A stretch of DNA of 64,000 nucleotides from Stratiformator vulcanicus (GTDB lineage Bacteria > Planctomycetota > Planctomycetia > Planctomycetales > Planctomycetaceae), in contig NZ_CP036268.1 in NCBI RefSeq assembly GCF_007744515.1, positions 634,482 through 698,481 on the forward strand, read 5' to 3'. Made by a program: the position numbers and the translations under genes. The notes under the pieces were generated by a model. That model was not told where the DNA came from, did not search any database, and worked only from the letters and a program-made list of their open reading frames with translations. Below, piece after piece: positions 1 through 64,000 of the stretch; position 1 is the stretch's first letter; every line of letters starts with the position of its first letter.

Positions 1-1
1 G

Positions 2-937
2 CTGCGTCGCAATCGAAACTCGGGCAACGTGTCGGAGGGTGATACCCGGCGGGCCCGACTTTGGGGGCCGGTTGCCGCATCATTTTGCCTCGTTCTCGCG
101 GCGGTCGGTGCGGAACTCGGGGTCATGGCTTACGAGCGATCGCAGCCGGGTGAAGTTCGTAAGTCGTACGCAGAATACTTAATCGACACCGTGACTTCTC
201 CGGGCAGATTCGCGACGGCAGTGGCCGACGGAATCACGTGGCGCTCTCAAGAAATTTGGCAGATGTTGATCCCCGGTCTCTTCAAGGCTGATAACGACCC
301 GAGCCAATGGTGGGGCTTTCCGCTTCTGTGTTTTTATTTGGTCTGGGCGTTTTGCTTGTCCCAAGGATGGTGGTCGCTCGCTCGTCGCGGTGATGTTTTC
401 GCTTGGACTCTGCCGCCGTATCTCGCGCTGCATCTGATTTGGCCGTTCGATGGTGGTGGTCGGTTTATGCTCCCGATGATCGGCCTGCTTGCGGCCTGTT
501 GGGCTCGTAGCGACATCCTGTGGTTGTTGATCCCAAGATATCGCGTCCCGGTTCTCGTGGGATGCGCGGTGCTGCATCTCGCGATCGGGTTCGGTCATTG
601 GATCGCCCGGGATGTCCCGCAACGCATCGAACTGACGCAATCCATGCAGGAACTTGAGCGTCTGATGGATCAGATCGAGCACCCGTCAGACGATCAGACG
701 TTGCTTGTCAGCCGAGGACTACCTTGGCGCGAAGTGATTCAACTGCAGTACCTCCTCGACCGTCCCGTATTGACGGCCGAGGAGGTTGTCAACACTCGAG
801 AGGACAAGTTGGTCTTCGCGGCACTCCCCGTGGAACGCGATCCTCCCATCGGCAAGACCGTGCTTGCGAGAACCGATCGATATGTCGTTTACGCTGAGAG
901 TAAGGACTCGCCTCCGCCTTCACTCCCGGACAAATAG
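2..937 (+). CDS. polytopic membrane protein, C-terminal part (GT-C glycosyltransferase-like)
   Basis: The frame is open from the first bases of the window, so the gene very probably starts upstream; a GTG at 29 is the only internal start near the edge and I do not trust it as the real one. Counting from that GTG, about five hydrophobic segments are visible (roughly residues 13-35, 93-115, 123-141, 146-168 and 172-191), followed by a soluble C-terminal part of about 110 residues. The stretch GGGRFMLPMIGLL in the middle resembles the R-x2-LP element found late in the membrane part of ArnT/PMT-type GT-C glycosyltransferases, which move sugars from lipid carriers. That assignment is an inference from topology and this short motif. 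The catalytic N-terminus is outside the window. It ends convergently with the next gene, with a long inverted repeat in between. Confidence 0.55.
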   Translation: MRRNRNSGNVSEGDTRRARLWGPVAASFCLVLAAVGAELGVMAYERSQPGEVRKSYAEYLIDTVTSPGRFATAVADGITWRSQEIWQMLIPGLFKADNDPSQWWGFPLLCFYLVWAFCLSQGWWSLARRGDVFAWTLPPYLALHLIWPFDGGGRFMLPMIGLLAACWARSDILWLLIPRYRVPVLVGCAVLHLAIGFGHWIARDVPQRIELTQSMQELERLMDQIEHPSDDQTLLVSRGLPWREVIQLQYLLDRPVLTAEEVVNTREDKLVFAALPVERDPPIGKTVLARTDRYVVYAESKDSPPPSLPDK

Positions 938-958
938 AAGCCGTTTAATTTTTGTGTC

Positions 959-1032
959 ATACCAGCCCGAGGCGCAAGCCGTCGGGAAAATCGCCGTTTG
1001 ATCGACCATCGGCTTGCGCCTCTGGCTGGTAT
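959..1032. repeat. 23-bp inverted repeat between convergent genes
   Basis: Bases 959-981 and 1010-1032 are reverse complements over 23 bp with one mismatch, around a 28-base loop. The arm begins ATACCAGCCCGAGGCG. It lies between the ends of the upstream membrane protein gene (937) and the minus-strand methyltransferase gene (1119), so it can fold in transcripts of both and may act as a bidirectional terminator or a mobile palindromic intergenic element. There is no clear U-tract. Confidence 0.7.
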
Positions 1033-1118
1033 TGAAATCGCTTCTATTCGAATCGGTTTGCCAAGCAATAACGATGCTCAGGACGGCTCAATCTCTCGTC
1101 GATTCACGATGCCCCTGC

Positions 1119-2270
1119 TTATTGTTCGGCCGTGTAAAAGTAGTTCTGAATATCGTGCGGAAGTTCATGAACGGTCACCTTGGTGAAACCGGCTTCATGG
1201 AGCATTTCGAGCGCCTTCTCCCGCCCCCACATTGCCCCGAGCCCCATCCCGCCTTGGGCGAGCGAAACCGTCATGCAGTGCAGGCACGAGATCGTGTAGA
1301 GGAATGGCGCGATCGGGTGCTCCGTGTTGCAATGCACGCAGCTCGACCCACGAATATCCTGCATGAGGAATCGCCCGCCCGGTGCCAAAGACTTTTGAAT
1401 GCCGATCAGAACGTGATCGGGCCGCGCTTGATCGTGGATCGCGTCGAACGCCGTGACGAGGTTGAATCGTCGACGGTCGACTGCGGCATCGTTGTGAAAG
1501 TCACTCAGGTCACGCATTTCAAAGCGAACATTCCTCAGCCCGGACGAACTCGCCTGCAAATTCGCAGCAGCGACGGCTGCATCGCTTAAGTCAAAGCCGA
1601 TGAAGGTGCTTCGCGGGTAACGTTCGGCCAAAGCCAGCATCGCCAGTCCGCGCCCGCATCCGACGTCGAGCACGCTGATCCCGCGTTCGAACTGTTCGGT
1701 CAAACCATCGACTAGCGGCAGAATGTGCTGCCCCAAGGCACCGACAACGGAGTTCGCACTCTCTTCGGCCATCACTTCGTGAAAGCGAGGATAGGACGAA
1801 TACGGCACGCCTCCTCCTTGGTGAAAGCAATGCACAATGCTGTCCTCGACGGCTGCGAGGATGGGCAAGAATTGAGCTGTGACCGCGAGATTGTCGGCCC
1901 CGGCGGCTCGGGTCAGAACAGCCGCGTGCTCATCGGGCAGCCGATAGCGAACGTCGGCGTTTGTGGTCGGCAGCTCCGTCAACTCGTCATCAAATTCGAC
2001 GATTCCGCCCGTCGCCATCGCACCAAGCCACTCTCGCACGTACCGCTCATTGAGTCCGGCCGCGGACGCTAGCTCGCTGCTCGTCAACGCAGCCTTTCCG
2101 CGTAGCGCGTCGAACAGGCCGGTGCGGTGGCCGACCGAGATCATCAGCGCCAGCGCGCCCCCGTTGAGCCAATCGACCATTCGCTCGGCAAAGGCGTCTG
2201 CCTTTGCGCTATCGAACTTTGAGCTGTCGAATTCCGTGCGTTGTGGCTGAACTTCCAATTCCGTCGACAT
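1119..2270 (-). CDS. class I SAM-dependent methyltransferase with N-terminal winged helix
   Basis: The 383-residue protein starts at the ATG at 2270 (MSTELEVQ); the frame stays open upstream but that part looks like non-coding divergent-promoter DNA. Residues about 45-95 resemble the winged-helix dimerisation domain of Rv2258c-like methyltransferases (GLFDAL, then LASAAGLNERYVREWL). Motif I of the Rossmann fold, VLDVGCGRG, lies at residues 200-207, with the acidic motif II (GFDLSD) about 20 residues later. A Cys-rich stretch (SCVHCN, then SCLHCM) follows and is common in this subfamily. It should transfer a methyl group from S-adenosylmethionine, but the acceptor cannot be told. It is divergent from the FG-GAP gene. 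The family call is firm and the substrate is unknown. Confidence 0.85.
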   Translation of the reverse strand: MSTELEVQPQRTEFDSSKFDSAKADAFAERMVDWLNGGALALMISVGHRTGLFDALRGKAALTSSELASAAGLNERYVREWLGAMATGGIVEFDDELTELPTTNADVRYRLPDEHAAVLTRAAGADNLAVTAQFLPILAAVEDSIVHCFHQGGGVPYSSYPRFHEVMAEESANSVVGALGQHILPLVDGLTEQFERGISVLDVGCGRGLAMLALAERYPRSTFIGFDLSDAAVAAANLQASSSGLRNVRFEMRDLSDFHNDAAVDRRRFNLVTAFDAIHDQARPDHVLIGIQKSLAPGGRFLMQDIRGSSCVHCNTEHPIAPFLYTISCLHCMTVSLAQGGMGLGAMWGREKALEMLHEAGFTKVTVHELPHDIQNYFYTAEQ

Positions 2271-2451
2271 CGTCTCTACATCCTTCCATAATTGCTCCCC
2301 CGACGTTTTGTCGGGAGTATTAAGGCCCGCACACTCAGTGAGCGGGAATGCGGCGAGGCTGTTACAAGAATTTTCGCGATCGCTCGAATACGACCGGTCG
2401 CCCATGGATTTCCGCAGATGCGGTCTCCAGTCGAAAGCAGCGGTCACCTTC

Positions 2452-4842
2452 ATGAGTTCGTCCTTGATGCATTTCGATAGTCCCCTCCGCGTGGCGCAAG
2501 GTTCGCTCGTTGCGGCGATCACGCTTGGACTGGCCGGTGTCGTCCCGGCTGAAGAGAACCGGCTCGCCGGGCACTACGGGTTCGGTGCCATTGAGCCGGT
2601 CATTTTGACCGAGCGATCGAGTGACCTCCGCGCGGCCGATCTCGACGGCGACGGGCGAATTGATCTGTTGCTGGCCGACAACAGCAATAATCGACTTGAC
2701 CTGTTGAGACAGCGAGACCCGGAGAAAGCCGATCAAGAGACTTCGGTCTCGCGCGGCGTCAACGAATTCTCCCCCTCATCGTTATTCGAACACGTCAAGC
2801 TGCCGGTCGATCGCGAGGTCATTTCGCTCGCGACCGGAGACTTCAATGCCGACGGTCACGCCGACATTGCCTACGTCGGCTCTCCCGATCGTCTCGTCAT
2901 GCACCTCGCCAAGCCAGAGGCGAACACGCCGGTCGAACGATTCAGCGATTCGCTGACGATTCGACTTCCCGATCTTCCCGCTGCGGGCCTGATTCTCGCC
3001 ACAGGCGATTTTGACAATGACGGCCGCGACGAATCGTGCGTGATCGGTAAGCAGAAGACGTTCGTCATTGGAGTCGACGAAAAAGGCGGTCTGGAATCAC
3101 CGACGGAACTACTCAATACCGCTGATGATCTCGGACTGGCTCAGGCCGCCGACTTGAACGGCGACGAGCTCATCGATCTCTGCTACACCGCATCTGACGG
3201 CGATGAAAAATTCTTATGCTTCCGACTGCAAAACCTTGACGGTGAACTCGGCCCGGAGATTCGCTACGACGTCCAGGAACCGCGTTCCGTTACCTTGGCT
3301 GATCTCGACCAAACCGGCGGCTCTGAGGTCATGACGATCGACTCTTCGACGGGCCGTTGGTCGGCATGGAAACTCCGCCCCGGCGAACGTGACACCGCCG
3401 CAGGCCCGGCAAAGGCCGATACGCTGATCCGGTACGGCTTCGGGGACCAGAATGCCCGGATCAATCGGGGCATCGGCTTCGGCGACTTCAACGGCGACGG
3501 ACGCACCGACGTCATTGTGACCGATCCGGAGGCGGCTCAGATGATCGTCTTCCTGCAGAAAGCTTCGGGCGGGCTCGATTTGGGGTCGACCTTTCCCGGG
3601 CTGCTCGGCGTCGAACAGGTCAGTTGCTCCGACTTCGATCGGGACGGTTCCGACGACGTCGTTGTCCTGAGTGCCAAAGAGGGCGCGGTGGCGATCAGCA
3701 AATATGTCGACGGTCGCCTTACGTTTCCGCAACCGATCCGACTGGCCGATGGAGATGGCGATGAGCCGACCGCCTTGGCGATCGACGCCTCCGACGGCAA
3801 GTTCGTCGCATTGCTCAAGCCCGAAGATTATCGCAAAGAGGGATATGATCTCGCCCTGTTCGCCAAGAGCCTGACCGGCTGGACCCGTGAGCCGATTACC
3901 GACGGTTTGAAGCTGACCGGTGAACCCGATCGCATGTTTGCCCGCGATCTCAACGGCGACGATCGACTCGACTTCTTGTTCTTTCCCGGACGCGGCCGAG
4001 CTGCCGAGACGTTTTTGACGGAAGCTGACGGTCAACTAAGCAAAATCGACGAATCGGCCGGGCTTGGGTTGGGTGCGACGACACCGGGTGGAATTTCCTT
4101 CGGCGAGATCGGCGATCGACCGGCCGTCCTCGCCGCTCGGGAAAACTTCGCCCGCAGTCTGACGTTGAGCGATCAGTCGCGTTGGCGAGTCGTCGATCAA
4201 TACAACGCGGGTGAATCGAACGCGCGGATTGTCGGCGCAACTTCGATCGACCTCGATGCGGACGGAGAGCGCGAGGTCGTGCTGATCGATTCGGGCGTCA
4301 ACAAATTGCGCGTGCTCCGGCGCGAGGGCAGCCTGTTTCGCCCTTGGCGGGAGATCGAAACCGGTCGGCTCAATTATGTGTCGTGCCATGTGGCCGATCT
4401 TGATTCGGACCGTCGCGACGACCTCGTGCTGTTCGGTCGGGGGCGAATCGCCGTCCTGTACTCGGGACAATCGACCCCGATGCTCGACCAGCTTGCCGTG
4501 TTCGAGACGAAGGTCGAGCAGACGTTCTTGCTCGATTCGGTTGCCGGTGATCTCAATCACGATGGCTTCGCCGACGTCGTGCTGCTTGATGGCCGCTCAC
4601 ACGTTGTGGAACTGCTCGACTACGACCCGGAAACCGGGCCCCGCAGCGCACTCCATTGGCAGCTCTATCAGGAAAAGAGCTTTCGCAACGAAACCGGCTT
4701 CGAACTCGAACCGCGCGAAACGCTGATCGCCGATGTCACGGGCGATGGTCGAAACGATTTGATCCTGCTGATCCACGACCGCGTACTGATCTACCCGCAG
4801 GACACCGTGGATGAAAACGAAGAAACCGACTCAGCCCCGTAG
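2452..4842 (+). CDS. secreted FG-GAP/VCBS repeat protein
   Basis: This 796-residue protein consists almost entirely of FG-GAP-type repeats. About a dozen copies of the calcium-binding pattern D-x-[DN]-x-D-G are visible, for example DLDGDGRIDLL, DFNADGHADI, DFNGDGRTDV, DFDRDGSDDV, DLNGDDRLDF and DLNHDGFADV. Such repeats fold into one or two beta-propellers that bind Ca2+ and usually act outside the cell in adhesion or ligand binding. The chosen ATG at 2452 gives a short charged start and a hydrophobic segment (SLVAAITLGLAGVV) ending near an A-E-E site, a plausible signal peptide. The frame is open further upstream to 2308 and an ATG at 2467 is also possible, and no strong ribosome site decides between them. 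No enzyme domain or anchor is seen. Confidence 0.8.
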   Translation: MSSSLMHFDSPLRVAQGSLVAAITLGLAGVVPAEENRLAGHYGFGAIEPVILTERSSDLRAADLDGDGRIDLLLADNSNNRLDLLRQRDPEKADQETSVSRGVNEFSPSSLFEHVKLPVDREVISLATGDFNADGHADIAYVGSPDRLVMHLAKPEANTPVERFSDSLTIRLPDLPAAGLILATGDFDNDGRDESCVIGKQKTFVIGVDEKGGLESPTELLNTADDLGLAQAADLNGDELIDLCYTASDGDEKFLCFRLQNLDGELGPEIRYDVQEPRSVTLADLDQTGGSEVMTIDSSTGRWSAWKLRPGERDTAAGPAKADTLIRYGFGDQNARINRGIGFGDFNGDGRTDVIVTDPEAAQMIVFLQKASGGLDLGSTFPGLLGVEQVSCSDFDRDGSDDVVVLSAKEGAVAISKYVDGRLTFPQPIRLADGDGDEPTALAIDASDGKFVALLKPEDYRKEGYDLALFAKSLTGWTREPITDGLKLTGEPDRMFARDLNGDDRLDFLFFPGRGRAAETFLTEADGQLSKIDESAGLGLGATTPGGISFGEIGDRPAVLAARENFARSLTLSDQSRWRVVDQYNAGESNARIVGATSIDLDADGEREVVLIDSGVNKLRVLRREGSLFRPWREIETGRLNYVSCHVADLDSDRRDDLVLFGRGRIAVLYSGQSTPMLDQLAVFETKVEQTFLLDSVAGDLNHDGFADVVLLDGRSHVVELLDYDPETGPRSALHWQLYQEKSFRNETGFELEPRETLIADVTGDGRNDLILLIHDRVLIYPQDTVDENEETDSAP

Positions 4843-4939
4843 TGCATCGCATTTCTAATAAGCCGAGGCTCCTGCGAGCCGCGGATCGAGCGTGGGGACA
4901 CATCGCGAGAACACTTTGCCGCCTCGCCCCGTGTTCGGT

Positions 4940-4969
4940 CCGCACTTCTCAGGAAGTGCGGCTTGTTTT
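4940..4969 (+). terminator. rho-independent terminator after the FG-GAP gene
   Basis: A perfect 9-bp stem, CCGCACTTC with GAAGTGCGG, closes a TCAG tetraloop and is followed by CTTGTTTT. It lies about 100 bases past the FG-GAP stop codon and just before the end of the convergent hydrolase-fold gene. Confidence 0.7.
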
Positions 4970-4988
4970 CCCGGCGCACGATGGCCAT

Positions 4989-5783
4989 TTACACCGCCGA
5001 GAAAATACCACCCATCAGCCAGTGGTTCAGGCCCGAGAGGGCTTCGCCAGAAAGCCCGGACCCTTCCTCTGAAGCGAAGGTCTCGATATGGACGTCGGCT
5101 CCGCGTTCCGACAGCTTTCGCGAGACGGACGCCATCGTCGCAATCGACGCAAGGTTCGTGACGCCTGAGCGGGCAAGCAGAATCCGGTGGTCTTCAAGTG
5201 ACAGCCCCCCGACCGCTTCATTTGAAAACGTGCGGAACGAGCCGTTGAACGCCGCGACGCCGCCGTAGGCTTCGGGTCGTGAGAGGAAGACTTCCAGCGC
5301 GACGTCGGCACCGCTGCCGATCCCGGCGAGAAAGACCCGCTCGCTGTGTACGTGATACTCCCGCCTCATGTTGCGTGCGATCTCGAGCGTATCATCTTTA
5401 AGCCGCTCACGGTCGTTGACGTTGGAGCTCCAGGAGAAACCGTTGCCCGAGATGAAATCTCCGCGCAATCCGAGTCCGAGATAGTTCCGATCGCTCAGCG
5501 TCGGCATCACCTGATGAACGATCCGTTCCGATTGTTCGTCGTCATGAAACCAGACTAAGAGCGGATACGCGTATCGATTCTCATATCCCTCGGGCACCCA
5601 CAGTTCGGTCCGACGACCCGTTGGGCTCAGCGTGCTGTTAGCGGCATCGGCACCAGTCGCCGTTTCGACGGGATACCCCGCGCGATCGAGCCACAGATCA
5701 AAGATGTTGGAAGTCGCCGTGCCGAGCAATTTAGCCAGCGAGTCGGACGTATCCGTCGACCAGTTGTAGCGGCGATCATTCAT
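4989..5783 (-). CDS. alpha/beta-hydrolase fold protein, apparently without catalytic triad
   Basis: The 264-residue protein matches the phospholipase/carboxylesterase (YpfH/EstB-like) branch of the alpha/beta-hydrolases in layout: PLLVWFHDD near residue 74, the nucleophile-elbow strand FLAGIGSGAD at 151-160, RILLARSG at 200-207 and a C-terminal GLNHWLM. In active relatives the elbow reads LAG-F-S-x-G. Here the Ser position is Gly156, with a Ser one place later. The Asp loop reads RSGVTN without Asp, and the GHxxSxE motif reads GSGLSGEAL, so the His is Ser242. All three catalytic positions therefore look lost. There is no signal peptide. It lies 18 bases behind the amidase gene, probably in one operon. 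The fold call is fairly firm; the loss of activity is an inference from alignment by eye. Confidence 0.7.
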   Translation of the reverse strand: MNDRRYNWSTDTSDSLAKLLGTATSNIFDLWLDRAGYPVETATGADAANSTLSPTGRRTELWVPEGYENRYAYPLLVWFHDDEQSERIVHQVMPTLSDRNYLGLGLRGDFISGNGFSWSSNVNDRERLKDDTLEIARNMRREYHVHSERVFLAGIGSGADVALEVFLSRPEAYGGVAAFNGSFRTFSNEAVGGLSLEDHRILLARSGVTNLASIATMASVSRKLSERGADVHIETFASEEGSGLSGEALSGLNHWLMGGIFSAV

Positions 5784-5801
5784 GGGTGGGTTCCAAATTG
5801 C

Positions 5802-6575
5802 TTACGGGGAGGCTTTCGCAGGCATCACGTCGCGCAGGTCGAAGAAGCGTCCGGGGCACTTCGTGGCGCGAATCTGTCCGTGAGTCATGACCGCCGAGGG
5901 CGGAATATCGAATTCGTCGACGAGTTCGGCGATCAATTTTCGCAGCGCCGACGTCTGCCGCTCGGTCGGAAGTTCCTGCTCGAAGTTGCCGACCAGCGCG
6001 ATGCCGATTCCGAGGTTATTGAACTTCTTGCTTCCGGCGTGGGCTCCGGCGAGTTGCTCTTTCCAGCGAAAGGTCGGCAGTACTTCTCCGTCGTCCTCGC
6101 CGCGCCCGTTGCCGATCACGAAGTGATAGCCGATACCACGCCAAGGGTTGCCATCCGAGTCGACCCGACGACGGTGCGCGGCATCGATCGTAGCGACACT
6201 GCCTCGGACGGTCGCGGTATGATGAATCACGAGATACTGCCAATCGCGTTTCTCGATCTTCGTTTCATCGGGCGGGGTTTGTAACACCCCCTCGATATCC
6301 TGAGTCTGCGATTCTGAATCTTCGCTAACCGCAGGATCCGCGGTCTTCACTGAAGGCACGCCCCCGAGGCCCGCACGTACCTGACCGGTCCGAAAACGCT
6401 GCATGACGCCCGGGGTCACGAAGAATGCGGTCGGATGCCGCCGGGAGGCTTCGCCGGATGACTCGGACTTAATGGGAAGGCCGAGTGATGGCCCGTCGCT
6501 GGCAATCGCATTCGCAGCCCACAGCATAAAAATGCCGGCGGCGAAACTGAAAATTGTGCGGGCGAAGGGGTTCAT
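5802..6575 (-). CDS. N-acetylmuramoyl-L-alanine amidase (amidase_2/PGRP type), exported
   Basis: This 257-residue zinc amidase should cleave the bond between N-acetylmuramic acid and L-alanine in peptidoglycan. The ATG at 6575 gives a clear signal peptide (FSFAAGIFMLWAANAIA, cleavage near ASA/ASD); a TTG one codon earlier is less likely. After a linker of about 85 residues the amidase_2 domain fills residues ~110-255. The zinc ligands are visible: the first His in VIHHTA, the second in AGAHAG, and the Cys in TKCPGRFF. The central GIGYHFVIGNGRG and NLGIGIALVGNFE blocks are typical of the PGRP fold. It is the first gene of a likely two-gene operon with the degenerate hydrolase. Its leader carries a strong inverted repeat. 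Confidence 0.88.
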   Translation of the reverse strand: MNPFARTIFSFAAGIFMLWAANAIASDGPSLGLPIKSESSGEASRRHPTAFFVTPGVMQRFRTGQVRAGLGGVPSVKTADPAVSEDSESQTQDIEGVLQTPPDETKIEKRDWQYLVIHHTATVRGSVATIDAAHRRRVDSDGNPWRGIGYHFVIGNGRGEDDGEVLPTFRWKEQLAGAHAGSKKFNNLGIGIALVGNFEQELPTERQTSALRKLIAELVDEFDIPPSAVMTHGQIRATKCPGRFFDLRDVMPAKASP

Positions 6576-6579
6576 CAAT

Positions 6580-6631
6580 CCGGACCGGCATTTTGCTGGG
6601 TTTGGCAGCGGTATTCCGCTGTCCGGTCCGG
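6580..6631 (-). promoter_or_regulatory. nested inverted repeat in the amidase leader
   Basis: CCGGACCGG (6580-6588) pairs with CCGGTCCGG (6623-6631). Inside the loop CAGCGG-TATT-CCGCTG (6606-6621) forms a second perfect hairpin. The structure touches the amidase start codon at 6575, so it could affect translation start or mark a regulator site. Function is unknown. Confidence 0.4.
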
Positions 6632-6769
6632 ACTCTAGTGTCGGTCGGTCGAGGGTGTCAACGTGTTGCGTTTGACCGGCCCGGCGGCACCGTTCCTCGA
6701 ACGTGCCCCATGTGAAAACAGGGCAAGCTGCGTTGCCTTTAACCCTCTATCGGCCGCCGAAAACCTCAA

Positions 6770-6789
6770 CGCAGACTCTCTAGTCTGCG
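6770..6789 (-). terminator. candidate terminator of the small secreted protein gene
   Basis: A perfect 8-bp stem CGCAGACT/AGTCTGCG with a CTCT loop is followed, on the minus strand, by TTGAGGTTTT. It sits about 80 bases past the stop codon at 6871. A second, imperfect stem lies between them at 6801-6822. The remaining bases of this 290-base gap show nothing else. Confidence 0.45.
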
Positions 6790-6870
6790 GATTCAATGCG
6801 AACGACCCGATTTCGGGCCGTTTGCGAAGCCGTTTCGCGGAACGGAGTGAATAGAGGTGATCGGCCGAGT

Positions 6871-7488
6871 TCAGAATGGCCGAATCGGCAACACCGGACG
6901 GCTCGACCCGTCGAGTCGATACGGTCCGAGTGGTCCTGCGAAGGCGGGAACAGGTCCCATGAATGTCGGTCGCAGCCCTTGATAGCGGTCATACACGAAC
7001 GGCGGCACATAGGCGGGAACTTCGGCGACGGTCGACGGAGCGACAGACTCAACGTGCTTGTTGATCGTCATTGGCCGCAACTGGCCGAACATGATCTCCA
7101 TTGCCGCTTCGTGACGGTAAGAAGGGTTGGCGAGGTACTCCGATCGACGGAACCGCACGCTGCGATAGGCGGTTTCGTAATCAATACCGCACGCTCCGCC
7201 TCCGCAACCAAAACTCGAATAAGACGGTTCCGGATCGGAAGGGGGCGGAACGAGCCCGTCTTCGGCTGTCCCGTCCGCGTAAGCAACGCGGAGCGGCTCG
7301 CTCTGATCAACCTGCAACGGCATCAGATCGGCTCGCGGCCCCGGAGTGATCGCGATCCCCGAAAAAGAGTTTTCCGCGTTCGACTCGGCGGCCAACGAAA
7401 ATGTCGACATCCACGGCATCGCAATCGCAATCACAAGTGCGGCAGCGACTTCTCGCAGCCGGACCGGTTGCGCAATTTGACCCAACAC
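6871..7488 (-). CDS. small secreted protein of unknown function
   Basis: I do not recognise this protein. The start is set at the GTG at 7488 because GAGGGGGAG lies six bases upstream; the frame is open to 7617 but that extra part would run close to argH and lacks such a site. From the GTG the 205-residue product has a good signal peptide (basic RLRE, then VAAALVIAIAMPWM, cleavage near SLA/AES). The mature part holds a short Gly/Cys-rich element, FGCGGGACG, and a Pro-rich, Tyr/Phe-rich C-terminus (VPPFVYDRYQGLRPTFMGP). No enzyme motif is seen. It is divergent from argH, about 180 bases apart. A periplasmic or surface role is likely only because of the signal peptide. Confidence 0.55.
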   Translation of the reverse strand: MLGQIAQPVRLREVAAALVIAIAMPWMSTFSLAAESNAENSFSGIAITPGPRADLMPLQVDQSEPLRVAYADGTAEDGLVPPPSDPEPSYSSFGCGGGACGIDYETAYRSVRFRRSEYLANPSYRHEAAMEIMFGQLRPMTINKHVESVAPSTVAEVPAYVPPFVYDRYQGLRPTFMGPVPAFAGPLGPYRLDGSSRPVLPIRPF

Positions 7489-7665
7489 TTCAATCTCCCC
7501 CTCACAAGAGCAGCGTACTCGACCCCTCGAATCCGCCAGCTCAACCTCGTTGACCCAGTCGTCCCACGTTAGCGAGTCCCCCCGACCGTTCGCAAGGATT
7601 TGTTGCGTCGTTGCCACGTCGGCTCCGCAATCGCATACTCTGGGCGACCGAATCAGGAGAGCAAA

Positions 7666-9045
7666 ATGGCTGCAAAGGCATGGGGTGGAAGATTTTCCGG
7701 CGAGAGCGACGCGCAGGTGGAGATGTTTACGGAATCCATCAGTTTCGACGCCCGGCTAGCCCCGTATGACGTCCAGGGATCACAGGCACACGCGACAATG
7801 CTCGCTGAGGTCGGCCTAATCTCGAACGAAGAGCGGGACCAGATCTGCGGGGCGCTCGACGAGATCTTGGGTGAAATCGAACGGGGGGAGATGCCCTTCT
7901 CCGCGTCGCTCGAGGACATCCACATGCACATTGAGCGGGCCCTGATCGACCGACTCGGTGATGTCGGCCGTAAACTGCATACGGGGCGCAGCCGAAACGA
8001 TCAGGTTGCCACCGATATGAAGCTGTTCGTCCGCGAGGCGATCGATCGTATTGACGGGTTGCTGGCGGACGTGCAGCGGGCGTTCGTCGAACGTTGCGAG
8101 GGCGATCAAGATGTCATCCTGCCGGGCTACACGCATCTGCAGCGGGCGATGCCTGTGCTTGCCCCTCATTATTGGCTTGCCTATTGCGAGAAGTTTCAGC
8201 GTGACCGGGAACGCCTTGCCGACGGTCGCAAGCGGGTCAATCTCTCACCCCTCGGGGCTGCCGCGTTGGCCGGTTCAAGCCTGCCGATCGATCGTCACCA
8301 AACCGCTGAATTGCTCGGGTTCAGCGAACCGGCGGCGAACAGTCTGGACGTTTCCAGTGATCGCGATTACCAGATCGAGTTCGTGCAGAACTTGTCTCTC
8401 ATCGCGGTCCATCTGTCAGGACTGGCCGAAGAATGGATTCTGTGGTTCAGCACCGAATTCGGGTTCCTCTCGCTACCGGAGTCCTACACGACCGGCAGCA
8501 GTATCATGCCGCAGAAGCGGAATCCCGATGTGCTCGAACTCATCCGCGGCAAGACGGCCCGCGTGATCGCAGCCGTCCCGCAAATGCTGGTGCTGCTCAA
8601 GGGCCTGCCGATGGCCTACAACCGCGATCTGCAAGAAGACAAGATCGCCCTTTTCGATGCCTACGATACGATCGCGGCCTGCCTGGAATTGATGCCCGGA
8701 ATGATCTCCGGCGCGGCGCTCAATCGCGACGCGATCGCCGCCCGGCTCGAAGAGGGCTTCCTGGACGCGACCGCACTCATGGAGTACCTCATCAAAAAGG
8801 GCGTGCCGATGCGGACCGGGCACGAGACCGTCGGCAAACTCGTCGCCGAATGCGAGAATCGCGGCTGCACACTGAGCGACCTCTCGCTCGAGCAACTGCA
8901 GTCCGCCTGCGATCTCATTGACGAAGATGTGCGGAAGGTGCTCGGGACAAAGAACGCAATGGCAGCCCTGGTGAGCTACGGCTCAGGGGGAAAGGAGCCC
9001 GTGACGGAGCAGATCGGTCGATGGCGCGAGCGGCTTGACTCATAA
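7666..9045 (+). CDS. argH: argininosuccinate lyase
   Basis: The 459-residue protein splits argininosuccinate into arginine and fumarate, the last step of arginine synthesis in the cytoplasm. The ATG at 7666 follows CAGGAGA with good spacing. The N-terminus KAWGGRFS, the substrate-binding [12 protein letters not shown] near residue 105 and the fumarase/aspartase superfamily signature [12 protein letters not shown] at about 277-287 are all present. The signature Ser that acts as general acid/base is conserved. The length is normal. hicA follows after 14 bases, so argH may be cotranscribed with hicAB and truA. Confidence 0.97.
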
Positions 9046-9059
9046 GGGAAGTGCGAACC

Positions 9060-9245
9060 ATGTCGTTCAACGAACTCGTCCGAATGCTGGAGCGAGAAGG
9101 CTTTCGAATCGTCAAAGAAAAAGGGTCCGTGCGATACTATGGCAAAGAGGATTGGGAAAAGCTGATTCGGGTCGACTATCATGGCTCTAAGCAGGTGCCA
9201 ACCGGCACATGCAATGCGATTCTCAAAGCGGCCGGACTGAAATAG
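9060..9245 (+). CDS. hicA: HicA-type mRNA interferase toxin
   Basis: A 61-residue protein of the HicA family, whose members fold like a double-stranded RNA-binding domain and cut mRNA in the absence of HicB. The ATG at 9060 follows AGGGAAG by about eight bases; a GTG at 9051 is too close to it. The typical order is seen: FNELVRMLEREGF, GSVRYYGKED, then YHGSKQVPTGTCNAILKAAGL, with the catalytic His kept (His44 in YHGSK). It lies between argH and hicB. The toxin-first order matches most hicAB loci. It may be active, but this is inferred from the kept His. Confidence 0.85.
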   Translation: MSFNELVRMLEREGFRIVKEKGSVRYYGKEDWEKLIRVDYHGSKQVPTGTCNAILKAAGLK

Positions 9246-9267
9246 AGAAGAATATCGGAAGAATACG

Positions 9268-9528
9268 ATGCTGAATTTGCCCTACAGCCTGATCGTCGAA
9301 GCAACGATCGACCCGGAGTTTTTCAGCTTTTATTCCCCAGATCTGGAAGGCTTTACCGGCGTGGGACATTCAATTGAGGACTGTCTCTATCGGGCTCGCC
9401 ATGGAATGAGAGATCACGTCGAAATGCTGCGTGAGAATGCGCTTCCCATTCCGGATGAAGCCTTGCAACCGACGGTACTGATTCAGAACGCATCCGGGGC
9501 CAGTCTCGCAGATGCGACTGCCGGTTGA
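9268..9528 (+). CDS. hicB: HicB-type antitoxin, short form
   Basis: An 86-residue HicB family protein: LPYSLIVEATIDPEFFSFYSPD, then GFTGVGHSIEDCLYRAR, the usual partial RNase H-like fold that binds and blocks HicA. Longer HicB proteins carry a C-terminal helix-turn-helix or ribbon-helix-helix domain; here only about 25 residues follow the fold, without a recognisable DNA-binding motif, so autoregulation may be absent or need another protein. It starts 22 bases after hicA, behind GGAAGAATACG. Its end overlaps the first ATG of truA. Confidence 0.85.
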   Translation: MLNLPYSLIVEATIDPEFFSFYSPDLEGFTGVGHSIEDCLYRARHGMRDHVEMLRENALPIPDEALQPTVLIQNASGASLADATAG

Positions 9529-10366
9529 TGCCGTGCGAAACATCCGCATTCGCCTCGCCTACGATGGCACCAACTACGCCGGGTGGCAGGTGCAGCCCGA
9601 TCAGCCGACGATTCAGCAGGCTGTTGAGACGGCGGTCTTCGAGTTAGCCGGCGAGCGGGTGTCGGTCTTCTCCTCCGGTCGCACCGATGCCGGGGTACAC
9701 GCGATCGGCCAAGTGGCCAACTTTCGCTTTGCCGGAACGCTGCCATTAAAGGCGTTTCAGCCGGGACTCAATCAGCATCTGCCCGATGACATCAGCGTAC
9801 TCGCGGCCGATCAGGTGCCGCTCGCCTTCCACTCCTCGTATTGGGCGGAGCGAAAAACGTATCGCTATCTCATCTACTTATCGCGAAGCCGACACCCGCT
9901 ATTGCGTTGTCGCGCATGGCAGGAACGCCGACGGGTCGACGCTGAGCAAATGAGCGAGGCGGCTGCGCTACTCGAAGGGACGCATGACTTCCGGTGCTTT
10001 GAAACACAGGGCTCGCCACGCTCCGATACGGTGCGGACGATCTACCGCTGTCGCGTGGCCCGGCTGCCGATGGCTGATATCTGGCAGACCTCCGACCTTG
10101 ACGATCAATCGCGGCCCGCCGATCTCGAGCCGATGCTCTTGGCGATCGAGGTCACCGGCAACGGCTTCCTCTACAATATGGTCCGGGCGATTGCCGGGAC
10201 CCTGGTCGACGTCGGGATCGGAAAGCAGGGCCCGGATCATGTCAGCCGACTCATCGCCTCAGGCGATCGGGCGCTGGCCGGCGCCACCGCGTCAGCCGAG
10301 GGTCTCTACCTCGTCAGAGTCGAGTACGACGAAGCCAGGATCGAGCGTGAGCTTCGGTCAGAATAG
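9512..10366 (+). CDS. truA: tRNA pseudouridine(38-40) synthase
   Basis: TruA converts uridines 38-40 of the tRNA anticodon stem-loop to pseudouridine. The catalytic Asp is visible in SSGRTDAGVHA (Asp59), and the N-terminal LAYDGTNYAGWQVQPD and C-terminal GNGFLYNMVRAIAGTLVDVG blocks are typical. Length is normal at 284 residues. The ATG at 9512 overlaps hicB by 17 bases; a GTG at 9533 gives an N-terminus (MRNIRIRLAYDG) closer to the family consensus and may be the true start. Neither has a strong ribosome site, which fits translational coupling to hicB. Confidence 0.95.
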   Translation: MRLPVDAVRNIRIRLAYDGTNYAGWQVQPDQPTIQQAVETAVFELAGERVSVFSSGRTDAGVHAIGQVANFRFAGTLPLKAFQPGLNQHLPDDISVLAADQVPLAFHSSYWAERKTYRYLIYLSRSRHPLLRCRAWQERRRVDAEQMSEAAALLEGTHDFRCFETQGSPRSDTVRTIYRCRVARLPMADIWQTSDLDDQSRPADLEPMLLAIEVTGNGFLYNMVRAIAGTLVDVGIGKQGPDHVSRLIASGDRALAGATASAEGLYLVRVEYDEARIERELRSE

Positions 10367-10420
10367 GATTTTGGTATCCCAGGTCTGTTGGGAATAGCCG
10401 ACTTCAGGAGGCAATGGCCT

Positions 10421-11371
10421 TTAGAACTGGACCTGTTCGCCGTCGTTGCGAACGAGCAGTCGCCGCCAGACGTTTCGATCCATGTTCACGTTCATCGGGC
10501 GTACCGAAGCATCGCCCAGGGCGACAATGATCACGTTCTGGTGCCAGGAGCCGAAGCTGAATGCCGTCTGTCCCGAGCCCGGATACGTGATCTGAGATCC
10601 GCCGCCTTGCGAAAAGCTTCCGCAGCAGTTGTAACCGTCTCCCCAGAATCCGACGAGTGATTCGGCCAGCAGCACGGTATTGGTTTCACCGTCACTGATG
10701 TCCCGGAACTGCGTCGCGCTGTTCTGACCGAAAATGCCCCCTTCGTAATCGGGGTTACCGTCGCCATCGACGTCGTTAATTCGTTGGCCGGCGCTTCCGA
10801 TATAGTTCGAATAGCCGAAATCGTTCGGCGCAATCGGAGACATCGACAGAGCGGCGCTCGGGCAGACATAGCTCTCCATTTTGAAGCGCATGGCTTGCCG
10901 GTTTGAAGCAGTGAAGCGGTCCTGGTAGTAGGGGATCGCGTAATTGATCAGGTTCTGGGTGTTCTGCTGACCCATCTCGGGCAGGATCGATGCGTGCCAG
11001 CCCCAAAATTGTGAGACATCCCGGTTTCGCGTGTCTGAGGGGCTCTGTAACACCACCGGCTGGGCTTGATACATCACCGGCTCGCCGAATGTCGCGACCT
11101 GAAACGGTGCGACCATCTGGACCATCGCGCTGCCGGAGCCGTCATCCACAGGGAATAAGTTTTCGACCCAACCCGGCGGGAAGACATTCCAGGAACCCAC
11201 ATACTGGTGATGGGCCAAGGCGATTTGGCGAATGTTGTTCTGGCACTGCGTCTTGCGGGCAGATTCTCTCGCACTCATCACTGCCGGGAGCAGCAAAGAG
11301 ACCAAGAGTGCGATGATAGCGATCACCACGAGTAATTCGACAAGCGTGAAACCGTGACGGCGAACTGTCAT
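10421..11371 (-). CDS. DUF1559 protein with prepilin-type N-terminus
   Basis: A 316-residue member of the DUF1559 family, which is greatly expanded in Planctomycetes. The N-terminus [20 protein letters not shown] is a type IV prepilin cleavage site with Glu5 and a hydrophobic helix. It is followed by the usual [20 protein letters not shown] and ALAHHQY elements. The C-terminal H-x9-DG motif of the family is modified: [17 protein letters not shown] has Asp-Ala instead of Asp-Gly. Members are thought to form or decorate pilus-like or surface structures; the function is not settled. The ATG at 11371 is preferred to a TTG one codon upstream. It converges on truA. Confidence 0.85.
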
Positions 11372-11461
11372 CAATCAATCCGATGAAAGTGCGTTGGGCG
11401 GACCGCACGACGACTTCGCCGCGGGATAGGGGGTGAACGTATCTGAACAATGGCGTACCCG

Positions 11462-11492
11462 ATTGTACGCGTCGACACAAGATTTGGGTCAA
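11462..11492 (-). promoter_or_regulatory. candidate sigma-70 type promoter for the DUF1559 gene
   Basis: On the minus strand TTGACC (11487-11492) and TACAAT (11462-11467) stand 19 bases apart, about 80 bases before the start codon. Two imperfect copies of a GTACG-TCG-CACAA element overlap it (11465-11480 and 11500-11514). The spacing is longer than the ideal 17, so this is a weak prediction. Confidence 0.3.
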
Positions 11493-11514
11493 AAATTCTG
11501 TACGTCGGCACAAA

Positions 11515-13149
11515 TCAACTGGTTACTCCGGGAATTTCTTCGCCGTGAGGCGGGAGCTTAACGACTTGGACGCCGGTCACTTCGGCATGTTCGCCGATCT
11601 CCTTGACCGCTTCGGCCGGCGGTGCGCTGTCGACATTCAGGATCGCAACACTGTCACCGCCCGGCGTTGCCTGTTTCCGACCCAGCGACATATTAGCGAT
11701 GTTGACATCGTGCTTGCCGAGGACGGAGCCAACGAACCCGATCAGCCCCGGTACGTCTCGGTGGTGATAAATCAGCAATGTCCCGTCGAGAAACGAATCG
11801 AGCGTAAAGTCACCGAGCCGGATCAATCGCAGGTACTGGCGACCGAGCATCGTACCATCGGCGCTCAACTCGCCCTGATCGGTTTCAACGGTCACGCCGA
11901 CGCGGGTCGCGAAGTCACCCGGGTCTTTGCGGCTCGTCTCGACCAACTCGATGCCGCGTTCCCGCGCGAGCATGTCGGCATTGACGATATTGACCGGGTC
12001 CTGCAGGGCATCCTTGAGCAAACCGCAGGCGAATGCGCTTGTGATCAGCTTGTACTTCTTGGACGCGGCTTCGCCGCGATATGTCAGCGTGGCCCGCTTC
12101 ATATTGCGGCCCTTGTTGAGTTGGGCGATCAGCAATCCGAGGCGGTAGCCCAGTTCGAGGTACACCTTCGTGTCCGCCATCTCCGCGCCGGAGACCGCCG
12201 CGGTATTGACCGCTTGCCGAATCTCGCCGCGGGTGAGATAGCCGACCATCAGTTCGGCCGCTTCCAAGGCAACCAGTTCCTGCGCTTCGTCGGTTGAGGC
12301 CCCTAAGTGAGGCGTCAACAGAGCATTGTCGATGGTGCGTAATCGGAAGTCTTCCGGCGGCGGTTCCGACGTAAACACGTCAAGCGCCGCGGCGGCGACC
12401 TTGCCGCTCTCCAGGGCATCGGCGAGAGCATCTTCATCGATGATTCCACCACGAGCGCAGTTGACCAGCCGGACGCCCGGCTTGGCTTTCTCAAGCATTT
12501 CGGCATCGATCAAGCCGCGGGTCTCGTCGGTCAGCGGCGTGTGGACCGTGATGTAGTCAGCCTGCGGCACGAGGTCCGCGACGTTGGAGCAGAATTCGAT
12601 CCCATGCTCGGCGGCCTTTTCTGCCGTGAGGAACGGATCGTAGCCGATCACGTTCATTTCCATCGCGATGGCTCGCTTCGCCACCGCAAGGCCGATCCGG
12701 CCCAATCCGATAATTCCGAGCGTCTTGCCCGCCATTTGCGAGCCGGTGAACTTCTTGCGGTCCCAGCCGCCGCCTTTCATCGTCGTGGCTGCGGGAACCG
12801 TGTTGCGGCTCATCGCGTACATCAGCGCGAGGGTTTGCTCCGCCGTGCTGATCGTATTCCCCGCCGGGGTGTTCATCACGACGATGCCCTGACGGGTCGC
12901 CGTCGGCAGATCGACATTGTCGACACCCACACCGGCCCGGGCGACCGCTTTAAGCCGGGGCTGTCCATCGAGGACTTCGGCGGTCAGCTTCGTCCCGCTG
13001 CGAATGATGATGCCGTCGAAGTTTTTCAACTCTTCGCGAACCTGCTCGGGCGAGAGGTCCGTATTGACGACGACCTCAATGCCCGGGGTCTTCTCCAGAA
13101 TTTCGATTCCGGCGGGAGAGAGTTTGTCACTAATCAGCACGCGGGGCAT
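11515..13149 (-). CDS. serA: D-3-phosphoglycerate dehydrogenase, long form with ACT domain
   Basis: The 544-residue enzyme oxidises 3-phosphoglycerate to 3-phosphohydroxypyruvate with NAD+, the first step of serine synthesis. The NAD-binding motif GLGRIG is at residues 148-153 in TLGIIGLGRIGLAVAKRA. The catalytic Arg (NCARGGIIDE) and His (TPHLGASTDEAQ) blocks follow. After the catalytic half, an intervening domain (~320-460) and a C-terminal ACT domain (~470-544, LLIYHHRDVPGLIGFVG) match the long form, where serine can inhibit allosterically. The ATG at 13149 follows GAGGGA. It lies upstream of the DUF1559 gene on the same strand, separated by the latter's own candidate promoter. Confidence 0.96.
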   Translation of the reverse strand: MPRVLISDKLSPAGIEILEKTPGIEVVVNTDLSPEQVREELKNFDGIIIRSGTKLTAEVLDGQPRLKAVARAGVGVDNVDLPTATRQGIVVMNTPAGNTISTAEQTLALMYAMSRNTVPAATTMKGGGWDRKKFTGSQMAGKTLGIIGLGRIGLAVAKRAIAMEMNVIGYDPFLTAEKAAEHGIEFCSNVADLVPQADYITVHTPLTDETRGLIDAEMLEKAKPGVRLVNCARGGIIDEDALADALESGKVAAAALDVFTSEPPPEDFRLRTIDNALLTPHLGASTDEAQELVALEAAELMVGYLTRGEIRQAVNTAAVSGAEMADTKVYLELGYRLGLLIAQLNKGRNMKRATLTYRGEAASKKYKLITSAFACGLLKDALQDPVNIVNADMLARERGIELVETSRKDPGDFATRVGVTVETDQGELSADGTMLGRQYLRLIRLGDFTLDSFLDGTLLIYHHRDVPGLIGFVGSVLGKHDVNIANMSLGRKQATPGGDSVAILNVDSAPPAEAVKEIGEHAEVTGVQVVKLPPHGEEIPGVTS

Positions 13150-13348
13150 TTCGATCCCTCAGTCCAAATTCAGTCGAGAACGCATCGAACGGTCGATCGG
13201 GGCGCGCGGTTCGCTCGCGCTTCGGATCGCCAATATCGACAGGATAAAGGGACTTCGGCAAAGAGAGAAGCAACCCGACCACCGGTGCGTCGTTCTCGCC
13301 CGAAACTTCGGTGGTCAGCCGCATTCGCAAGGCGGTTTGCCGGTGCCG

Positions 13349-14281
13349 CTATCGACGGATCGGGGCGGCGCTACCATTTTCGAACGGGACAACCGTCGGT
13401 CCGAACTCGAGACCGGGGCCGAACATCTGGCGGGGCGCCTCGGGATTCGTAGGCGGAACTTGGTACGCGCCTCCGTTAAACGTTCCGCCAGTCGGCGTGA
13501 TTTCGGGGCGGTCGGCGATCGGGCCGCTCGGAGTGGCCGGCGGGGGCAAATTCTCGACTGCTTTTCCAGCCCCCGTTCCGTTGAGCGCGTTCCAAGTCGC
13601 CGGTGGGGCCGTGACATACTGCACGGGTCGGCTCGAGGCCATTTGTGAGGAGACGCCCGTTTTGACCCCGTTCAGGCGGGCCATCACGGCGGGCTGATTC
13701 CAGTCATACGCCAACGATTGTCGATAGAGCGAGGCCGCTTGTGCGGGCCTGCCGGTGTCTTCGTACAAACCCCCGAGCTGTGCCAACGCGATCGGATGAT
13801 TCGGGCGGATTGCGACTGCCTGGCGCAGCGTTGCCTCGGCCCCGGTGATGTCGCCCATCTGCTGTTGCAGCCAAGCCATTTCGATCAGCGGCTGCGGTGA
13901 CGACGGGTCGGCCGATCGCCATGAATGGACCAAATCAACCGCTTCGTTCATTCGACCCTGGTCCGCCAGCGTCGACGCGAGTCCGTGATACGATGGCTGA
14001 TGCTTCGGGTCCTTTGACAAAGCCTGTCGGTAAAAGGCTTCGGCTCCGGACTTGTCGCCAAGCTTTTGGCTGGCGGAAGCAACGTTGTGCAGATAATCGA
14101 CGTTCGCGGGATCGTCCACGGCGGCGCGACGGAATTCATCGCGCGCGGCAATATAATTGCCGGACGAATAATGGGCTTTGCCCGATTCGTTGAGCGCCCA
14201 CGCATTGAGCTGATTGCAGCCCGATACGCAGGTGGTCAGAATCAGGACAGCGCAGCAAACGGCGGGGCCGAGAGGGCGCAC
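13349..14281 (-). CDS. TPR-repeat lipoprotein
   Basis: The 310-residue product is assigned to a GTG at 14281 because GGAGGAGG lies six bases upstream; the frame is open to 14320 but starts there with TTG. The N-terminus is a lipoprotein signal (AVLILTTCVSGC, lipid-bearing Cys near residue 21). About five tetratricopeptide repeats follow (GKAHYSSGNYIAARDEFRRA, then QKLGDKSGAEAFYRQALSKD, QQMGDITGAEATLRQAV, YEDTGRPAQAASLYRQSLAY). The last ~110 residues are Pro/Gly-rich and look disordered. It resembles NlpI/PilF-type lipoproteins that scaffold envelope complexes, but no specific partner can be read. The 200 bases to serA hold no other gene. Confidence 0.75.
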   Translation of the reverse strand: MRPLGPAVCCAVLILTTCVSGCNQLNAWALNESGKAHYSSGNYIAARDEFRRAAVDDPANVDYLHNVASASQKLGDKSGAEAFYRQALSKDPKHQPSYHGLASTLADQGRMNEAVDLVHSWRSADPSSPQPLIEMAWLQQQMGDITGAEATLRQAVAIRPNHPIALAQLGGLYEDTGRPAQAASLYRQSLAYDWNQPAVMARLNGVKTGVSSQMASSRPVQYVTAPPATWNALNGTGAGKAVENLPPPATPSGPIADRPEITPTGGTFNGGAYQVPPTNPEAPRQMFGPGLEFGPTVVPFENGSAAPIRR

Positions 14282-14479
14282 GGGGAGCCTCCTCCGGTGT
14301 GGGTCAAACGGGTAACTCAATGGTCGATGCGGGTCGGGGTGACCATTGAATCCGCGGCGTTCTAGTTGTCCGCCCCAATCGCCTCAACCCGAATCCCGGT
14401 GACGGCGATACACTGCGGCGCTCGCACTTCGTCTTTCGGCATTGAATGTCAGTTTTAGATTATTGAGCAGTGATGGCAG

Positions 14480-15208
14480 ATGAGCATGGCAGACGAGAAA
14501 TTTGAACCGGGCTCGATGAACGGTCACCGCGCCGTCGTGCTGGTCAGTGGCGGGCTCGATTCGGCGACCGTGCTGGCGATGGCGAAACAAGCCGGCTTCG
14601 ATGTCTTTGCTCTGTCGTTCGATTACGGGCAGCGACACCGCTTTGAACTTGAAGCGGCCGAGAAAGTCTGCCGGTCAATGGGGGCATCGCGACATGTCAC
14701 GCTGTCGCTCGACCTCCGTGCGTTCGGCGGCTCAGCACTGACTGCCGATATCGATGTGCCGAAAGACCGCGCCGATGACGAGATGGAGGCAGGCATCCCG
14801 ATCACCTACGTCCCGGCTCGCAATACCGTTTTCTTATCATTAGCCCTCGGATGGGCCGAGTCGCTCGACGCGTCCGACATCTTTATTGGTGTCAACGCCG
14901 TCGATTATAGCGGCTACCCCGACTGCCGAACGGAGTTCATTCAGGCGTTTGAGCAAACGGCGAACCTCGCTACGAAGTCAGGCGTCGAAGGATCGGCCCA
15001 CTGGAATATCCACACTCCGCTGATCGAACTGACGAAAGCGGAGATCATCCGCGAGGGCGTGGCATTGGGGGTCGATTTCTCGCTGACGCACAGTTGCTAC
15101 GACCCGGACAAAACAGGGCGCGCCTGCGGACATTGTGATTCGTGTATCCTTCGACGGCGAGGCTTCGAGAGCGCCGGCGTCCCCGATCCGACGCCGTACG
15201 TCGATTGA
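14480..15208 (+). CDS. queC: 7-cyano-7-deazaguanine synthase
   Basis: QueC turns 7-carboxy-7-deazaguanine into preQ0 with ATP and ammonia in the queuosine pathway. The PP-loop SGGLDS is at residues 23-28, followed by [11 protein letters not shown]. The zinc ligands are the Cys of HSCYDP and the [11 protein letters not shown] cluster near the C-terminus. The 242-residue length is normal. Two in-frame ATGs, at 14480 and 14486, are both possible. queE follows after eight bases. The 160-base leader showed no recognisable preQ1 riboswitch. Confidence 0.96.
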
Positions 15209-15216
15209 CCGCTGAT

Positions 15217-15927
15217 ATGTTCGTCTCCGAAATCTTCCATTCGATACAAGGTGAAGGCGGCCTCGCGGGGACGCCTTCCGTGTTCGTTCGCACGAGCGGC
15301 TGCAACCTTCGCTGCTGGTTTTGCGATACGCCTTACACGTCGTGGAACCCCGAAGGGTGGCACGAAGAGTGGCAATCCGTGTTGGACAAAGCCCTCTCAT
15401 TTGAGTGCGAGCACGTTGTCGTCACCGGCGGCGAACCGCTGTTGCAGCCTGATGTCGTCCCACTGACGAAAGCCCTGAGCGAAGCCGGTCGACACATCAC
15501 AATCGAGACCGCCGGGACGGTTGATCGAGACGTCGCAGCCGACCTGATGTCAATCAGCCCGAAGCTGGAAAACTCGAACCCGCATCGAGATCGTCCGGTC
15601 GAACAAGACGCAAAGCTGCGGCGGCGCTGGTCGGACCGGCACGATCGAATCCGCAACCGGCCCGACGTAATTACACGCTTCATTTCCGACTACGGGTACC
15701 AATTGAAGTTCGTTGTCGATCAACCGACCGATCTCGACGACGTCGAACATTGGTTGACGCAGCACCCGAGCGCTAAGAGGGAGCACGTCTATTTGATGCC
15801 GCAGGCTCGGTCGGAAGACGAACTCGCCGATCGCAGCGACTGGCTTATCGAAGCCGCGGCGGTGCGAGGCTATCAATTCTCACCACGGCTGCACGTCGAA
15901 TGGTGGGGCAACGTGCGGGGGCGTTAG
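15217..15927 (+). CDS. queE: 7-carboxy-7-deazaguanine synthase, radical SAM
   Basis: QueE rearranges 6-carboxytetrahydropterin to 7-carboxy-7-deazaguanine, the step before QueC. The ATG at 15217 (MFVSEIFHSIQGEG) is chosen over upstream codons because it gives the family N-terminus exactly. The radical SAM cluster motif CNLRCWFC has Cys29, Cys33 and Cys36, and VVTGGEPLLQ is the typical SAM-binding block. At 236 residues it is of normal length, with an insert rich in Arg and Asp around residues 115-150. The gene is coupled to queC. queD and folE are not in the window. Its end overlaps the convergent nucleotidyltransferase-fold gene by four bases. Confidence 0.94.
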   Translation: MFVSEIFHSIQGEGGLAGTPSVFVRTSGCNLRCWFCDTPYTSWNPEGWHEEWQSVLDKALSFECEHVVVTGGEPLLQPDVVPLTKALSEAGRHITIETAGTVDRDVAADLMSISPKLENSNPHRDRPVEQDAKLRRRWSDRHDRIRNRPDVITRFISDYGYQLKFVVDQPTDLDDVEHWLTQHPSAKREHVYLMPQARSEDELADRSDWLIEAAAVRGYQFSPRLHVEWWGNVRGR

Positions 15928-16574
15928 CGGATTTCTCTTTCGTCGTCAGGCACGGAGTGATAGCCGTCCCACAGTTCGAGAAATTTCGCTCGGACGTATG
16001 GATCAAGGGCTTCGGCCAATGTTCGGTCGAGTTTCAGGTATCGGATTAGTTCCTGCACGTCGGCCAAGTCACGCATGCGGCCCGCAGCCGAAATTCCTGA
16101 AGCCAACTTCAACTCGATCAGCCTCGGCAGAGACACAACCTGCAGATCGCCCCGTTTTTCGGAGACCGAAGAAGGGGTGGGAAAGACAACCGGCTTCGGC
16201 TTACCGTCGCCTGGATAGTCGCCACTCGTAATGAATTCAATTTTAACTTTTGTGTGGGTGTCGCGAAGATGCTTACTCATTTCGAAGGGTGGCAAGTATC
16301 CGCGGCCCCTAAGTGCCTCGTGGATTCGTCGTCGATCCTCTTTCGTCACGAGCAGGTCGACATCCTCGGTAAAGCGTCGATACCCGTGGTAAAACAGAGC
16401 CATCCCACCGATGACGGCATAGTCGATCTTCAACTCATCCAACCGCGTCGCAATCCGTTTCAATGTTTCATGCACGCGGCCCTTGCCGTCGAGAAAGAGG
16501 CTTCCTTCGCTCAAGGCGGTCTCCAGGTCGGCGTCGAGTTCGGCGCTGAAGTCGGTAGCGGCGGTAGCAGACAT
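15924..16574 (-). CDS. nucleotidyltransferase-fold protein (AbiEii/MNT-like)
   Basis: The 216-residue protein has the start of a polymerase-beta type nucleotidyltransferase fold: IDYAVIGGMALFYHG (Gly56-Gly57) followed by RFTEDVDLLV (Asp71, Asp73), the usual GG...DxD pattern for metal and NTP binding. Later parts (VVSLPRLIELKLASG, RDLADVQELIR) match the helical C-terminal half of AbiEii-like and DUF6036-like proteins. These often serve as toxins in toxin-antitoxin or abortive infection systems, with a partner next door. No partner gene is present here: its neighbours are queE (convergent) and a DUF1508 gene (divergent). The ATG at 16574 follows AGGAGAAGCCG. The function is unproven. Confidence 0.7.
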   Translation of the reverse strand: MSATAATDFSAELDADLETALSEGSLFLDGKGRVHETLKRIATRLDELKIDYAVIGGMALFYHGYRRFTEDVDLLVTKEDRRRIHEALRGRGYLPPFEMSKHLRDTHTKVKIEFITSGDYPGDGKPKPVVFPTPSSVSEKRGDLQVVSLPRLIELKLASGISAAGRMRDLADVQELIRYLKLDRTLAEALDPYVRAKFLELWDGYHSVPDDEREIR

Positions 16575-16824
16575 CGGCTTCTCCTGATCGCGTCGACGGA
16601 TTGAATTCTATCACTGCCGACAACGTGATCGCCAGATAGAGTTGGCAGTGCTCCACGGTCGTTCGGAATTCTCTCCCGACGCATCTTGCTTCGTTATTTT
16701 CTGAATGGAATGCTTCAAATGACTGCCATAGCAGTTGGTCTATAGATCGGGCCTCAGTAGGCTATGCCGATCAGCGCCCGCGCGGGTGCACTATCACGGA
16801 GGTCTTTTTGGGGGAGACCGCACG

Positions 16825-17073
16825 ATGCCTGCTGGAAAATTTGAAGTATTCTCGGACAAAAAAGGTGAGTTCCGTTGGCGGCTGAAGGCCAGCAACGGCC
16901 GGCAAATCGCCAGTTCGGGCGAAGGCTACAAGGAAAAGAAAGACTGCATGAAGGGAATCGCTTCACTGCAGAAGAACGCACCCGAAGCGAAGATCATTGA
17001 AATGGATCCGCCGGAAGCTCCGAAGAAGACCGTTAAAAAGAAGGCGGCCAAGAAGAAGTCCGCTAAGAAGTAA
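16825..17073 (+). CDS. DUF1508 (YegP-like) protein with lysine-rich tail
   Basis: The 82-residue protein begins at the ATG at 16825 behind GGGGGAGA. Residues 1-57 are one DUF1508/YegP unit: GKFEVFSDKKGEFRWRLKAS, then NGRQIASSGEGYKEKKDC and GIASLQKNAPEAKI. Family members are small cytoplasmic proteins, often with two such units, and are of unclear role. After residue 60 the sequence turns into an Ala/Lys-rich tail (KKTVKKKAAKKKSAKK) like the C-termini of histone H1-like bacterial proteins, which suggests binding to nucleic acid. It is a single gene between its own leader and a terminator. Confidence 0.8.
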   Translation: MPAGKFEVFSDKKGEFRWRLKASNGRQIASSGEGYKEKKDCMKGIASLQKNAPEAKIIEMDPPEAPKKTVKKKAAKKKSAKK

Positions 17074-17164
17074 TTCTGACGACACGACGGGAGCGCAACC
17101 GCGCGGTTCTCATTCGCGAATCGCTTTTGAACTCCTTGTAAAATTTTCAATAGCGTGATGATGC

Positions 17165-17192
17165 GAAGGCGGGTCGAATTCGGCCCGCCTTC
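17165..17192 (+). terminator. terminator after the DUF1508 gene
   Basis: GAAGGCGGG (17165-17173) pairs perfectly with CCCGCCTTC (17184-17192) around a 10-base loop, and TTCGTTGCG follows. It is 90 bases past the stop codon. The rest of the gap to 17481 (about 290 bases) holds no gene or RNA that I can recognise; it should contain the marR promoter. Confidence 0.6.
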
Positions 17193-17481
17193 TTCGTTGC
17201 GCTCTGCTGTTTTTGCGGTACGCCTATCGGGTCGTCCGACTCACTCGGCACCGATTTTCTCAAATGTGCTTGGTCGATTCGCCTCGCTAGAGGTGGTTCC
17301 GAGATGACCACCGAGCGGTAATCGTTCAAAGTCCCCCAAATTACTTCACCGTTAAATCCGGGGAAATCGGCAATATCGCTTCAGGCGCGAACTCTCGTCA
17401 GCCGAATAAACAGTCGGGAAGAGGGGTTGTCGCAGCGACGACACCCGACTGTGACGAGCCGTAATGAAGTGGAGACGTTTG

Positions 17482-18324
17482 ATGACCGACCCGTCCGCCG
17501 CAGAGTCGAGACCGTACCGATCCGAACCGGAGCAGAGCACGTATCCGTTCGGGCCGACGCCGACTGACTCACGGACCGCGTCTTCGCCGAATACGGCGGA
17601 ACCGACACCGACACCGCACGCCGGTCCGTCACAAGAACCAAGGCCGACCGGTCACTCGTCATACGGTGCTCGGCCGGAAACGCCGGCCTCAACGCCGACG
17701 GTTCCGACCTATCCCTTTCCGCAACAACACATCACTCCGGAGCCGTCGCAGCCGACCGCCTCGGGACATCCGTTGAATGCCGATTCGTCCGAAGAAGCGT
17801 ACGCCGAGTCGCACATCGCCGGGCGGATTACACCGGAAGCGACCGTTCCGGCTGCACCCGATGCCCCGAGCAGCTTGATCGAAACACTGCTGCGAGTCGG
17901 CCATCGCCTCCGCGGGCTGCTCGACAACCGCTTCTCTGAGCTCGGGCTTTCGGACGCACGGTTCGTCGCTTTGAAGATCATTCGCGAAGCGGCCCCTCAC
18001 GGCTGCACCCAGGCACATTTGGCGTCGAAGCTCGGTCAATGTGAATCGAGTATCAGCACGCTCGTCGAGCGGATGCGGACATCGCAGTTGCTTTATCGCC
18101 TGCGTTCGAAAGCGGACCGCCGCAAGCGGGTCTTGATGCTCACCGAAGACGGTCGACGGCTTCTCGAAGACGCCTCCGTCAAGTATGAGCGAGAAGCCCG
18201 GCTGCTGTGCGAAGGGCTGACCGAAGAGGAACGCACGAAGCTTGCCGATCTGATGGCCGAACTCAACTCGGGACTGGAACGAGCCGAATCGGGCGTCGAT
18301 TCCCGCAGCAGCAACGCGGCCTGA
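17482..18324 (+). CDS. MarR-family regulator with long disordered N-terminus
   Basis: The 280-residue protein starts at the ATG at 17482, six bases after GGAG; an ATG at 17464 lacks such a site. Residues 1 to about 128 are rich in Pro, Thr and Ser (for example PTPTPHAGPSQEPRPTG) and look disordered. Residues ~132-262 form a MarR-type winged helix: LLRVGHRLRGLLDNRFSELG, then LSDARFVALKIIREA, the recognition region CTQAHLASKLGQCESSISTL and the wing LRSKADRRKRVLMLTEDG. Classic MarR proteins are ~150 residues and repress efflux or stress genes until a small ligand binds. It stands directly upstream of a tripartite efflux operon and probably controls it. Confidence 0.85.
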   Translation: MTDPSAAESRPYRSEPEQSTYPFGPTPTDSRTASSPNTAEPTPTPHAGPSQEPRPTGHSSYGARPETPASTPTVPTYPFPQQHITPEPSQPTASGHPLNADSSEEAYAESHIAGRITPEATVPAAPDAPSSLIETLLRVGHRLRGLLDNRFSELGLSDARFVALKIIREAAPHGCTQAHLASKLGQCESSISTLVERMRTSQLLYRLRSKADRRKRVLMLTEDGRRLLEDASVKYEREARLLCEGLTEEERTKLADLMAELNSGLERAESGVDSRSSNAA

Positions 18325-18360
18325 TCGTTCGGGACTCGTTCGCCGCGTCATCCGATCTCG

Positions 18361-18399
18361 AAACACGCCCTTCGTTCGGCCTCCGGACGAGGGGCGTTT
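18361..18399 (+). terminator. hairpin between marR and tolC, possible attenuator
   Basis: GCCCTTCGT (18367-18375) pairs with ACGAGGGGC (18387-18395) with one G-U pair, and AAAC/GTTT extends the stem past a bulge. It lies between the marR stop and the ribosome site of the TolC gene. There is no long U-tract, so partial termination or processing is as likely as full termination. Confidence 0.35.
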
Positions 18400-18453
18400 C
18401 CGTAAGCCGCGATTGGTCAACTCCAATAGGCTTCGCACACCGGGAGACCTCCA

Positions 18454-21400
18454 ATGGGTCGACGCTTGCCGCCCGGCCGACTGACTTCGATTGTCATGTT
18501 GCTGATCGCTTCCGCGGCGATCGCGGTCTCCGGCTGTTCACGCAGTTATTGGCGCCGCAATGCCGACAAAGAGTCGTACGCGCTCATTCAGGAGAAGACG
18601 ACCCTCGATCCGCGTTGGACGCCTCCGCGCATTGACGTCACACCGGACCCGCGCAGTCGAAACTTCGATCCCTACGACCCTGATTTCGGGCCGACGCCAC
18701 CTGACGATGAGGCCGCCCATATTTACATGGAGCGGGTCGGCGATTTCGGCGAAATCAAACAGTCGAAGTATTGGAACAAAATCGGAATGTCGGTCGACGG
18801 TGAGAACCCGTTCTGGGTCGAGTCGTTGGCTGCGTCCTCGGGGGGGTTCGAACAGGTCGCCGCTGAGTCCGCCGCCGCGCCACCGGCCCCTGCCGTAATG
18901 TCCGATGATGAGTTTGACGGCGGGTTCAATACCGAAGACCCCTACGATGAGCGAGGGCAGACGGTCGATGACGGCGCGAGCGCTGAAGAGTTCACACTAC
19001 CGCTCCCCGCGCCCTCGATTGAACGACTTCCAACAGAGGATCAGCGATTCGACGATATTGACCCGATTCTCCCGCCGCGGATCGAAGAAACGACCCCCCG
19101 GGCAGAGACGTTCGTTGAACCGGGAATGCTCGATCCCGAATCGTACAATGCGATTGCGCCGGAGGGCGGTCTCGACCTGACGCAGGCGAACCCCGATCTG
19201 CCGGCGCTGCGGGAGATCACGCTCGCTGATGCGATCGAACTCTCTTACATGAACAACCGCAATTATCAGTCGGTGATTGAGGACCTGTATCTGACCGCAT
19301 TGGCCCTGTCGTTCGAACGATTTCAATTCGATGTCCGCTTTCTCGGTTTCGGCGGAACGCCGTCGGGAGATATCGACTTTGTCTCGCCACCCGAACCGGG
19401 GCGTGACCGCGTTGCGATGAACAACCGGGCCGGAGTCAGTCAGCTTTTGCCGGCGGGTGGGCAGTGGATCATCGAACTGGCGAACAACACCCTTTGGCTG
19501 TTCGGCGCCGGCGATCAGGAGCAGACGTTCTCGGCCCTCTCCTACTCCGTCGTACAGCCGCTGCTATTGGGAGCGGGGCGCAAAGTCGTGCTCGAATCGC
19601 TCACGCAGGCAGAGCGAAACGTCCTCTATTCCGCCCGCGATCTGGCCCGGTTCCGACAGACGTTCTTCGTCGATACCGTCTCCGGAGGACCGGGGGGCGG
19701 TTATCTGCAATTGCTCGCCCAGAAGCAGACAATCGTAAACCTCGAAGGCAATATTCGTCGGCTCGAACAGCAGCTTGACGTGCTGAAGGCCGACACGCTC
19801 GAGCAGGATGTCCTCGCCGTAGCGCAGTTGGAATCGTCGTTATTGTCCAACCTCAACCGTTTGCGTTCGGCACGAAGGTCGTTGCAAGACGATTTCGATC
19901 AATTCAAAATCCAACTCGGACTTCCGCCCGAAATCTACCTCACACTCGATGATTCGCTGCTCAAGACGTTCGAATTAATCGATAACGAGTTGGCCGATGT
20001 CGAAACGCAAATCATGGGTTTCTTCGATTTCTATCGCACGATCGACCCGGACATTCCTGAGCCGGAGCGTCTGCGTCGGTCGATCAGCGATCTTGTCCGG
20101 CTCAGGGGACTCGTTCGCCAAAGCGGGATCGAACTGGTTTCCGCGGATATGGAAGAAGTGCTGGAACTACTTCCAGCCCGGTTAGAAAGCCTGCCGGACG
20201 AGGCGAGTCGTCGGCGGGTCGAAGAAAACGTCGCCGGTGACCGCACGTTGTTCGACGAGGCGAATTCGCAGCTCGAGCTAGCGTCTGTCGAAGTGGAAGC
20301 GCTCCGGGGCATTGACTTCGATGAACCTCGCACCAACGAGCAATACGTGCAGATCTATGGCGAAGTCCGCACCGCGCTCGACCGACTGCTCAAGGTGTCA
20401 CGAAATCTTCAAGCCGCACAGGCCGGTTTCCGCACGGAGTTGATCGAACTCGTGCCTTACGACATCCCGCTCGAAGAGTCGCTGGGGCTGGGTCTGGCCA
20501 ATCGGTTCGACCTGATGAACCAACGGGCATTGGCTGTCGATGCACGGCGTCAGGTGGAATTGACTGCCAATGCGCTCAAAGGGGTCGTCAACGTCGTCGT
20601 CGAAGGTGATGTGCGTACCCGGCCGTTGTCGCAGAACCGGGGAAATAACCCGTTCGATTTCCGGGCGGACGATAGCACCTTCCGGGCGGGTCTCGAATTC
20701 GTCACACCGTTGGATCAGATCGACGAGCGGAACGACTATCGCGCGTCCCTGATCGCCGCACAGCGGGAGCGGCGCAACACGATCTCGTTGACAGATTCCG
20801 TAATCGCCGATATTCGCCAGAACTGGCGGCAGATTGAGGTGTTTCAACGGAACTTCGAAGTTGCACGTGACGCACTGCGGGTCGCGGCGCTGCAGTACGA
20901 TTTGACGGTCGAATTGGTCAGCCCGCCGCCGGGCGAAAATCCGTCGAGCGGTCTGGACATCCTGAACGCATTATCAAACTTGTTAAGTGCGCAAAACGAT
21001 TTGATCGGCATTTGGGTGTCGTATGAGACTGCAAGACTGAATATCTACTCCGCAATGGGCACGTTACAGGTTGACGAACGCGGGTTATGGACCGATCCTT
21101 TCTATCAGAACGGACTCCGCATTCCGGACCCTCCTGTAACAGAGTCGGCTCCGCCGGCACCCCTCCCCGGTCCGGAACTACCTGCCGAAGACGACGACCG
21201 CGGCATCTCGGCCCTTCGGCCGGTCCTTCGATTCGAGGATTCCCGCAAGGGCGAATCGGAGTGGAATACGGTGCAGCGCGCCGCAACACAAACATCGCCC
21301 CCCATCGGCGACTCAATCCGGTCCGTCAGTTATGAGCAGCCTTCCCGTCGAAACGCCCCCGACACCGCAACGCTCCGCGTCGAGCGCGATCGGATCGCGA

Positions 21401-21489
21401 AATCTCCCGAACAGAGAACAACCGGCGGCCCGAAACCCCTCTTCCCCGACACATTCGGGCTTGAGAAGCGGCTCGACCGGGGAAACTGA
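18454..21489 (+). CDS. TolC-family outer membrane efflux lipoprotein, extended
   Basis: The 1011-residue protein follows CGGGAGACCTCCA. It has a lipoprotein signal (MLLIASAAIAVSGC, Cys28). Residues ~30-240 are acidic and Pro-rich with no known domain. The TolC-type part begins near LREITLADAIELSYMNNRNYQSV and contains long helices with Gln/Arg/Leu-rich coiled-coil character (for example LEGNIRRLEQQLDVLKAD) and a second half (ESLGLGLANRFDLMNQRALAVDARRQ) typical of outer membrane factors. Normal TolC proteins have 420-500 residues, so this one has a large extension and an insert. It should form the outer membrane exit duct for the adaptor and ABC pump encoded next. It overlaps the adaptor gene by 158 bases. 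Confidence 0.85.
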   Translation: MGRRLPPGRLTSIVMLLIASAAIAVSGCSRSYWRRNADKESYALIQEKTTLDPRWTPPRIDVTPDPRSRNFDPYDPDFGPTPPDDEAAHIYMERVGDFGEIKQSKYWNKIGMSVDGENPFWVESLAASSGGFEQVAAESAAAPPAPAVMSDDEFDGGFNTEDPYDERGQTVDDGASAEEFTLPLPAPSIERLPTEDQRFDDIDPILPPRIEETTPRAETFVEPGMLDPESYNAIAPEGGLDLTQANPDLPALREITLADAIELSYMNNRNYQSVIEDLYLTALALSFERFQFDVRFLGFGGTPSGDIDFVSPPEPGRDRVAMNNRAGVSQLLPAGGQWIIELANNTLWLFGAGDQEQTFSALSYSVVQPLLLGAGRKVVLESLTQAERNVLYSARDLARFRQTFFVDTVSGGPGGGYLQLLAQKQTIVNLEGNIRRLEQQLDVLKADTLEQDVLAVAQLESSLLSNLNRLRSARRSLQDDFDQFKIQLGLPPEIYLTLDDSLLKTFELIDNELADVETQIMGFFDFYRTIDPDIPEPERLRRSISDLVRLRGLVRQSGIELVSADMEEVLELLPARLESLPDEASRRRVEENVAGDRTLFDEANSQLELASVEVEALRGIDFDEPRTNEQYVQIYGEVRTALDRLLKVSRNLQAAQAGFRTELIELVPYDIPLEESLGLGLANRFDLMNQRALAVDARRQVELTANALKGVVNVVVEGDVRTRPLSQNRGNNPFDFRADDSTFRAGLEFVTPLDQIDERNDYRASLIAAQRERRNTISLTDSVIADIRQNWRQIEVFQRNFEVARDALRVAALQYDLTVELVSPPPGENPSSGLDILNALSNLLSAQNDLIGIWVSYETARLNIYSAMGTLQVDERGLWTDPFYQNGLRIPDPPVTESAPPAPLPGPELPAEDDDRGISALRPVLRFEDSRKGESEWNTVQRAATQTSPPIGDSIRSVSYEQPSRRNAPDTATLRVERDRIAKSPEQRTTGGPKPLFPDTFGLEKRLDRGN

Positions 21490-23227
21490 TTCCGCTGAGC
21501 ACAGATCAGGGCGTCGCATCCGTCACGCCGCAATTTGGACCTTCGCAATCGCCCTGCTCGGCGCGGCGGCATTTACGGGGCGCGATTATCTTCCGACGAA
21601 CCCATCACTTTCGGCATGGTCGTCCGGAGTGGACAACACAAAATTTCTGACCGCTGCCGCCGAGCGGAAGCCGTTCCGAATTACCGTTCGCGAACAAGGT
21701 ACGCTCGACAGCCTCAACAGTTCCGTGTTGAGAAGCGAAGTCGAAGGCTCAACCGTCATCCTTTCGATCGTGCCTGAGGGGACGCCGGTCGAAGAGGGCG
21801 ACATCGTGTGCGAACTCGACGTCGCCGGGCTGCGGGAACGCGAAAAAGAACAGCAGATCAAAGTCACGCAGGCCGAGGCAGACCTGACCAAATCGCAGGA
21901 AGACCTCGAGATCCAAAAGCGGCAGAACGAAAGCGATTTCGCGGCTGCGAACCTCGCCTATGAGTTAGCCCAGCTTGACCTGCGAAAATATAAAGAAGGG
22001 GAATACCTGCAGTCGTTGCGCGAGGTGGAAGGGGAAAGTCAGATCGCTCAAGAGGAACTCACCCGCGCGACCGAAGTCTACGAATTCACCAAGCGGCTGT
22101 CGCGAAAAGGCTATAAGAGCCAAAGCGAAGTCGAGGCCGCCCGCATTGCGGTCCTCAAGGCCGAGAACGAACTTGAGACAGCCGACGAAAAGCAGCGGGT
22201 TCTCGAAGATTTCGAGTACGAGCGATCGGTTAAGGAACTCGACGAAGTCGCGGCCGAATCAATCCGCGAACTCGACCGCGTCAAACGACAGGCCCGGGCC
22301 GCTATCGCTCAATTTAAGGCCGAGTTCGAAGCGAACGAGTTAAAGCTTGAGGTTGAGCAGGAACAACTGGCGAACTTTCGGCGTCAACTTGAGGCCAGCG
22401 TCATGCGAGCCCCGCAGCGGGGAGAAGTCGTCTACAGCCAAGAACGAAATTATCGCAGTAATTCGGAACTAATGGGCGAGGGAACCACCGTCCGCGAACG
22501 ACAGATCATCTGCAAAATTCCCGACCTCACGCGAATGAAAGTCGATGCCCGGGTCCACGAATCGATGATCACGCTGATCAGCAAGGATCTGCCGGTCGAT
22601 ATTCGCATCGACGCCTTTCCCGAATATGTGTTTCGCGGCACGGTGACGAACGTCTCCAGTGTCCCGGTAGCGGCGAGTTGGTATCGGCCTGACCTCAAAG
22701 AGTATGAGGTTGAAATCGGACTCGATCCGTCCTCAGTCCCGCCGGAGGTCGAACTCAAGGCCCGGCTCAGCGTCGAAGTCGAGATCATCGTCGAAGCACG
22801 CGACGACGTCTTGCAAGTTCCGATGCAATCGGTCGTCGCCATCGGTCCCGAGCACATCATCTATCGGCTGGGGCCGGATGGCCCGGTCCGCCAGGGGGTT
22901 GAAGTCGGGGCGGTCAACGATTCGAAAATTGAAATCCTTCAAGGGATCGAGGCGGGCGAACGGGTCATCCTGAATCCTCGAACGCAGTTCGCCGACGAAA
23001 TCAGCGAACTCGCCGTCGCCGCACGCGAAACCGCTTCGCAACTGCTTGACGAAGAGCGGAACGCCGATGTCGAGCGGCAAAAAAGTGCCGACGTACCCTC
23101 AGAAATCCGAACGCGCGCTGGCCCGCGGCAGGAAGTAAAAACCGAGGGTGCCGCGGCCGCCAATACCGACAAGTCGTCGCCTGCCGGCAAACGATCGAAG
23201 TCTGAGCCTGCGGAGAAGAAGTCGTGA
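21332..23227 (+). CDS. HlyD/MacA-like membrane fusion protein
   Basis: The 631-residue adaptor has an N-terminal cytoplasmic tail, one membrane helix (residues 66-82, AAIWTFAIALLGAAAFTG), a barrel-sandwich half motif (STVILSIVPEGTPVEEGDIVC), a long coiled-coil hairpin (~165-365, rich in Glu, Lys, Leu), and the second half with beta-barrel and membrane-proximal parts (VLQVPMQSVVAIG, then GIEAGERVILNP). It links the inner membrane ABC pump to the TolC duct. If the ATG at 21332 is used the gene overlaps the TolC gene by 158 bases; a TTG near 21461 would shorten the overlap and keep the membrane helix. The C-terminus is charged and probably disordered. The ATPase gene starts in a GTGA overlap. 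Confidence 0.88.
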   Translation: MSSLPVETPPTPQRSASSAIGSRNLPNREQPAARNPSSPTHSGLRSGSTGETDSAEHRSGRRIRHAAIWTFAIALLGAAAFTGRDYLPTNPSLSAWSSGVDNTKFLTAAAERKPFRITVREQGTLDSLNSSVLRSEVEGSTVILSIVPEGTPVEEGDIVCELDVAGLREREKEQQIKVTQAEADLTKSQEDLEIQKRQNESDFAAANLAYELAQLDLRKYKEGEYLQSLREVEGESQIAQEELTRATEVYEFTKRLSRKGYKSQSEVEAARIAVLKAENELETADEKQRVLEDFEYERSVKELDEVAAESIRELDRVKRQARAAIAQFKAEFEANELKLEVEQEQLANFRRQLEASVMRAPQRGEVVYSQERNYRSNSELMGEGTTVRERQIICKIPDLTRMKVDARVHESMITLISKDLPVDIRIDAFPEYVFRGTVTNVSSVPVAASWYRPDLKEYEVEIGLDPSSVPPEVELKARLSVEVEIIVEARDDVLQVPMQSVVAIGPEHIIYRLGPDGPVRQGVEVGAVNDSKIEILQGIEAGERVILNPRTQFADEISELAVAARETASQLLDEERNADVERQKSADVPSEIRTRAGPRQEVKTEGAAAANTDKSSPAGKRSKSEPAEKKS

Positions 23228-23946
23228 CCGGGACAGCCGATTTCGTCACGACCGAGAATGCAGCCGAAGTTGTCCAACTCGAAAAGACGTACGATCTCGG
23301 CGAGGTCAAGGTCCACGCGCTGCGAGGCGTGACGCTCGAATTTCCGCGTGGCGATTTTGTCGCCATCATGGGTACGTCCGGTAGCGGGAAAAGTACTCTC
23401 TTAAATCTACTTGGGGCGCTCGACCGGGCGACCTCCGGTCACTATTACCTCGGCGGCACCGATGTTTCGCTCTTAACCGACGACGAACTCTCCGCGATTC
23501 GAAACGACCACATCGGGTTTATCTTTCAGTCCTATAATTTAATTCCGCAGTATACCGTCGTTGAAAATATCGAACTCCCATTGACGTATCGGTCTGGCGG
23601 CAAAGTCACTCCGGATGACCACGACCGGATCATCGATCTCGCCGGACGCGTCGGGCTGTCTCAGCGACTCGACCACCGCCCGTTCCAACTTTCCGGCGGT
23701 CAGCAGCAACGCGTGGCGATCGCACGTGCTCTGGTCAACGATCCCGAGATCATCCTCGCCGATGAACCGACGGGGAACCTCGACTCCGCGACCGAGGAAG
23801 ACATTTTGCGATTGCTCGAACAACTAAACGCCGAAGGCCGCACCATTATTATGGTGACCCACGAAGACGCGGTCGCCGAGCGAGCTAAGCGACAGATTCA
23901 CATGAAAGACGGCGTCGTCGCCGGTGAGGGATTGTTTAAAGGGTAG
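23224..23946 (+). CDS. ABC transporter ATP-binding protein, MacB/LolD type
   Basis: The 240-residue ATPase has Walker A MGTSGSGKST (residues ~49-58), the Q-loop FQSYNLIP, the signature LSGGQQQR at 156-163 and Walker B IILADE at 176-181 with the following PTGNLD. This set and VKVHALRGVTLEF at the start are typical of the MacB/LolD/FtsE group, which power mechanotransmission across the periplasm. It begins with GTG overlapping the adaptor's stop codon by four bases. The matching permease gene follows after 220 bases filled with 7-bp repeats. In MacB the two parts are fused; here they are separate. Confidence 0.95.
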   Translation: MTGTADFVTTENAAEVVQLEKTYDLGEVKVHALRGVTLEFPRGDFVAIMGTSGSGKSTLLNLLGALDRATSGHYYLGGTDVSLLTDDELSAIRNDHIGFIFQSYNLIPQYTVVENIELPLTYRSGGKVTPDDHDRIIDLAGRVGLSQRLDHRPFQLSGGQQQRVAIARALVNDPEIILADEPTGNLDSATEEDILRLLEQLNAEGRTIIMVTHEDAVAERAKRQIHMKDGVVAGEGLFKG

Positions 23947-23979
23947 CTGTTAGCTTTCGGCTGTCAGCTGTCAGCATTC
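23945..23979. repeat. 7-bp tandem repeat block, left part
   Basis: Five successive heptamers, AGCTGTT, AGCTTTC, GGCTGTC, AGCTGTC and AGCATTC, start inside the ATPase stop codon. Read on the other strand they resemble the units of the larger block at 24073-24163, so the two blocks are in inverted orientation. The 90 bases between them show no repeat. Confidence 0.75.
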
Positions 23980-24072
23980 TTCTACCAAGCGGTGAGAGCT
24001 ATTCTAAATTGATTCACGTGGAGCGAAACGTTGTCGGCACGGAGAGAGTACGAGAGCCGTAACCAATTCATT

Positions 24073-24163
24073 AGCCGATAGCCGATTGCCGAAAGCCGAA
24101 AGCCGATCGCCGGTCGCCGATAGCTGATAGCTAAGAGCCGATCGCTGAATACAGAGAGCTAAG
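24073..24163. repeat. 7-bp tandem repeat block, right part (AGCCGAT units)
   Basis: Thirteen heptamer registers run without a break: AGCCGAT twice, TGCCGAA, AGCCGAA, AGCCGAT, CGCCGGT, CGCCGAT, AGCTGAT, AGCTAAG, AGCCGAT, CGCTGAA, one degenerate unit and AGCTAAG. It ends three bases before the GTG of the permease gene, so it makes up its leader. The role is unknown; folding with the left block is possible. Confidence 0.8.
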
Positions 24164-24166
24164 AAC

Positions 24167-25504
24167 GTGAGTTTCCTCCGCACCATCCGTCTGGCTATAA
24201 AGAGCATCCTGCTGCACAAATTGCGCAGCGGGTTGACGGTGCTGGGTATCGTGTTCGGTGTGTTCAGCGTGATCGCGATGTTGGCGATCGGCGAGGGCGC
24301 GAGCCGCGAAGCGCAGCGGCAGGTGCTCGCACTTGGTGCGACGAACGTCATCGTCCGCAGCGTGAAGCCACCGGAAGACGCGGGCGCATCGAATACGTCG
24401 CGCGTTCTCGCGTACGGGCTGACGCGAGACGACTATCGGATTCTGCGCGAGACACTGCCCAACCTCTTGGAAGCGGCTCCGATCCGGGAAGCCGCTCAGG
24501 AGTTTCGCCATGGCACGAAAGTGATCAACGGACGGCTCGTCGGCTGCACTCCGGCCTATCGTCAGCTCAATAACCTTCAGATCTCGCAGGGGCGTTTTCT
24601 GACCGATTCCGACAATGACCTCATGGTCAACGTGGCCGTGATCGCCCACGACGTGGCCGGAAAACTCTACGTCGCGCAAGACCCGATTAATAAGGTGGTC
24701 CGTGTCGGCGAGAACCTGTATCGCATCGTCGGCGTCACGAAGCCTCGTGAAGCGACGGCCGCGGTCGGTGGGTCTTTGGCCGGGCAGAGCTATTCGGCCG
24801 ATGTCTATATCCCGGTCCGGACGTTTCAGGCGCGCGTCGGCGACTTCATCTATAAACGCAGTGCCGGTTCCCGCTCCGCCGAAGAGATTGAACTAAATCA
24901 AATCACCCTAAAGGTGCGTCACCGCGACGATGTCGTTCCCACGGCCGAGGTCGTCCGCGAGACACTCGCTTATACGCACGCACGGTCAAAAGACTATTCA
25001 GTCGTTGTGCCGCTTGAACTGCTCAAGCAGGCCGATCAGATTCGGCAAATCTTCAATGTCGTGCTCGGCTCGATCGCCGCGATCAGCTTAATCGTTGGTG
25101 GCATCGGCATCATGAACATCATGCTCGCGACCGTGACAGAGCGAACCCGCGAGATCGGAATTCGTCGAGCGCTCGGCGCGAAACAGTCCGATATTCTCAG
25201 GCAATTTCTGACCGAAACGATCGTGCTGTCCGGTTCGGGGGGAGTCATCGGGATAATTTTTGGTCTCTTAACGCCTTTCGCATTCGGTAGCCTCAGATCG
25301 TTCCTTCAAGCCTTCGTGCTGGAAGAATCAGCGGCGGGCACGAACGAATTTGCACGTCTGTTTACGCAAATGACACCGGTGGTCGCGCCTTGGAGCCTGC
25401 CGGTCGCGTTTCTGATTTCGGTCGGCATCGGCGTCGTGTTTGGCGTCTGGCCCGCCCGTAACGCGAGTCGCCTTGATCCCATCGAAGCCCTCCGCCACGA
25501 ATGA
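24167..25504 (+). CDS. MacB-like ABC transporter permease (FtsX fold)
   Basis: The 445-residue permease has one N-terminal membrane helix (about 21-44, [19 protein letters not shown]), a periplasmic MacB_PCD-type domain of about 230 residues (starting [19 protein letters not shown]), and three C-terminal helices of the FtsX fold. Between the second and third helix lies the usual [21 protein letters not shown]-type segment, followed by [19 protein letters not shown]. With the ATPase, adaptor and TolC gene it completes a tripartite export system for small molecules, peptides or lipoproteins; the substrate is not visible. The GTG at 24167 follows AGAGCTAAGAAC, a weak ribosome site made from repeat sequence. 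Confidence 0.93.
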
Positions 25505-25961
25505 CGTAATGCTGCTATTCGGGGGGCGCCCCACTTGATGCTGAGCCAAGTGTTCCAATCGCGGAATACAAGAGTGAGGTAGATCTGCCGATGAGGACCG
25601 GCTTGCCACCGTTCGTTCAGAACCTATGAAGAACTGGTGGCCAACGTGTTTTCACGAACCCGTGTCGCGAAATTCTTAAGCGGAATTTAACCGATGTGGC
25701 GATCGAAGGCGGGGGCGAGCGTCGAATCGCCCATTTGCGTAGGATGGAGAACCGCTCAAAGCGCTTCCAAATAGGTTTCGGCGCGAAACATCGAATCTTG
25801 CTGATTCATCCTCAATTGATCTTGCCAAGTTCGCCGATTTTTAATATCGACACATCTGTTACGTGCCGCGTGCCGGCGAACGATTCTACTTCTGACGGAA
25901 ACTGAAGCCTACAGCCAGACTCACTACAACTTGACGCCGGAAGACGTTCTTCGTCGACACA

Positions 25962-26022
25962 CCGCGTAGCGCTTACGCGGACCTGCAACGAACCCACACA
26001 GGGTTGCCAGGATGGCAAACCC
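25962..26022. promoter_or_regulatory. two hairpins before the first zinc-ribbon gene
   Basis: CCGCGTA (25962-25968) pairs with TACGCGG (25974-25980), and GGGTTGCCA (26001-26009) pairs with TGGCAAACCC (26013-26022) with one bulged A. They lie 85 to 43 bases before the GTG at 26065, in its likely leader. The rest of the 560-base gap after the permease gene holds nothing I can identify. Confidence 0.35.
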
Positions 26023-26064
26023 AGGGGACAGGTCCCAAGTCACTGCGGAACGAAGGAGCGAACC

Positions 26065-26301
26065 GTGGCCAAGTTGTTTGCTTTCGGATGCCTGATTGCC
26101 GCTCTGTTCGGCCTCGGCACGCTGACCCGGGCGAGTTTCAATCTCAGCCCCGTCTGTCTGATCAATTGGCAATGCCCCGCCTGCTCGTGTTCGAACGTCT
26201 CGGACGCTGCATACACGTACTATCCGCGGTGCCTGCACTGCGGCGAGCGATACGGCGTCTCCGACTGGACGCTCACAGCCGACGCAGGCGAATCGTTGTA
26301 A
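26065..26301 (+). CDS. small membrane-anchored zinc-ribbon protein, copy 1
   Basis: The 78-residue product starts at a GTG six bases after GAAGGAG. It has one N-terminal hydrophobic helix (residues 3-22) without a clear cleavage site, then a four-cysteine module: INWQCPAC (Cys37, Cys40) and PRCLHCGERY (Cys56, Cys59). The layout W-x-CxxC-x15-CxxC is the same as in the gene at 26629. Such pairs of CxxC usually hold one zinc ion. I know no named family for it. With the anchor, the ribbon could face either side of the membrane. No neighbour gives a function. Confidence 0.6.
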   Translation: MAKLFAFGCLIAALFGLGTLTRASFNLSPVCLINWQCPACSCSNVSDAAYTYYPRCLHCGERYGVSDWTLTADAGESL

Positions 26302-26537
26302 CTATTACAATCAGAAGAGTTTACGCTTCGCCCGCGTCGTGGCCCCACTGATCAATTTGTGAGCGACTTGCGTGCAGGTTGATTGCATTCCGAGCGCGCG
26401 AAATTCGGCAGCGGCCCGCCTCCTACGCAAGTTTCCAAGTCGTAAGCGCAACACTTCAGGGATGTTATGAGAGGACTGCATCGGCAGGCATTTCGGCGGC
26501 ACAGCGTTCGCATCAACAATTGAGGTTTCTCAATTAT

Positions 26538-26566
26538 TTGCCTTTTGTTAATCAAATCTTCATAAT
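26538..26566 (+). promoter_or_regulatory. candidate promoter of the second zinc-ribbon gene
   Basis: TTGCCT (26538-26543) and CATAAT (26561-26566) stand exactly 17 bases apart in an AT-rich patch of a GC-rich region, about 60 bases before the start codon. Just upstream, AATTGAG-GTTT-CTCAATT (26518-26535) forms a hairpin followed by ATTTGCCTTTT that could end transcription from the first zinc-ribbon gene. Confidence 0.4.
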
Positions 26567-26628
26567 GAAGTGAACTTCGGTGCTCGGCCGCTCCGGTCGA
26601 GTCTTCCACACTACCGGAGGCCGTGATC

Positions 26629-26931
26629 ATGTTGAGCAAATTTGTCAGCGGGTTGGCTCTCGTCGCCTCGCTGCTGTTCGTGGGGTCGATCGCTCGTCAC
26701 GCCCTGATTCCGGCAACAGGACCGATTCTCGCATGGAAGTGCGAAACCTGCGGAGCGGGCAACGCGATCCGCTCCGATGCACTGGCTGACCCGGAGTGTC
26801 GCCGCTGCGGTCATTTCGATACCGGCGTTGTCAGTTTCGCAGTGCGGGACACCGACGCGCCCGATTCGACCGGGGAGACGGCCGTCGTCGTTGCCGCATC
26901 GGAAAGCGGACCGGCAGCCGTCATTCGATAG
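26629..26931 (+). CDS. small membrane-anchored zinc-ribbon protein, copy 2
   Basis: The 100-residue product starts at the ATG at 26629, eight bases after GGAGG; a GTG at 26623 is too close to that site. It repeats the plan of the gene at 26065: one hydrophobic helix (about 5-22), then ILAWKCETCGAG (Cys38, Cys41) and PECRRCGHFD (Cys57, Cys60), again with 15 residues between the two CxxC pairs. The C-terminal 35 residues are acidic, Ala/Thr-rich and lack a motif. The two genes are likely paralogues after tandem duplication, though outside the cysteine frame they share few residues. The function is unknown. Confidence 0.65.
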   Translation: MLSKFVSGLALVASLLFVGSIARHALIPATGPILAWKCETCGAGNAIRSDALADPECRRCGHFDTGVVSFAVRDTDAPDSTGETAVVVAASESGPAAVIR

Positions 26932-27019
26932 GCCGGGCTCGGTGATCAGGCATCGGGTTCGCAGCTACCGGGCCTGCTCTTGGACGCGAACGAACTGTGG
27001 CGGGCGACCCCGAGGCGTC

Positions 27020-27937
27020 TCACGCGGTCGCCATGGCGGACTCGAGTCGGCGGGCCAGCGTTACGTAGGTGTCGCGAGGCGCGTTCATTTTTTGAAGCTC
27101 ATCTTCGATGACTCCGGCGATCGCCTCGAGATCGAACGCAGGCCACGCCCGGTCGAGTTGGATGAGCTGATTCAATCCGTTCGGCGATTGGCGAATCGCG
27201 TCCGGAAGTAACGAGGACACGGCTACCGCCGCTGCCGGGGAGCGGCCAATTTCCTTGTCGGCCATCAATCGCAGTCCGTGGTGGTGATAGGCCACGCAGG
27301 CAACGAGTTCTTCCGGAAAATCCCATTGGCGAAGCAGTTGCCCGGCGGCCACGGCATGGTCCCACTTCAGCGACTGCCGCTCCCGTTCGTCGAGCCGCCG
27401 CTCCGACGCTTTTGACTGAGCGGCCAACAGATCGACATAGTGATCCGTCATCTCATTGGCGAGCGTGGGCAGCAAAAAGTCCTGAAGCATTCCGCCGGCG
27501 AACGCGACATCGGGATCGGCCTTCAGCAGTTTCGCAAATTCGCGGGCGAACAACGCCCGTTCGAGATTTGCGGTCCAAAACGTTTTCAGGTGAATCAGCC
27601 GAGACTCTCGCGTTTTCATTGCTTTGTCGACGGCCGCACTTAGGACGAACAGCTTTGTCGTTTTCAGTCCGAGCAGCGCAATCGCCTGCGCGGCGGTCGC
27701 GATTTTGCGAGTCAGGCCCGATGCCGCTCCGTTGACCTGCTTGAGCAATTCGCATGTCAGCCCGCCGTCCGACTCGATGATCGAGCCCAATTCCTTCGCG
27801 GTGACATCTTCCGATTTCGAACGCTGAGCGAACTCGATCGCGGCATGTGGAAGCACTGGGAGCTTCACATTTGGCGGGATTTTCGATTCCGATGTCGCCC
27901 CGAGTACGGAGTCGAGTCGGCTATTCCAGTCGATCAT
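27020..27937 (-). CDS. HDOD-domain protein
   Basis: The 305-residue protein carries an HDOD domain (about residues 20-220): LPVLPHAAIEFAQRS, IIESDGGLTCELLKQVNGA, TAAQAIALLGLKTTKLFVLS and later WDHAVAAGQLLRQWDFPEELVACVAYHHHG. HDOD domains look like HD phosphohydrolases without the metal site and are used in signalling and regulation of motility or stress in many bacteria. There is no second output domain. The gene is divergent from the caspase-fold gene, 171 bases apart, so the two may share a regulatory region; this does not prove a common role. Confidence 0.88.
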   Translation of the reverse strand: MIDWNSRLDSVLGATSESKIPPNVKLPVLPHAAIEFAQRSKSEDVTAKELGSIIESDGGLTCELLKQVNGAASGLTRKIATAAQAIALLGLKTTKLFVLSAAVDKAMKTRESRLIHLKTFWTANLERALFAREFAKLLKADPDVAFAGGMLQDFLLPTLANEMTDHYVDLLAAQSKASERRLDERERQSLKWDHAVAAGQLLRQWDFPEELVACVAYHHHGLRLMADKEIGRSPAAAVAVSSLLPDAIRQSPNGLNQLIQLDRAWPAFDLEAIAGVIEDELQKMNAPRDTYVTLARRLESAMATA

Positions 27938-28108
27938 GAAGTTTTTGGCGGGACAGTTTTGGCGGGACGGTACGGTTCAAAAGTCTTGCTCCCCTAGCAT
28001 AGATTACGAATTCAACTCCGACCGTGAATTGCGTGCGATCGCAGTAGAAATCGCGATCAACTTCATCGACTCACCACTTTCAACTCCCCCGGCCCGACCG
28101 AACCGACA

Positions 28109-29476
28109 ATGCGAGCGCTCGTCGTAGGAATCGGGCAGACCCAAAAAGAGGCGGCACCGCGGACGCCATACGCGTCTGGAGCGGCCGAGGCGATCGCCAC
28201 TGCGTTACGCACCCGCGATGCCGGCATCGCGATCACCCGGCTGATCGACCATGAGGCAACAGGCGACGCACTCTGCAAAGCATTCGGCGAACTGTCTGCT
28301 GGAGCGAATGGCAACGAACATGGCATCGTCTACTTCTGCGGTGCCGCCCGGGTGGTCGAGCACGAGATCGAACTGCTGTCGGCCGACGGACGTTGGATTG
28401 CGCTCGCAGCGGGACTCAGAAAGCTTTCTGATCAACCCGTCACCCTGTTTCTTGATCTTACCGCAGCAGACGATGCCGATGGGCTGAGCGGATTGCCGAC
28501 GACCGCGGACGCCATCTGCGTTTTCTCGCCGAAGTGGGTCATTGCGGTGGCCGATGACGGTCAATCGATCTCACACGTGAGCGGTGTGGAGCAGGCACGC
28601 ATTTGGAGCCATCACGTCGCAGAAGCCATTGTCGGCGATTTGTCCTCCGTAACCGATCGCACAGGATCGCTGACGGCCAAGCGATTTGATTCCGCGATCC
28701 GGTCGGCGACCAAGAGATCGCTCCGTGAGGCTTTCACATCGAAACGGATTCAGCATCCCGCCGTCTATCAGGGAAATCCGAAGGCGAAATTATTGCCGCC
28801 GCCGGGAGCCGTTGATTCGGCCGAATCGCACGGCGCGACGATTCGCTTGGCGGTGAGCCGCGAACTTTCAATCCGCGATCTGTCGGGCTTCGCACGAAAC
28901 TACTCCGTGCCGCAAACTTGGAATCGGTCCGGTCGGCAATTTCTTAATGAGTGCGCTGCGGCTGATTTAAAGAACCGCATCGAAGAAGTCACCCGCCGCA
29001 GCCGCCGAGCCTTTCGCTGGAAGCGGCAGGATGTCCGGACGCTCGACCCGATAGAAGGTTCGGCATCGGTCGTGACCCCGGACTTCACGTTTTCGGTTAC
29101 TTGCACACCGATTTCATCGCTGTCGTCCGGCTGCATTTGCTGGCAGGAAACGGTCGAAGAGATTGCCGAACCTGATCTGTGTTTGGGAGAGAAGTTCCAG
29201 GGCGTATTCGGCGCGAATTTTCATCGTCTCACGATGAACTTAAGAGAATCAATCTCGGTGCCGGAACTGATCGATAAGATCGAAAACGAAATGCCCCGCT
29301 CCGTTCAGAGTTTGGATTATCCACCGGAAGCAGACCGCTGCGAATTTCAATTGCGGGGCTCGAAGCTGACCGCCGGGATCGACGGCAGCTCCATTTCAAT
29401 CACTGCCGAAACGGAATTCTCAGCCGCTGAATTAATGACGGCACTATTCGAATTTCAAACTGCACTGCAAGCGTGA
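28109..29476 (+). CDS. caspase-fold (peptidase C14-like) protein without catalytic His/Cys
   Basis: The 455-residue protein begins directly with the first strand of a caspase-like domain (RALVVGIGQ, residues 2-10). It goes on through SGAAEAIATALRT, ITRLIDHEATGDALCKAFG, HGIVYFCGAARV (71-82), LFLDLTAADD (113-122), ICVFSPKWVIAV, IWSHHVAEAIVGD and HPAVYQGN near residue 222, the order known from bacterial C14 proteins. The catalytic motif SGHG is CGAA here (Ala79 in place of His) and the D-x-C motif is DLT (Thr118 in place of Cys), so it should lack protease activity. Residues ~240-455 form an unrecognised domain with mixed beta/alpha character. There is no signal peptide. It may be a regulator or decoy for active caspase-like proteases. 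The fold call is fairly firm. Confidence 0.7.
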   Translation: MRALVVGIGQTQKEAAPRTPYASGAAEAIATALRTRDAGIAITRLIDHEATGDALCKAFGELSAGANGNEHGIVYFCGAARVVEHEIELLSADGRWIALAAGLRKLSDQPVTLFLDLTAADDADGLSGLPTTADAICVFSPKWVIAVADDGQSISHVSGVEQARIWSHHVAEAIVGDLSSVTDRTGSLTAKRFDSAIRSATKRSLREAFTSKRIQHPAVYQGNPKAKLLPPPGAVDSAESHGATIRLAVSRELSIRDLSGFARNYSVPQTWNRSGRQFLNECAAADLKNRIEEVTRRSRRAFRWKRQDVRTLDPIEGSASVVTPDFTFSVTCTPISSLSSGCICWQETVEEIAEPDLCLGEKFQGVFGANFHRLTMNLRESISVPELIDKIENEMPRSVQSLDYPPEADRCEFQLRGSKLTAGIDGSSISITAETEFSAAELMTALFEFQTALQA

Positions 29477-29534
29477 GCGGCTTGCTCCATTGCTCGCTCT
29501 CGACCTCTTTCGGTTAGAACGAAATTTTCTTTAA

Positions 29535-31124
29535 TTAGCGATTGCCGAGTACAAAGTCACGAAGTCCTTGGGGCGATTGCGGAGCCTCGACTGCGGTCAA
29601 TCCCCCGCTAAGCACGAGTCCGTCGATCTGCACGGCGGCTTGGTTGGCGGCCACGAGTACGTTGACGTATTCGAGGTTGGTCTTGAAGAATTGCTGCCTC
29701 GCGGTCAGTACTCGTAAGAAGTTAAATTGTCCCGCCCGGTAGCCCTGATCGATGAGATCGAGCGTGCGATCGACTTTCGGAATTAACACATCCCGATAAG
29801 TTTCGGCCTGCTGGCGAGCGCGGTCATAGTTTTGCATCGACACCGCCAATCGATTCGACAGGTTGCGACGAATGCGGTCGACCTCAAATGCGTTACTCGC
29901 CAGTTCTGCCTGAGCGGCGGCGATATTCCCCTGATTGCGATTGTGGCAGGGCAACATAACGGTCGCCTGCACGTTCGCGATCGTCACGTCTGCGGCGTCG
30001 TCATAGGCAACGCCCGCCTGCGTGGTGACGTTCGGAATTTCCCAGCGTTCCTGTAACGCAACGTTATTCCGCGAGCGTTGAATTCGCGTCGACGCCCGTT
30101 GGATTTCCGGGCTGTTCGCTATTAAGCGTTCATAGGCAATTTCGAATTGATGCTCGGGCAACTCCGTCGCCTCGAGACTGCCGTGCAAAATGACGTCACC
30201 GAGGGAGTCGACTCCCATGAAGCCGGCGAGCTGACGTTTCGCCGCCTCAAAATCGATTTCTGCATTGCGGAGCAGAATTTGAATTTCGGCAAGTTGCGTT
30301 TCGGCTTGAAGTTTGTCGGGTAAGCCGGCTTCTCCCGCTTTCACAATCGCATCGGTGCTTTCGAGACCTTTCAGCGAGATCGCATCGAGTCGTCGGGCGA
30401 TCTCGACTCGTTTTTGTGCGCCCAGGGCCTGATAGAACGCGGATCGAACGTCATTCAAAACGCGTTGACGCTGCGTCTGGTAAATCCAATTGGCTTCCTG
30501 TGCGTCCCACGATCCGACCGATCGGGCCAGCCCCAATTTGTCGGCGGTCACGAACAACTGTGAAAGCATGACCCCCTGCTGCCCGGCGGCCCCATCAATC
30601 CCAATTTCGTTGCCGGAATAGATGAGTTGCGTGTTGGGCTTAAGCCCCTGCTGAACAGCCATGCCGTTCGCAGAGCGCTTTTGCCATGCCGCGATTTGCA
30701 GCGTGGGGTTTGACGCGAGAGCCGTCGCCTCCGCTTCATCGAGCATTAGCGAGCGATGCTCGGATCGGGAGGCCGGTGGGTCGTCGACAATGAACTCATC
30801 CGATTCCCGGTCGGCCGGACTCGGAGGCAGCGCCGCGATGCTGAAGTCTTCGTAAGCGATTGTTCGGATTGAATCGGCTTCAGAAACTTCGCTCGCTGAG
30901 CTTTCGGGCGCGAAATTCGATTGATCTGCTGAGGCGACCTCTATGTTAATCTTCGCCAAACCGCTCGTTGATTTCGCGGGACTTTCTGCAAGGTGATTCG
31001 CGACTCGATCGTTCGTCGGCTCTACAGAGACGTCAGTTCGCGTCTTCGCCACGTCGACCGTCGTGCATGACACCGCAGCGATCAGCAGTAAGACCGTGGC
31101 GGCCATCAGCGGCGTGCGATACAT
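29535..31124 (-). CDS. TolC-family outer membrane lipoprotein (CzcC-like)
   Basis: The 529-residue protein starts at the ATG at 31124 behind GGGGAGACGGCC. It has a lipoprotein signal (LMAATVLLLIAAVSC, Cys20) and a Ser/Glu-rich linker to about residue 120. The outer membrane factor domain then has both usual halves: LMLDEAEATALASNPTLQIAAWQK and LARSVGSWDAQEANWIYQTQ, and a second half with IAYERLIANSPEIQRASTRI and KVDRTLDLIDQGYRAGQFNF. The GYRAGQFNFLRVL element is typical of CzcC/CusC-like proteins of metal or drug RND pumps. No RND pump or adaptor gene is next to it, so it probably works with parts encoded elsewhere. It converges on the caspase-fold gene with 58 bases between. Confidence 0.87.
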   Translation of the reverse strand: MYRTPLMAATVLLLIAAVSCTTVDVAKTRTDVSVEPTNDRVANHLAESPAKSTSGLAKINIEVASADQSNFAPESSASEVSEADSIRTIAYEDFSIAALPPSPADRESDEFIVDDPPASRSEHRSLMLDEAEATALASNPTLQIAAWQKRSANGMAVQQGLKPNTQLIYSGNEIGIDGAAGQQGVMLSQLFVTADKLGLARSVGSWDAQEANWIYQTQRQRVLNDVRSAFYQALGAQKRVEIARRLDAISLKGLESTDAIVKAGEAGLPDKLQAETQLAEIQILLRNAEIDFEAAKRQLAGFMGVDSLGDVILHGSLEATELPEHQFEIAYERLIANSPEIQRASTRIQRSRNNVALQERWEIPNVTTQAGVAYDDAADVTIANVQATVMLPCHNRNQGNIAAAQAELASNAFEVDRIRRNLSNRLAVSMQNYDRARQQAETYRDVLIPKVDRTLDLIDQGYRAGQFNFLRVLTARQQFFKTNLEYVNVLVAANQAAVQIDGLVLSGGLTAVEAPQSPQGLRDFVLGNR

Positions 31125-31364
31125 GGCCGTCTCCCCGGAGTTCGTGCGTCGATCCCATCGCGGTCGATGACGGCTCTTCAGCTCGAATCGCATCGACGAC
31201 TACTGACAGGGAAACCGCTCGAATCGCGGCATTCGCTATCCTTCGTATCATCGTCGAATCACGAACGACCGGCACAGTAGCGCGCGATGAACCGGCGGAA
31301 CCGATATAGACCTCACAAACGGCCCAATTGGCAGCGATTCGCCAATGCTCGCGGACGGGCTGTT

Positions 31365-33131
31365 TCAGTCTGCGTCCTTGAGTCGCTCAAGCTCTTGGAT
31401 CAGAGCGCGTTCGACACGGCGCTCGCCGATCAGTGGTGCAAGGGTCACTTTGCGACCGTCTTTCAGGAGCGCTTCGATCGTGTGTAGTTTTTTGTCGCCC
31501 ACGGAGGACTTGTTCCCCGAGATCGCAATGCGGGCGATGTCGAAACTTTCAAACTCGACCGGCGAGGTCGGCCATAGGCTCCAGCTCGAGCGGACGCTCC
31601 AATAACGGCCGTCAATGCGAATGCGCGATGTCCTGAGCCAAAGTTCGAGTGTGAACCACACAATCAGCAGGCTAAATAGCATTGTGGCCCCACCGATGAT
31701 CAAGCCGGGGAAAATTCCGCCGAAGAGCAACAAGCCGATCCCGATTCCCGTAAAGATGAGCGACATCAACGACGCTCCGAGTGCCGGGGCGAGATGCCTG
31801 GCCGGTGGGATGATCAGGTGCAGTGACTCGTGGTTACTGCGTTCGACACGCAGGCCGTCGCGTCGCATGAGGTCTTCAAACGGCAACTCCGCCTCAGGTG
31901 ATTCTTCAAAGACCGCATCTTCAGTCACCTCTTCTCGGGAGTCTTCGGTTCTAAAGACTGGAACTACGAATTCGGAGTGGTAGTCGATGCCCGGAGTCTC
32001 AGCGGTGGCGGAGAGCTTCCAACTCACACTTCCGCCGGTGAACTCTTCGGTCTGCGGTTCGTCAAAAGGGATTGTGAAGACAACGGGAATCGCCGTCCGT
32101 TCGTCATCGGCCCGGCTGAGGGTTTCGGTGATGCTCCTCTCAGACGACCAGACAACGGTCTCCTTCGTACTGTCACCGCTCTTGTGTTTGCGGACGCAGG
32201 ATAGTTTTAACTGGTAGGCGTCGTCGTCCGGATTGATTCGGGCCGGGCACAGGATCACCCCGGCGAGTCGTCCGCCGATCACGCCGGGATTTGAGGCCAT
32301 TTCAAAAACCGAACGACCGTACTTACGCAATTGCAGAAATTTATAGCCGGCGAAACCTAAAATCCCGACCCCAACCGCGTTAAATGCGAGGATGATCAAC
32401 GGCACGAACCAAGGGACATCGTCGTCCATAAATATCATAATCGCGATCGGCGCGCTGATGCTTTCCCACATCAGTCCGAAAACGAGCGCGGCGTACATCG
32501 CGACATTGTTGGACGATTGAATAACGCCTTCGGCCCATTCCGGTTTTTGCAGCCAGGGCTTGTCCGGATACGATTCTTCGAGAACTTGTTCTCGCTTGGC
32601 TCTCGACATCGAATAGATGGCGAACGCAATCATTCCGAACCCGGCCCCGCCGAATGCACCGACGAAGGCGAGGTGGAAGATGATCATCTCCCAACGCAAC
32701 GTGCGGTCGAGTACGGAGGCGGTTGGATCGGCCGGGTCGAAATAGGCTGTTGTCGGTTGATCGCTGTTGAGATGCGGCTTTAGTCGCTCGTGCAACTCTT
32801 CGTGGAAACGGCCAACATTATCGGAACCGGAGAAGACCGTCACGCGGTCGCCGTGATACTCGCGACCCAGAACCTCGTAATCGTATTCGGCGACGACCTG
32901 ATAGGTCGTTGAATCATCCCCGCGATGTTCTTCCAGTTCGAGATGAGTGATCCAGGCATCGGTCTCGCGCCACGATTGCATCGTGGAGTAGTCCCACAAC
33001 CCGGTCGCGACGCGATAAGCCATGAACACGCCGACCGCGGCGAAGGGCAACGCGAATAGCACGAGGCAGCCGACGCCGGCTTTAGATGACTTCGAAGATT
33101 TTTGCTTTGATCGATTGCCCAGAAACTTCAT
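31365..33131 (-). CDS. DUF3592 membrane protein
   Basis: The 588-residue protein has an N-terminal membrane helix (19-44), then a DUF3592 unit (WRETDAWITHLELEEH, YDYEVLGREYHGDRV, YFDPADPTASVLD), three further helices between about 148 and 262, a central soluble part (~265-430) and a second pair of helices around 435-490. The C-terminal ~100 residues are a soluble domain with FDIARIAISGNKSSVG. DUF3592 proteins occur in many bacteria and have no assigned activity. It is probably a single gene; 240 bases separate it from the TolC-like gene downstream. No motif points to an enzyme. Confidence 0.78.
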   Translation of the reverse strand: MKFLGNRSKQKSSKSSKAGVGCLVLFALPFAAVGVFMAYRVATGLWDYSTMQSWRETDAWITHLELEEHRGDDSTTYQVVAEYDYEVLGREYHGDRVTVFSGSDNVGRFHEELHERLKPHLNSDQPTTAYFDPADPTASVLDRTLRWEMIIFHLAFVGAFGGAGFGMIAFAIYSMSRAKREQVLEESYPDKPWLQKPEWAEGVIQSSNNVAMYAALVFGLMWESISAPIAIMIFMDDDVPWFVPLIILAFNAVGVGILGFAGYKFLQLRKYGRSVFEMASNPGVIGGRLAGVILCPARINPDDDAYQLKLSCVRKHKSGDSTKETVVWSSERSITETLSRADDERTAIPVVFTIPFDEPQTEEFTGGSVSWKLSATAETPGIDYHSEFVVPVFRTEDSREEVTEDAVFEESPEAELPFEDLMRRDGLRVERSNHESLHLIIPPARHLAPALGASLMSLIFTGIGIGLLLFGGIFPGLIIGGATMLFSLLIVWFTLELWLRTSRIRIDGRYWSVRSSWSLWPTSPVEFESFDIARIAISGNKSSVGDKKLHTIEALLKDGRKVTLAPLIGERRVERALIQELERLKDAD

Positions 33132-33249
33132 GAGACTCTTTCAAAGTCGTGCCGTATCCGTCGGCAAGAACGCACGATTTGCTCTTCGGATCACCGGTTC
33201 TTAAGTCTCAACAGGCAGTTCGACAATGCGGGTCTCGATAAAATGAAAA

Positions 33250-33280
33250 AACGGGTGAGACCGCGGAGGCCTCACCCGTT
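33250..33280 (-). terminator. terminator of the rpsB-tsf operon
   Basis: AACGGGTGAG (33250-33259) pairs with CTCACCCGTT (33271-33280). On the minus strand TTTTTCATTT follows, starting inside the stem's A-T end. It lies 30 bases past the tsf stop codon. The plus strand also has CTTTGTT after the stem, so it may work both ways. Confidence 0.8.
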
Positions 33281-33310
33281 CTTTGTTCAGTCTTGCGATG
33301 CAAAATCGAA

Positions 33311-34147
33311 TCAGGTTCCGATCGTCCACAGCTTGAACGACTTCGCCTTGAGGCCCTTCTCAGCGAGTGCCTGCTTGACGGTCTTGCTGTCGTCTTTGGC
33401 GAAGGGCTGAAAGACGAGCACGCCGGCTTCGACGTAGAACGCTTTCATCCGGCCATCGACGATCTTCTCGATGATGTTTTCCGGCTTGCCGGTCGCGCGG
33501 GCTTCTTCGGAAAGTCGTTCCCGCTCGGCTTTGACCTCTTCCTCCGGCAAATCTTCAGCGTGCGTGCATTTCGGTCGCAGGGCGGCGATGTGCATCGCGA
33601 CATCCCGCATGACCTGCTCGTCGGGGCTGTCTCCTTCGGCCTGAAAGAGGACGCCGACCTTGTGGTTGTGATGCACGTAACCGGCGACCGGACCTTCGAG
33701 CTTGCAGACGTTTTGGACGACGATCTTCTCGCGGATTTTGCCCGACATCTCGTCGAACAGTTCCTGCAATGTTTTGCCGCTGCCGTCGGGAGCCTGCTGG
33801 CCGAGCAGTTCCTCAGGTGTATCGGCACCGGGGCCTTCAACGACCTGCTTCAAGCAGAGTTCGCCGAAACCGACGAGATGCTCCGACCCGGAGACCGGTT
33901 CGGACTCGCATTGAATCTCGACCATCGCGGCCGACGAGAGGTCGTCTGCGACGTGCTGGAAGATTCGGCCCTCGGCCGTGACGTTACCGGCACGGTCGGC
34001 GAGCTTGCCCTTGGATCGCTCGCGAAGCCACTCCATGGCCTGCTCTTCGTCGCCGTCGGAGGCGACGAGGGCTTTCTTACATTCCATCATCGGGAGGTCG
34101 GTGCGCTCCCGGAGTTGCCGCACCGCGGCTGCGGTAATTTCGGCCAT
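33311..34147 (-). CDS. tsf: translation elongation factor Ts
   Basis: EF-Ts exchanges GDP for GTP on EF-Tu. The 278-residue protein starts at an ATG behind GAAGGAGAATGAATT. The N-terminal UBA-like domain and first signature are clear ([22 protein letters not shown]), then the core begins at [20 protein letters not shown]; later [14 protein letters not shown]-like and [17 protein letters not shown] segments close the dimerisation part. The usual second signature region (GRIG/GKIGVLVE) is present in altered form as [16 protein letters not shown]. It follows rpsB by 89 bases, the widespread arrangement. Confidence 0.96.
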
Positions 34148-34236
34148 AATTCATTCTCCTTCGACTCATGAGACGCCGGTGCTGTGCCGCCGCGTCTGCT
34201 TTGATGAAATCCTTAGTTCCGCGAAGTTCGCGAACG

Positions 34237-34983
34237 CTACTTGATCGACGGGATCGCTCGCGGCTCATCGCCCTGCTCTTCGGCCTGATCCTTATCGGGC
34301 ACTTGCGTTTTCTCGCCCGAGATCGACTGTGACAGGAAGTCGGCCACCAAACGGATCGACCGGATGCTATCGTCGTTGCCCGGGATCGGGAGCGAAACCT
34401 TGTCCGGATCGCAATCGGTATCGATCAGAGCGACAGTGCGAATCCCGAGAATGTTCGCCTCGTTGACCGCGTTGTGCTCTTTGTTCGGGTCGAAGATCAC
34501 CAGGCATTCGGGCGGCCGCGTCATCGTGCGGATGCCGTTGAGGTTCCGGTGAATCTTGCGATATTCCCGCATCAGCCGCGACTGAGCCTTCTTGGAATAG
34601 GTCGCGAACTCGCCGCTTTCCTGCATCTTTTCCAGTTCTTCGAGCCGCTTGAGTCGCTGGCGGATCGTCCGGAAGTTGGTCAGCGTGCCGCCGAGCCAGC
34701 GCTCGGTCACATACGGCATTCCACAGGCTTCGGCTGCTTCGCGAACCGGCTCGGCCGCCTGTCGCTTGGTGCCCACGAACAGGGCTTGCCCGCCGCCTTC
34801 GGTGACCTGCTGAAGATATCGACGAGCCCGCAGCAGACCGCGAACGGTCTCTTTGATGTCGATAATATGAATCAGGTTTCGGCGACCATAAATGTATGGT
34901 CGCATTTTGGGATTCCAGTTGCTCGTGCGGTGCCCGAAGTGGACGCCGGCTTCCAGAATCTCTTGCGCAGAAAGGTCCGCCAT
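34237..34983 (-). CDS. rpsB: 30S ribosomal protein S2
   Basis: The 248-residue protein has the S2 signatures: [22 protein letters not shown] near the start and [24 protein letters not shown] in the second half, followed by [26 protein letters not shown]-type residues that contact 16S rRNA. The ATG at 34983 follows GAGGAATTTGATCA. Its C-terminal ~25 residues are acidic and probably extend from the ribosome. It is first in a two-gene operon with tsf; its leader of at least 100 bases could hold the S2 autoregulatory site, which I could not identify by eye. Confidence 0.97.
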
Positions 34984-35212
34984 TGATCAAATTCCTCGCA
35001 GGCACCACAGGGACTCGACCTGCTCCGGCCGGGCGATCGTCGCAAATCATGCGACAGTAACGCCTTGTGCCTTCGCCGTTTTAAGCAGGCCGCGCGGAAC
35101 GGTTGACCCGTCCCGTAAGGGTTCGCGGATCGTAGTCGACCGCGGTCGAGGGGTCAAACCGTCGCGGTCGGTGGTCGCGGATCAATTTCGAAAGAACTCT
35201 GTGCTATTTCTT

Positions 35213-35338
35213 GGGTGGCCGGGGGCGGCGCTTTCGCCGCCCCCGGAACGCGATATCTCGGATTTCGATGGTCTCACGATGGCGGCGTCAGTGACAAGTT
35301 CCCTGTGGGCGTCGTAAAAACGCCGCCCATAGCCACCC
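35213..35338. repeat. long GC-rich inverted repeat upstream of rpsB
   Basis: CCGGGGGCGGCG (35219-35230) pairs perfectly with CGCCGCCCCCGG (35235-35246) over a CTTT loop. Further on, 35321-35338 is the reverse complement of 35213-35230 at 15 of 18 positions. The structure fills the gap between the cyclo-ligase stop (35445) and rpsB start (34983) and could end transcription of the former or be a palindromic intergenic element. The rest of this 460-base gap, including the rpsB promoter region at about 34990-35200, shows no gene. Confidence 0.6.
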
Positions 35339-35444
35339 TCCGTCACTCCTGATCCGCGCGAACTGATCCACTATCCGGTGGGCTTGTGTTACTCAGTCAG
35401 ACACGGGCAGTAGAAACCGCGGGAACAGATTTGAAGCCAGGATT

Positions 35445-36065
35445 CTATGAGGAATGCCGACCCGCCTCGGTGAGCACCGCGTGCACCCGCCGGTCGTGCT
35501 CTCCGGTCGGCAAATCCGGGACGATTTGGCACTCGAAGGCGAGGCCGATCAGATGGCACTCCCGTTTCACCTCGGCCAAGAGCCGGTCGTAGTAGCCCTT
35601 GCCGTAGCCGAGTCGATCACCGGCGAGCGTGAATGCCACGCCGGGAACCAAAGCGAGATCGACCTCGTGCGGATCGATTCGTCGCTCCGCCCGGGAACGC
35701 AATTCGACATCGGGTTCGAGGATTCCGTACTTGCCCGGCTTGAGCTCCGCCATGTCTCGGAGATGAAACAGTGCGAGCGTTCCGTCGTCCCGGCACCACG
35801 GTACGGCGATCCGTTTGGGTGACTTCAATGCTATCGGCAGGACATCGCGGGTGCGGACCTCACTGCGGATGTCGACGTAAAACAGGACCGTTCGGGCGTC
35901 GCGATATTCGGCCATCGCAAGAGCACGGTTCAGAATCTGACGGCTGACGGGGTCTTTGTTCGGCTGCCGCGTTCTTCGGGCCAGCACTTCGCGTCGGGCA
36001 GCCGCCTTTTTGAGACCGATTTCGTTCTGAATTTCGATTTCGATCGGGTCTTGTGCGTCACTCAT
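35445..36065 (-). CDS. 5-formyltetrahydrofolate cyclo-ligase
   Basis: The 206-residue enzyme turns 5-formyltetrahydrofolate into 5,10-methenyltetrahydrofolate with ATP, recycling an otherwise idle folate form. The nucleotide-binding block PGVAFTLAGDRLGYGKGYYDR (residues ~141-161, quoted here without break only in part: RLGYGKGYYDR) is diagnostic. The basic N-terminal helix KKAAARREVLARR and ALKSPKRIAVPWCRDD are also typical. The ATG at 36065 is the natural start. It is divergent from sucA, with 200 bases between. Bacterial names for this gene vary (ygfA, fau, yqgN), so no symbol is given. Confidence 0.93.
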   Translation of the reverse strand: MSDAQDPIEIEIQNEIGLKKAAARREVLARRTRQPNKDPVSRQILNRALAMAEYRDARTVLFYVDIRSEVRTRDVLPIALKSPKRIAVPWCRDDGTLALFHLRDMAELKPGKYGILEPDVELRSRAERRIDPHEVDLALVPGVAFTLAGDRLGYGKGYYDRLLAEVKRECHLIGLAFECQIVPDLPTGEHDRRVHAVLTEAGRHSS

Positions 36066-36265
36066 GTCGGTCTTGGGAGGGTCGGCGGGCGATGCGGCCC
36101 GAACGTCTATTTCGAGATTTCTGAGCCGTCGGCCCGTTCTCAGCCTGCCCGAGCTTCCCTAAATAGAATAAATTGATACGAATGCATGTGTCGTCGCGAC
36201 ACGCATCCGGCTATTGAATCGCCCGGTGGCCGAGCCAACCCCGTTAGCCCCGCTGAATCGCCCCG

Positions 36266-39229
36266 ATGTCTTCTCCAGATTTTGTGAAAACCGGCTCCGG
36301 ATCGACCGGGCAGGATGGACAGTCGAGTTCAGCAGCCGCGGCTGGCTCCGACGGGAGTAACGGTCGCGTGCCCGCCGAAGGAACGAGCGTGCTTAACACC
36401 GGAAGTCTATCGTTTCTCGAGCAAATGTATGCGGCCTATCAGGAGGATCCGCAATCGGTTTCTCCCGATTGGCGTGATTACTTCGAAGGCATGTCGGCCG
36501 AGGGGAGCGCGTCGGCCCGTCGAGGGGGGACCGAATCCAACGCGGTCATCGCCGGCACCTCCCCGCACGTGCTGAGCGAACTCAAACGAGAACTGCACGA
36601 AGCGGTCGCGACGCAAGAACGCGTCGACCAGCTCATTCGCAACTATCGCGTTCGCGGGCACATTGCCGCACAGATCGATCCGCTTGGACGACCACACGAG
36701 ATGCCGGCGGAGCTCGATCCCGCATTCTACGGCTTTACCGACGCTGATATGGAACGGCAGGTCAACTCGACCTGGATGGGCGGCCCCGAAAAACGCTCGC
36801 TCCGCCAGATCATCAGTTGGCTCCAATCGACGTACTGCCGCAGCATCGGCGTGCAGTTCATGCACATCGACAGCCTCCGCGTGCGGGCCTGGCTGCAGGA
36901 TAAGATGGAGGGGACCGGCAACTATCTGAAGCTCAATCGCGAAGAGCAGCTCCGCATTTACCGGCGGCTCTCCGATGCGGTGCTGTTCGAAGAGTTCATC
37001 CAAAAAAAGTACGTCTCCAAAAAACGGTTCTCACTCGAAGGGGCCGAAAGCCTGATCCCACTGCTCGATATGGCGATCGAAAAGGCGGGCACGAAAGGCG
37101 TCGACGAGGTCGTCCTCGGGATGGCGCACCGCGGTCGTTTGAACGTGCTCGCCAACATCATGGGAAAAAGCCCGGCTGATATTTTCCGCGAATTTGAAGA
37201 CAACGACCCCGAGTCGCACCTGTACGGAGGTGACGTCAAATACCACCTCGGCTACAGCTCCGACTGGGAAACGGCGACGGGCAGGAATGTGCATCTTTCC
37301 CTGTCCTTCAATCCTAGTCACCTCGAGTTCATCAACCCGATCGTCACCGGTCGCATCCGCGCGAAGCAGGATCGCGTCGGCGATGAGGACCGCAAGCAGA
37401 AGATGGCCCTGCTGATCCACGGGGACGCCGCTTTCGCGGGTGAGGGGATCGTTCAGGAAACGCTCAATATGAGCGAACTCGACGGCTACACCGTCGGCGG
37501 CACCGTCCACGTGATCGTCAACAACCAGATCGGTTTCACCACTTGCGAGCAGCAGGGCCGCAGCACGCTCTACTCGACCGAAGTCGCGCGGATGCTGCAA
37601 AGCCCGATCTTTCACGTCAACGGCGAAGATCCGGAAGCGGTCGCTCAGGTCATCAATCTTTCGCTCGATTTCCGTGAGAAATTCCAGCGAGATGTCGTGA
37701 TCGACATGTACTGCTACCGTCGCCACGGGCACAACGAAGCGGACGAGCCGTCGTTCACGCAACCGCTCATGTATCAGACAATCGGAAAGCGACCGACCGT
37801 CCGCGAGACGTATCTGGAGCGGTTGCTCGAGCGGAAAGAGATGACCGAAGCGGACGCCAAAGAGATATTGAAGGAGAGCCGGAAGAAGCTCGAAGCCGAT
37901 CTGAAGGCCGCCCGCGCCGACGTGAAAGTGACCAAGCCTAATGCCGGCAAAGGGATCTGGTCCGATTACAAAGGCGGGCACTCCGCTGATGATCCCGAGA
38001 CCGCGGTTCCCAAAGGACAACTGATCCAACTCCTGCTGCAGCAATGTGATTTGCCCGAGGGCTTCACGCCGCACCCGAAGATCGAGAAGCTGCTGTTGAG
38101 TACTCGGCGGGACATGGCCGAGGGCAAGCAGAAGTTGAACTGGGGCACCGCGGAAGCCTTGGCTCTTGCGTCAATCGTGACCGGCATCGGCGGCGATCAG
38201 CCGTATCGCATTCGCATGAGTGGTCAGGACGTCGAGCGCGGCACGTTCAGTCATCGCCATTCCGTATTCCACGATTACGTCACCGGCGAACGCTTCATGC
38301 CGCTAGCTCACCTTTCGGACGATCAGGCCCCGGTTGAGATCGTCAACAGCCCGCTCTCGGAAGCCGGCGTCCTCGGTTTCGAATACGGCTACAGTCTTGA
38401 TACGCCGGACGGATTGGTGCTCTGGGAGGCCCAGTTCGGCGACTTCGTCAACGCCGCCCAAGTGATTATCGATCAGTTCATCACTAGTGCAGAAGACAAG
38501 TGGCGCCGGCTCAACGGACTTGTGATGCTCCTGCCGCACGGCTTCGAGGGACAGGGCCCGGAGCACTCCAGCGCCCGGCTGGAACGATTTCTGATGGCCG
38601 CGGCGGAAGACAATATCGAGGTCTGCTATCCGTCGACCCCGGACCAATACTTTCACATGCTCCGCCGGCAGGTGCTCCGCAAGTGGCGGAAGCCGCTGAT
38701 CGTGATGACCCCCAAGAGCCTGCTCCGGGCTCCCGTCGCGACCTGCGGACTGGGAGCGCTGGCGACTGGAAAATTCATGCGGGTCATTCCCGACATCACC
38801 GACGAGTTGCACGAAGAGGTGAACCGCATCCTGATCTGCAGCGGCAAGGTCTACTACGACCTCGACGAGTATCGCCAAAAATATGAGCGATATGATGTCG
38901 CGATCATTCGGATGGAAGAGTTGTATCCCCATCCGATCGAAGAACTGCAGCAGGCGTTTGCGGGCTATCGGGAGGGGACCGAAGTCGTTTGGGTGCAAGA
39001 AGAGCCCGAGAACATGGGCGCCTGGCGGTTCGTGTGGTCGCATCATGGGCCGAACTTGCTCGATCGCTTCCCGCTCCGCTGTATCAGCCGACCCCCGTCA
39101 GCCAGCCCGGCGACCGGCTCGCATGCCAGCCATGTCTTCGAGCAAGAACGTCTCGTCACCGAGGCCTTCAGCAGCGAAGTCTGGGAAGATACCTGCCCGA
39201 TCGAACCGGCCGAAGCGGCGCCGGCGTAG
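36266..39229 (+). CDS. sucA: 2-oxoglutarate dehydrogenase E1 component
   Basis: The 987-residue thiamine diphosphate enzyme decarboxylates 2-oxoglutarate in the citric acid cycle and hands succinyl to the E2 lipoyl domain. After a Ser/Gly-rich start, [20 protein letters not shown] is the N-terminal E2-binding helix of E1o. The ThDP motif runs from [18 protein letters not shown] (about residue 385) to [25 protein letters not shown] and [11 protein letters not shown] are further catalytic blocks. Length is slightly above the usual ~930. The E2 gene sucB and the E3 gene are not adjacent, unlike in many bacteria. Confidence 0.97.
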
Positions 39230-39369
39230 GCAAAGTGTCGGCAGACCGTAAAAAGCCGGTCGCCGATATTCTCGCCGCGGTTGGGACAACCGACGTCAAT
39301 ATCGCGATCTCGCGGAGCATTGTGGCCGGTCATCTGATTTGAGGATTGGCTGGTGGAAATTGGTCGAAC

Positions 39370-39624
39370 GTGAGCGTGAATCAACTCGAAGACTCCGACT
39401 GGGACGCCGACCCGGACGACTTCGGCGAATACGATGAAGGCGCGGATGAGCCGACAATCGAATGTCCGCACTGCGGTGCGGAAGTCTATGAAGACTCCCC
39501 GCGCTGCCCGAGGTGCGAGCAATATCTGTCGCGCGAAGATGCCCCATCTGAACCGAAGCCGACCTGGATCATCGTCGGCGCGCTCGCGGCACTGCTCGGA
39601 ATCGTTTGGTGGCTGATCGGATAG
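39370..39624 (+). CDS. small zinc-ribbon protein with C-terminal membrane helix
   Basis: An 84-residue protein read from the GTG at 39370; a GTG at 39376 and a TTG at 39346 are also open, and no ribosome site settles the start. The N-terminus is very acidic (DSDWDADPDDFGEYDEGADE). A zinc ribbon follows: ECPHCGAEVYEDSPRCPRCE, two CxxC pairs with 12 residues between. A single helix (WIIVGALAALLGIVWWLIG) ends the protein. It therefore is a tail-anchored type, the reverse of the N-anchored pair at 26-27 kb. It follows sucA by 140 bases and converges on the M41-like gene. Role unknown. Confidence 0.7.
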   Translation: MSVNQLEDSDWDADPDDFGEYDEGADEPTIECPHCGAEVYEDSPRCPRCEQYLSREDAPSEPKPTWIIVGALAALLGIVWWLIG

Positions 39625-39636
39625 AGGTTCGCGTAA

Positions 39637-40119
39637 TCATCTCATCCACGTCGTCACAATTTCGGCCACGTCGGCCCCCTCCAACCGCTCGTGGGCCGAC
39701 AATTCATCCGCGAGTGCCGCGATAGCACTCCAAATGCGATCGTTGCTAAACTGGCGATGAATCAGCCGGGTGACTTCTTCGAGGTATGCCATCCGTCGAG
39801 CGTGATCGGAGAGCATATCTTCGGCGACCTGCCACGCCGCAGACCAGTCGGCTGACCATTCGGCAACAGTGGCCGGATGAAACGGCTCGCCGGTGTAAAT
39901 CATCTCTGCCACCGGTCCGGCCAAAGCGACGGAGACCTCTCGCTCGACCGAAAGTTTCAACTGGGCCGGCGGCCATTGCACACTCAAATCGCCGGTGCGG
40001 GCCGGGCGATCGTCGTTGTCGGGATCGACCGTCACCTCCTGAACCCATCCCCCCAATCGCACCGCCATGAACGCGTGGCCGGCTTCGTGGTAGCAGGTGA
40101 TCTCGTCGGAATCGAACAC
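39637..40119 (-). CDS. stand-alone peptidase M41-like (FtsH protease domain) protein
   Basis: The 160-residue protein looks like the proteolytic domain of FtsH cut free from the AAA+ ATPase. CYHEAGHAFMAVRLGG has the zinc motif HEAGH (His11, Glu12, His15), and ALAGPVAEMIYTGEP matches the ALGGRAAEE region; the third metal ligand is probably the Asp in WSADWSAAW. FtsH needs its ATPase ring to unfold substrates, so this form probably acts on loose peptides or small proteins, or serves another purpose. It starts with GTG at 40119 and has no membrane helix. It lies between glgX-like and zinc-ribbon genes without an operon partner. Confidence 0.75.
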   Translation of the reverse strand: MFDSDEITCYHEAGHAFMAVRLGGWVQEVTVDPDNDDRPARTGDLSVQWPPAQLKLSVEREVSVALAGPVAEMIYTGEPFHPATVAEWSADWSAAWQVAEDMLSDHARRMAYLEEVTRLIHRQFSNDRIWSAIAALADELSAHERLEGADVAEIVTTWMR

Positions 40120-40240
40120 GGCAGATTTCAGATTGAAACATCAAGGCGCTTGGATCGGTTGACGTGATGCCGCGGCAAGGCACAACCGCGGGAGTCTTGG
40201 TAGATTGTAGAAGACAACGAAGGAACAACCGGAGAATTTG

Positions 40241-42397
40241 ATGAATCCGTGGATCGCCGAAGAGGGAACGCTCGACCCACCCGGAGTGTACTGGGACGAA
40301 GCTGCGCAGGCTTGGAACTTTACGCTGTATTCGCGGCAGGCTCAGTCATTGACACTCCTGCTTTACGGTGACGAATCCCACAGCACGCCGCTGTTGGAAT
40401 TTGAGTTCGATCTTTTCAAGAACCGATCAGGTCCGGTCTGGCACTGCCGCATTCCCAAAGCTTCGGCCCCCGGTGCCCGGTTTTACGCCTACCGCGCGAG
40501 CGGACCGATCGAGGGCATCGACGTCTGGCATGCGTTCGACGAGAAGAAGCTGCTGCTCGATCCGTACGCGAAAGCCGTTTACTTCCCGCCCCAATTCAAT
40601 CGGTCCTCTGCCTGTCGTCCCGGTGACAACGCGGGCAAAGCGGCTCTGGGTGTGATCGATGCCGATCGCGAATTTGACTGGCAGGGCGACCAGCCGATCC
40701 AGCACGGACACGATCTCGTCGTCTATGAAATGCACGTCCGGGGCTTCACTCGCAATCCGAATTCCGGAGTCGCCGCGCCAAACCGCGGGAAGTTCGAGGG
40801 AATCATCGAGAAGATTCCGTACCTGGTGGAACTCGGGGTCACGGCCGTCGAGTTTATGCCAGTCTTTCAGTTCGATCCGCACGAGGGAAATTATTGGGGA
40901 TATATGCCCCTTAATTTCTTCGCGCCGCACAGTCAGTTTGCCGCGATTCCTGAAGACTACTGCCATCAGCGAAATGAATTTCGCGAGATGGTCCGGCAGC
41001 TTCATAAGGCGGGGATCGAAGTCCTGCTCGACGTCGTTTTTAATCATACCTGCGAAGGCGACGAAACCGGCCCGACCTATAGTTTTAAGGGCATCGACAG
41101 CGGCTTGTATTACACGTTCTCAGGCGACGAACTGCACCCGTATGCCAATTACACAGGTTGCGGGAATACTCTGAATGCTCACAGCGTGGCAGTGCAGAAA
41201 CTCGTCGTTGAGAGTTTGAAGTACTGGACGAAGGAGATGCACGTCGACGGGTTCCGTTTCGACCTTGCTTCAATTTTCGCACGTCGATCGGACGGGTCGA
41301 TTGATAATCAACAGCCGCCGATCTTCGGGCAATTGACGTCCGCCTTCGAAGGCCCCATCACACCCCGTTTAATTGCGGAGCCTTGGGACGCTGCAGGATT
41401 GTATCAGTTGGGCCGCAGCTTTCCCGGTTGGTTGTGGATGCAGTGGAACGGGGCTTACCGCGATACGATGCAGCGATTTGTCGCGGGGGAATCGGGCCTG
41501 ATCACCGAACTAATGACGCGGCTCTACGGCAGTCGAGATCTGTTCCCCGACGATGAATTCAACAGTTGTCGGCCCTGGCAGAGTATTAACTATATTTCAT
41601 CGCACGACGGGTCTCCGCTGTACGACCTCGCCAGTTTTGAAGAAAAAAGTAACTGGGCCAACGGCGAGGACAATCGCGACGGCCCTCACGAATTTCGATT
41701 TAATTGTGGGTGGGAAGGAGATACCAACGTCCCGGCCAAAGTTATGCGACTGCGTCGACAGCAGGTAAAAAATTATTTCACCCTGCTGTTTCTCTCGAAC
41801 GGAACACCGATGTTCCGAATGGGAGACGAATTTATGCAAACGCAGGACGGAAACAACAATCCGTACAATCAAGATAATGAAACGAGCTGGCTTGATTGGA
41901 CGAGGCTCGAACAAAACCGTGACGTGTTTCGCTTTGTGAAAGAGTTCATCTCTTTCCGAAAAACTCATAGCACCATCAACCGATCGACCTTCTGGCGTGA
42001 AGACATTACGTGGTACGGGACGGGCAAGCACGTCGATATGGGGCCGCATTCGCAGTCACTGGCGTTCTGTCTGCGCGGCGAGCGGTGCGGCGATGAAGAT
42101 ATCTATGTCATGATCAACGGCTGCCCTTCAACCCTGCATTTTCAGGTGCAGGAGGGGTGGGCCGAGACTTGGCGGATCGTCATCGATACCGCGGCCGAAT
42201 CGCCGGAGGATATTTATCCGCCGGGCGAAGAGCCGACACTGGAGACGCTTAAGATTGATGTCGCCGCCCGTTCGATCGTGGTGCTGATCGGCCAGGGGGA
42301 TCGTGAATCCGCTGACGATGCGGATGAAGCTGAGATGTTGCCGACGGCTGACTCAGAACCGAACGACGAGATACCTGAGGAAGCGGCCCAAATTTAA
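40241..42397 (+). CDS. glgX: glycogen debranching enzyme (GlgX/isoamylase, GH13)
   Basis: The 718-residue enzyme hydrolyses alpha-1,6 branches of glycogen. The ATG at 40241 follows GGAG by six bases. An N-terminal CBM48-like domain (YWDEAAQAWNFTLYSRQAQS) is followed by the GH13 barrel: YEMHVRGFTRNPNSG, LLDVVFNHTCEG, FRFDLASIFAR with the nucleophile at Asp341, LIAEPWDAAG with the acid/base at Glu380 and ISSHDGSPLYDL with the transition-state Asp456. GDEFMQTQDGNNNPYNQDNE is the usual isoamylase block near the end. The C-terminus adds an acidic tail of about 40 residues. GlgX and isoamylase are hard to tell apart by eye. No other glg gene is in view. Confidence 0.92.
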   Translation: MNPWIAEEGTLDPPGVYWDEAAQAWNFTLYSRQAQSLTLLLYGDESHSTPLLEFEFDLFKNRSGPVWHCRIPKASAPGARFYAYRASGPIEGIDVWHAFDEKKLLLDPYAKAVYFPPQFNRSSACRPGDNAGKAALGVIDADREFDWQGDQPIQHGHDLVVYEMHVRGFTRNPNSGVAAPNRGKFEGIIEKIPYLVELGVTAVEFMPVFQFDPHEGNYWGYMPLNFFAPHSQFAAIPEDYCHQRNEFREMVRQLHKAGIEVLLDVVFNHTCEGDETGPTYSFKGIDSGLYYTFSGDELHPYANYTGCGNTLNAHSVAVQKLVVESLKYWTKEMHVDGFRFDLASIFARRSDGSIDNQQPPIFGQLTSAFEGPITPRLIAEPWDAAGLYQLGRSFPGWLWMQWNGAYRDTMQRFVAGESGLITELMTRLYGSRDLFPDDEFNSCRPWQSINYISSHDGSPLYDLASFEEKSNWANGEDNRDGPHEFRFNCGWEGDTNVPAKVMRLRRQQVKNYFTLLFLSNGTPMFRMGDEFMQTQDGNNNPYNQDNETSWLDWTRLEQNRDVFRFVKEFISFRKTHSTINRSTFWREDITWYGTGKHVDMGPHSQSLAFCLRGERCGDEDIYVMINGCPSTLHFQVQEGWAETWRIVIDTAAESPEDIYPPGEEPTLETLKIDVAARSIVVLIGQGDRESADDADEAEMLPTADSEPNDEIPEEAAQI

Positions 42398-42472
42398 GGT
42401 GAAATGCTTTCGCGTCTCAGAAAGCCCAACGCCGGCTGAATTTGGTCGATTCATCCTCTTAAGACATTGCAC

Positions 42473-42955
42473 CTATTCATCAGGAATTAAAAGGTCCGCT
42501 AGTTTCTCTGCCGCGGGCTGAATGAATTCATCCAGTGGTTGATCTGAGCGAACTTCGAATGACTCATGCTCGAAGCTGAAGATGCCGTCAGCGGCGATTC
42601 CCTGCTCATCGATCAAGTATCCCGCCGTGTCGCCGTTGGCGTAGTCGATCACCGGCAAGTAGCGGGACGCCACGTCCGGGTGTGTTTCGGAGACGGCCTC
42701 TTGAAAATCGCCGCGTAGTGAGGGCAGTCGTGAGAGCGGCGGGACCAGCCACATCACATCATCGTCCGACCAACCGGGGTACGGCACACCGAAGCCGTTG
42801 AATGTGCCGTAGAGGCTGCGGAGTTCGGCTGGAAAACGGACGCCAAGTTCACCCTCAATCCTGGAGATTTCTTCTTCGCTTGCCGGTTGGCCGAAGACGG
42901 CGTCGGATTCGGAATCGGTGGGGATTTGCGATGGAAGTTGCGACCAGTCGGTCAT
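42473..42955 (-). CDS. SMI1/KNR4 (SUKH-1) family protein
   Basis: The 160-residue protein starts at the ATG at 42955 (MTDWSQLPSQIP); the frame is open further upstream into plsY and that part is not believed. SUKH features are clear: EEEISRIEGELGVRFPAELRSLYGTFNGFGVPYPG at residues ~30-65 with the conserved E-x3-G-x2-FP-x-[DE]-L pattern, followed by VMWLVPPLSRL and an acidic C-terminal half. Family members often are immunity proteins against polymorphic or contact-dependent toxins, but single copies without a toxin are frequent. No toxin gene is next to it; it follows plsY by 38 bases in the LPS operon direction. Confidence 0.82.
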   Translation of the reverse strand: MTDWSQLPSQIPTDSESDAVFGQPASEEEISRIEGELGVRFPAELRSLYGTFNGFGVPYPGWSDDDVMWLVPPLSRLPSLRGDFQEAVSETHPDVASRYLPVIDYANGDTAGYLIDEQGIAADGIFSFEHESFEVRSDQPLDEFIQPAAEKLADLLIPDE

Positions 42956-42993
42956 GTCGATTCGTCTCTCTTCCCAAGATCGAAATTTAAATG

Positions 42994-43659
42994 TTAGCCG
43001 GAAGAGGCCGTCGACTCCGGCGTCTCGGGTTGAGATCCGATTTTTGCCTCGGTGCCGTTTATGATCCGGCCGATGTTCGGGATGTGGCGAACGACGATCA
43101 GGATCGGCACGGCAATGGCGAACGCCGTCGAACTCCAATTGGCCGGGCCGAATGGTTCGGGCGTCATTGCTAGTGCGACAATACTATACGCGACGGCGGC
43201 GAAGAGAGACCCGAGTGCCACAAACCGAGATAAGGCAACGCTCACCGCGAAGGTGATCACCGCGGCGAGTAAACCGGGCCATGAGATAGCACCCGCGACG
43301 CCAGCCGCCGTCGCCACACCTTTGCCCCCGCGAAATCGCAGATAGATGGGAAAGACATGTCCGACGATTGCGGCGATTCCGCAAAGGACCGTCGCGTGCC
43401 CGCGATAAAAGGGGTCTTCAAACAATAATCGAGGAAGGATCAACGCCGGGATCAGCCCTTTGAGGGCATCAAGAAATAGGCAGAACAGACCCCACTTCAT
43501 CCCGATCACACGCCCGACGTTTGTCGCCCCGATGTTTCGGCTGCCGTGTTCGCGGATGTCGATGCCCCGCACATAGCGGGCGATCCATAATCCGAAAGTC
43601 AGCGAGCCGATCAGGTACGAAATGACGGCCGCGACGAAGAGTGAGACGCTTGGCGACAT
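42994..43659 (-). CDS. plsY: glycerol-3-phosphate acyltransferase
   Basis: PlsY is an inner membrane enzyme that moves an acyl group from acyl-phosphate to glycerol-3-phosphate, the first step of phospholipid synthesis. The 221-residue protein has the three motifs of the family: GSRNIGATNVGR at 39-50, GHVFPIYLRFRGGKGVAT at about 100-117, and a later PEPFG/IPNIGRI region. Five to seven hydrophobic helices are spread between them. Residues beyond 200 form a short polar tail. It sits 77 bases behind the GT4 glycosyltransferase gene and could be the fifth gene of the LPS operon. Confidence 0.95.
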   Translation of the reverse strand: MSPSVSLFVAAVISYLIGSLTFGLWIARYVRGIDIREHGSRNIGATNVGRVIGMKWGLFCLFLDALKGLIPALILPRLLFEDPFYRGHATVLCGIAAIVGHVFPIYLRFRGGKGVATAAGVAGAISWPGLLAAVITFAVSVALSRFVALGSLFAAVAYSIVALAMTPEPFGPANWSSTAFAIAVPILIVVRHIPNIGRIINGTEAKIGSQPETPESTASSG

Positions 43660-43736
43660 GTGGTGGTCGGCTCGAAGTCGGCTGTGATGCGGAGCCGCAT
43701 AACCTAAACGGTCGCTGAGCCGGTCTCAACCAGCCC

Positions 43737-44933
43737 TCAGGCCACAGCACGCCGGTGTCGATTCTTCGTCACGCGGGCATAGAGGGCGAGCATTTCGGTC
43801 ACGTTCCGAGCGAACGTGTGCCGCTGGGCCAACTGTCGGGCCTTTCGGCCCATGGCCGCTCTCCGATCAGCGTTGAGAAGCTCACGCATTCTCTCCGCTA
43901 ACACGCGATCATCGCCGGGGTCATCGACCACATATCCGTCGATCGATGAAGAAATCAGCTCGGCGACGCCGTTGCGCGCCGTTGTAATCGCCGGCACGCC
44001 GGCCGCCAGTGCTTCCAACACAACGAGACTGCACGGATCATAGAAGGTCGGTTGGACGTAAACGTCGGCCGCTGCATAGAGCGGAGCCGCATCGTCAACC
44101 GGGCCGAGGAATTGAACGCGGTCGATGACTCCGAGACTCTCGGCGAGCCTGCGATAAGGTTCCGTCCGCTTGCCCCCGGCGACCACCACTTTTGCCTGCG
44201 GAGATGCCGGCGCGATCCTCGCCAATGCGCGGATGAGCGTTGGTAATCCTTTGAGTTGCAGGTTGTGCGCGACGATTAAGAACAAGCAGTCATCATCGTC
44301 GGCCAGTAGCCGCGTCCTCCAGCGAGCACCCTGAGAGACTCGCAGGGCGGGCGAGAAGCGTTGTGTATCGACACCGTTATAAATTAAGTCGATTCGCCGG
44401 GCATCAACGTCGTAATCGTTAATCAGTTCTGCTTTCACCCGCTTTGAAAGGGCGATGATCCGTGATTGGCCGCGATCGTTTGTTTTAGAACCGTACTGCT
44501 TTTCGTTTAATGCATTAAAGTCTCGGTACCTCGGCAGAAGTGAACTGAGACCACGCTTTGCTGGACGGATCCATTTCGGCGCGAGCTCGAGGTTGCGACG
44601 TTCCGCAGCCTTTCGCGAACCTCCATGAGGTTGAAGGACGTCGCAATACCACCCCAAGCCCATGTCATGAATGACGTCGAGGCCGATCTGTTGATCAACC
44701 GTTCTTAAAAGATCGGCGGCGGCATCCGCCCGATCGACGCGGTTCTTCGTCGTAGGGATTTGGTGAAACCGAATTGTCGATTCTCTGTTCGTCGCAACGT
44801 CATTGGTACACGATTCGGCCACGATATGAACTTCGTGTCCTCGTGAGAGCAATTGCCTTGCGAACTGCGCGGTCCATTGCTCGACACCACCGCGACCGGG
44901 GTCGAAGCTGTCGAGAACTAAGGCGATATTCAT
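43737..44933 (-). CDS. GT4-family glycosyltransferase, probably LPS core
   Basis: The 398-residue GT-B enzyme begins IALVLDSFDPGRGGVEQW, the acceptor-side glycine loop of GT4 proteins such as WaaG. IYNGVDTQRFSP (184-195) and AHNLQLKGLPTLI mark the linker, and DPCSLVVLEALAAGVPAITT (299-318) is the E-x7-E sugar-nucleotide motif. The HDMGLGWYCDVLQPHGGSR stretch resembles the WaaG-like branch. The start codon overlaps the kinase stop by four bases (ATGA), which ties it to LPS inner core assembly. The sugar it moves cannot be read from sequence; WaaG moves glucose. Confidence 0.88.
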   Translation of the reverse strand: MNIALVLDSFDPGRGGVEQWTAQFARQLLSRGHEVHIVAESCTNDVATNRESTIRFHQIPTTKNRVDRADAAADLLRTVDQQIGLDVIHDMGLGWYCDVLQPHGGSRKAAERRNLELAPKWIRPAKRGLSSLLPRYRDFNALNEKQYGSKTNDRGQSRIIALSKRVKAELINDYDVDARRIDLIYNGVDTQRFSPALRVSQGARWRTRLLADDDDCLFLIVAHNLQLKGLPTLIRALARIAPASPQAKVVVAGGKRTEPYRRLAESLGVIDRVQFLGPVDDAAPLYAAADVYVQPTFYDPCSLVVLEALAAGVPAITTARNGVAELISSSIDGYVVDDPGDDRVLAERMRELLNADRRAAMGRKARQLAQRHTFARNVTEMLALYARVTKNRHRRAVA

Positions 44934-45820
44934 CGATACGACCCCAGGCGCCTCGTCATCCGGTCGGCCCGATGCTCGGCGCCTTTGCGCAGAGCATCCG
45001 TTGAAGACGTCATTTGGCTGCGCGAAAAATAGCGGCGGAAGAAACGATCAAATTCGTCGCGACCGAACAGGCGTTGCGGGCAAGAATAAATAAACTGACC
45101 AAGGTCTTTCACGATCCATCGCCGCCTTAACAGGCTCGGCCAATGCTGCACGCGTTGCAGGTCGATCAGATGCACGTCGAAGTCAACTTCAGCGTGGTGC
45201 TCTTCCCGTTCGCGGACGAAGAAGTGGCAGGTGTAAAAGTCGCGATGATTAAATCCGGCTTGGTGAAATCGCCCGGCGACGTCGGCGACCCGATCGATTA
45301 ATCGATGAAAGGCGGGGGACTTCCGATCGCCTTCGGCTTGGAAACGTTCCTCAAGAAACAGGTCGAGCTGCTCGAACCCTTTTAATTCCTCGGAGAGAAA
45401 GACGCCTTCGGTCGTGCCGTTGCTGAGAACGCGGCTACCGTAGGCGATCACATTCATCGTCGGGATGCCCGCTTCGGACACGATACGATTCATCGTCGCT
45501 TCATAAGCAGCCGGACTGGGATGAAGTCCGCCCAAATAAGCGGTGGCGATTCGGCTGATTGACTGCTGGCGATGTTTCTTTAAATACGCGTTGAATTGTC
45601 CGTCGGTAGAATTAAGCGTGAGACGCCAGTTCTCGCGGTGGCCGAGGAGCCGCATGGCTTCGCCCGCGTCGGTGTCGATTAAGGCGGCAAATGAGTCGAG
45701 CTCCGCGTCGACTAGCACCTCTGCGAACTCAGGGTTCATCCAGAATTGTTGACGGAGAACTCGACCGGTTGCGGACGACCTCTGCTTCTCAATCGGAGCG
45801 AGTAATTCGGCGGTAGCCAC
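44930..45820 (-). CDS. WaaP/InaA-like LPS core sugar kinase
   Basis: The 296-residue protein starts with a GTG at 45820, eight bases after GGAGG; its first base overlaps the waaF stop. The protein-kinase-like fold of the WaaP family is visible: FNAYLKKHR with the ATP Lys (81 or 82), Glu108 in the following helix, the catalytic loop GFNHRDFYTCHFFV (His192-Arg193-Asp194), and LIDLQR with metal-binding Asp220. HRD-[FL]-Y-x2-HF is the typical WaaP form. WaaP phosphorylates heptose I of the LPS inner core, and relatives phosphorylate Kdo. Since hldE and waaF stand next to it, a heptose target is likely but not proven. Confidence 0.88.
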   Translation of the reverse strand: MATAELLAPIEKQRSSATGRVLRQQFWMNPEFAEVLVDAELDSFAALIDTDAGEAMRLLGHRENWRLTLNSTDGQFNAYLKKHRQQSISRIATAYLGGLHPSPAAYEATMNRIVSEAGIPTMNVIAYGSRVLSNGTTEGVFLSEELKGFEQLDLFLEERFQAEGDRKSPAFHRLIDRVADVAGRFHQAGFNHRDFYTCHFFVREREEHHAEVDFDVHLIDLQRVQHWPSLLRRRWIVKDLGQFIYSCPQRLFGRDEFDRFFRRYFSRSQMTSSTDALRKGAEHRADRMTRRLGSYR

Positions 45821-46869
45821 TATGCAGCCCTCCGAGTTTCCTGCGTGTTCGCCAGCAGTTTGCGGACGGCTTGAAAGACGCGCTCGGGGCCGAGGTCTTT
45901 CATGCAGCGGTGATGCACGAGCGGGCAAACGCGTTGCTGGCACGGGCCGCAGTCGAGGTCAAGCTGCACATGAATTGATCGCTCATCGTATGTTTCGCTC
46001 CAAGCCTTGTGAGTCGGCCCGAACAGCGTGACGGTCGGTACTCCGAATGGTTTCGCGAAATGTCGGGGACCGGAGTCGGTCGTGACGAGTGCGTCGCTGT
46101 CGCGGATCGCGGCTTTTGTCAGCCCGAGGGTCAGCGGTTGATCGGCGAGACTTAAGATGTCGGGCCGGTCGGCCAGTTCGACGATCTGCTCAGCTTCTTT
46201 TTTCTCGGCCGGACCGCAAACGACGAGGACCGTCTTATCAAGGTCCGAAGATATCCGGCGAGCCAGCGCCGCAAAGGACTCAGCCGGCCAGTGCTTCGCC
46301 GCACCGAACGCGCCGCCGGGATTTAAGGTGACAATGCCCCGCTCGCGAATTGCCGGATGAAACGCTGACCAGAATTCTTCGAGTTCCAATTGATGCAGCG
46401 GGGCGACGGCCGCTTCCGTTTGACGTGAGTCGGTTCCGCAGCCGACGGCGTCGGCGAGTCGGCAGTATTCGTCAATCACAGGGTTGGGTGTCGTCCGCGA
46501 CTTCGGTTGAAGCCGGTCGGTTAGCAGAAAGCCCCGGCCATCGCGAGCGAAGCCGACGCGTCGTTTGATCCGGCCACGCCAGGCGATCACGGCTGAGCGA
46601 ATCGAGTTGGGGAATAGCACACCCAATTCACAGCGTGCCGCCCGCAATTTACGGACGACGCCGGTCGCTCGCTCATCGTCGTACGGGCCTTTGGGATTCC
46701 AGCGAATGACGCGGTCGAACAAATTGGTCCCGTCGACGGCGTCGAGCACATAGGGCCGCAGGATGGCGATAATCTCCGCGTCCGGATATCCGTCGCGAAT
46801 CGCCCGCAGCGCCGGCGTCGCCATCACGGCGTCACCGATCCAATTGGGAAGGAAAACGGCGATCTTCAT
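45820..46869 (-). CDS. waaF: ADP-heptose--LPS heptosyltransferase (GT9)
   Basis: The 349-residue GT9 enzyme adds L-glycero-D-manno-heptose to the LPS inner core. VFLPNWIGDAVMATPALRAI at the N-terminus is the heptosyltransferase II start, followed by LFPNSIRSAVIAWRGRIKRRVGF. The donor-binding half has IVTLNPGGAFGAAKHWPAESF and later ALVTTDSGPRHFAKPFGVPTVTLFGPT, all typical of WaaF. QLDLDCGPCQQRVCPLVHHRCM near the end is the conserved cysteine cluster of this branch. It starts inside the hldE stop (four-base overlap) and ends on the GTG of the kinase gene. Confidence 0.95.
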   Translation of the reverse strand: MKIAVFLPNWIGDAVMATPALRAIRDGYPDAEIIAILRPYVLDAVDGTNLFDRVIRWNPKGPYDDERATGVVRKLRAARCELGVLFPNSIRSAVIAWRGRIKRRVGFARDGRGFLLTDRLQPKSRTTPNPVIDEYCRLADAVGCGTDSRQTEAAVAPLHQLELEEFWSAFHPAIRERGIVTLNPGGAFGAAKHWPAESFAALARRISSDLDKTVLVVCGPAEKKEAEQIVELADRPDILSLADQPLTLGLTKAAIRDSDALVTTDSGPRHFAKPFGVPTVTLFGPTHKAWSETYDERSIHVQLDLDCGPCQQRVCPLVHHRCMKDLGPERVFQAVRKLLANTQETRRAA

Positions 46870-48404
46870 GCCGCGCGTCGCTCGGAAGGAGCTTCGTTTG
46901 AACCGGTGTCAGTGGAGGAGGGCGTGTTGCGAATTTTCTCGACGAGCGCCGTTGTCGACAGGCCGGGCACAAGTCCGAGTGGGCAGACCTCGCCGCCATA
47001 AGCGTCGACGATCTCTCGGCCGACGATTTCGTCCGGTCGATAGGTACCGCCTTTGACCAACACGTCCGGCCGTATGGCTTCGATTAAACTGTGCGGCGTC
47101 GACTCGTCGAATAGGACGACGTAATCAACTGATTTGAGGGCAGCGAGCATTCGGGCCCGCTGCTGCTGTTCCACAAGTGGGCGGTCTGCGCCTTTTCCGA
47201 GAGAGCGAACGCTGGCGTCGCTGTTGAGTCCGACGACCAAGCGGTCTCCCTTCGCGGCGGCTTCTTCCAGATAGGACACGTGACCGGCATGCATCAGGTC
47301 GAAGCAGCCGTTCGTGAAAACGACTCGCTTTCCGTGGCTGCGATCCTGTTCGATCAAACTACACAGTTCATCAAGGGATTCAGCGACATAGCCGCCGCCT
47401 GTTCTGGAGTTGGCTCGGCGAACATCCTCAATAATCTCTTCCCGCCCCACCGGAACACAGCCGACCTGTTCGACTTCGAGCCCGCCGGCCACGTTGGCCA
47501 GGCGAGCCAAGTCGTGTGGGCCGAGCCCCGCGGCTGCGGCGAGGCCGATCGTGGCGAGGACCATGTCGCCCGCTCCGGTGATGTCGTAGACCTTTCGGCG
47601 ACGCGTCGGGTGCAGTTCGGCCGCACCGTCGGCGGTGACGACGGCGATTCCGTCGCTGTCGAGAGTGACGAAGATGTAGTCGAGACCGAGGCCCGCCACG
47701 AGCGTGCGGCCGGCGGCGAAGGCGTCTTCTGCGGACCGGATCGGCGTTCCGGCCGCTCGACTTGTTTCCAGTCGATTCGGGGTGAGGGCGGTCGCATCGC
47801 GGAAGTCGTCACAGCGGCCGGATGACGACGGGTCGACGATCACCGGCAGCGAACGTTTGCGGCACTGCTCGATAATCGTTCTCACGATCCGCGGCGTGCA
47901 AACCCCTTTGCCGTAGTCAGAGATAAGGACGAGGTCGACTTGCGAGAGGTAACTGTTGATCGAGCGGACGATTTGGTCGGAAATCTTCTGCGAGGCATTT
48001 TCGCGCGACTCGCGATCGACTCGCAATATTTGGTGCGGATGGCGTTGCTGGGCACGACCGAGGAATCGCTGTTTCACCGTGGTCGGGCGACCGGAATCAC
48101 CGATCAGCGGGGCGTGGTCGACATTCAGGCGATCAAGCTCCGTCCGGACGGAATTGCCTTCTTCATCGGCTCCGACGATTCCCGCGAGAGTGACGTGGGC
48201 GTCGAGTCCACGCAGCATGTGGGCCACGTTGGCCGCACCGCCGAGCCGTGACTCTCGCGACTCCTCGCGGAGCAGCAGGACCGGCGCCTCCTGGCTGATG
48301 CGTTCGGCGTCGCCCCAGACGTATTGGTCGAGAATCACGTCGCCGACGACGAGAATGCGCGGCGAGCCAATGCCTTCGATCAGGCTGATCAAATCACGCG
48401 TCAT
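46866..48404 (-). CDS. hldE: bifunctional heptose kinase/adenylyltransferase
   Basis: The 512-residue HldE makes ADP-heptose for LPS in two steps. Residues 1-~330 are a ribokinase-type sugar kinase: ILVVGDVILDQYVWGD, RLGGAANVAHML and DITGAGDMVLATI (274-286) with the catalytic Asp280. Residues ~355-500 are a cytidylyltransferase-fold domain: FTNGCFDLMHAGHVSYLEEA with HxGH at 372-375, and VLVKGGTYRPDEIVG. The linker and C-terminal tail are short. In some bacteria the two halves are separate genes; here they are fused. It opens the LPS operon. Confidence 0.96.
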   Translation of the reverse strand: MTRDLISLIEGIGSPRILVVGDVILDQYVWGDAERISQEAPVLLLREESRESRLGGAANVAHMLRGLDAHVTLAGIVGADEEGNSVRTELDRLNVDHAPLIGDSGRPTTVKQRFLGRAQQRHPHQILRVDRESRENASQKISDQIVRSINSYLSQVDLVLISDYGKGVCTPRIVRTIIEQCRKRSLPVIVDPSSSGRCDDFRDATALTPNRLETSRAAGTPIRSAEDAFAAGRTLVAGLGLDYIFVTLDSDGIAVVTADGAAELHPTRRRKVYDITGAGDMVLATIGLAAAAGLGPHDLARLANVAGGLEVEQVGCVPVGREEIIEDVRRANSRTGGGYVAESLDELCSLIEQDRSHGKRVVFTNGCFDLMHAGHVSYLEEAAAKGDRLVVGLNSDASVRSLGKGADRPLVEQQQRARMLAALKSVDYVVLFDESTPHSLIEAIRPDVLVKGGTYRPDEIVGREIVDAYGGEVCPLGLVPGLSTTALVEKIRNTPSSTDTGSNEAPSERRAA

Positions 48405-48617
48405 GCGTCTGCCACTGCTTCCTGCAATTCTGCGGCGTTCTTGCGCGGCTCACATCCTGCCGGGCCGCGATATTGGTTCGGCCGGGGAGAGTAGTTCACG
48501 CCTCCCGTTTACGGCAATGCCGGTCCTGACATCGGCGGACAAATTGCCGATCGCCGAATTCGGGGTAAGCCGAGGCGGCGCCTACGTGCAGAAACCCTTG
48601 ACCGCATCGAACACATG

Positions 48618-48690
48618 AGCCGCGTACGAAGTAAGCGGATCGATTGCGCAGGAGGTAGCCCGATTTGATCCGCTTACTTCGTGCGCGGCT
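48618..48690. repeat. 24-bp inverted repeat between nrdR and hldE
   Basis: Bases 48618-48641 and 48667-48690 are reverse complements at 23 of 24 positions, around a 25-base loop; AACACA just outside each arm extends the stem past a small bulge. The arm core reads ACGAAGTAAGCGGATC. It lies about 35 bases past the nrdR stop and 215 bases before hldE, so it can act as the nrdR terminator or block readthrough into the LPS operon. The rest of this 320-base gap shows no gene. Confidence 0.7.
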
Positions 48691-48724
48691 TGTGTTATGC
48701 GCGGCTTGTTGAGATTAGACGCAG

Positions 48725-49180
48725 CTACCTCGCGCCGCGAAGAATCGGTGTCAATTCCTCGACGAAGTCGGCAGCGTCCTTGAACTCGCGGTAAACCGAC
48801 GCGAACCGGACGAAGGCCACGTGATCGAGGCTGCGGAGCGCTTCAAAGACACGCTCGCCGACAAACTGCGAAGGTACCTCGCGGTCGAACATCTCGACGA
48901 CATCGGCTTCAACGGCTGCAACGACTTCATCGATTTGATCTTGCGAAATCGGGCGTTTGTAGCAGGCTCGCTCGATGCCGCGGCGGATTTTTTCCCGCTC
49001 GAAGGGCACTCGGGAACCGTCTTTCTTGATAAGGCGAAGAGGTGTTCGCTCAACCTTTTCATAGGTCGTGAAGCGCCGCACACATTTCAAGCACTCTCGC
49101 CGACGGCGGATTGCGTTGTCCTGGCTGCCGCGCGAGTCGATCACCTTAGTTTCGTCATGGTGACAAAACGGACACATCAT
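48725..49180 (-). CDS. nrdR: transcriptional repressor NrdR
   Basis: The 151-residue protein senses ATP/dATP and represses ribonucleotide reductase genes. The N-terminal zinc ribbon has Cys3, Cys6, Cys30 and Cys33 (MCPFCHHDE and [14 protein letters not shown]), and the ATP-cone fills ~48-138 ([21 protein letters not shown]). [19 protein letters not shown] is the usual end block. Two ATGs lie in tandem at 49180 and 49177. No nrd gene is adjacent. The 380 bases upstream, to the small basic protein gene, hold no recognisable gene, only the two divergent promoter regions. Confidence 0.97.
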
Positions 49181-49558
49181 GGCAGCGACCTCACAATCCG
49201 TCGTTTTCAGAAATTGCCGATTTCAATGCACCTCCGTGGCGGTCAACGACTCAGAAATCTCAGCACCCGGGGAAATAATACCCGGCAACAACGCAATTTC
49301 CTACAGTGAGTTACAGAAAGAAACGGCTGACACCACTAGATGTCGCCGGTACGGTGACGTCGGCCACATTCTGTTGGGGGTCGCGCGGTCGATTGGTTCA
49401 GCTGTCGAAGAGTTGCTTCGACAGATGGCTTCGCATATCCTGCTCGACTCGACTGAGCAAGCGGTTCAGGCTGCGCACGGTCGACCGCAACCGCCGTTTC
49501 CCCAGCTTATTCTGCCTTCAATCACCAGCGATCTGGTCAGGCAGATCGGAGTATCCAG

Positions 49559-49783
49559 ATGTCAATTGATAAAAGCCTCCGTCGAAAAGGACGCCTCGTT
49601 CGGGCTCGAAATGTGTTGAAACGCGAAGAGCGGATCGAGTTTTTGAAGAAGCAGGATCGCTGGACGGATGAGTCCAGCCCGATCGGCCTGCCCAAAGTTC
49701 GAATTCCGAAGACGGTTGTGGGGAAAAAGAAAAAGAAAAAGACGACGGAAGACGAAGATAAGAAGGAAGGGAAGAAAAAGTAG
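49559..49783 (+). CDS. PVC-superphylum small basic protein
   Basis: The 74-residue protein starts at an ATG seven bases after GGAG. Its first half, [19 protein letters not shown] then [15 protein letters not shown], and [10 protein letters not shown] match from memory the 'small basic protein' family (TIGR04137) known from Planctomycetes, Verrucomicrobia and Chlamydiae and suspected to work with the ribosome. The rest is a Lys-rich tail ([10 protein letters not shown], then [11 protein letters not shown]). No experimental role is known to me. It is a single-gene unit between nrdR (divergent) and the GH3 gene, which starts 126 bases on. Confidence 0.82.
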
Positions 49784-49909
49784 TCTGGGGTATTTGGTCG
49801 GCTCGCTAGCTGGCTGGTCTCCACAGACCCACTTCCCATCAGGGCGGTGTGGTCGATTCGATCGTCTTACCGCGTGGTCTATCCCCGGTCGTCGTTCGGT
49901 TCGATTCGC

Positions 49910-51643
49910 ATGTCGCTCCAAGGTTCGCTTCGTAACGCCGTCGGTTCGGTACCGCGCAAGATCGCCCGCGACGCCGCCGACCGCTATCTGGCGAACGCGG
50001 TTGACTCTCAGCTCGCGCAGCAACGAACCTTGCGCCGAGTTGTCGCGCTCAATGCCGGCAGCGACCTTTCCCGTGATCTGCGACTGGATGAACTGCGGAC
50101 GGTCGACGAACTGAAATCGCGACCGGTCTCATCGTTTGATGCCTTCCAGCCCTATGTGCGACGGGTACTTCAGGGCGAACTGGGGGCCATGCTGGGGCCG
50201 AAGAATCAGTTGCTGATGTTCTCCCAAAGCAGCGGGACGACGGCCGATTCGAAGTTCATCCCGGTGACCAAACCTTTTATCACCGACTATCGGGCCGGCT
50301 GGCAGATTTGGGGCATTCGAGCACTCGACTCGTATCCGGCGATTTCGCTCGGTTCGATCCTTCAACTCTCCAGCGACCACGATCGCTTTCGAAGTGAAGG
50401 CGGGATCCCCTGCGGCAACATCAGCGGGCTGGTCGCGAAGCTGCAAAATCCGCTCGTGCGGACGATGTACTGCGTGCCGAGAATCGTCGCGAAGATCCGT
50501 GATCCGGAATTGAAGACGTACGTCACGCTGCGACTGGCTTTGGCTGACTCGAATGTGCGGCTCGTCGCGACCGCGAATCCCAGCACGCTGATCCAACTCG
50601 CCAAGGCAGCCGATCGTAATGCGGAGCGTTTGATTCGTGACATTTATGACGGGACCTGCTGGGGCGCCGCCGCTCTTCCGTCCGCGGTTGGTCGTCGGCT
50701 CGCATGGCGGATGTCGCGGCCCGACACCGCTCGAGCCCGAAAGCTGGAAGCCATCTTTCGAGCGACCGACGGCCTGGCCCCGAAGTACATCTGGCCTCAA
50801 CTGCAGTTGGTCGGCGTGTGGACCGGCGGATGTGCGGGGATGTATTTGCCGGAACTTCGAGAGCTCTACGGGCCGTTGCCGATCCGCGATCATGGTCTGC
50901 ACGCCAGCGAGGGGCGGATGACCATCCCCCTCGACGACAACCGGTCTGACGGCCTGCTCGACGTCGGCAGCCACGTCTTCGAGTTCATTCCTGAGCGGGA
51001 ATATGAAAGCGAGCAACCGACAACGCTTCAGCCGCACGAATTGGAAGTCGGGCAGGACTACTACATCCTGCTGACGACTGCGTCTGGATTGACTCGCTAC
51101 GATATCTGCGATGTGGTTCGTTGCACCGGGTTTTTGGGGACCACTCCGCTCTTGGAGTTTCGCCACAAAGGGGCCCATATCTCAAACATCACAGGAGAGA
51201 AGCTGACGGAGTCACAGGCTGTCGAGGCGGTCGGCCACGCATCGCGACGGTTGGGGATCGATGTCGGTCAATTTTCGATCGCTCCCGCTTGGGGTGACCC
51301 GCCCGGGTACCGATTGGTGCTCGAGGGTGGTACGGCGGTCGAGAAAACGCTGCCGATCGCCGTCGACACCGCGTTGCAGCGGTTGAATACGGAGTATCGC
51401 GACAAGCGGCAATCGGGCCGGCTGACCACGCTGCAGGCAGAGACGCTTCCGCCGGGAACGTGGCGACGATTCGCACGACGTCGACAGGACGACACCGGCG
51501 CGAGCGTCGAGCAGTACAAGCATCCTTTTCTCTCGCCTGACTTCCGGTTTATCGAGCGCATCCGTGCCTCCGCAGCCGGGGCATTGGCTATCGATCCAGA
51601 GTTTCCGCGTCCGCATGTCGGCCCTGCCGAAGTCTCTGCCTGA
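49910..51643 (+). CDS. GH3-family acyl-acid adenylating enzyme
   Basis: The 577-residue protein belongs to the GH3 branch of the ANL superfamily, named after plant auxin-conjugating enzymes that adenylate an acid and join it to an amino acid. The P-loop-like motif SQSSGTTADSKFIPVT is at 105-120, LHASEGRM corresponds to the (Y/L)-x-ASE block, and TTASGLTRYDICDVVRCTGF to the conserved Y-R-x-GD region. These parts are all in order and the length is normal. The ATG at 49910 is chosen by homology (MSLQGSLRNAVGSVPR); no strong ribosome site is seen, and the frame is open to 49847. Bacterial GH3 proteins have uncertain substrates. Confidence 0.85.
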   Translation: MSLQGSLRNAVGSVPRKIARDAADRYLANAVDSQLAQQRTLRRVVALNAGSDLSRDLRLDELRTVDELKSRPVSSFDAFQPYVRRVLQGELGAMLGPKNQLLMFSQSSGTTADSKFIPVTKPFITDYRAGWQIWGIRALDSYPAISLGSILQLSSDHDRFRSEGGIPCGNISGLVAKLQNPLVRTMYCVPRIVAKIRDPELKTYVTLRLALADSNVRLVATANPSTLIQLAKAADRNAERLIRDIYDGTCWGAAALPSAVGRRLAWRMSRPDTARARKLEAIFRATDGLAPKYIWPQLQLVGVWTGGCAGMYLPELRELYGPLPIRDHGLHASEGRMTIPLDDNRSDGLLDVGSHVFEFIPEREYESEQPTTLQPHELEVGQDYYILLTTASGLTRYDICDVVRCTGFLGTTPLLEFRHKGAHISNITGEKLTESQAVEAVGHASRRLGIDVGQFSIAPAWGDPPGYRLVLEGGTAVEKTLPIAVDTALQRLNTEYRDKRQSGRLTTLQAETLPPGTWRRFARRRQDDTGASVEQYKHPFLSPDFRFIERIRASAAGALAIDPEFPRPHVGPAEVSA

Positions 51644-51891
51644 CGGGAATCGCCGATTGGCCTCGGCCCGCTGAGTCGACCTTGCGATGCGGTCGACGGT
51701 CGCCCTTCGATTTTTTGCGACGAACTCGCGGGAACTATCTCAGACGCCGCTGCGTCTCTATTGTGATGCTGCCGACCGTCGATCGGCTCCTGCTCTCGAA
51801 GTATTCTTCGTAGCGGAGACAAAGGTCGAGGTTTTCGCCTCCTTTGCAGGCCGGCAGTCACTTCTTCGTATACTCATCGCAAGGTTGTTTG

Positions 51892-54800
51892 ATGACCGCC
51901 ATCCGACGCGTCCTGTTCAGTTTGACGGCCATTGCACTGCTCGGTGTCGGCGCAATCGCACTTGTCGCAGCCGAGCCGAAAGCCGCGGATTCGCTCGCGA
52001 CCGCCAGGAAATTGATGAAAGACGGCAATTACAAAGAAGCCTTTGAGAAATATCGCACCGGTATTCTCGACTCTGATTCTGGCGGAGCGGAGCTCGGGCA
52101 GGATGTCGCAAAGGCCGTTCAGTGCTTGAATCAGCTCAATCGGCAAGCCGAGATCGATGAGTTTCGCGAGGCCGTTGCTGAGAAACACGCCGAGCATCCG
52201 CTCGTCCTCAAGTCGGTCGCCGAAACGTATCTCAATCAGATTCACTACGGGTATCTCATCGGTGACGAATTCCACCGCGGCTATCAGGATGCCCGCGGCG
52301 AGTGGGTCAACGCGACCGATCGAGATCGCGTTCGGGCCCTGCAACTGCTAATGCAGGCGGTCGACCAAGTGAAGTCGATCCCCAACGACGAGCAGCGTGC
52401 CGACGTTTACCGCGCTCTCGCGCAGGGTCTTCTGCAGGGCCGTGGGTACAACATGGCGTGGCAACTGCAGGAGTTGACCGAACTCTCCGAACTGCCCGAC
52501 TTCGAACGCAATCGATCGCCACGCTACGGATGGCGGCAGAATAATAATCCCGGCGCTCCGGTCGATGCGGATGGAAAGCCGATCTACTACCACCTGCCGG
52601 ATTCGTTTGAAGCGGCGAAGAACGACGGCGAGCGCTGGCGCTGGGCGTTGAACAAGCAGAAAGAGGCGTTGCCGAGTCGGGCGAATGAAGTCGATCTGTC
52701 GTTCGCGGCGTTCCTGCGATCGCAGTTCGGCGTCCCCACGATCCGCTCATGGCAGGGTTTTGAGCGGTTGATCGCCCAGTCGGATGCCGCAGCCGAGGCA
52801 GACGATAACGGCGGAAATGACCCGGCCGCTAATCCTTACGCGCTGCACACGCTGTCCGACGACGAAACGATCGCCAAGTTGGCCAGCGGTGTGAAGCGGT
52901 TCACACTGCCCGATGAATTCAACTTTATGAAAATCTACCAACGCGTCGCCGCCACGCAGCAGGCGAGTGCGATCGGTGGAATGACCGGATTGGCCGAGGC
53001 CTATACGGACCGACGGCAATTTCCGAAAGCTGCCGAACAGTGGCGGGCCACGATCGACCGCTTCGGTAAGGGCCACAACGATTATCGGCAAAAAAAGCTG
53101 GAGCAGATCGTCAGCAATTGGGTGATGTTCGAAAACGTTCGCGTGCAGGCCGCGGGCGAACCGTCGACCGTCGATCTTCGCTTCCGCAACGGCGAGAAAA
53201 TTAAACTGAAAGCCGAGCGAATCGATCTTGAAAAGCTGATCACCGATCTTAAATCACACTTAAAAAGTAACCCCCGGCAGGTCGACTATCAAAAAATCAA
53301 TCTCAGCAACCTCGGTTACCGCATCGTCCGCGAAGGGCAGAAGAAGTATCTCACCGGCACCGTCGCCGAATGGGACGTCGAACTCTCCCCCCGGCCCGAT
53401 CACGTCGATACGCGAACGACGATCGAGACGCCGCTCAAAGATGGTGGAGCCTATTTGCTCTCGGGCACCATGGAGAATGGCAATACCTCTCGAATCATCA
53501 TTTGGGTTACCGATACGGCGATCGTTCGCAAGCAGCTCGACAACGAAATTCTGTACTACGTCGCCGACGCGAGAGCCGGAGAGCCGGTCAGCGGGGCCAA
53601 CGTCGAGTACTTCGGCTGGCGAAGTAATCGTCGCAACGGCGGTCGACTGGAGACCCTGACCGATAATTTTGCGGCGCGCACCGACGAAGCGGGGCAGGTC
53701 GTCCTCGGCAAGAATAAGCTTAAAGAGCGTTATCAATACGCGACCTTCGTCCGAACGGAAGACGGCCGCTTCGGGATGCTCGGCTTTCAGGGTGTGTGGT
53801 ACGGCCGGTCTTATCAGCAGAAGTATGAGCAGAACAAAGCATACTTAATCACAGACCGGCCGATTTATCGCCCCGAACAAAAAGTGAAATTCAAGTTCTG
53901 GGTTCGGCGAGCAGATTACACACTCAGCGAAGATGCCAATCAATTTGCCGGGCAGCAGTTCACCGTGAGGATGAACGACCCGCGTGGCGAGAAGGTCCTC
54001 GAAAAAACGATGACCGCCGATGAGTACGGCGGTTTCGAAGGCGATTGGGAAGTTCCCGACGACGCGGCACTCGGCCAATACAATTTCTGGATCGTTAATC
54101 GCGGCGACGTGTCCGGCGGCGGGCAATTCCGAATTGAAGAATATAAGAAACCTGAATTCGAGGTGACGGTCGACGCCCCCGACGAGCCGGTCGCGCTCGG
54201 TGAGACGATCGAGGCGACCATTAAAGCCAATTACTACTTCGGCGCACCGGTGACTCACGCGACCGTGCACTACAAGGTGACGCGGAAAGAACACGATACC
54301 GTCTGGTATCCGCCGACTCCGTGGGACTGGTTCTACGGTAACGGTTATTGGTGGTTCTCGCCCGAGTACGACTGGTATCCGGGATTCGGTCGCTGGGGCT
54401 GCCGTGCCCCACTGCCGCCGTGGCACTGGGCCCCGCAGAATCCGCCGGAATTGGTCCTCGAGAATGAGGTCGAAATCGGCGAAGACGGTACCGTCAAAGT
54501 CGAGATCGACACCGAACTGGCCAAAGTATTGTTTGGCGATTCCGATCACGAATATGAGATTACGGCCGAAGTCACCGATCAGTCCCGTCGCACGATTGTC
54601 GGCACCGGGAGCGTGCTGGCACCCGCGGAACCTTTCAAGGTCTTCGCCTGGGTCGATCGCGGATTCTATCGAGCGGGTGATACCGTCAAAGCTCACTTCA
54701 AGGCCCAGACCCCGGACCGCAAACCGGTGGAAGGACAGGGGGAACTGACGCTCCTCTCAGTCGCCTATGACGATGAGGGAAACCCCACTGAAACGCCGAT

Positions 54801-57800
54801 TGAGACGTGGCAACTCAATACCGATGCGCAGGGCGAAGCCTCGCAACAATTGACTGCTGCCGAGCCGGGGCAATATCGACTTAAGTACGTCGTCACAGAC
54901 GATGAGGGACACGCACAGGAAGGCGGATACCTCTTAAATGTTCTCGGACGGGAAGGCGAACCGGATGATTTCCGTTACAACGCGTTGGAACTGATCGTCG
55001 AGCAGAAAACCTATCAACCGGGCGATACGGCGAAACTTTTAATCACGACCGATCGCCCCGGTGCGACGGTCCTCGTCTTTCCGCGACCGACGAACGGCGT
55101 GTATTCGAAGCCGGAAGTCCTCAAACTGACCGGCAAGCGGACTGTCTATGAGATGAAGATGGGCACGCAGGATATGCCGAACAGCTTCGTTGAAGTCATG
55201 ACGGTCGGCGATGGCGAAGTTCACACGGTGGCAAAAGAATTGTTCGTGCCGCCACAGAAGCGGGTGCTTGACGTCTCGATCGAACCGTCGTCTGAGAGCT
55301 ATCGCCCCGGCGAAGACGCTGAAGTGACAGTCACGGTCAAAGGCCCTGACGGCAACCCGGTGACCGGATCGCTCGCCGCGACGATCTTCGACAAGAGCGT
55401 CGAGTACATCTCCGGCGGCCCGAACGTGGGAGATATTAAAGAGCACTTCTGGAAGTGGCGGCGCAATCACAATCCTTCCACTTACGACAACCTCAGCCAA
55501 TGGTTCTCGCAGGTTCTTAAAAATAATGAAGAAAGCCTGCAGTATCTCGGCACCTTCGGCTACATCGCGATGGAGGAGTCAAAGGACGCGGAAGATCAAA
55601 TCGGCCAGCGCGAAAATGAACGCTCAGGGGTCAACAAGAATCGTCGCAAACTTCTCGGCGGGCTCGGAGGCGGAGGCGCGTTTGGCGAGGCGGATCGAGC
55701 CGGCGCACCGACGAGCATGGCAGTCGCAGCCGACGGGCTTGCTGGTGAATCAAGGTCACTGGAATCTAATTTCCGAAAAGACGAAAAGCAGCAAGCTGGC
55801 GGTCAGGCCGGGCCGAAGGTTGAGCCGACCGTGCGAACCAAATTCGCCGACACCGCCTACTGGAACGGCGGCTTGGAGTTAGACGGCGAGGGCCGGGCCA
55901 AAATTAAGCTCACGATGCCGGAGAATCTGACCGGTTGGAAGATTCGAACATGGGCCGTGGCCCCCGGCACACGCGTGGGTGAGGCAACCTCCGAAGTCGT
56001 CACGCGGAAGAATCTGCTCGTCCGCCTGCAGGCACCGCGGTTCTTCACCGAAACCGACGAGGTCGTCCTCTCGGCGAACGTTCACAATTACCTCGCAACA
56101 GCGAAGCAAGCCGAGGTGGTTCTGGAACTGGGCGGTCGAAGCCTGGCTTTATTAGACGGCGATCAAATCTCTCGCACGGTGACGGTTCCCGCCGACGGCG
56201 AAGTGCGGGTCGACTGGCGGGTGAAGGCCGTCTATCCGGGCGAAGCGGTCGTCACGATGAAGGCGCTGACCGACGAAGAGTCGGACGCGATGCAGATGAA
56301 GTTCCCCGTGCAGGAACACGGCATCGAGCGTCAGGAATCTTACACGGGTATCATGCTCGATGGCGTGAATTCGGAAGCGGTGAACTTCTCGATTCCCGCG
56401 CAGCGTCGACCCGAAGACAGTCGCGTCGTGCTGCAATACAGCCCGTCGCTGGCTTCGGCGATGGTCGATGCGTTGCCCTACCTCGCCGACTATCCTTATG
56501 GCTGCACCGAGCAGACGCTCAACCGTTTCCTGCCGACCGTCATTACTCAGAGCATCCTGCTGGAGATGGACATTGACCTGGAAGAGGTTCGCAAAAAGCA
56601 AACGAACCTCAATCCCGGCGAACTTGGTGACCCGCAGGAGCGGGCAGCGCAGTGGGCGCGAATGCGGCGGCACGATAAGAAGTTAAAAAATCCAGTCTGG
56701 GACCGAGGCGAAGTCGACAACATGGTAACCGCCGGAGTCACCCGGCTGACGAACATGCAGGACGAATCCGGCGGCTGGGGTTGGTTCTCCGGCTTCCGCG
56801 GCACGGCAAACCCGCACATCACGGCACTCGTCGTGCACGGCTTGCAGATCGCCCGCGAGAACGACGTCGCCATCGTGCCGGGTGTCTTGGAGAAAGGTGT
56901 CGACTGGCTCAAACGACATCAGCAGGAGCAGATAAAGAAGCTGCAGAACGCCGAAAAAGATCCGAAGGTCAAACCATATAAATTGAAGGCCGACAACCTT
57001 GACGCGTTCGTGCATATGGTTTTGGTCGATGCGGGCGTGCGGAATGAAGTGATGGCGACCTATCTCTATCGCGACCGACTCGACCTCTCCGGCTATTCCC
57101 TCGCGATGTACGCGATCTCCCTGCATGAGACCGACTCATCGGAACGGCTGGCAATGGTCCGGCGTAACCTGGAGCAGTATCTCGTCGTGGATGATGAGAA
57201 CGACACGGCCTATCTTCGCCTCGGCAACTCCGGCTGGTGGTGGTACTGGTACGGCAGTGAAATTGAAGCGAATGCTTACTACCTGAAGCTGCTGTCGCGT
57301 CTGGAGCCGAACGGCGACGTCGCTCCCAAGTTGGTCAAGTACTTGCTCAATAATCGCAAGCACGCGACCTATTGGAACAGTACACGCGACAGTGCGATCG
57401 CGATCGAAGCTCTCGGCGAATACCTCCGCGCCAGCGGCGAGACTTCGCCTGATATGACCATCGAGGTGTTCTACGACGGAAATAAAGAAAAGGAAGTCCG
57501 CGTTACCGGATCGAACCTCTTTACTTACGATGCCGGTTTCGAAATCTTCGGCGATGCCGTCACCACCGGTGATCACACGATCGAACTCCGCCGCAAGGGC
57601 GAAGGACCGCTCTACTGGAATGCCTATGTGATTAACTTTGATAAGCGCGACTTCATTCCCGAAGCCGGGTTGGAAATCAAGGTCGAGCGGATCGTTAAGA
57701 AATTGATTCCGAAAGACGCCACCGACACGGCCCGCACAACGACCGGGTCATCGGTCGAGCAACGGGTAGAGGCCTATGACCGCGAACCTCTTGACGTGGG

Positions 57801-58149
57801 GGCGACCCTCGAAAGCGGCGATCTCGTGGAGATCGAACTCATCGTCGAATCGAAGAACGATTACGAGTACATCTTGATCGAAGATATGAAAGCGGCCGGG
57901 TTCGAACCGGTCGATGTCCGCAGCGGTTACACCGGCAACAGCCTCGGGGCGTACCAGGAGATGCGTGATGAGAAGGTCGCGTTCTTCATCGAGCGTCTGC
58001 CCCGCGGCACCAATAGCTTAAAGTACCGGTTGCGCGCCGAAATCCCCGGTGACTACAGCGCTTTGCCGGCGATCGGCTCAGCGATGTACGCCCCGGAGCT
58101 GAAGGCGAATTCGAACGAGTGGAAGGGCACGATCGTCGACGCGAATTAG
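51892..58149 (+). CDS. bacterial alpha-2-macroglobulin with thioester motif
   Basis: The 2085-residue periplasmic protein should trap proteases by covalent capture. The ATG at 51892 gives a signal peptide ([21 protein letters not shown]) without lipobox, unlike E. coli YfhM. An extra N-terminal part of ~450 residues has TPR-like helices ([20 protein letters not shown]). MG domains follow ([20 protein letters not shown] is the MG2-like start), then an A2M core ([38 protein letters not shown]) and the thioester domain with YPYGCTEQ (Cys1538, Gln1541). A Gly/Asp-rich stretch before the core (~1260-1310) could be the bait region. Residues ~805-850 are very rich in Trp and Tyr. No pbpC gene is adjacent. 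Confidence 0.92.
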
Positions 58150-58498
58150 ATGGCAGGGGGCAATCTTCGCTCGACTCGTCGGATCGACCGATTCATCGGC
58201 TCTAATGGAAGTTGGAGATAAGGCCCGGCTCGGGAGACCCGCCCGGTCGTCGATGGTCCATTTAAGATTGGCCTCGTTCGAATTCGCTTAAGCGCTCCGA
58301 TCGCGAGGGCGAGGTTTGGCTCGCAGGCATCTTCGACAGTGCGTCTCGATTCGCGGGCGAAAATGCGTCAGCTCTATCCCTCGTAAACGTCGGGTCCTTG
58401 AAATTGATCCTGCTGATGCGTTCGTGCTTGTGGAAGTGCTTTGCTGGTGGGTAACGTGTTGAGACTTGTTCATCCTTCCACGTTGACTCCCGAGATCG

Positions 58499-59521
58499 AT
58501 GGCTCGCGATCTCTCACAACTTGGTGACTCGCAGTTGCGGCAAATCGCGGCGCTGGGTCGGCATTTGTCGGCCCGTTCGAAGACGCAGTTGCCACTGCAA
58601 ATCGACGAAGACCGATCGGCAAGGCTGGGCGCAGCCGGGTTGCGGCTGTTCCGTGCGTTGGATCAGGGAATCTCGCTTCCGGATGCGCTGCAGAAGGCCG
58701 GGGCTCCGCCATTGCTCAAAGCCGTTGTGGAAGCGGGGTTGAGCAGCGGCCGACTCGACGAGGCCTTGGAGGCTGTGACCGAAACGGCTGCCGATCTGTT
58801 GCGTGTTCGGCGCGAGTTGTCGCTCGCCTGCATTTACCCGGCGGTCACAGTTGTGGTCGCGTGGGGAATTCTCATGTTGATCGGATCGAATTGGTTTCAC
58901 CTCTTAACCCAGTCTTTTGAAGACTTTGATCAGCCGGTGCCGTGGTTTGTGCAATGGGGCGGTTGGCTGTGCGAGAATCCCGGGGGCTGGCTCTACTGGT
59001 TTCCGATCGGCCTGGTCCTGCTGATTTTTTGGCTGGGCGGACCCGGGAGAGTCGCAATGCGTTTTCCGGGGCTCTCTGGCCCAAAGCGCGAGTTTCGCCG
59101 ATCAGTTTTTCTCAAAGTGGCCGCACTATTAGTCGAGCATGATGTCGCGTTGCCGCGAGCGCTGCGACTGGCCGGGAATGCTTCGGGGTCCGGCCAATTA
59201 TCGTCTCAAGCTGAGAAGGCGGCGCTTCAGCTCGAATCGGGCTCGGCGGGCGGACATTGGACCGAAGTGCTAACCGGTTTAAGTGATTACACCCGCTGGC
59301 TGCTCTTTACGGGAGAATCGAGAAATCAACTGGGCGAAATGTTTGCGGACGCAGCCGTTTCGGCGCAACGTCGCGGGCGGGCAAGTCTCGACTGGTATTG
59401 CGCGATCGCGCCGGTCGTGGTTTCGGCCGTGGTGTGTGGCGCGGTCGTCATCCTTTACGCCTGGCTGTTCTTCGGTGGATTCCTGTCGATGCTGAATGCA
59501 ATGTTGAACTCGTTTCGATAA
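58499..59521 (+). CDS. GspF-like type II secretion/type IV pilus membrane protein, first copy
   Basis: The 340-residue protein has the T2SSF plan: a cytoplasmic helical domain (LRLFRALDQGISLPDALQKAG, VVEAGLSSGRLDEALEAV), a first helix region at ~104-133, another at ~164-181, a second cytoplasmic domain (KVAALLVEHDVALPRALRLA) and a final helix at ~300-330. GspF/PilC platforms the assembly ATPase beneath a pilus or pseudopilus. It opens a seven-gene row; the 350 bases upstream hold no gene and should contain the promoter. Two more copies of the family follow. Canonical PilC has ~400 residues, so this one is short, lacking the usual N-terminal ~60. Confidence 0.82.
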   Translation: MARDLSQLGDSQLRQIAALGRHLSARSKTQLPLQIDEDRSARLGAAGLRLFRALDQGISLPDALQKAGAPPLLKAVVEAGLSSGRLDEALEAVTETAADLLRVRRELSLACIYPAVTVVVAWGILMLIGSNWFHLLTQSFEDFDQPVPWFVQWGGWLCENPGGWLYWFPIGLVLLIFWLGGPGRVAMRFPGLSGPKREFRRSVFLKVAALLVEHDVALPRALRLAGNASGSGQLSSQAEKAALQLESGSAGGHWTEVLTGLSDYTRWLLFTGESRNQLGEMFADAAVSAQRRGRASLDWYCAIAPVVVSAVVCGAVVILYAWLFFGGFLSMLNAMLNSFR

Positions 59522-59560
59522 TACAGGCCGCCGGTCGGCCTCGCAGTGATGGTTTCACCC

Positions 59561-60709
59561 ATGCCGGAATTTCGGTATCGAGCTACCAACTCAGAGGGAC
59601 ATCGCGAAGACGGTCGGTTGACCGCCGTCGACGAGTCGGCTGCGCAACAGGAATTAAAAGGTCGCGGATACGCGATCGATGAAATCGCCATCGAAAACGA
59701 ACAACCGCTCGATGTAACCGAGTTCGACGGCGAGCCAGTTCTGGGCAATGAATCGCTTGGGCTCGACGACTATACGCTCGAAGCCGCGATGCGCATGGTC
59801 GCCGAGGAATGGCCCTCCTCTCGCCATCGGCGGGCCATCGAAACAGCCGCAAGCCGACTTGGCCGTGGAGAGCCGCCGGAGCAGGTTTTGAAGTCGCTGG
59901 AATACGAGTTGCCTCCGCGACTGACTACCGTAGTGGAGGCAGGACTGGAAACCGGTCATCTTCCTAAAATGCTCACGGCGTTTATCGAGGCGACGCGGGC
60001 GCAGCGGGACCGTCGTCGCGGGGTGCTGATCGCGTTTACCTATCCGACGATTCTGATTGCCGTCACGGGATTTATCGCATGGGCGCTGTTGGTCATCGTG
60101 GTTCCCATGTTTGCGACGATCTATGAAGGCTTCGGCACACAACTCCCGGCCTCAACGCTCGCGCTACTCAAACTCTCCGAATTGGTGCGAGGGTTCGGAT
60201 GGTACTTATTAGCAGCAATCGTAGGACTCACATTACTCTGCTGCTTCTGGTTTCGAACGCGTCGGCTCCCCTGGTTCGCCTCATTTTTGGTGCGTCCGTC
60301 GGAGTTGGCGACGACATGCCGGCTGCTGGCCGTGCTTGTCGACGCCGATGTGCCGCTGACGAAGTCACTAAGGCTTTTGGCTGATACAACAGCCGATGCG
60401 CGCCTTTCGCGAGACCTCGCGCGGTGCGCGAATTTAATAGCGGAAGGTGTCCCTGCCCACAGCGCGGCGGCAGGTTGGCGCTTCCCCGAAATGTTCCGCC
60501 AGGCGCTTCATTGGGCCGACCGCCGGGAGTTGTTCATCGTTGCACTGAATACGCAGGCAGATCTACTTGATCGGCGGGCCCGCGTCTTCAGCCTGATCCT
60601 GCCGACGATTTTGGAGCCGATCTCGCTGATGATCGTGGGCGGGTTCGTCCTGTTCGCAGTCTTCTCACTCTTCGCCCCGCTGCTCAAGTTCTTGAATTTC
60701 TTAAGCTAG
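59561..60709 (+). CDS. GspF-like membrane protein, second copy
   Basis: A 382-residue T2SSF protein. The ATG at 59561 (MPEFRYRATNSEGHREDGRL) fits the family N-terminus (MPxFxYxA) and is preferred to an ATG at 59549 and a GTG at 59546. The first unit has VVEAGLETGHLPKMLTAFIEA, the second LLAVLVDADVPLTKSLRLLAD and FRQALHWADRRELFIVAL. Helices lie near residues 160-185, 220-240 and 355-380. It is the most canonical of the three copies. It starts 39 bases after the first copy's stop. Confidence 0.87.
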   Translation: MPEFRYRATNSEGHREDGRLTAVDESAAQQELKGRGYAIDEIAIENEQPLDVTEFDGEPVLGNESLGLDDYTLEAAMRMVAEEWPSSRHRRAIETAASRLGRGEPPEQVLKSLEYELPPRLTTVVEAGLETGHLPKMLTAFIEATRAQRDRRRGVLIAFTYPTILIAVTGFIAWALLVIVVPMFATIYEGFGTQLPASTLALLKLSELVRGFGWYLLAAIVGLTLLCCFWFRTRRLPWFASFLVRPSELATTCRLLAVLVDADVPLTKSLRLLADTTADARLSRDLARCANLIAEGVPAHSAAAGWRFPEMFRQALHWADRRELFIVALNTQADLLDRRARVFSLILPTILEPISLMIVGGFVLFAVFSLFAPLLKFLNFLS

Positions 60710-60754
60710 GACATTCCAGTTTTTGATCCTGCAAATAATGGTTGATCTCAAATA

Positions 60755-61840
60755 ATGTTTCTGTTCGGCGTATTTTTTGTCTTTGCACTCGTGATGATGA
60801 CCACGTCAATGGTCGTCGCCACGGTGGTGCTGGCGTGGCAAACGTCGAAATTACGTCGGGCGAATCTGCTCTCCTGTCTAGCGGTCGTGGTCGATCGCGA
60901 GTTGCCACTTGCAGGCGAAGTGGGGCCGATCGTTGACGCCCTGTTAAAGCGAAGCCCGCAGAGAGCGCGAAAACTGATCGGTCTGCTCGAGTCGGGCAAG
61001 TCACTCTCGGAATCTCTACGAGAAGTCCGGTTGATTAGTGATCGGCAGGCCGTGGCATTACAGGCGGCGGAAGCCTCCGGCAATCTTTCGGCAGCACTAA
61101 GGCACGAAGCCGATCGGATGACCCGCGGCCGATTCTTGACATCGACCGGTTCATCATCGCCGACCCTTTCGGTCGTCTATTTATTCGCCGTCCCCTGCAC
61201 CGCATTATTGATTGTGCTTTTTCTTTGCTATTGGATCGTTCCCAAATATAAAGCCATCTTTGCCGGATTCGGATCGGCACTTCCTCAAGTCTTTGTCATA
61301 CTGATCAACGCAGTCGATTTACTCGTCAATTATTTCTATCTGTTTTTCGCAATCGCTATCCTCGTCTCCGTTTTTTCTTTTATGAGTTTATCTTATTTCC
61401 GGAACCGATTCGGTTTCGGCTGGTCCAATCGCCGATTCGCATCATCAATTTGTCGAGCCATCGCGTATGCCGCCAAAGCGGATCGGCCTTTGCCTGAACT
61501 GTTCACGTCAGATCGCCCCTTCAGTCCGTTGCCGCCGAAGTTAATGGCTCGAATCGCAGAACAAATTAGTCAGGGAAAAGACCCTTGGGACGCATTGCAC
61601 CGCAGACGCATTCTAACCGGGCGGGAGGCGATTGCTTGTCGCACGGCACAGATCGTCGGCAACCTGCCGGAGACTCTGTTCGAACTGGCCGACGTCATCG
61701 ATGACAATCGGGCTCGCCGCCGGTTGGCGTGCTTGGAATTCGTTCAGCCCATGCTCGTCGTTGCGGTGGGGCTCTTGGTATTCTTTATCAACGTTGGATT
61801 CTTCATGCCGCTCGTCAAACTCCTTAACGATCTTTCCTAA
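60755..61840 (+). CDS. GspF-like membrane protein, third copy
   Basis: A 361-residue T2SSF-type protein that begins with a membrane helix (FGVFFVFALVMMTTSMVVATVV), unlike the other two. It then has one cytoplasmic unit (ISDRQAVALQAAEASGNLSAAL), two helices (~145-165 and ~190-215), a second unit (ACRTAQIVGNLPETLFELADV) and a last helix. A stretch of Phe/Leu-rich sequence with lower GC lies around 61320-61400. The identity is weaker than for its neighbours but the two A-E/Q-x2-G-[NR]-L elements and topology agree. Confidence 0.78.
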   Translation: MFLFGVFFVFALVMMTTSMVVATVVLAWQTSKLRRANLLSCLAVVVDRELPLAGEVGPIVDALLKRSPQRARKLIGLLESGKSLSESLREVRLISDRQAVALQAAEASGNLSAALRHEADRMTRGRFLTSTGSSSPTLSVVYLFAVPCTALLIVLFLCYWIVPKYKAIFAGFGSALPQVFVILINAVDLLVNYFYLFFAIAILVSVFSFMSLSYFRNRFGFGWSNRRFASSICRAIAYAAKADRPLPELFTSDRPFSPLPPKLMARIAEQISQGKDPWDALHRRRILTGREAIACRTAQIVGNLPETLFELADVIDDNRARRRLACLEFVQPMLVVAVGLLVFFINVGFFMPLVKLLNDLS

Positions 61841-61861
61841 AACCAAAACCGTGATTAAGAG

Positions 61862-62311
61862 ATGATACGTCACCAATCCAATATGAACCTGAGTAGGTCA
61901 TCGACGCGTAATGCCTTCACGTTGATTGAGGTTTTGGTCTCCTGCGCGTTACTCGCCGCGATCCTCACGACCGCGGTTCCATTGATTCAAAACGCGGCTC
62001 GGCAATCACAGGCAGCCCAACGGCGGGTGCTCGCGACGCAATGGGTTCTGTCTGAGCTTGATGAAATCATCGATCAACCGGTGCAACAAATTGACGATGG
62101 CCCGATTCAGGTGGACCTTGATGAGGCCGTGTCTCGTCGATTACCCGACGCGAGGCTGGAATTTGTTGCGCATCGCGTAACGCAGCCGGCGGACGGATGC
62201 CGGATCGATGGGAGCATTTCTTGGACCGGGGCCAATGGCGAGCTCGTACGACCGGTCCGTCTGTCGACGTGGGTCTTCGACGGCGGGCGTCGAACCGGGG
62301 GTGACGAATGA
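61862..62311 (+). CDS. prepilin-like protein (minor pseudopilin)
   Basis: The 149-residue protein has a class III signal: a basic leader then AFTLIEVLVSCALLAAI with Glu5 in place, so it should be cut by a prepilin peptidase and packed into a pseudopilus. The residue before the cut is Ala rather than Gly, which is unusual. A helix follows (QNAARQSQAAQRRVLATQWV), then a small beta domain ending in VRLSTWVFDGG. It looks like GspI in size. ATGs at 61862 and 61883 are both possible. It overlaps the next gene by four bases (ATGA). Confidence 0.75.
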   Translation: MIRHQSNMNLSRSSTRNAFTLIEVLVSCALLAAILTTAVPLIQNAARQSQAAQRRVLATQWVLSELDEIIDQPVQQIDDGPIQVDLDEAVSRRLPDARLEFVAHRVTQPADGCRIDGSISWTGANGELVRPVRLSTWVFDGGRRTGGDE

Positions 62312-62820
62312 ATGCCCGACGTGGAGTCTCCTTAATCGAGCTTATGGTCGTACTCGCGGCCCTATCAATTCTAATGACGGTTGCCGTTCGCTTCGTCGTT
62401 CAGGTCATGCAATCTAATTCGGAGCTTCGTGACAATGCCGTGGCAATATCGGAGGCGGCGCGGCTCGGTCGCGACCTGCGTCAAGATTCGATCATGGCCC
62501 GAAGTTCGGATTGGGCGAGTGATTCCGGCAGCCTTACGTTAAAGTTTGAGCGGGGGCATGTGGTTTATTGGTTCGACGATCACGGCGTTCAGAATGAGCG
62601 GTTCTCTGATGGCGATATCGTCGGTCGGGACCGCTTCTCGATCGGCCCGAGTTCATCGCAGTGGCATACGACCGGCGAAGCCAATGAAGTTCGTCTGTAT
62701 CGCATCGACCCGACCACCGACACTCGCAAGTTGAGCCTGCTTGTGCGAGTCGCCGCACCGAGTGAAGCGAATCCAAGCAGTCACGATCCACTCGAGGCCG
62801 TCCGACCGGAGGTCGATTAA
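62308..62820 (+). CDS. prepilin-like protein (GspJ/GspH-type)
   Basis: The 170-residue protein has a clear prepilin site, RRG-VSLIELMVVLAAL with Gly at -1 and Glu5, after a four- to five-residue leader. The mature part contains LGRDLRQDSIMARSSDW, GSLTLKFERGHVVYWFDD and LYRIDPTTDTRKLSLLVRV, a beta-rich pattern like that of GspJ or GspH. It overlaps its neighbours by four bases upstream and one base downstream (TAATG), a sign of coupled translation. Confidence 0.78.
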   Translation: MNARRGVSLIELMVVLAALSILMTVAVRFVVQVMQSNSELRDNAVAISEAARLGRDLRQDSIMARSSDWASDSGSLTLKFERGHVVYWFDDHGVQNERFSDGDIVGRDRFSIGPSSSQWHTTGEANEVRLYRIDPTTDTRKLSLLVRVAAPSEANPSSHDPLEAVRPEVD

Positions 62821-63242
62821 TGAAGGGCAATGAGCCAACAAGTCTTGCGTTGAAGACATCTTGTCGGCGTGGGGTCGCGGCTATTGTCGTGCTCGTGCTG
62901 CTTACGGTTGTGGCGGGGCTGACTGCGTCATGTCTGCAAGTATCATTGCGGGCAAGGCGGAGTGCGATTTCTTACGGGAAACGTGTCCAAGCCGACCTGC
63001 TGGCTGAGTCGGGGCTACGACTGGCGTCGGCAAGCGAGGCCGCTTCAGGCGGCGAGTTCGTGTGGAGACTTGATGACGGTGAGTTGAAGGGTAGTGCGGA
63101 AGTGACGATCAAGCCGGCGGGATCAAAGGGTGCAACAGCGACCGCACGGTTCCCCCTTTCGGATACTCACCCCGCCAAATCAACCTCGCCAATGCTCGGA
63201 AGTGATTCTAATTCGTCTGTCGATAGTGCAGATACAAAATAA
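62820..63242 (+). CDS. pilus-associated protein, GspK/PilX-like N-terminus
   Basis: The 140-residue protein has [19 protein letters not shown], a class III-like signal after a 19-residue leader. Glu5 is missing, as in GspK, the tip pseudopilin that needs no partner before it. The following [17 protein letters not shown] matches the start of GspK/PilX mature domains. The C-terminal third is Ser/Thr-rich and looks disordered; GspK is normally larger (~300), so this is a reduced form or a PilX-type protein. It is the third of three overlapping prepilin genes. Confidence 0.65.
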
Positions 63243-63258
63243 TAAAACGAGTGCCGCC

Positions 63259-64000
63259 ATGAAAAACCGATTCAACCGACAGCAGTTCCGCAAACGGGCT
63301 GAGGGGTTCACGTTAATCGAACTTCTCGTGGTGATCGCCATCATCGCGATTCTGATCGCGCTGCTGCTGCCGGCGATTCAAAGTGCACGGGAGGCGGCCC
63401 GCCGGGCGACCTGTCAGGGACACATGGCGCAACTCGGCTTGGCAATCCAAAATTATGAGATGGCTCACGAAGTGCTTCCGCCGGGCAGCGTGAATCGCAC
63501 CGGTCCCGTTTTCAACGTTCCATTAAAAGGTGCTTACTACTTCGGATGGGCCGCTCAGATTACACCGTTTATTGAGCTCGGCAACGTCTATGATCACTTC
63601 GACTTCGATGTCGGCATCTATGCGGAGGCCAATGCGGAGCCGATGTCTGTGACTTGTAGCATCTTTCGCTGTCCCTCTTCGATCTTGCCAGACCAAGGTA
63701 TTTTGAATCAGGCGCTTGGCGATTATGCGGCGTGCCATAACGAAATCGAGGCACCGATCGATGTCACGAACAACGGGTCATTTCTATTGAACGAGGCATT
63801 AAGGATCGATCAAATCAGCGATGGATTGGCCTACACGATCTTTTTGGGTGAAAGCACTTTGCCCGTTCGAAATGGAGTTTCATTCGATTCCGAACTGGGG
63901 ATATTCGGTGGTACTCGTGGATCGTTGCGAAATACCGGGGCCCCAATCAATCGAGAGCAGGTGAGCCCTGCGGTTTCGGCCGCGCTAAGCAACAGGCCCT
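63259..64000 (+). CDS. DUF1559 protein with prepilin-type N-terminus (3' end cut by window)
   Basis: The gene starts at the ATG at 63259 and runs past the window end; 247 residues are visible. The N-terminus has a prepilin signal, [19 protein letters not shown] with Glu5, then [19 protein letters not shown] and [18 protein letters not shown], all diagnostic of DUF1559. [16 protein letters not shown] is the conserved region that normally precedes the C-terminal H-x9-DG motif, which would lie beyond 64000. It stands 16 bases after the GspK-like gene and may supply the main subunit of the pseudopilus. Confidence 0.9.

Follow-up and report, generated by a model that had tools for sequence, protein, structure and literature searches.

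A pseudo-orthocaspase of Stratiformator vulcanicus with a predicted caspase fold and a conserved, previously unnamed C-terminal domain

The window, a stretch of 64,000 nucleotides from Stratiformator vulcanicus, contains a frame of 455 codons that starts with an ATG at 28109 and ends with its stop codon at 29476. In the alignment, this start agrees with the starts of relatives. The features of the gene and its divergent neighbour are listed in Table 1. Codon-position GC of the gene was 0.60, 0.50 and 0.64, and compared with six neighbouring genes its GC2 was higher and its coding pattern weaker. On the 3′ side, a 552-aa ORF (29535-31193, minus strand), a putative outer-membrane efflux protein gene, converges with the gene. 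The divergent gene on the 5′ side encodes an HDOD-domain protein, and the preliminary description of the locus had proposed that both genes share a control region. The HDOD protein gave no blastp match at 1e-8 across the 69 other loci of the family, and a promoter scan of positions 27900-29560 returned one promoter-like site, located within the gene on the opposite (minus) strand, compared with 0.6 sites in shuffled sequences. The HDOD neighbour with a shared control region is no conserved feature of the family, and co-regulation with this gene was rejected. Elsewhere in the window, an open frame of 292 codons (33293-34171, plus strand) lies antisense to an elongation factor Ts-like gene (33311-34147, minus strand) and is probably a shadow frame of this GC-rich gene.

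Table 1. Features of the pseudo-caspase gene and its divergent neighbour in the window.
Feature	Position	Strand	Basis or remark
Whole gene, pseudo-caspase with conserved C-terminal domain	28109..29476	+	455 aa plus stop; ORF list
Caspase-fold domain (predicted), residues 1-235	28109..28813	+	AlphaFold2 model, pLDDT 78 overall; Foldseek and VIA matches
Ala79 codon, catalytic His position (CGAA for AGHG)	28343..28345	+	Alignment column
Asp93 codon, invariant acidic residue 3′ of the His loop	28385..28387	+	Alignment, 50/50 rows
Thr118 codon, catalytic Cys position (LDLT for LDAC)	28460..28462	+	Alignment column
Conserved C-terminal domain, residues about 245-455	28841..29473	+	Alignments, predicted models
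HDOD-domain gene, divergent neighbour only, 171 bp off	27020..27937	-	Pfam HDOD 2.9e-42

Structure prediction confirmed a caspase fold (clan CD) for the N-terminal half of the protein, as had been claimed for residues 1-222. An AlphaFold2 model calculated from 22 sequences had a mean pLDDT of 78 and a pTM of 0.51. Foldseek comparison of this model with the PDB retrieved MALT1, CED-3, caspase-8, caspase-9 and the bacterial protein GSU0716. VIA-align matched residues 1-234 to Arabidopsis metacaspase 4 (6w8r; Z 21.8, rmsd 3.1, 212 residues aligned). Caspase-6 (chain range 45..292), MALT1 and GSU0716 were further matches of the model in these structure comparisons. A better model was obtained for a relative from Fimbriiglobus (pLDDT 84, pTM 0.56), which aligned with MALT1 over 213 residues (Z 21.6, rmsd 3.0). 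The fold was borne out by these predictions, while the boundary of the domain lies nearer residue 235 than 222. With pTM values of 0.51 and 0.56, the models do not define the relative arrangement of the two domains.

In HMM searches covering both halves, the window protein matched no Pfam family up to E 10, Peptidase_C14 (PF00656) included, and its sole NCBIfam row (residues 180-218 in the caspase half) was weak at 0.004 and far below the cut-off. Two out of six full-length relatives matched Peptidase_C14 above the cut-off (L005 from genome G049, 1.3e-16; L004 from G047, 8.5e-5), L006 from G056 matched below it (0.0037), and L002, L003 and L009 gave no match. PDB sequences were also searched with two profiles (A2, A1) and, separately, with the N-terminal caspase half of the intact relative L066, which yielded nothing usable for residue-level metacaspase mapping.

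The second half of the protein, residues about 245-455, is a real conserved domain that was previously unnamed. In a 66-row alignment of this C-domain, which comprises approx. 215 residues, two prolines, one arginine and one aspartate were invariant and a TP-F-Y motif was nearly so. Pfam, NCBIfam, PADLOC and PHROGs, the four protein-family libraries that were searched, hold no matching model, and a profile search against PDB sequences gave no hit below E 1.6, so that the earlier statement that this half resembles no known domain still stands. Library rows such as HflK_N and Lambda_CIII, each seen in one member out of 11, were discarded as chance matches. Among 70 ORFs with a C-domain, 50 carry the caspase domain, 17 stand alone and three (L086, L097, L108) are cut by contig ends and were left out of the stand-alone count. 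L097 and L106 come from one genome (G295), as do L108 and L109 (G119), and each couple may represent a single gene in two pieces. The fetched sequence flanking the 17 stand-alone loci contained no ORF with a caspase domain, demonstrating that the C-domain occurs independently of the caspase half. Two further candidates were not accepted: L012 was a chance match on the wrong frame and was dropped before all counts, and a second L074 ORF in the family cluster was taken for a shadow frame from its sequence.

Both residues of the catalytic dyad are replaced in the window protein. When aligned to relatives with AGHG, the sequence CGAA (residues 77-80) places Ala79 in the His column, and when aligned to relatives with LDAC, the sequence LDLT (residues 115-118) places Thr118 in the Cys column. 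The preliminary description had read the same substitutions as SGHG to CGAA and D-x-C to DLT. No substitute His/Cys pair was apparent in the caspase domain by alignment of 50 rows. The three cysteines of the domain (56, 77 and 137) occupy columns with Cys in at most two of 50 rows, the best conserved Cys column (41/50) contains Ser91 in the window, and His169 is common to 37/50 rows. Pseudo-orthocaspases are caspase homologues with one or more catalytic residues substituted, and the window protein is one of them.

Loss of the dyad is widespread in the family. It is absent from the window protein and from 46 of the 49 other full-length rows; only L066, L096 and L103, i.e. 3/50 full-length members of the class, keep both His and Cys. 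Two more full-length members from the wider phylum, L136 (intact) and L137 (half intact, Pro/Cys), bring this to 4/52. The pair is therefore missing nearly throughout the clade rather than in all of its members, the result that the preliminary description had named as support. These counts include L106 and L109, which are cut within the C-domain, with an unsure alignment of L109 at the His column, and six of the 50 rows are gapped at the Cys column. The replacements at the His and Cys positions vary (R/D, R/E, Y/S, H/G, H/T, P/-, A/T). The commonest state, Arg/Asp, was found in 20/50 rows, all from Gemmataceae (f3), with Arg/Glu in two more. As a control, 29 other Peptidase_C14 proteins were sampled from 15 genomes, leaving out 15 of 45 match places without a locus; 23 of them keep the pair, in a set that leans towards intact proteins because it follows Pfam scores. 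The difference had a Fisher p of 4e-11, calculated for 3/50 versus 22/28 before L160 was counted as intact and treating related sequences as independent. A dyad retained in only 64% of planctomycete caspase homologues is an earlier observation (PMC3501461).

The old site might have acquired a different enzymatic activity based on Ser, Thr or another group. Ser or Thr occupies the Cys position in 9/50 rows, two of which (L104 and L105) also keep His. In contrast, His is gone in 41/50 rows including the window, the window protein showed no alternative conserved partner, and the replacements differ between lineages, which makes this explanation highly improbable.

In a tree of 70 C-domains the four intact members appeared in four separate places. 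Starred branches of the tree joined intact and dead sisters in three cases, L066 with L079 (Tyr/Ser), L096 with L093 (His/Gly) and L103 with L102 (Arg/Arg). Assuming that the dyad can be lost but never regained, we counted 10 losses on the best tree and 8-11 over 300 of 1000 bootstrap trees. Under this assumption, about ten independent losses of the dyad occurred in the family. For 14 pairs of dead relatives, which overlap in part and include some dS values near or above 1, dN/dS ranged from 0.05 to 0.28 in the N-terminal half and from 0.01 to 0.29 in the C-terminal half. The dead caspase domain of the relatives is under purifying selection and not free to drift. The end branch of the window protein has a length of 1.81 and no close relative, so that selection is measurable in the relatives and not on its own lineage. 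Asp93, Thr51 and Gly176 were identical in 50/50 rows, Gln215 in 49/50, and Trp166 and Pro217 in 48/50. Judged by motif position only, we take Asp93 to stand at the place of the acidic residue in the orthocaspase specificity pocket. This assignment would account for one acidic pocket residue, present in 50/50 rows, a second Asp not having been located. Dyad loss, selection, conserved residues and the predicted structure together provide good support for the earlier proposal that the family is a bacterial pseudo-caspase kept as a functional protein.

In the lineage of the window itself, the caspase half might be a decaying leftover attached to a C-domain that alone still matters. The window protein sits on a long branch and belongs to the more degenerate members with several non-consensus residues (Gly9, Lys202 and Ser91 stand in columns where 41, 45 and 41 of the 50 rows, respectively, share another residue). 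The deviating GC2 and coding pattern of the gene fit such a decay, as does the finding that 33 of the 38 matches in the family of the window are open frames of less than 400 aa, mostly without the caspase half. However, the frame of 455 codons is intact, the model shows a full caspase fold, the six conserved residues from Thr51 to Pro217 are all kept, and dead domains elsewhere in the family are under purifying selection. On this evidence we regard a leftover as unlikely.

The C-domain was detected in at least 65 of 297 genomes of the class. For Gemmataceae the count was at least 46/95, including 19/19 genomes of genus g39, and for the family of the window at least 38/170. Up to 9 candidates per genome were scored for the class and the phylum, up to 30 for Gemmataceae and up to 17 for the family of the window. 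Among 294 genomes spread over the phylum at least six contain it, two of the six being from the class. Named strains with dead members are Gemmata sp. IIL30 and Limnoglobus roseus PX52. A thymidine phosphorylase gene lies divergently beside the gene in 17/70 loci, with uracil phosphoribosyltransferase and cytidine deaminase close by in some of them (names assigned by eye from sequence). This neighbour adjoins the gene across Gemmataceae genera (L044, L050, L057, L058 and L098). A constant operon partner was not found among the neighbours of the 70 loci. Twenty neighbouring ORFs, ten of them on the same strand within 50 bp, were scanned with Pfam; 15 matched a family and no family recurred (sigma-54 regulator, AIR synthase relative, AIR carboxylase, DEAD helicase, exonuclease VII small subunit, sulfatase and others). 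These calls come from a crude codon-based finder. At L055 it picked a same-strand frame without Pfam match where homology reveals the divergent thymidine phosphorylase.

Inactive effector caspases are common in vWA-MoxR systems (PMC7159879), and by analogy the protein could serve an anti-phage system as decoy or sensor. EACC1-associated caspases (NF047832; Kaur et al. 2020, PMC7159879) are the best curated NCBIfam match of the intact and Gemmata relatives. L066 (3.8e-27), L096 (4.8e-27) and L113 (1.1e-6) matched this model, caspase_w_EACC1, and also the PADLOC caspase model; all NF047832 matches of relatives were below the cut-off (best 95.2 bits versus 140). The window protein, however, matched neither model. 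The EACC1 partner gene was found in 0/15 genomes, the control genomes being equally silent. Furthermore, the neighbours examined gave no sign of a defence or mobile context, and the synteny with pyrimidine-salvage genes in Gemmataceae speaks against a defence island. A vWA gene adjoins the family gene in one locus only (L102) among the 20 neighbouring ORFs scanned. Plasmid searches with the window protein and phage searches with a Gemmata protein gave no match. The gene looks vertically inherited and cellular rather than part of a mobile defence island, and a role in an anti-phage system is very unlikely. The decoy function that the preliminary description had considered consequently found little support.

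c-FLIP and other animal pseudo-caspases have a caspase fold without a working dyad that is kept by selection; c-FLIP, with its death-effector domains, forms a pair with caspase-8. A comparable pairing, in which the dead protein tunes an active protease of the caspase fold in its own cell, would be a form of the regulator role, one of those considered in the preliminary description. Unlike in c-FLIP, no death-effector domain was found in the window protein with Pfam. Moreover, the C-domain gene is normally single-copy. Two complete copies were found in only 1/65 genomes among the matches listed, and this genome (G273) carries a dead copy (L068, Lys/Gly) and an intact copy (L096, His/Cys) about 126 kb apart on the same contig, C19. 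The presence of both copies in G273 is in favour of such a pairing and makes this genome the obvious one in which to examine it. Tuning requires an active partner. Candidates in the genome of the window are two CHAT proteins and one other C14 protein; the latter has a start that resembles a signal peptide by eye, which counts against it. Knock-out of a Synechocystis pseudo-orthocaspase changed stress survival (PMC7889975), which would fit a regulatory role; the persistence of the C-domain without a caspase domain in 17/70 loci does not. A c-FLIP-like or pseudo-orthocaspase-like pairing is therefore distinctly unlikely, and regulation of an active caspase has received little support.

It is on balance probable that the caspase half is a non-proteolytic binding module which controls the C-terminal output domain of a chromosomal two-domain protein. 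The fold was kept while the catalytic pair was dropped repeatedly and with different replacements, suggesting that the protein can do without cutting, but not without binding. As the C-domain can lose the caspase half entirely, the latter would add control and not the core function. The orthocaspase domain, deprived of its two catalytic residues, would act as binding module, and the old substrate groove with the retained Asp93 probably recognises a peptide or protein. The C-terminal half, always kept and able to work alone, would be the output domain controlled by ligand binding in the dead groove. Among the roles proposed earlier (regulator, sensor or decoy), a sensor or binding module is thus the best option, although we only infer it. 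One planctomycete family provides a natural series in which the caspase domain is intact, half-dead, dead or deleted in front of the same output domain, and makes testable what a caspase fold does when it is not cutting.

Concerning the output domain, both the window and the Fimbriiglobus models displayed the order strand, helix, four strands, helix, twice. This is the order of the TATA-binding protein (TBP) fold. A Foldseek search of viral models with the Fimbriiglobus model returned viral caspases first. Several unnamed viral proteins were also listed, as were two TBP models of viral origin (E 1.9e-3 and 3.8e-3, with probabilities of 0.89 and 0.96). TM scores of the TBP rows over the whole model were low (0.14 and 0.15), and as the aligned part of the model is not displayed, we infer that they cover the C-domain rather than the caspase half. 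The VIA structure lists were filled by caspases and barely bear on the C-domain. Unlike TBPs in sequence, the C-domain lacked profile similarity to seven haloarchaeal TBPs (score 16.0; 30 column-shuffled controls reached 22.3, mean 13.7), and comparison of its two halves by profile gave no significant internal duplication (score 10.7). It is also acidic with a median pI of about 5.2, which does not suggest a DNA binder. The C-domain may have a tandem TBP-like fold, a lead provided by the predicted models. Combined with the binding-module reading, this leads to a wider and unlikely proposition: planctomycetes might have repeatedly turned a protease into a receptor, in which a peptide signal bound in the dead groove switches a tandem TBP-like output domain. 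In the Gemmataceae members, which make up 22 of the 50 family rows with Arg/Asp or Arg/Glu in place of the catalytic pair, these two residues might then form a salt bridge that keeps the former active site locked. No sensor architecture of this kind, with a dead caspase as receptor, was found in the open-licence literature searched.

The family is a bacterial pseudo-caspase like known ones with a new domain attached. Like the pseudo-orthocaspases described in PMC6426788, most of its members are bacterial proteins of the caspase p20 fold in which one or both catalytic residues are replaced. The abstract of that study names a Tyr/Ser replacement, whereas here Arg/Asp is commonest (20/50) and the window has Ala/Thr. 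Pseudo-orthocaspases elsewhere keep the pocket acids, and several independent origins were suggested for them (PMC6426788). In that work, 775 of 858 pseudo-orthocaspases came from Alphaproteobacteria and Cyanobacteria (Klemencic et al. 2019, PMC6426788). The present family resides in planctomycetes, and its caspase domain adjoins a single new C-terminal domain. For Gemmata, caspases fused to TRADD-N domains have been described (PMC8195603). A report on the present pseudo-caspase/C-domain family was not found in the open-licence literature.

Further caspase-family proteins were noticed during the survey. The only Peptidase_C14 match in the genome of the window (L135, 1039-2109; G000:C1 near 293734) keeps AGHG and ECC intact, and its signal-peptide-like start, judged by eye, is followed by a 248-aa open frame. 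Another group of pseudo-caspases comprises L162 (G063), L167 (G091), L168 (G067) and L169 (G047), each of which is matched by Pfam Peptidase_C14. In these proteins, too, the catalytic His is replaced by Arg (FFGRG); the Cys motif reads MD-x-Q, and the starts resemble signal peptides by eye. Finally, the C14 proteins L148 (G273) and L158 (G091) retain GHG and have lost Cys (LADGG and LDAGHSG, respectively), indicating that half-dead caspases also exist outside the C-domain family.
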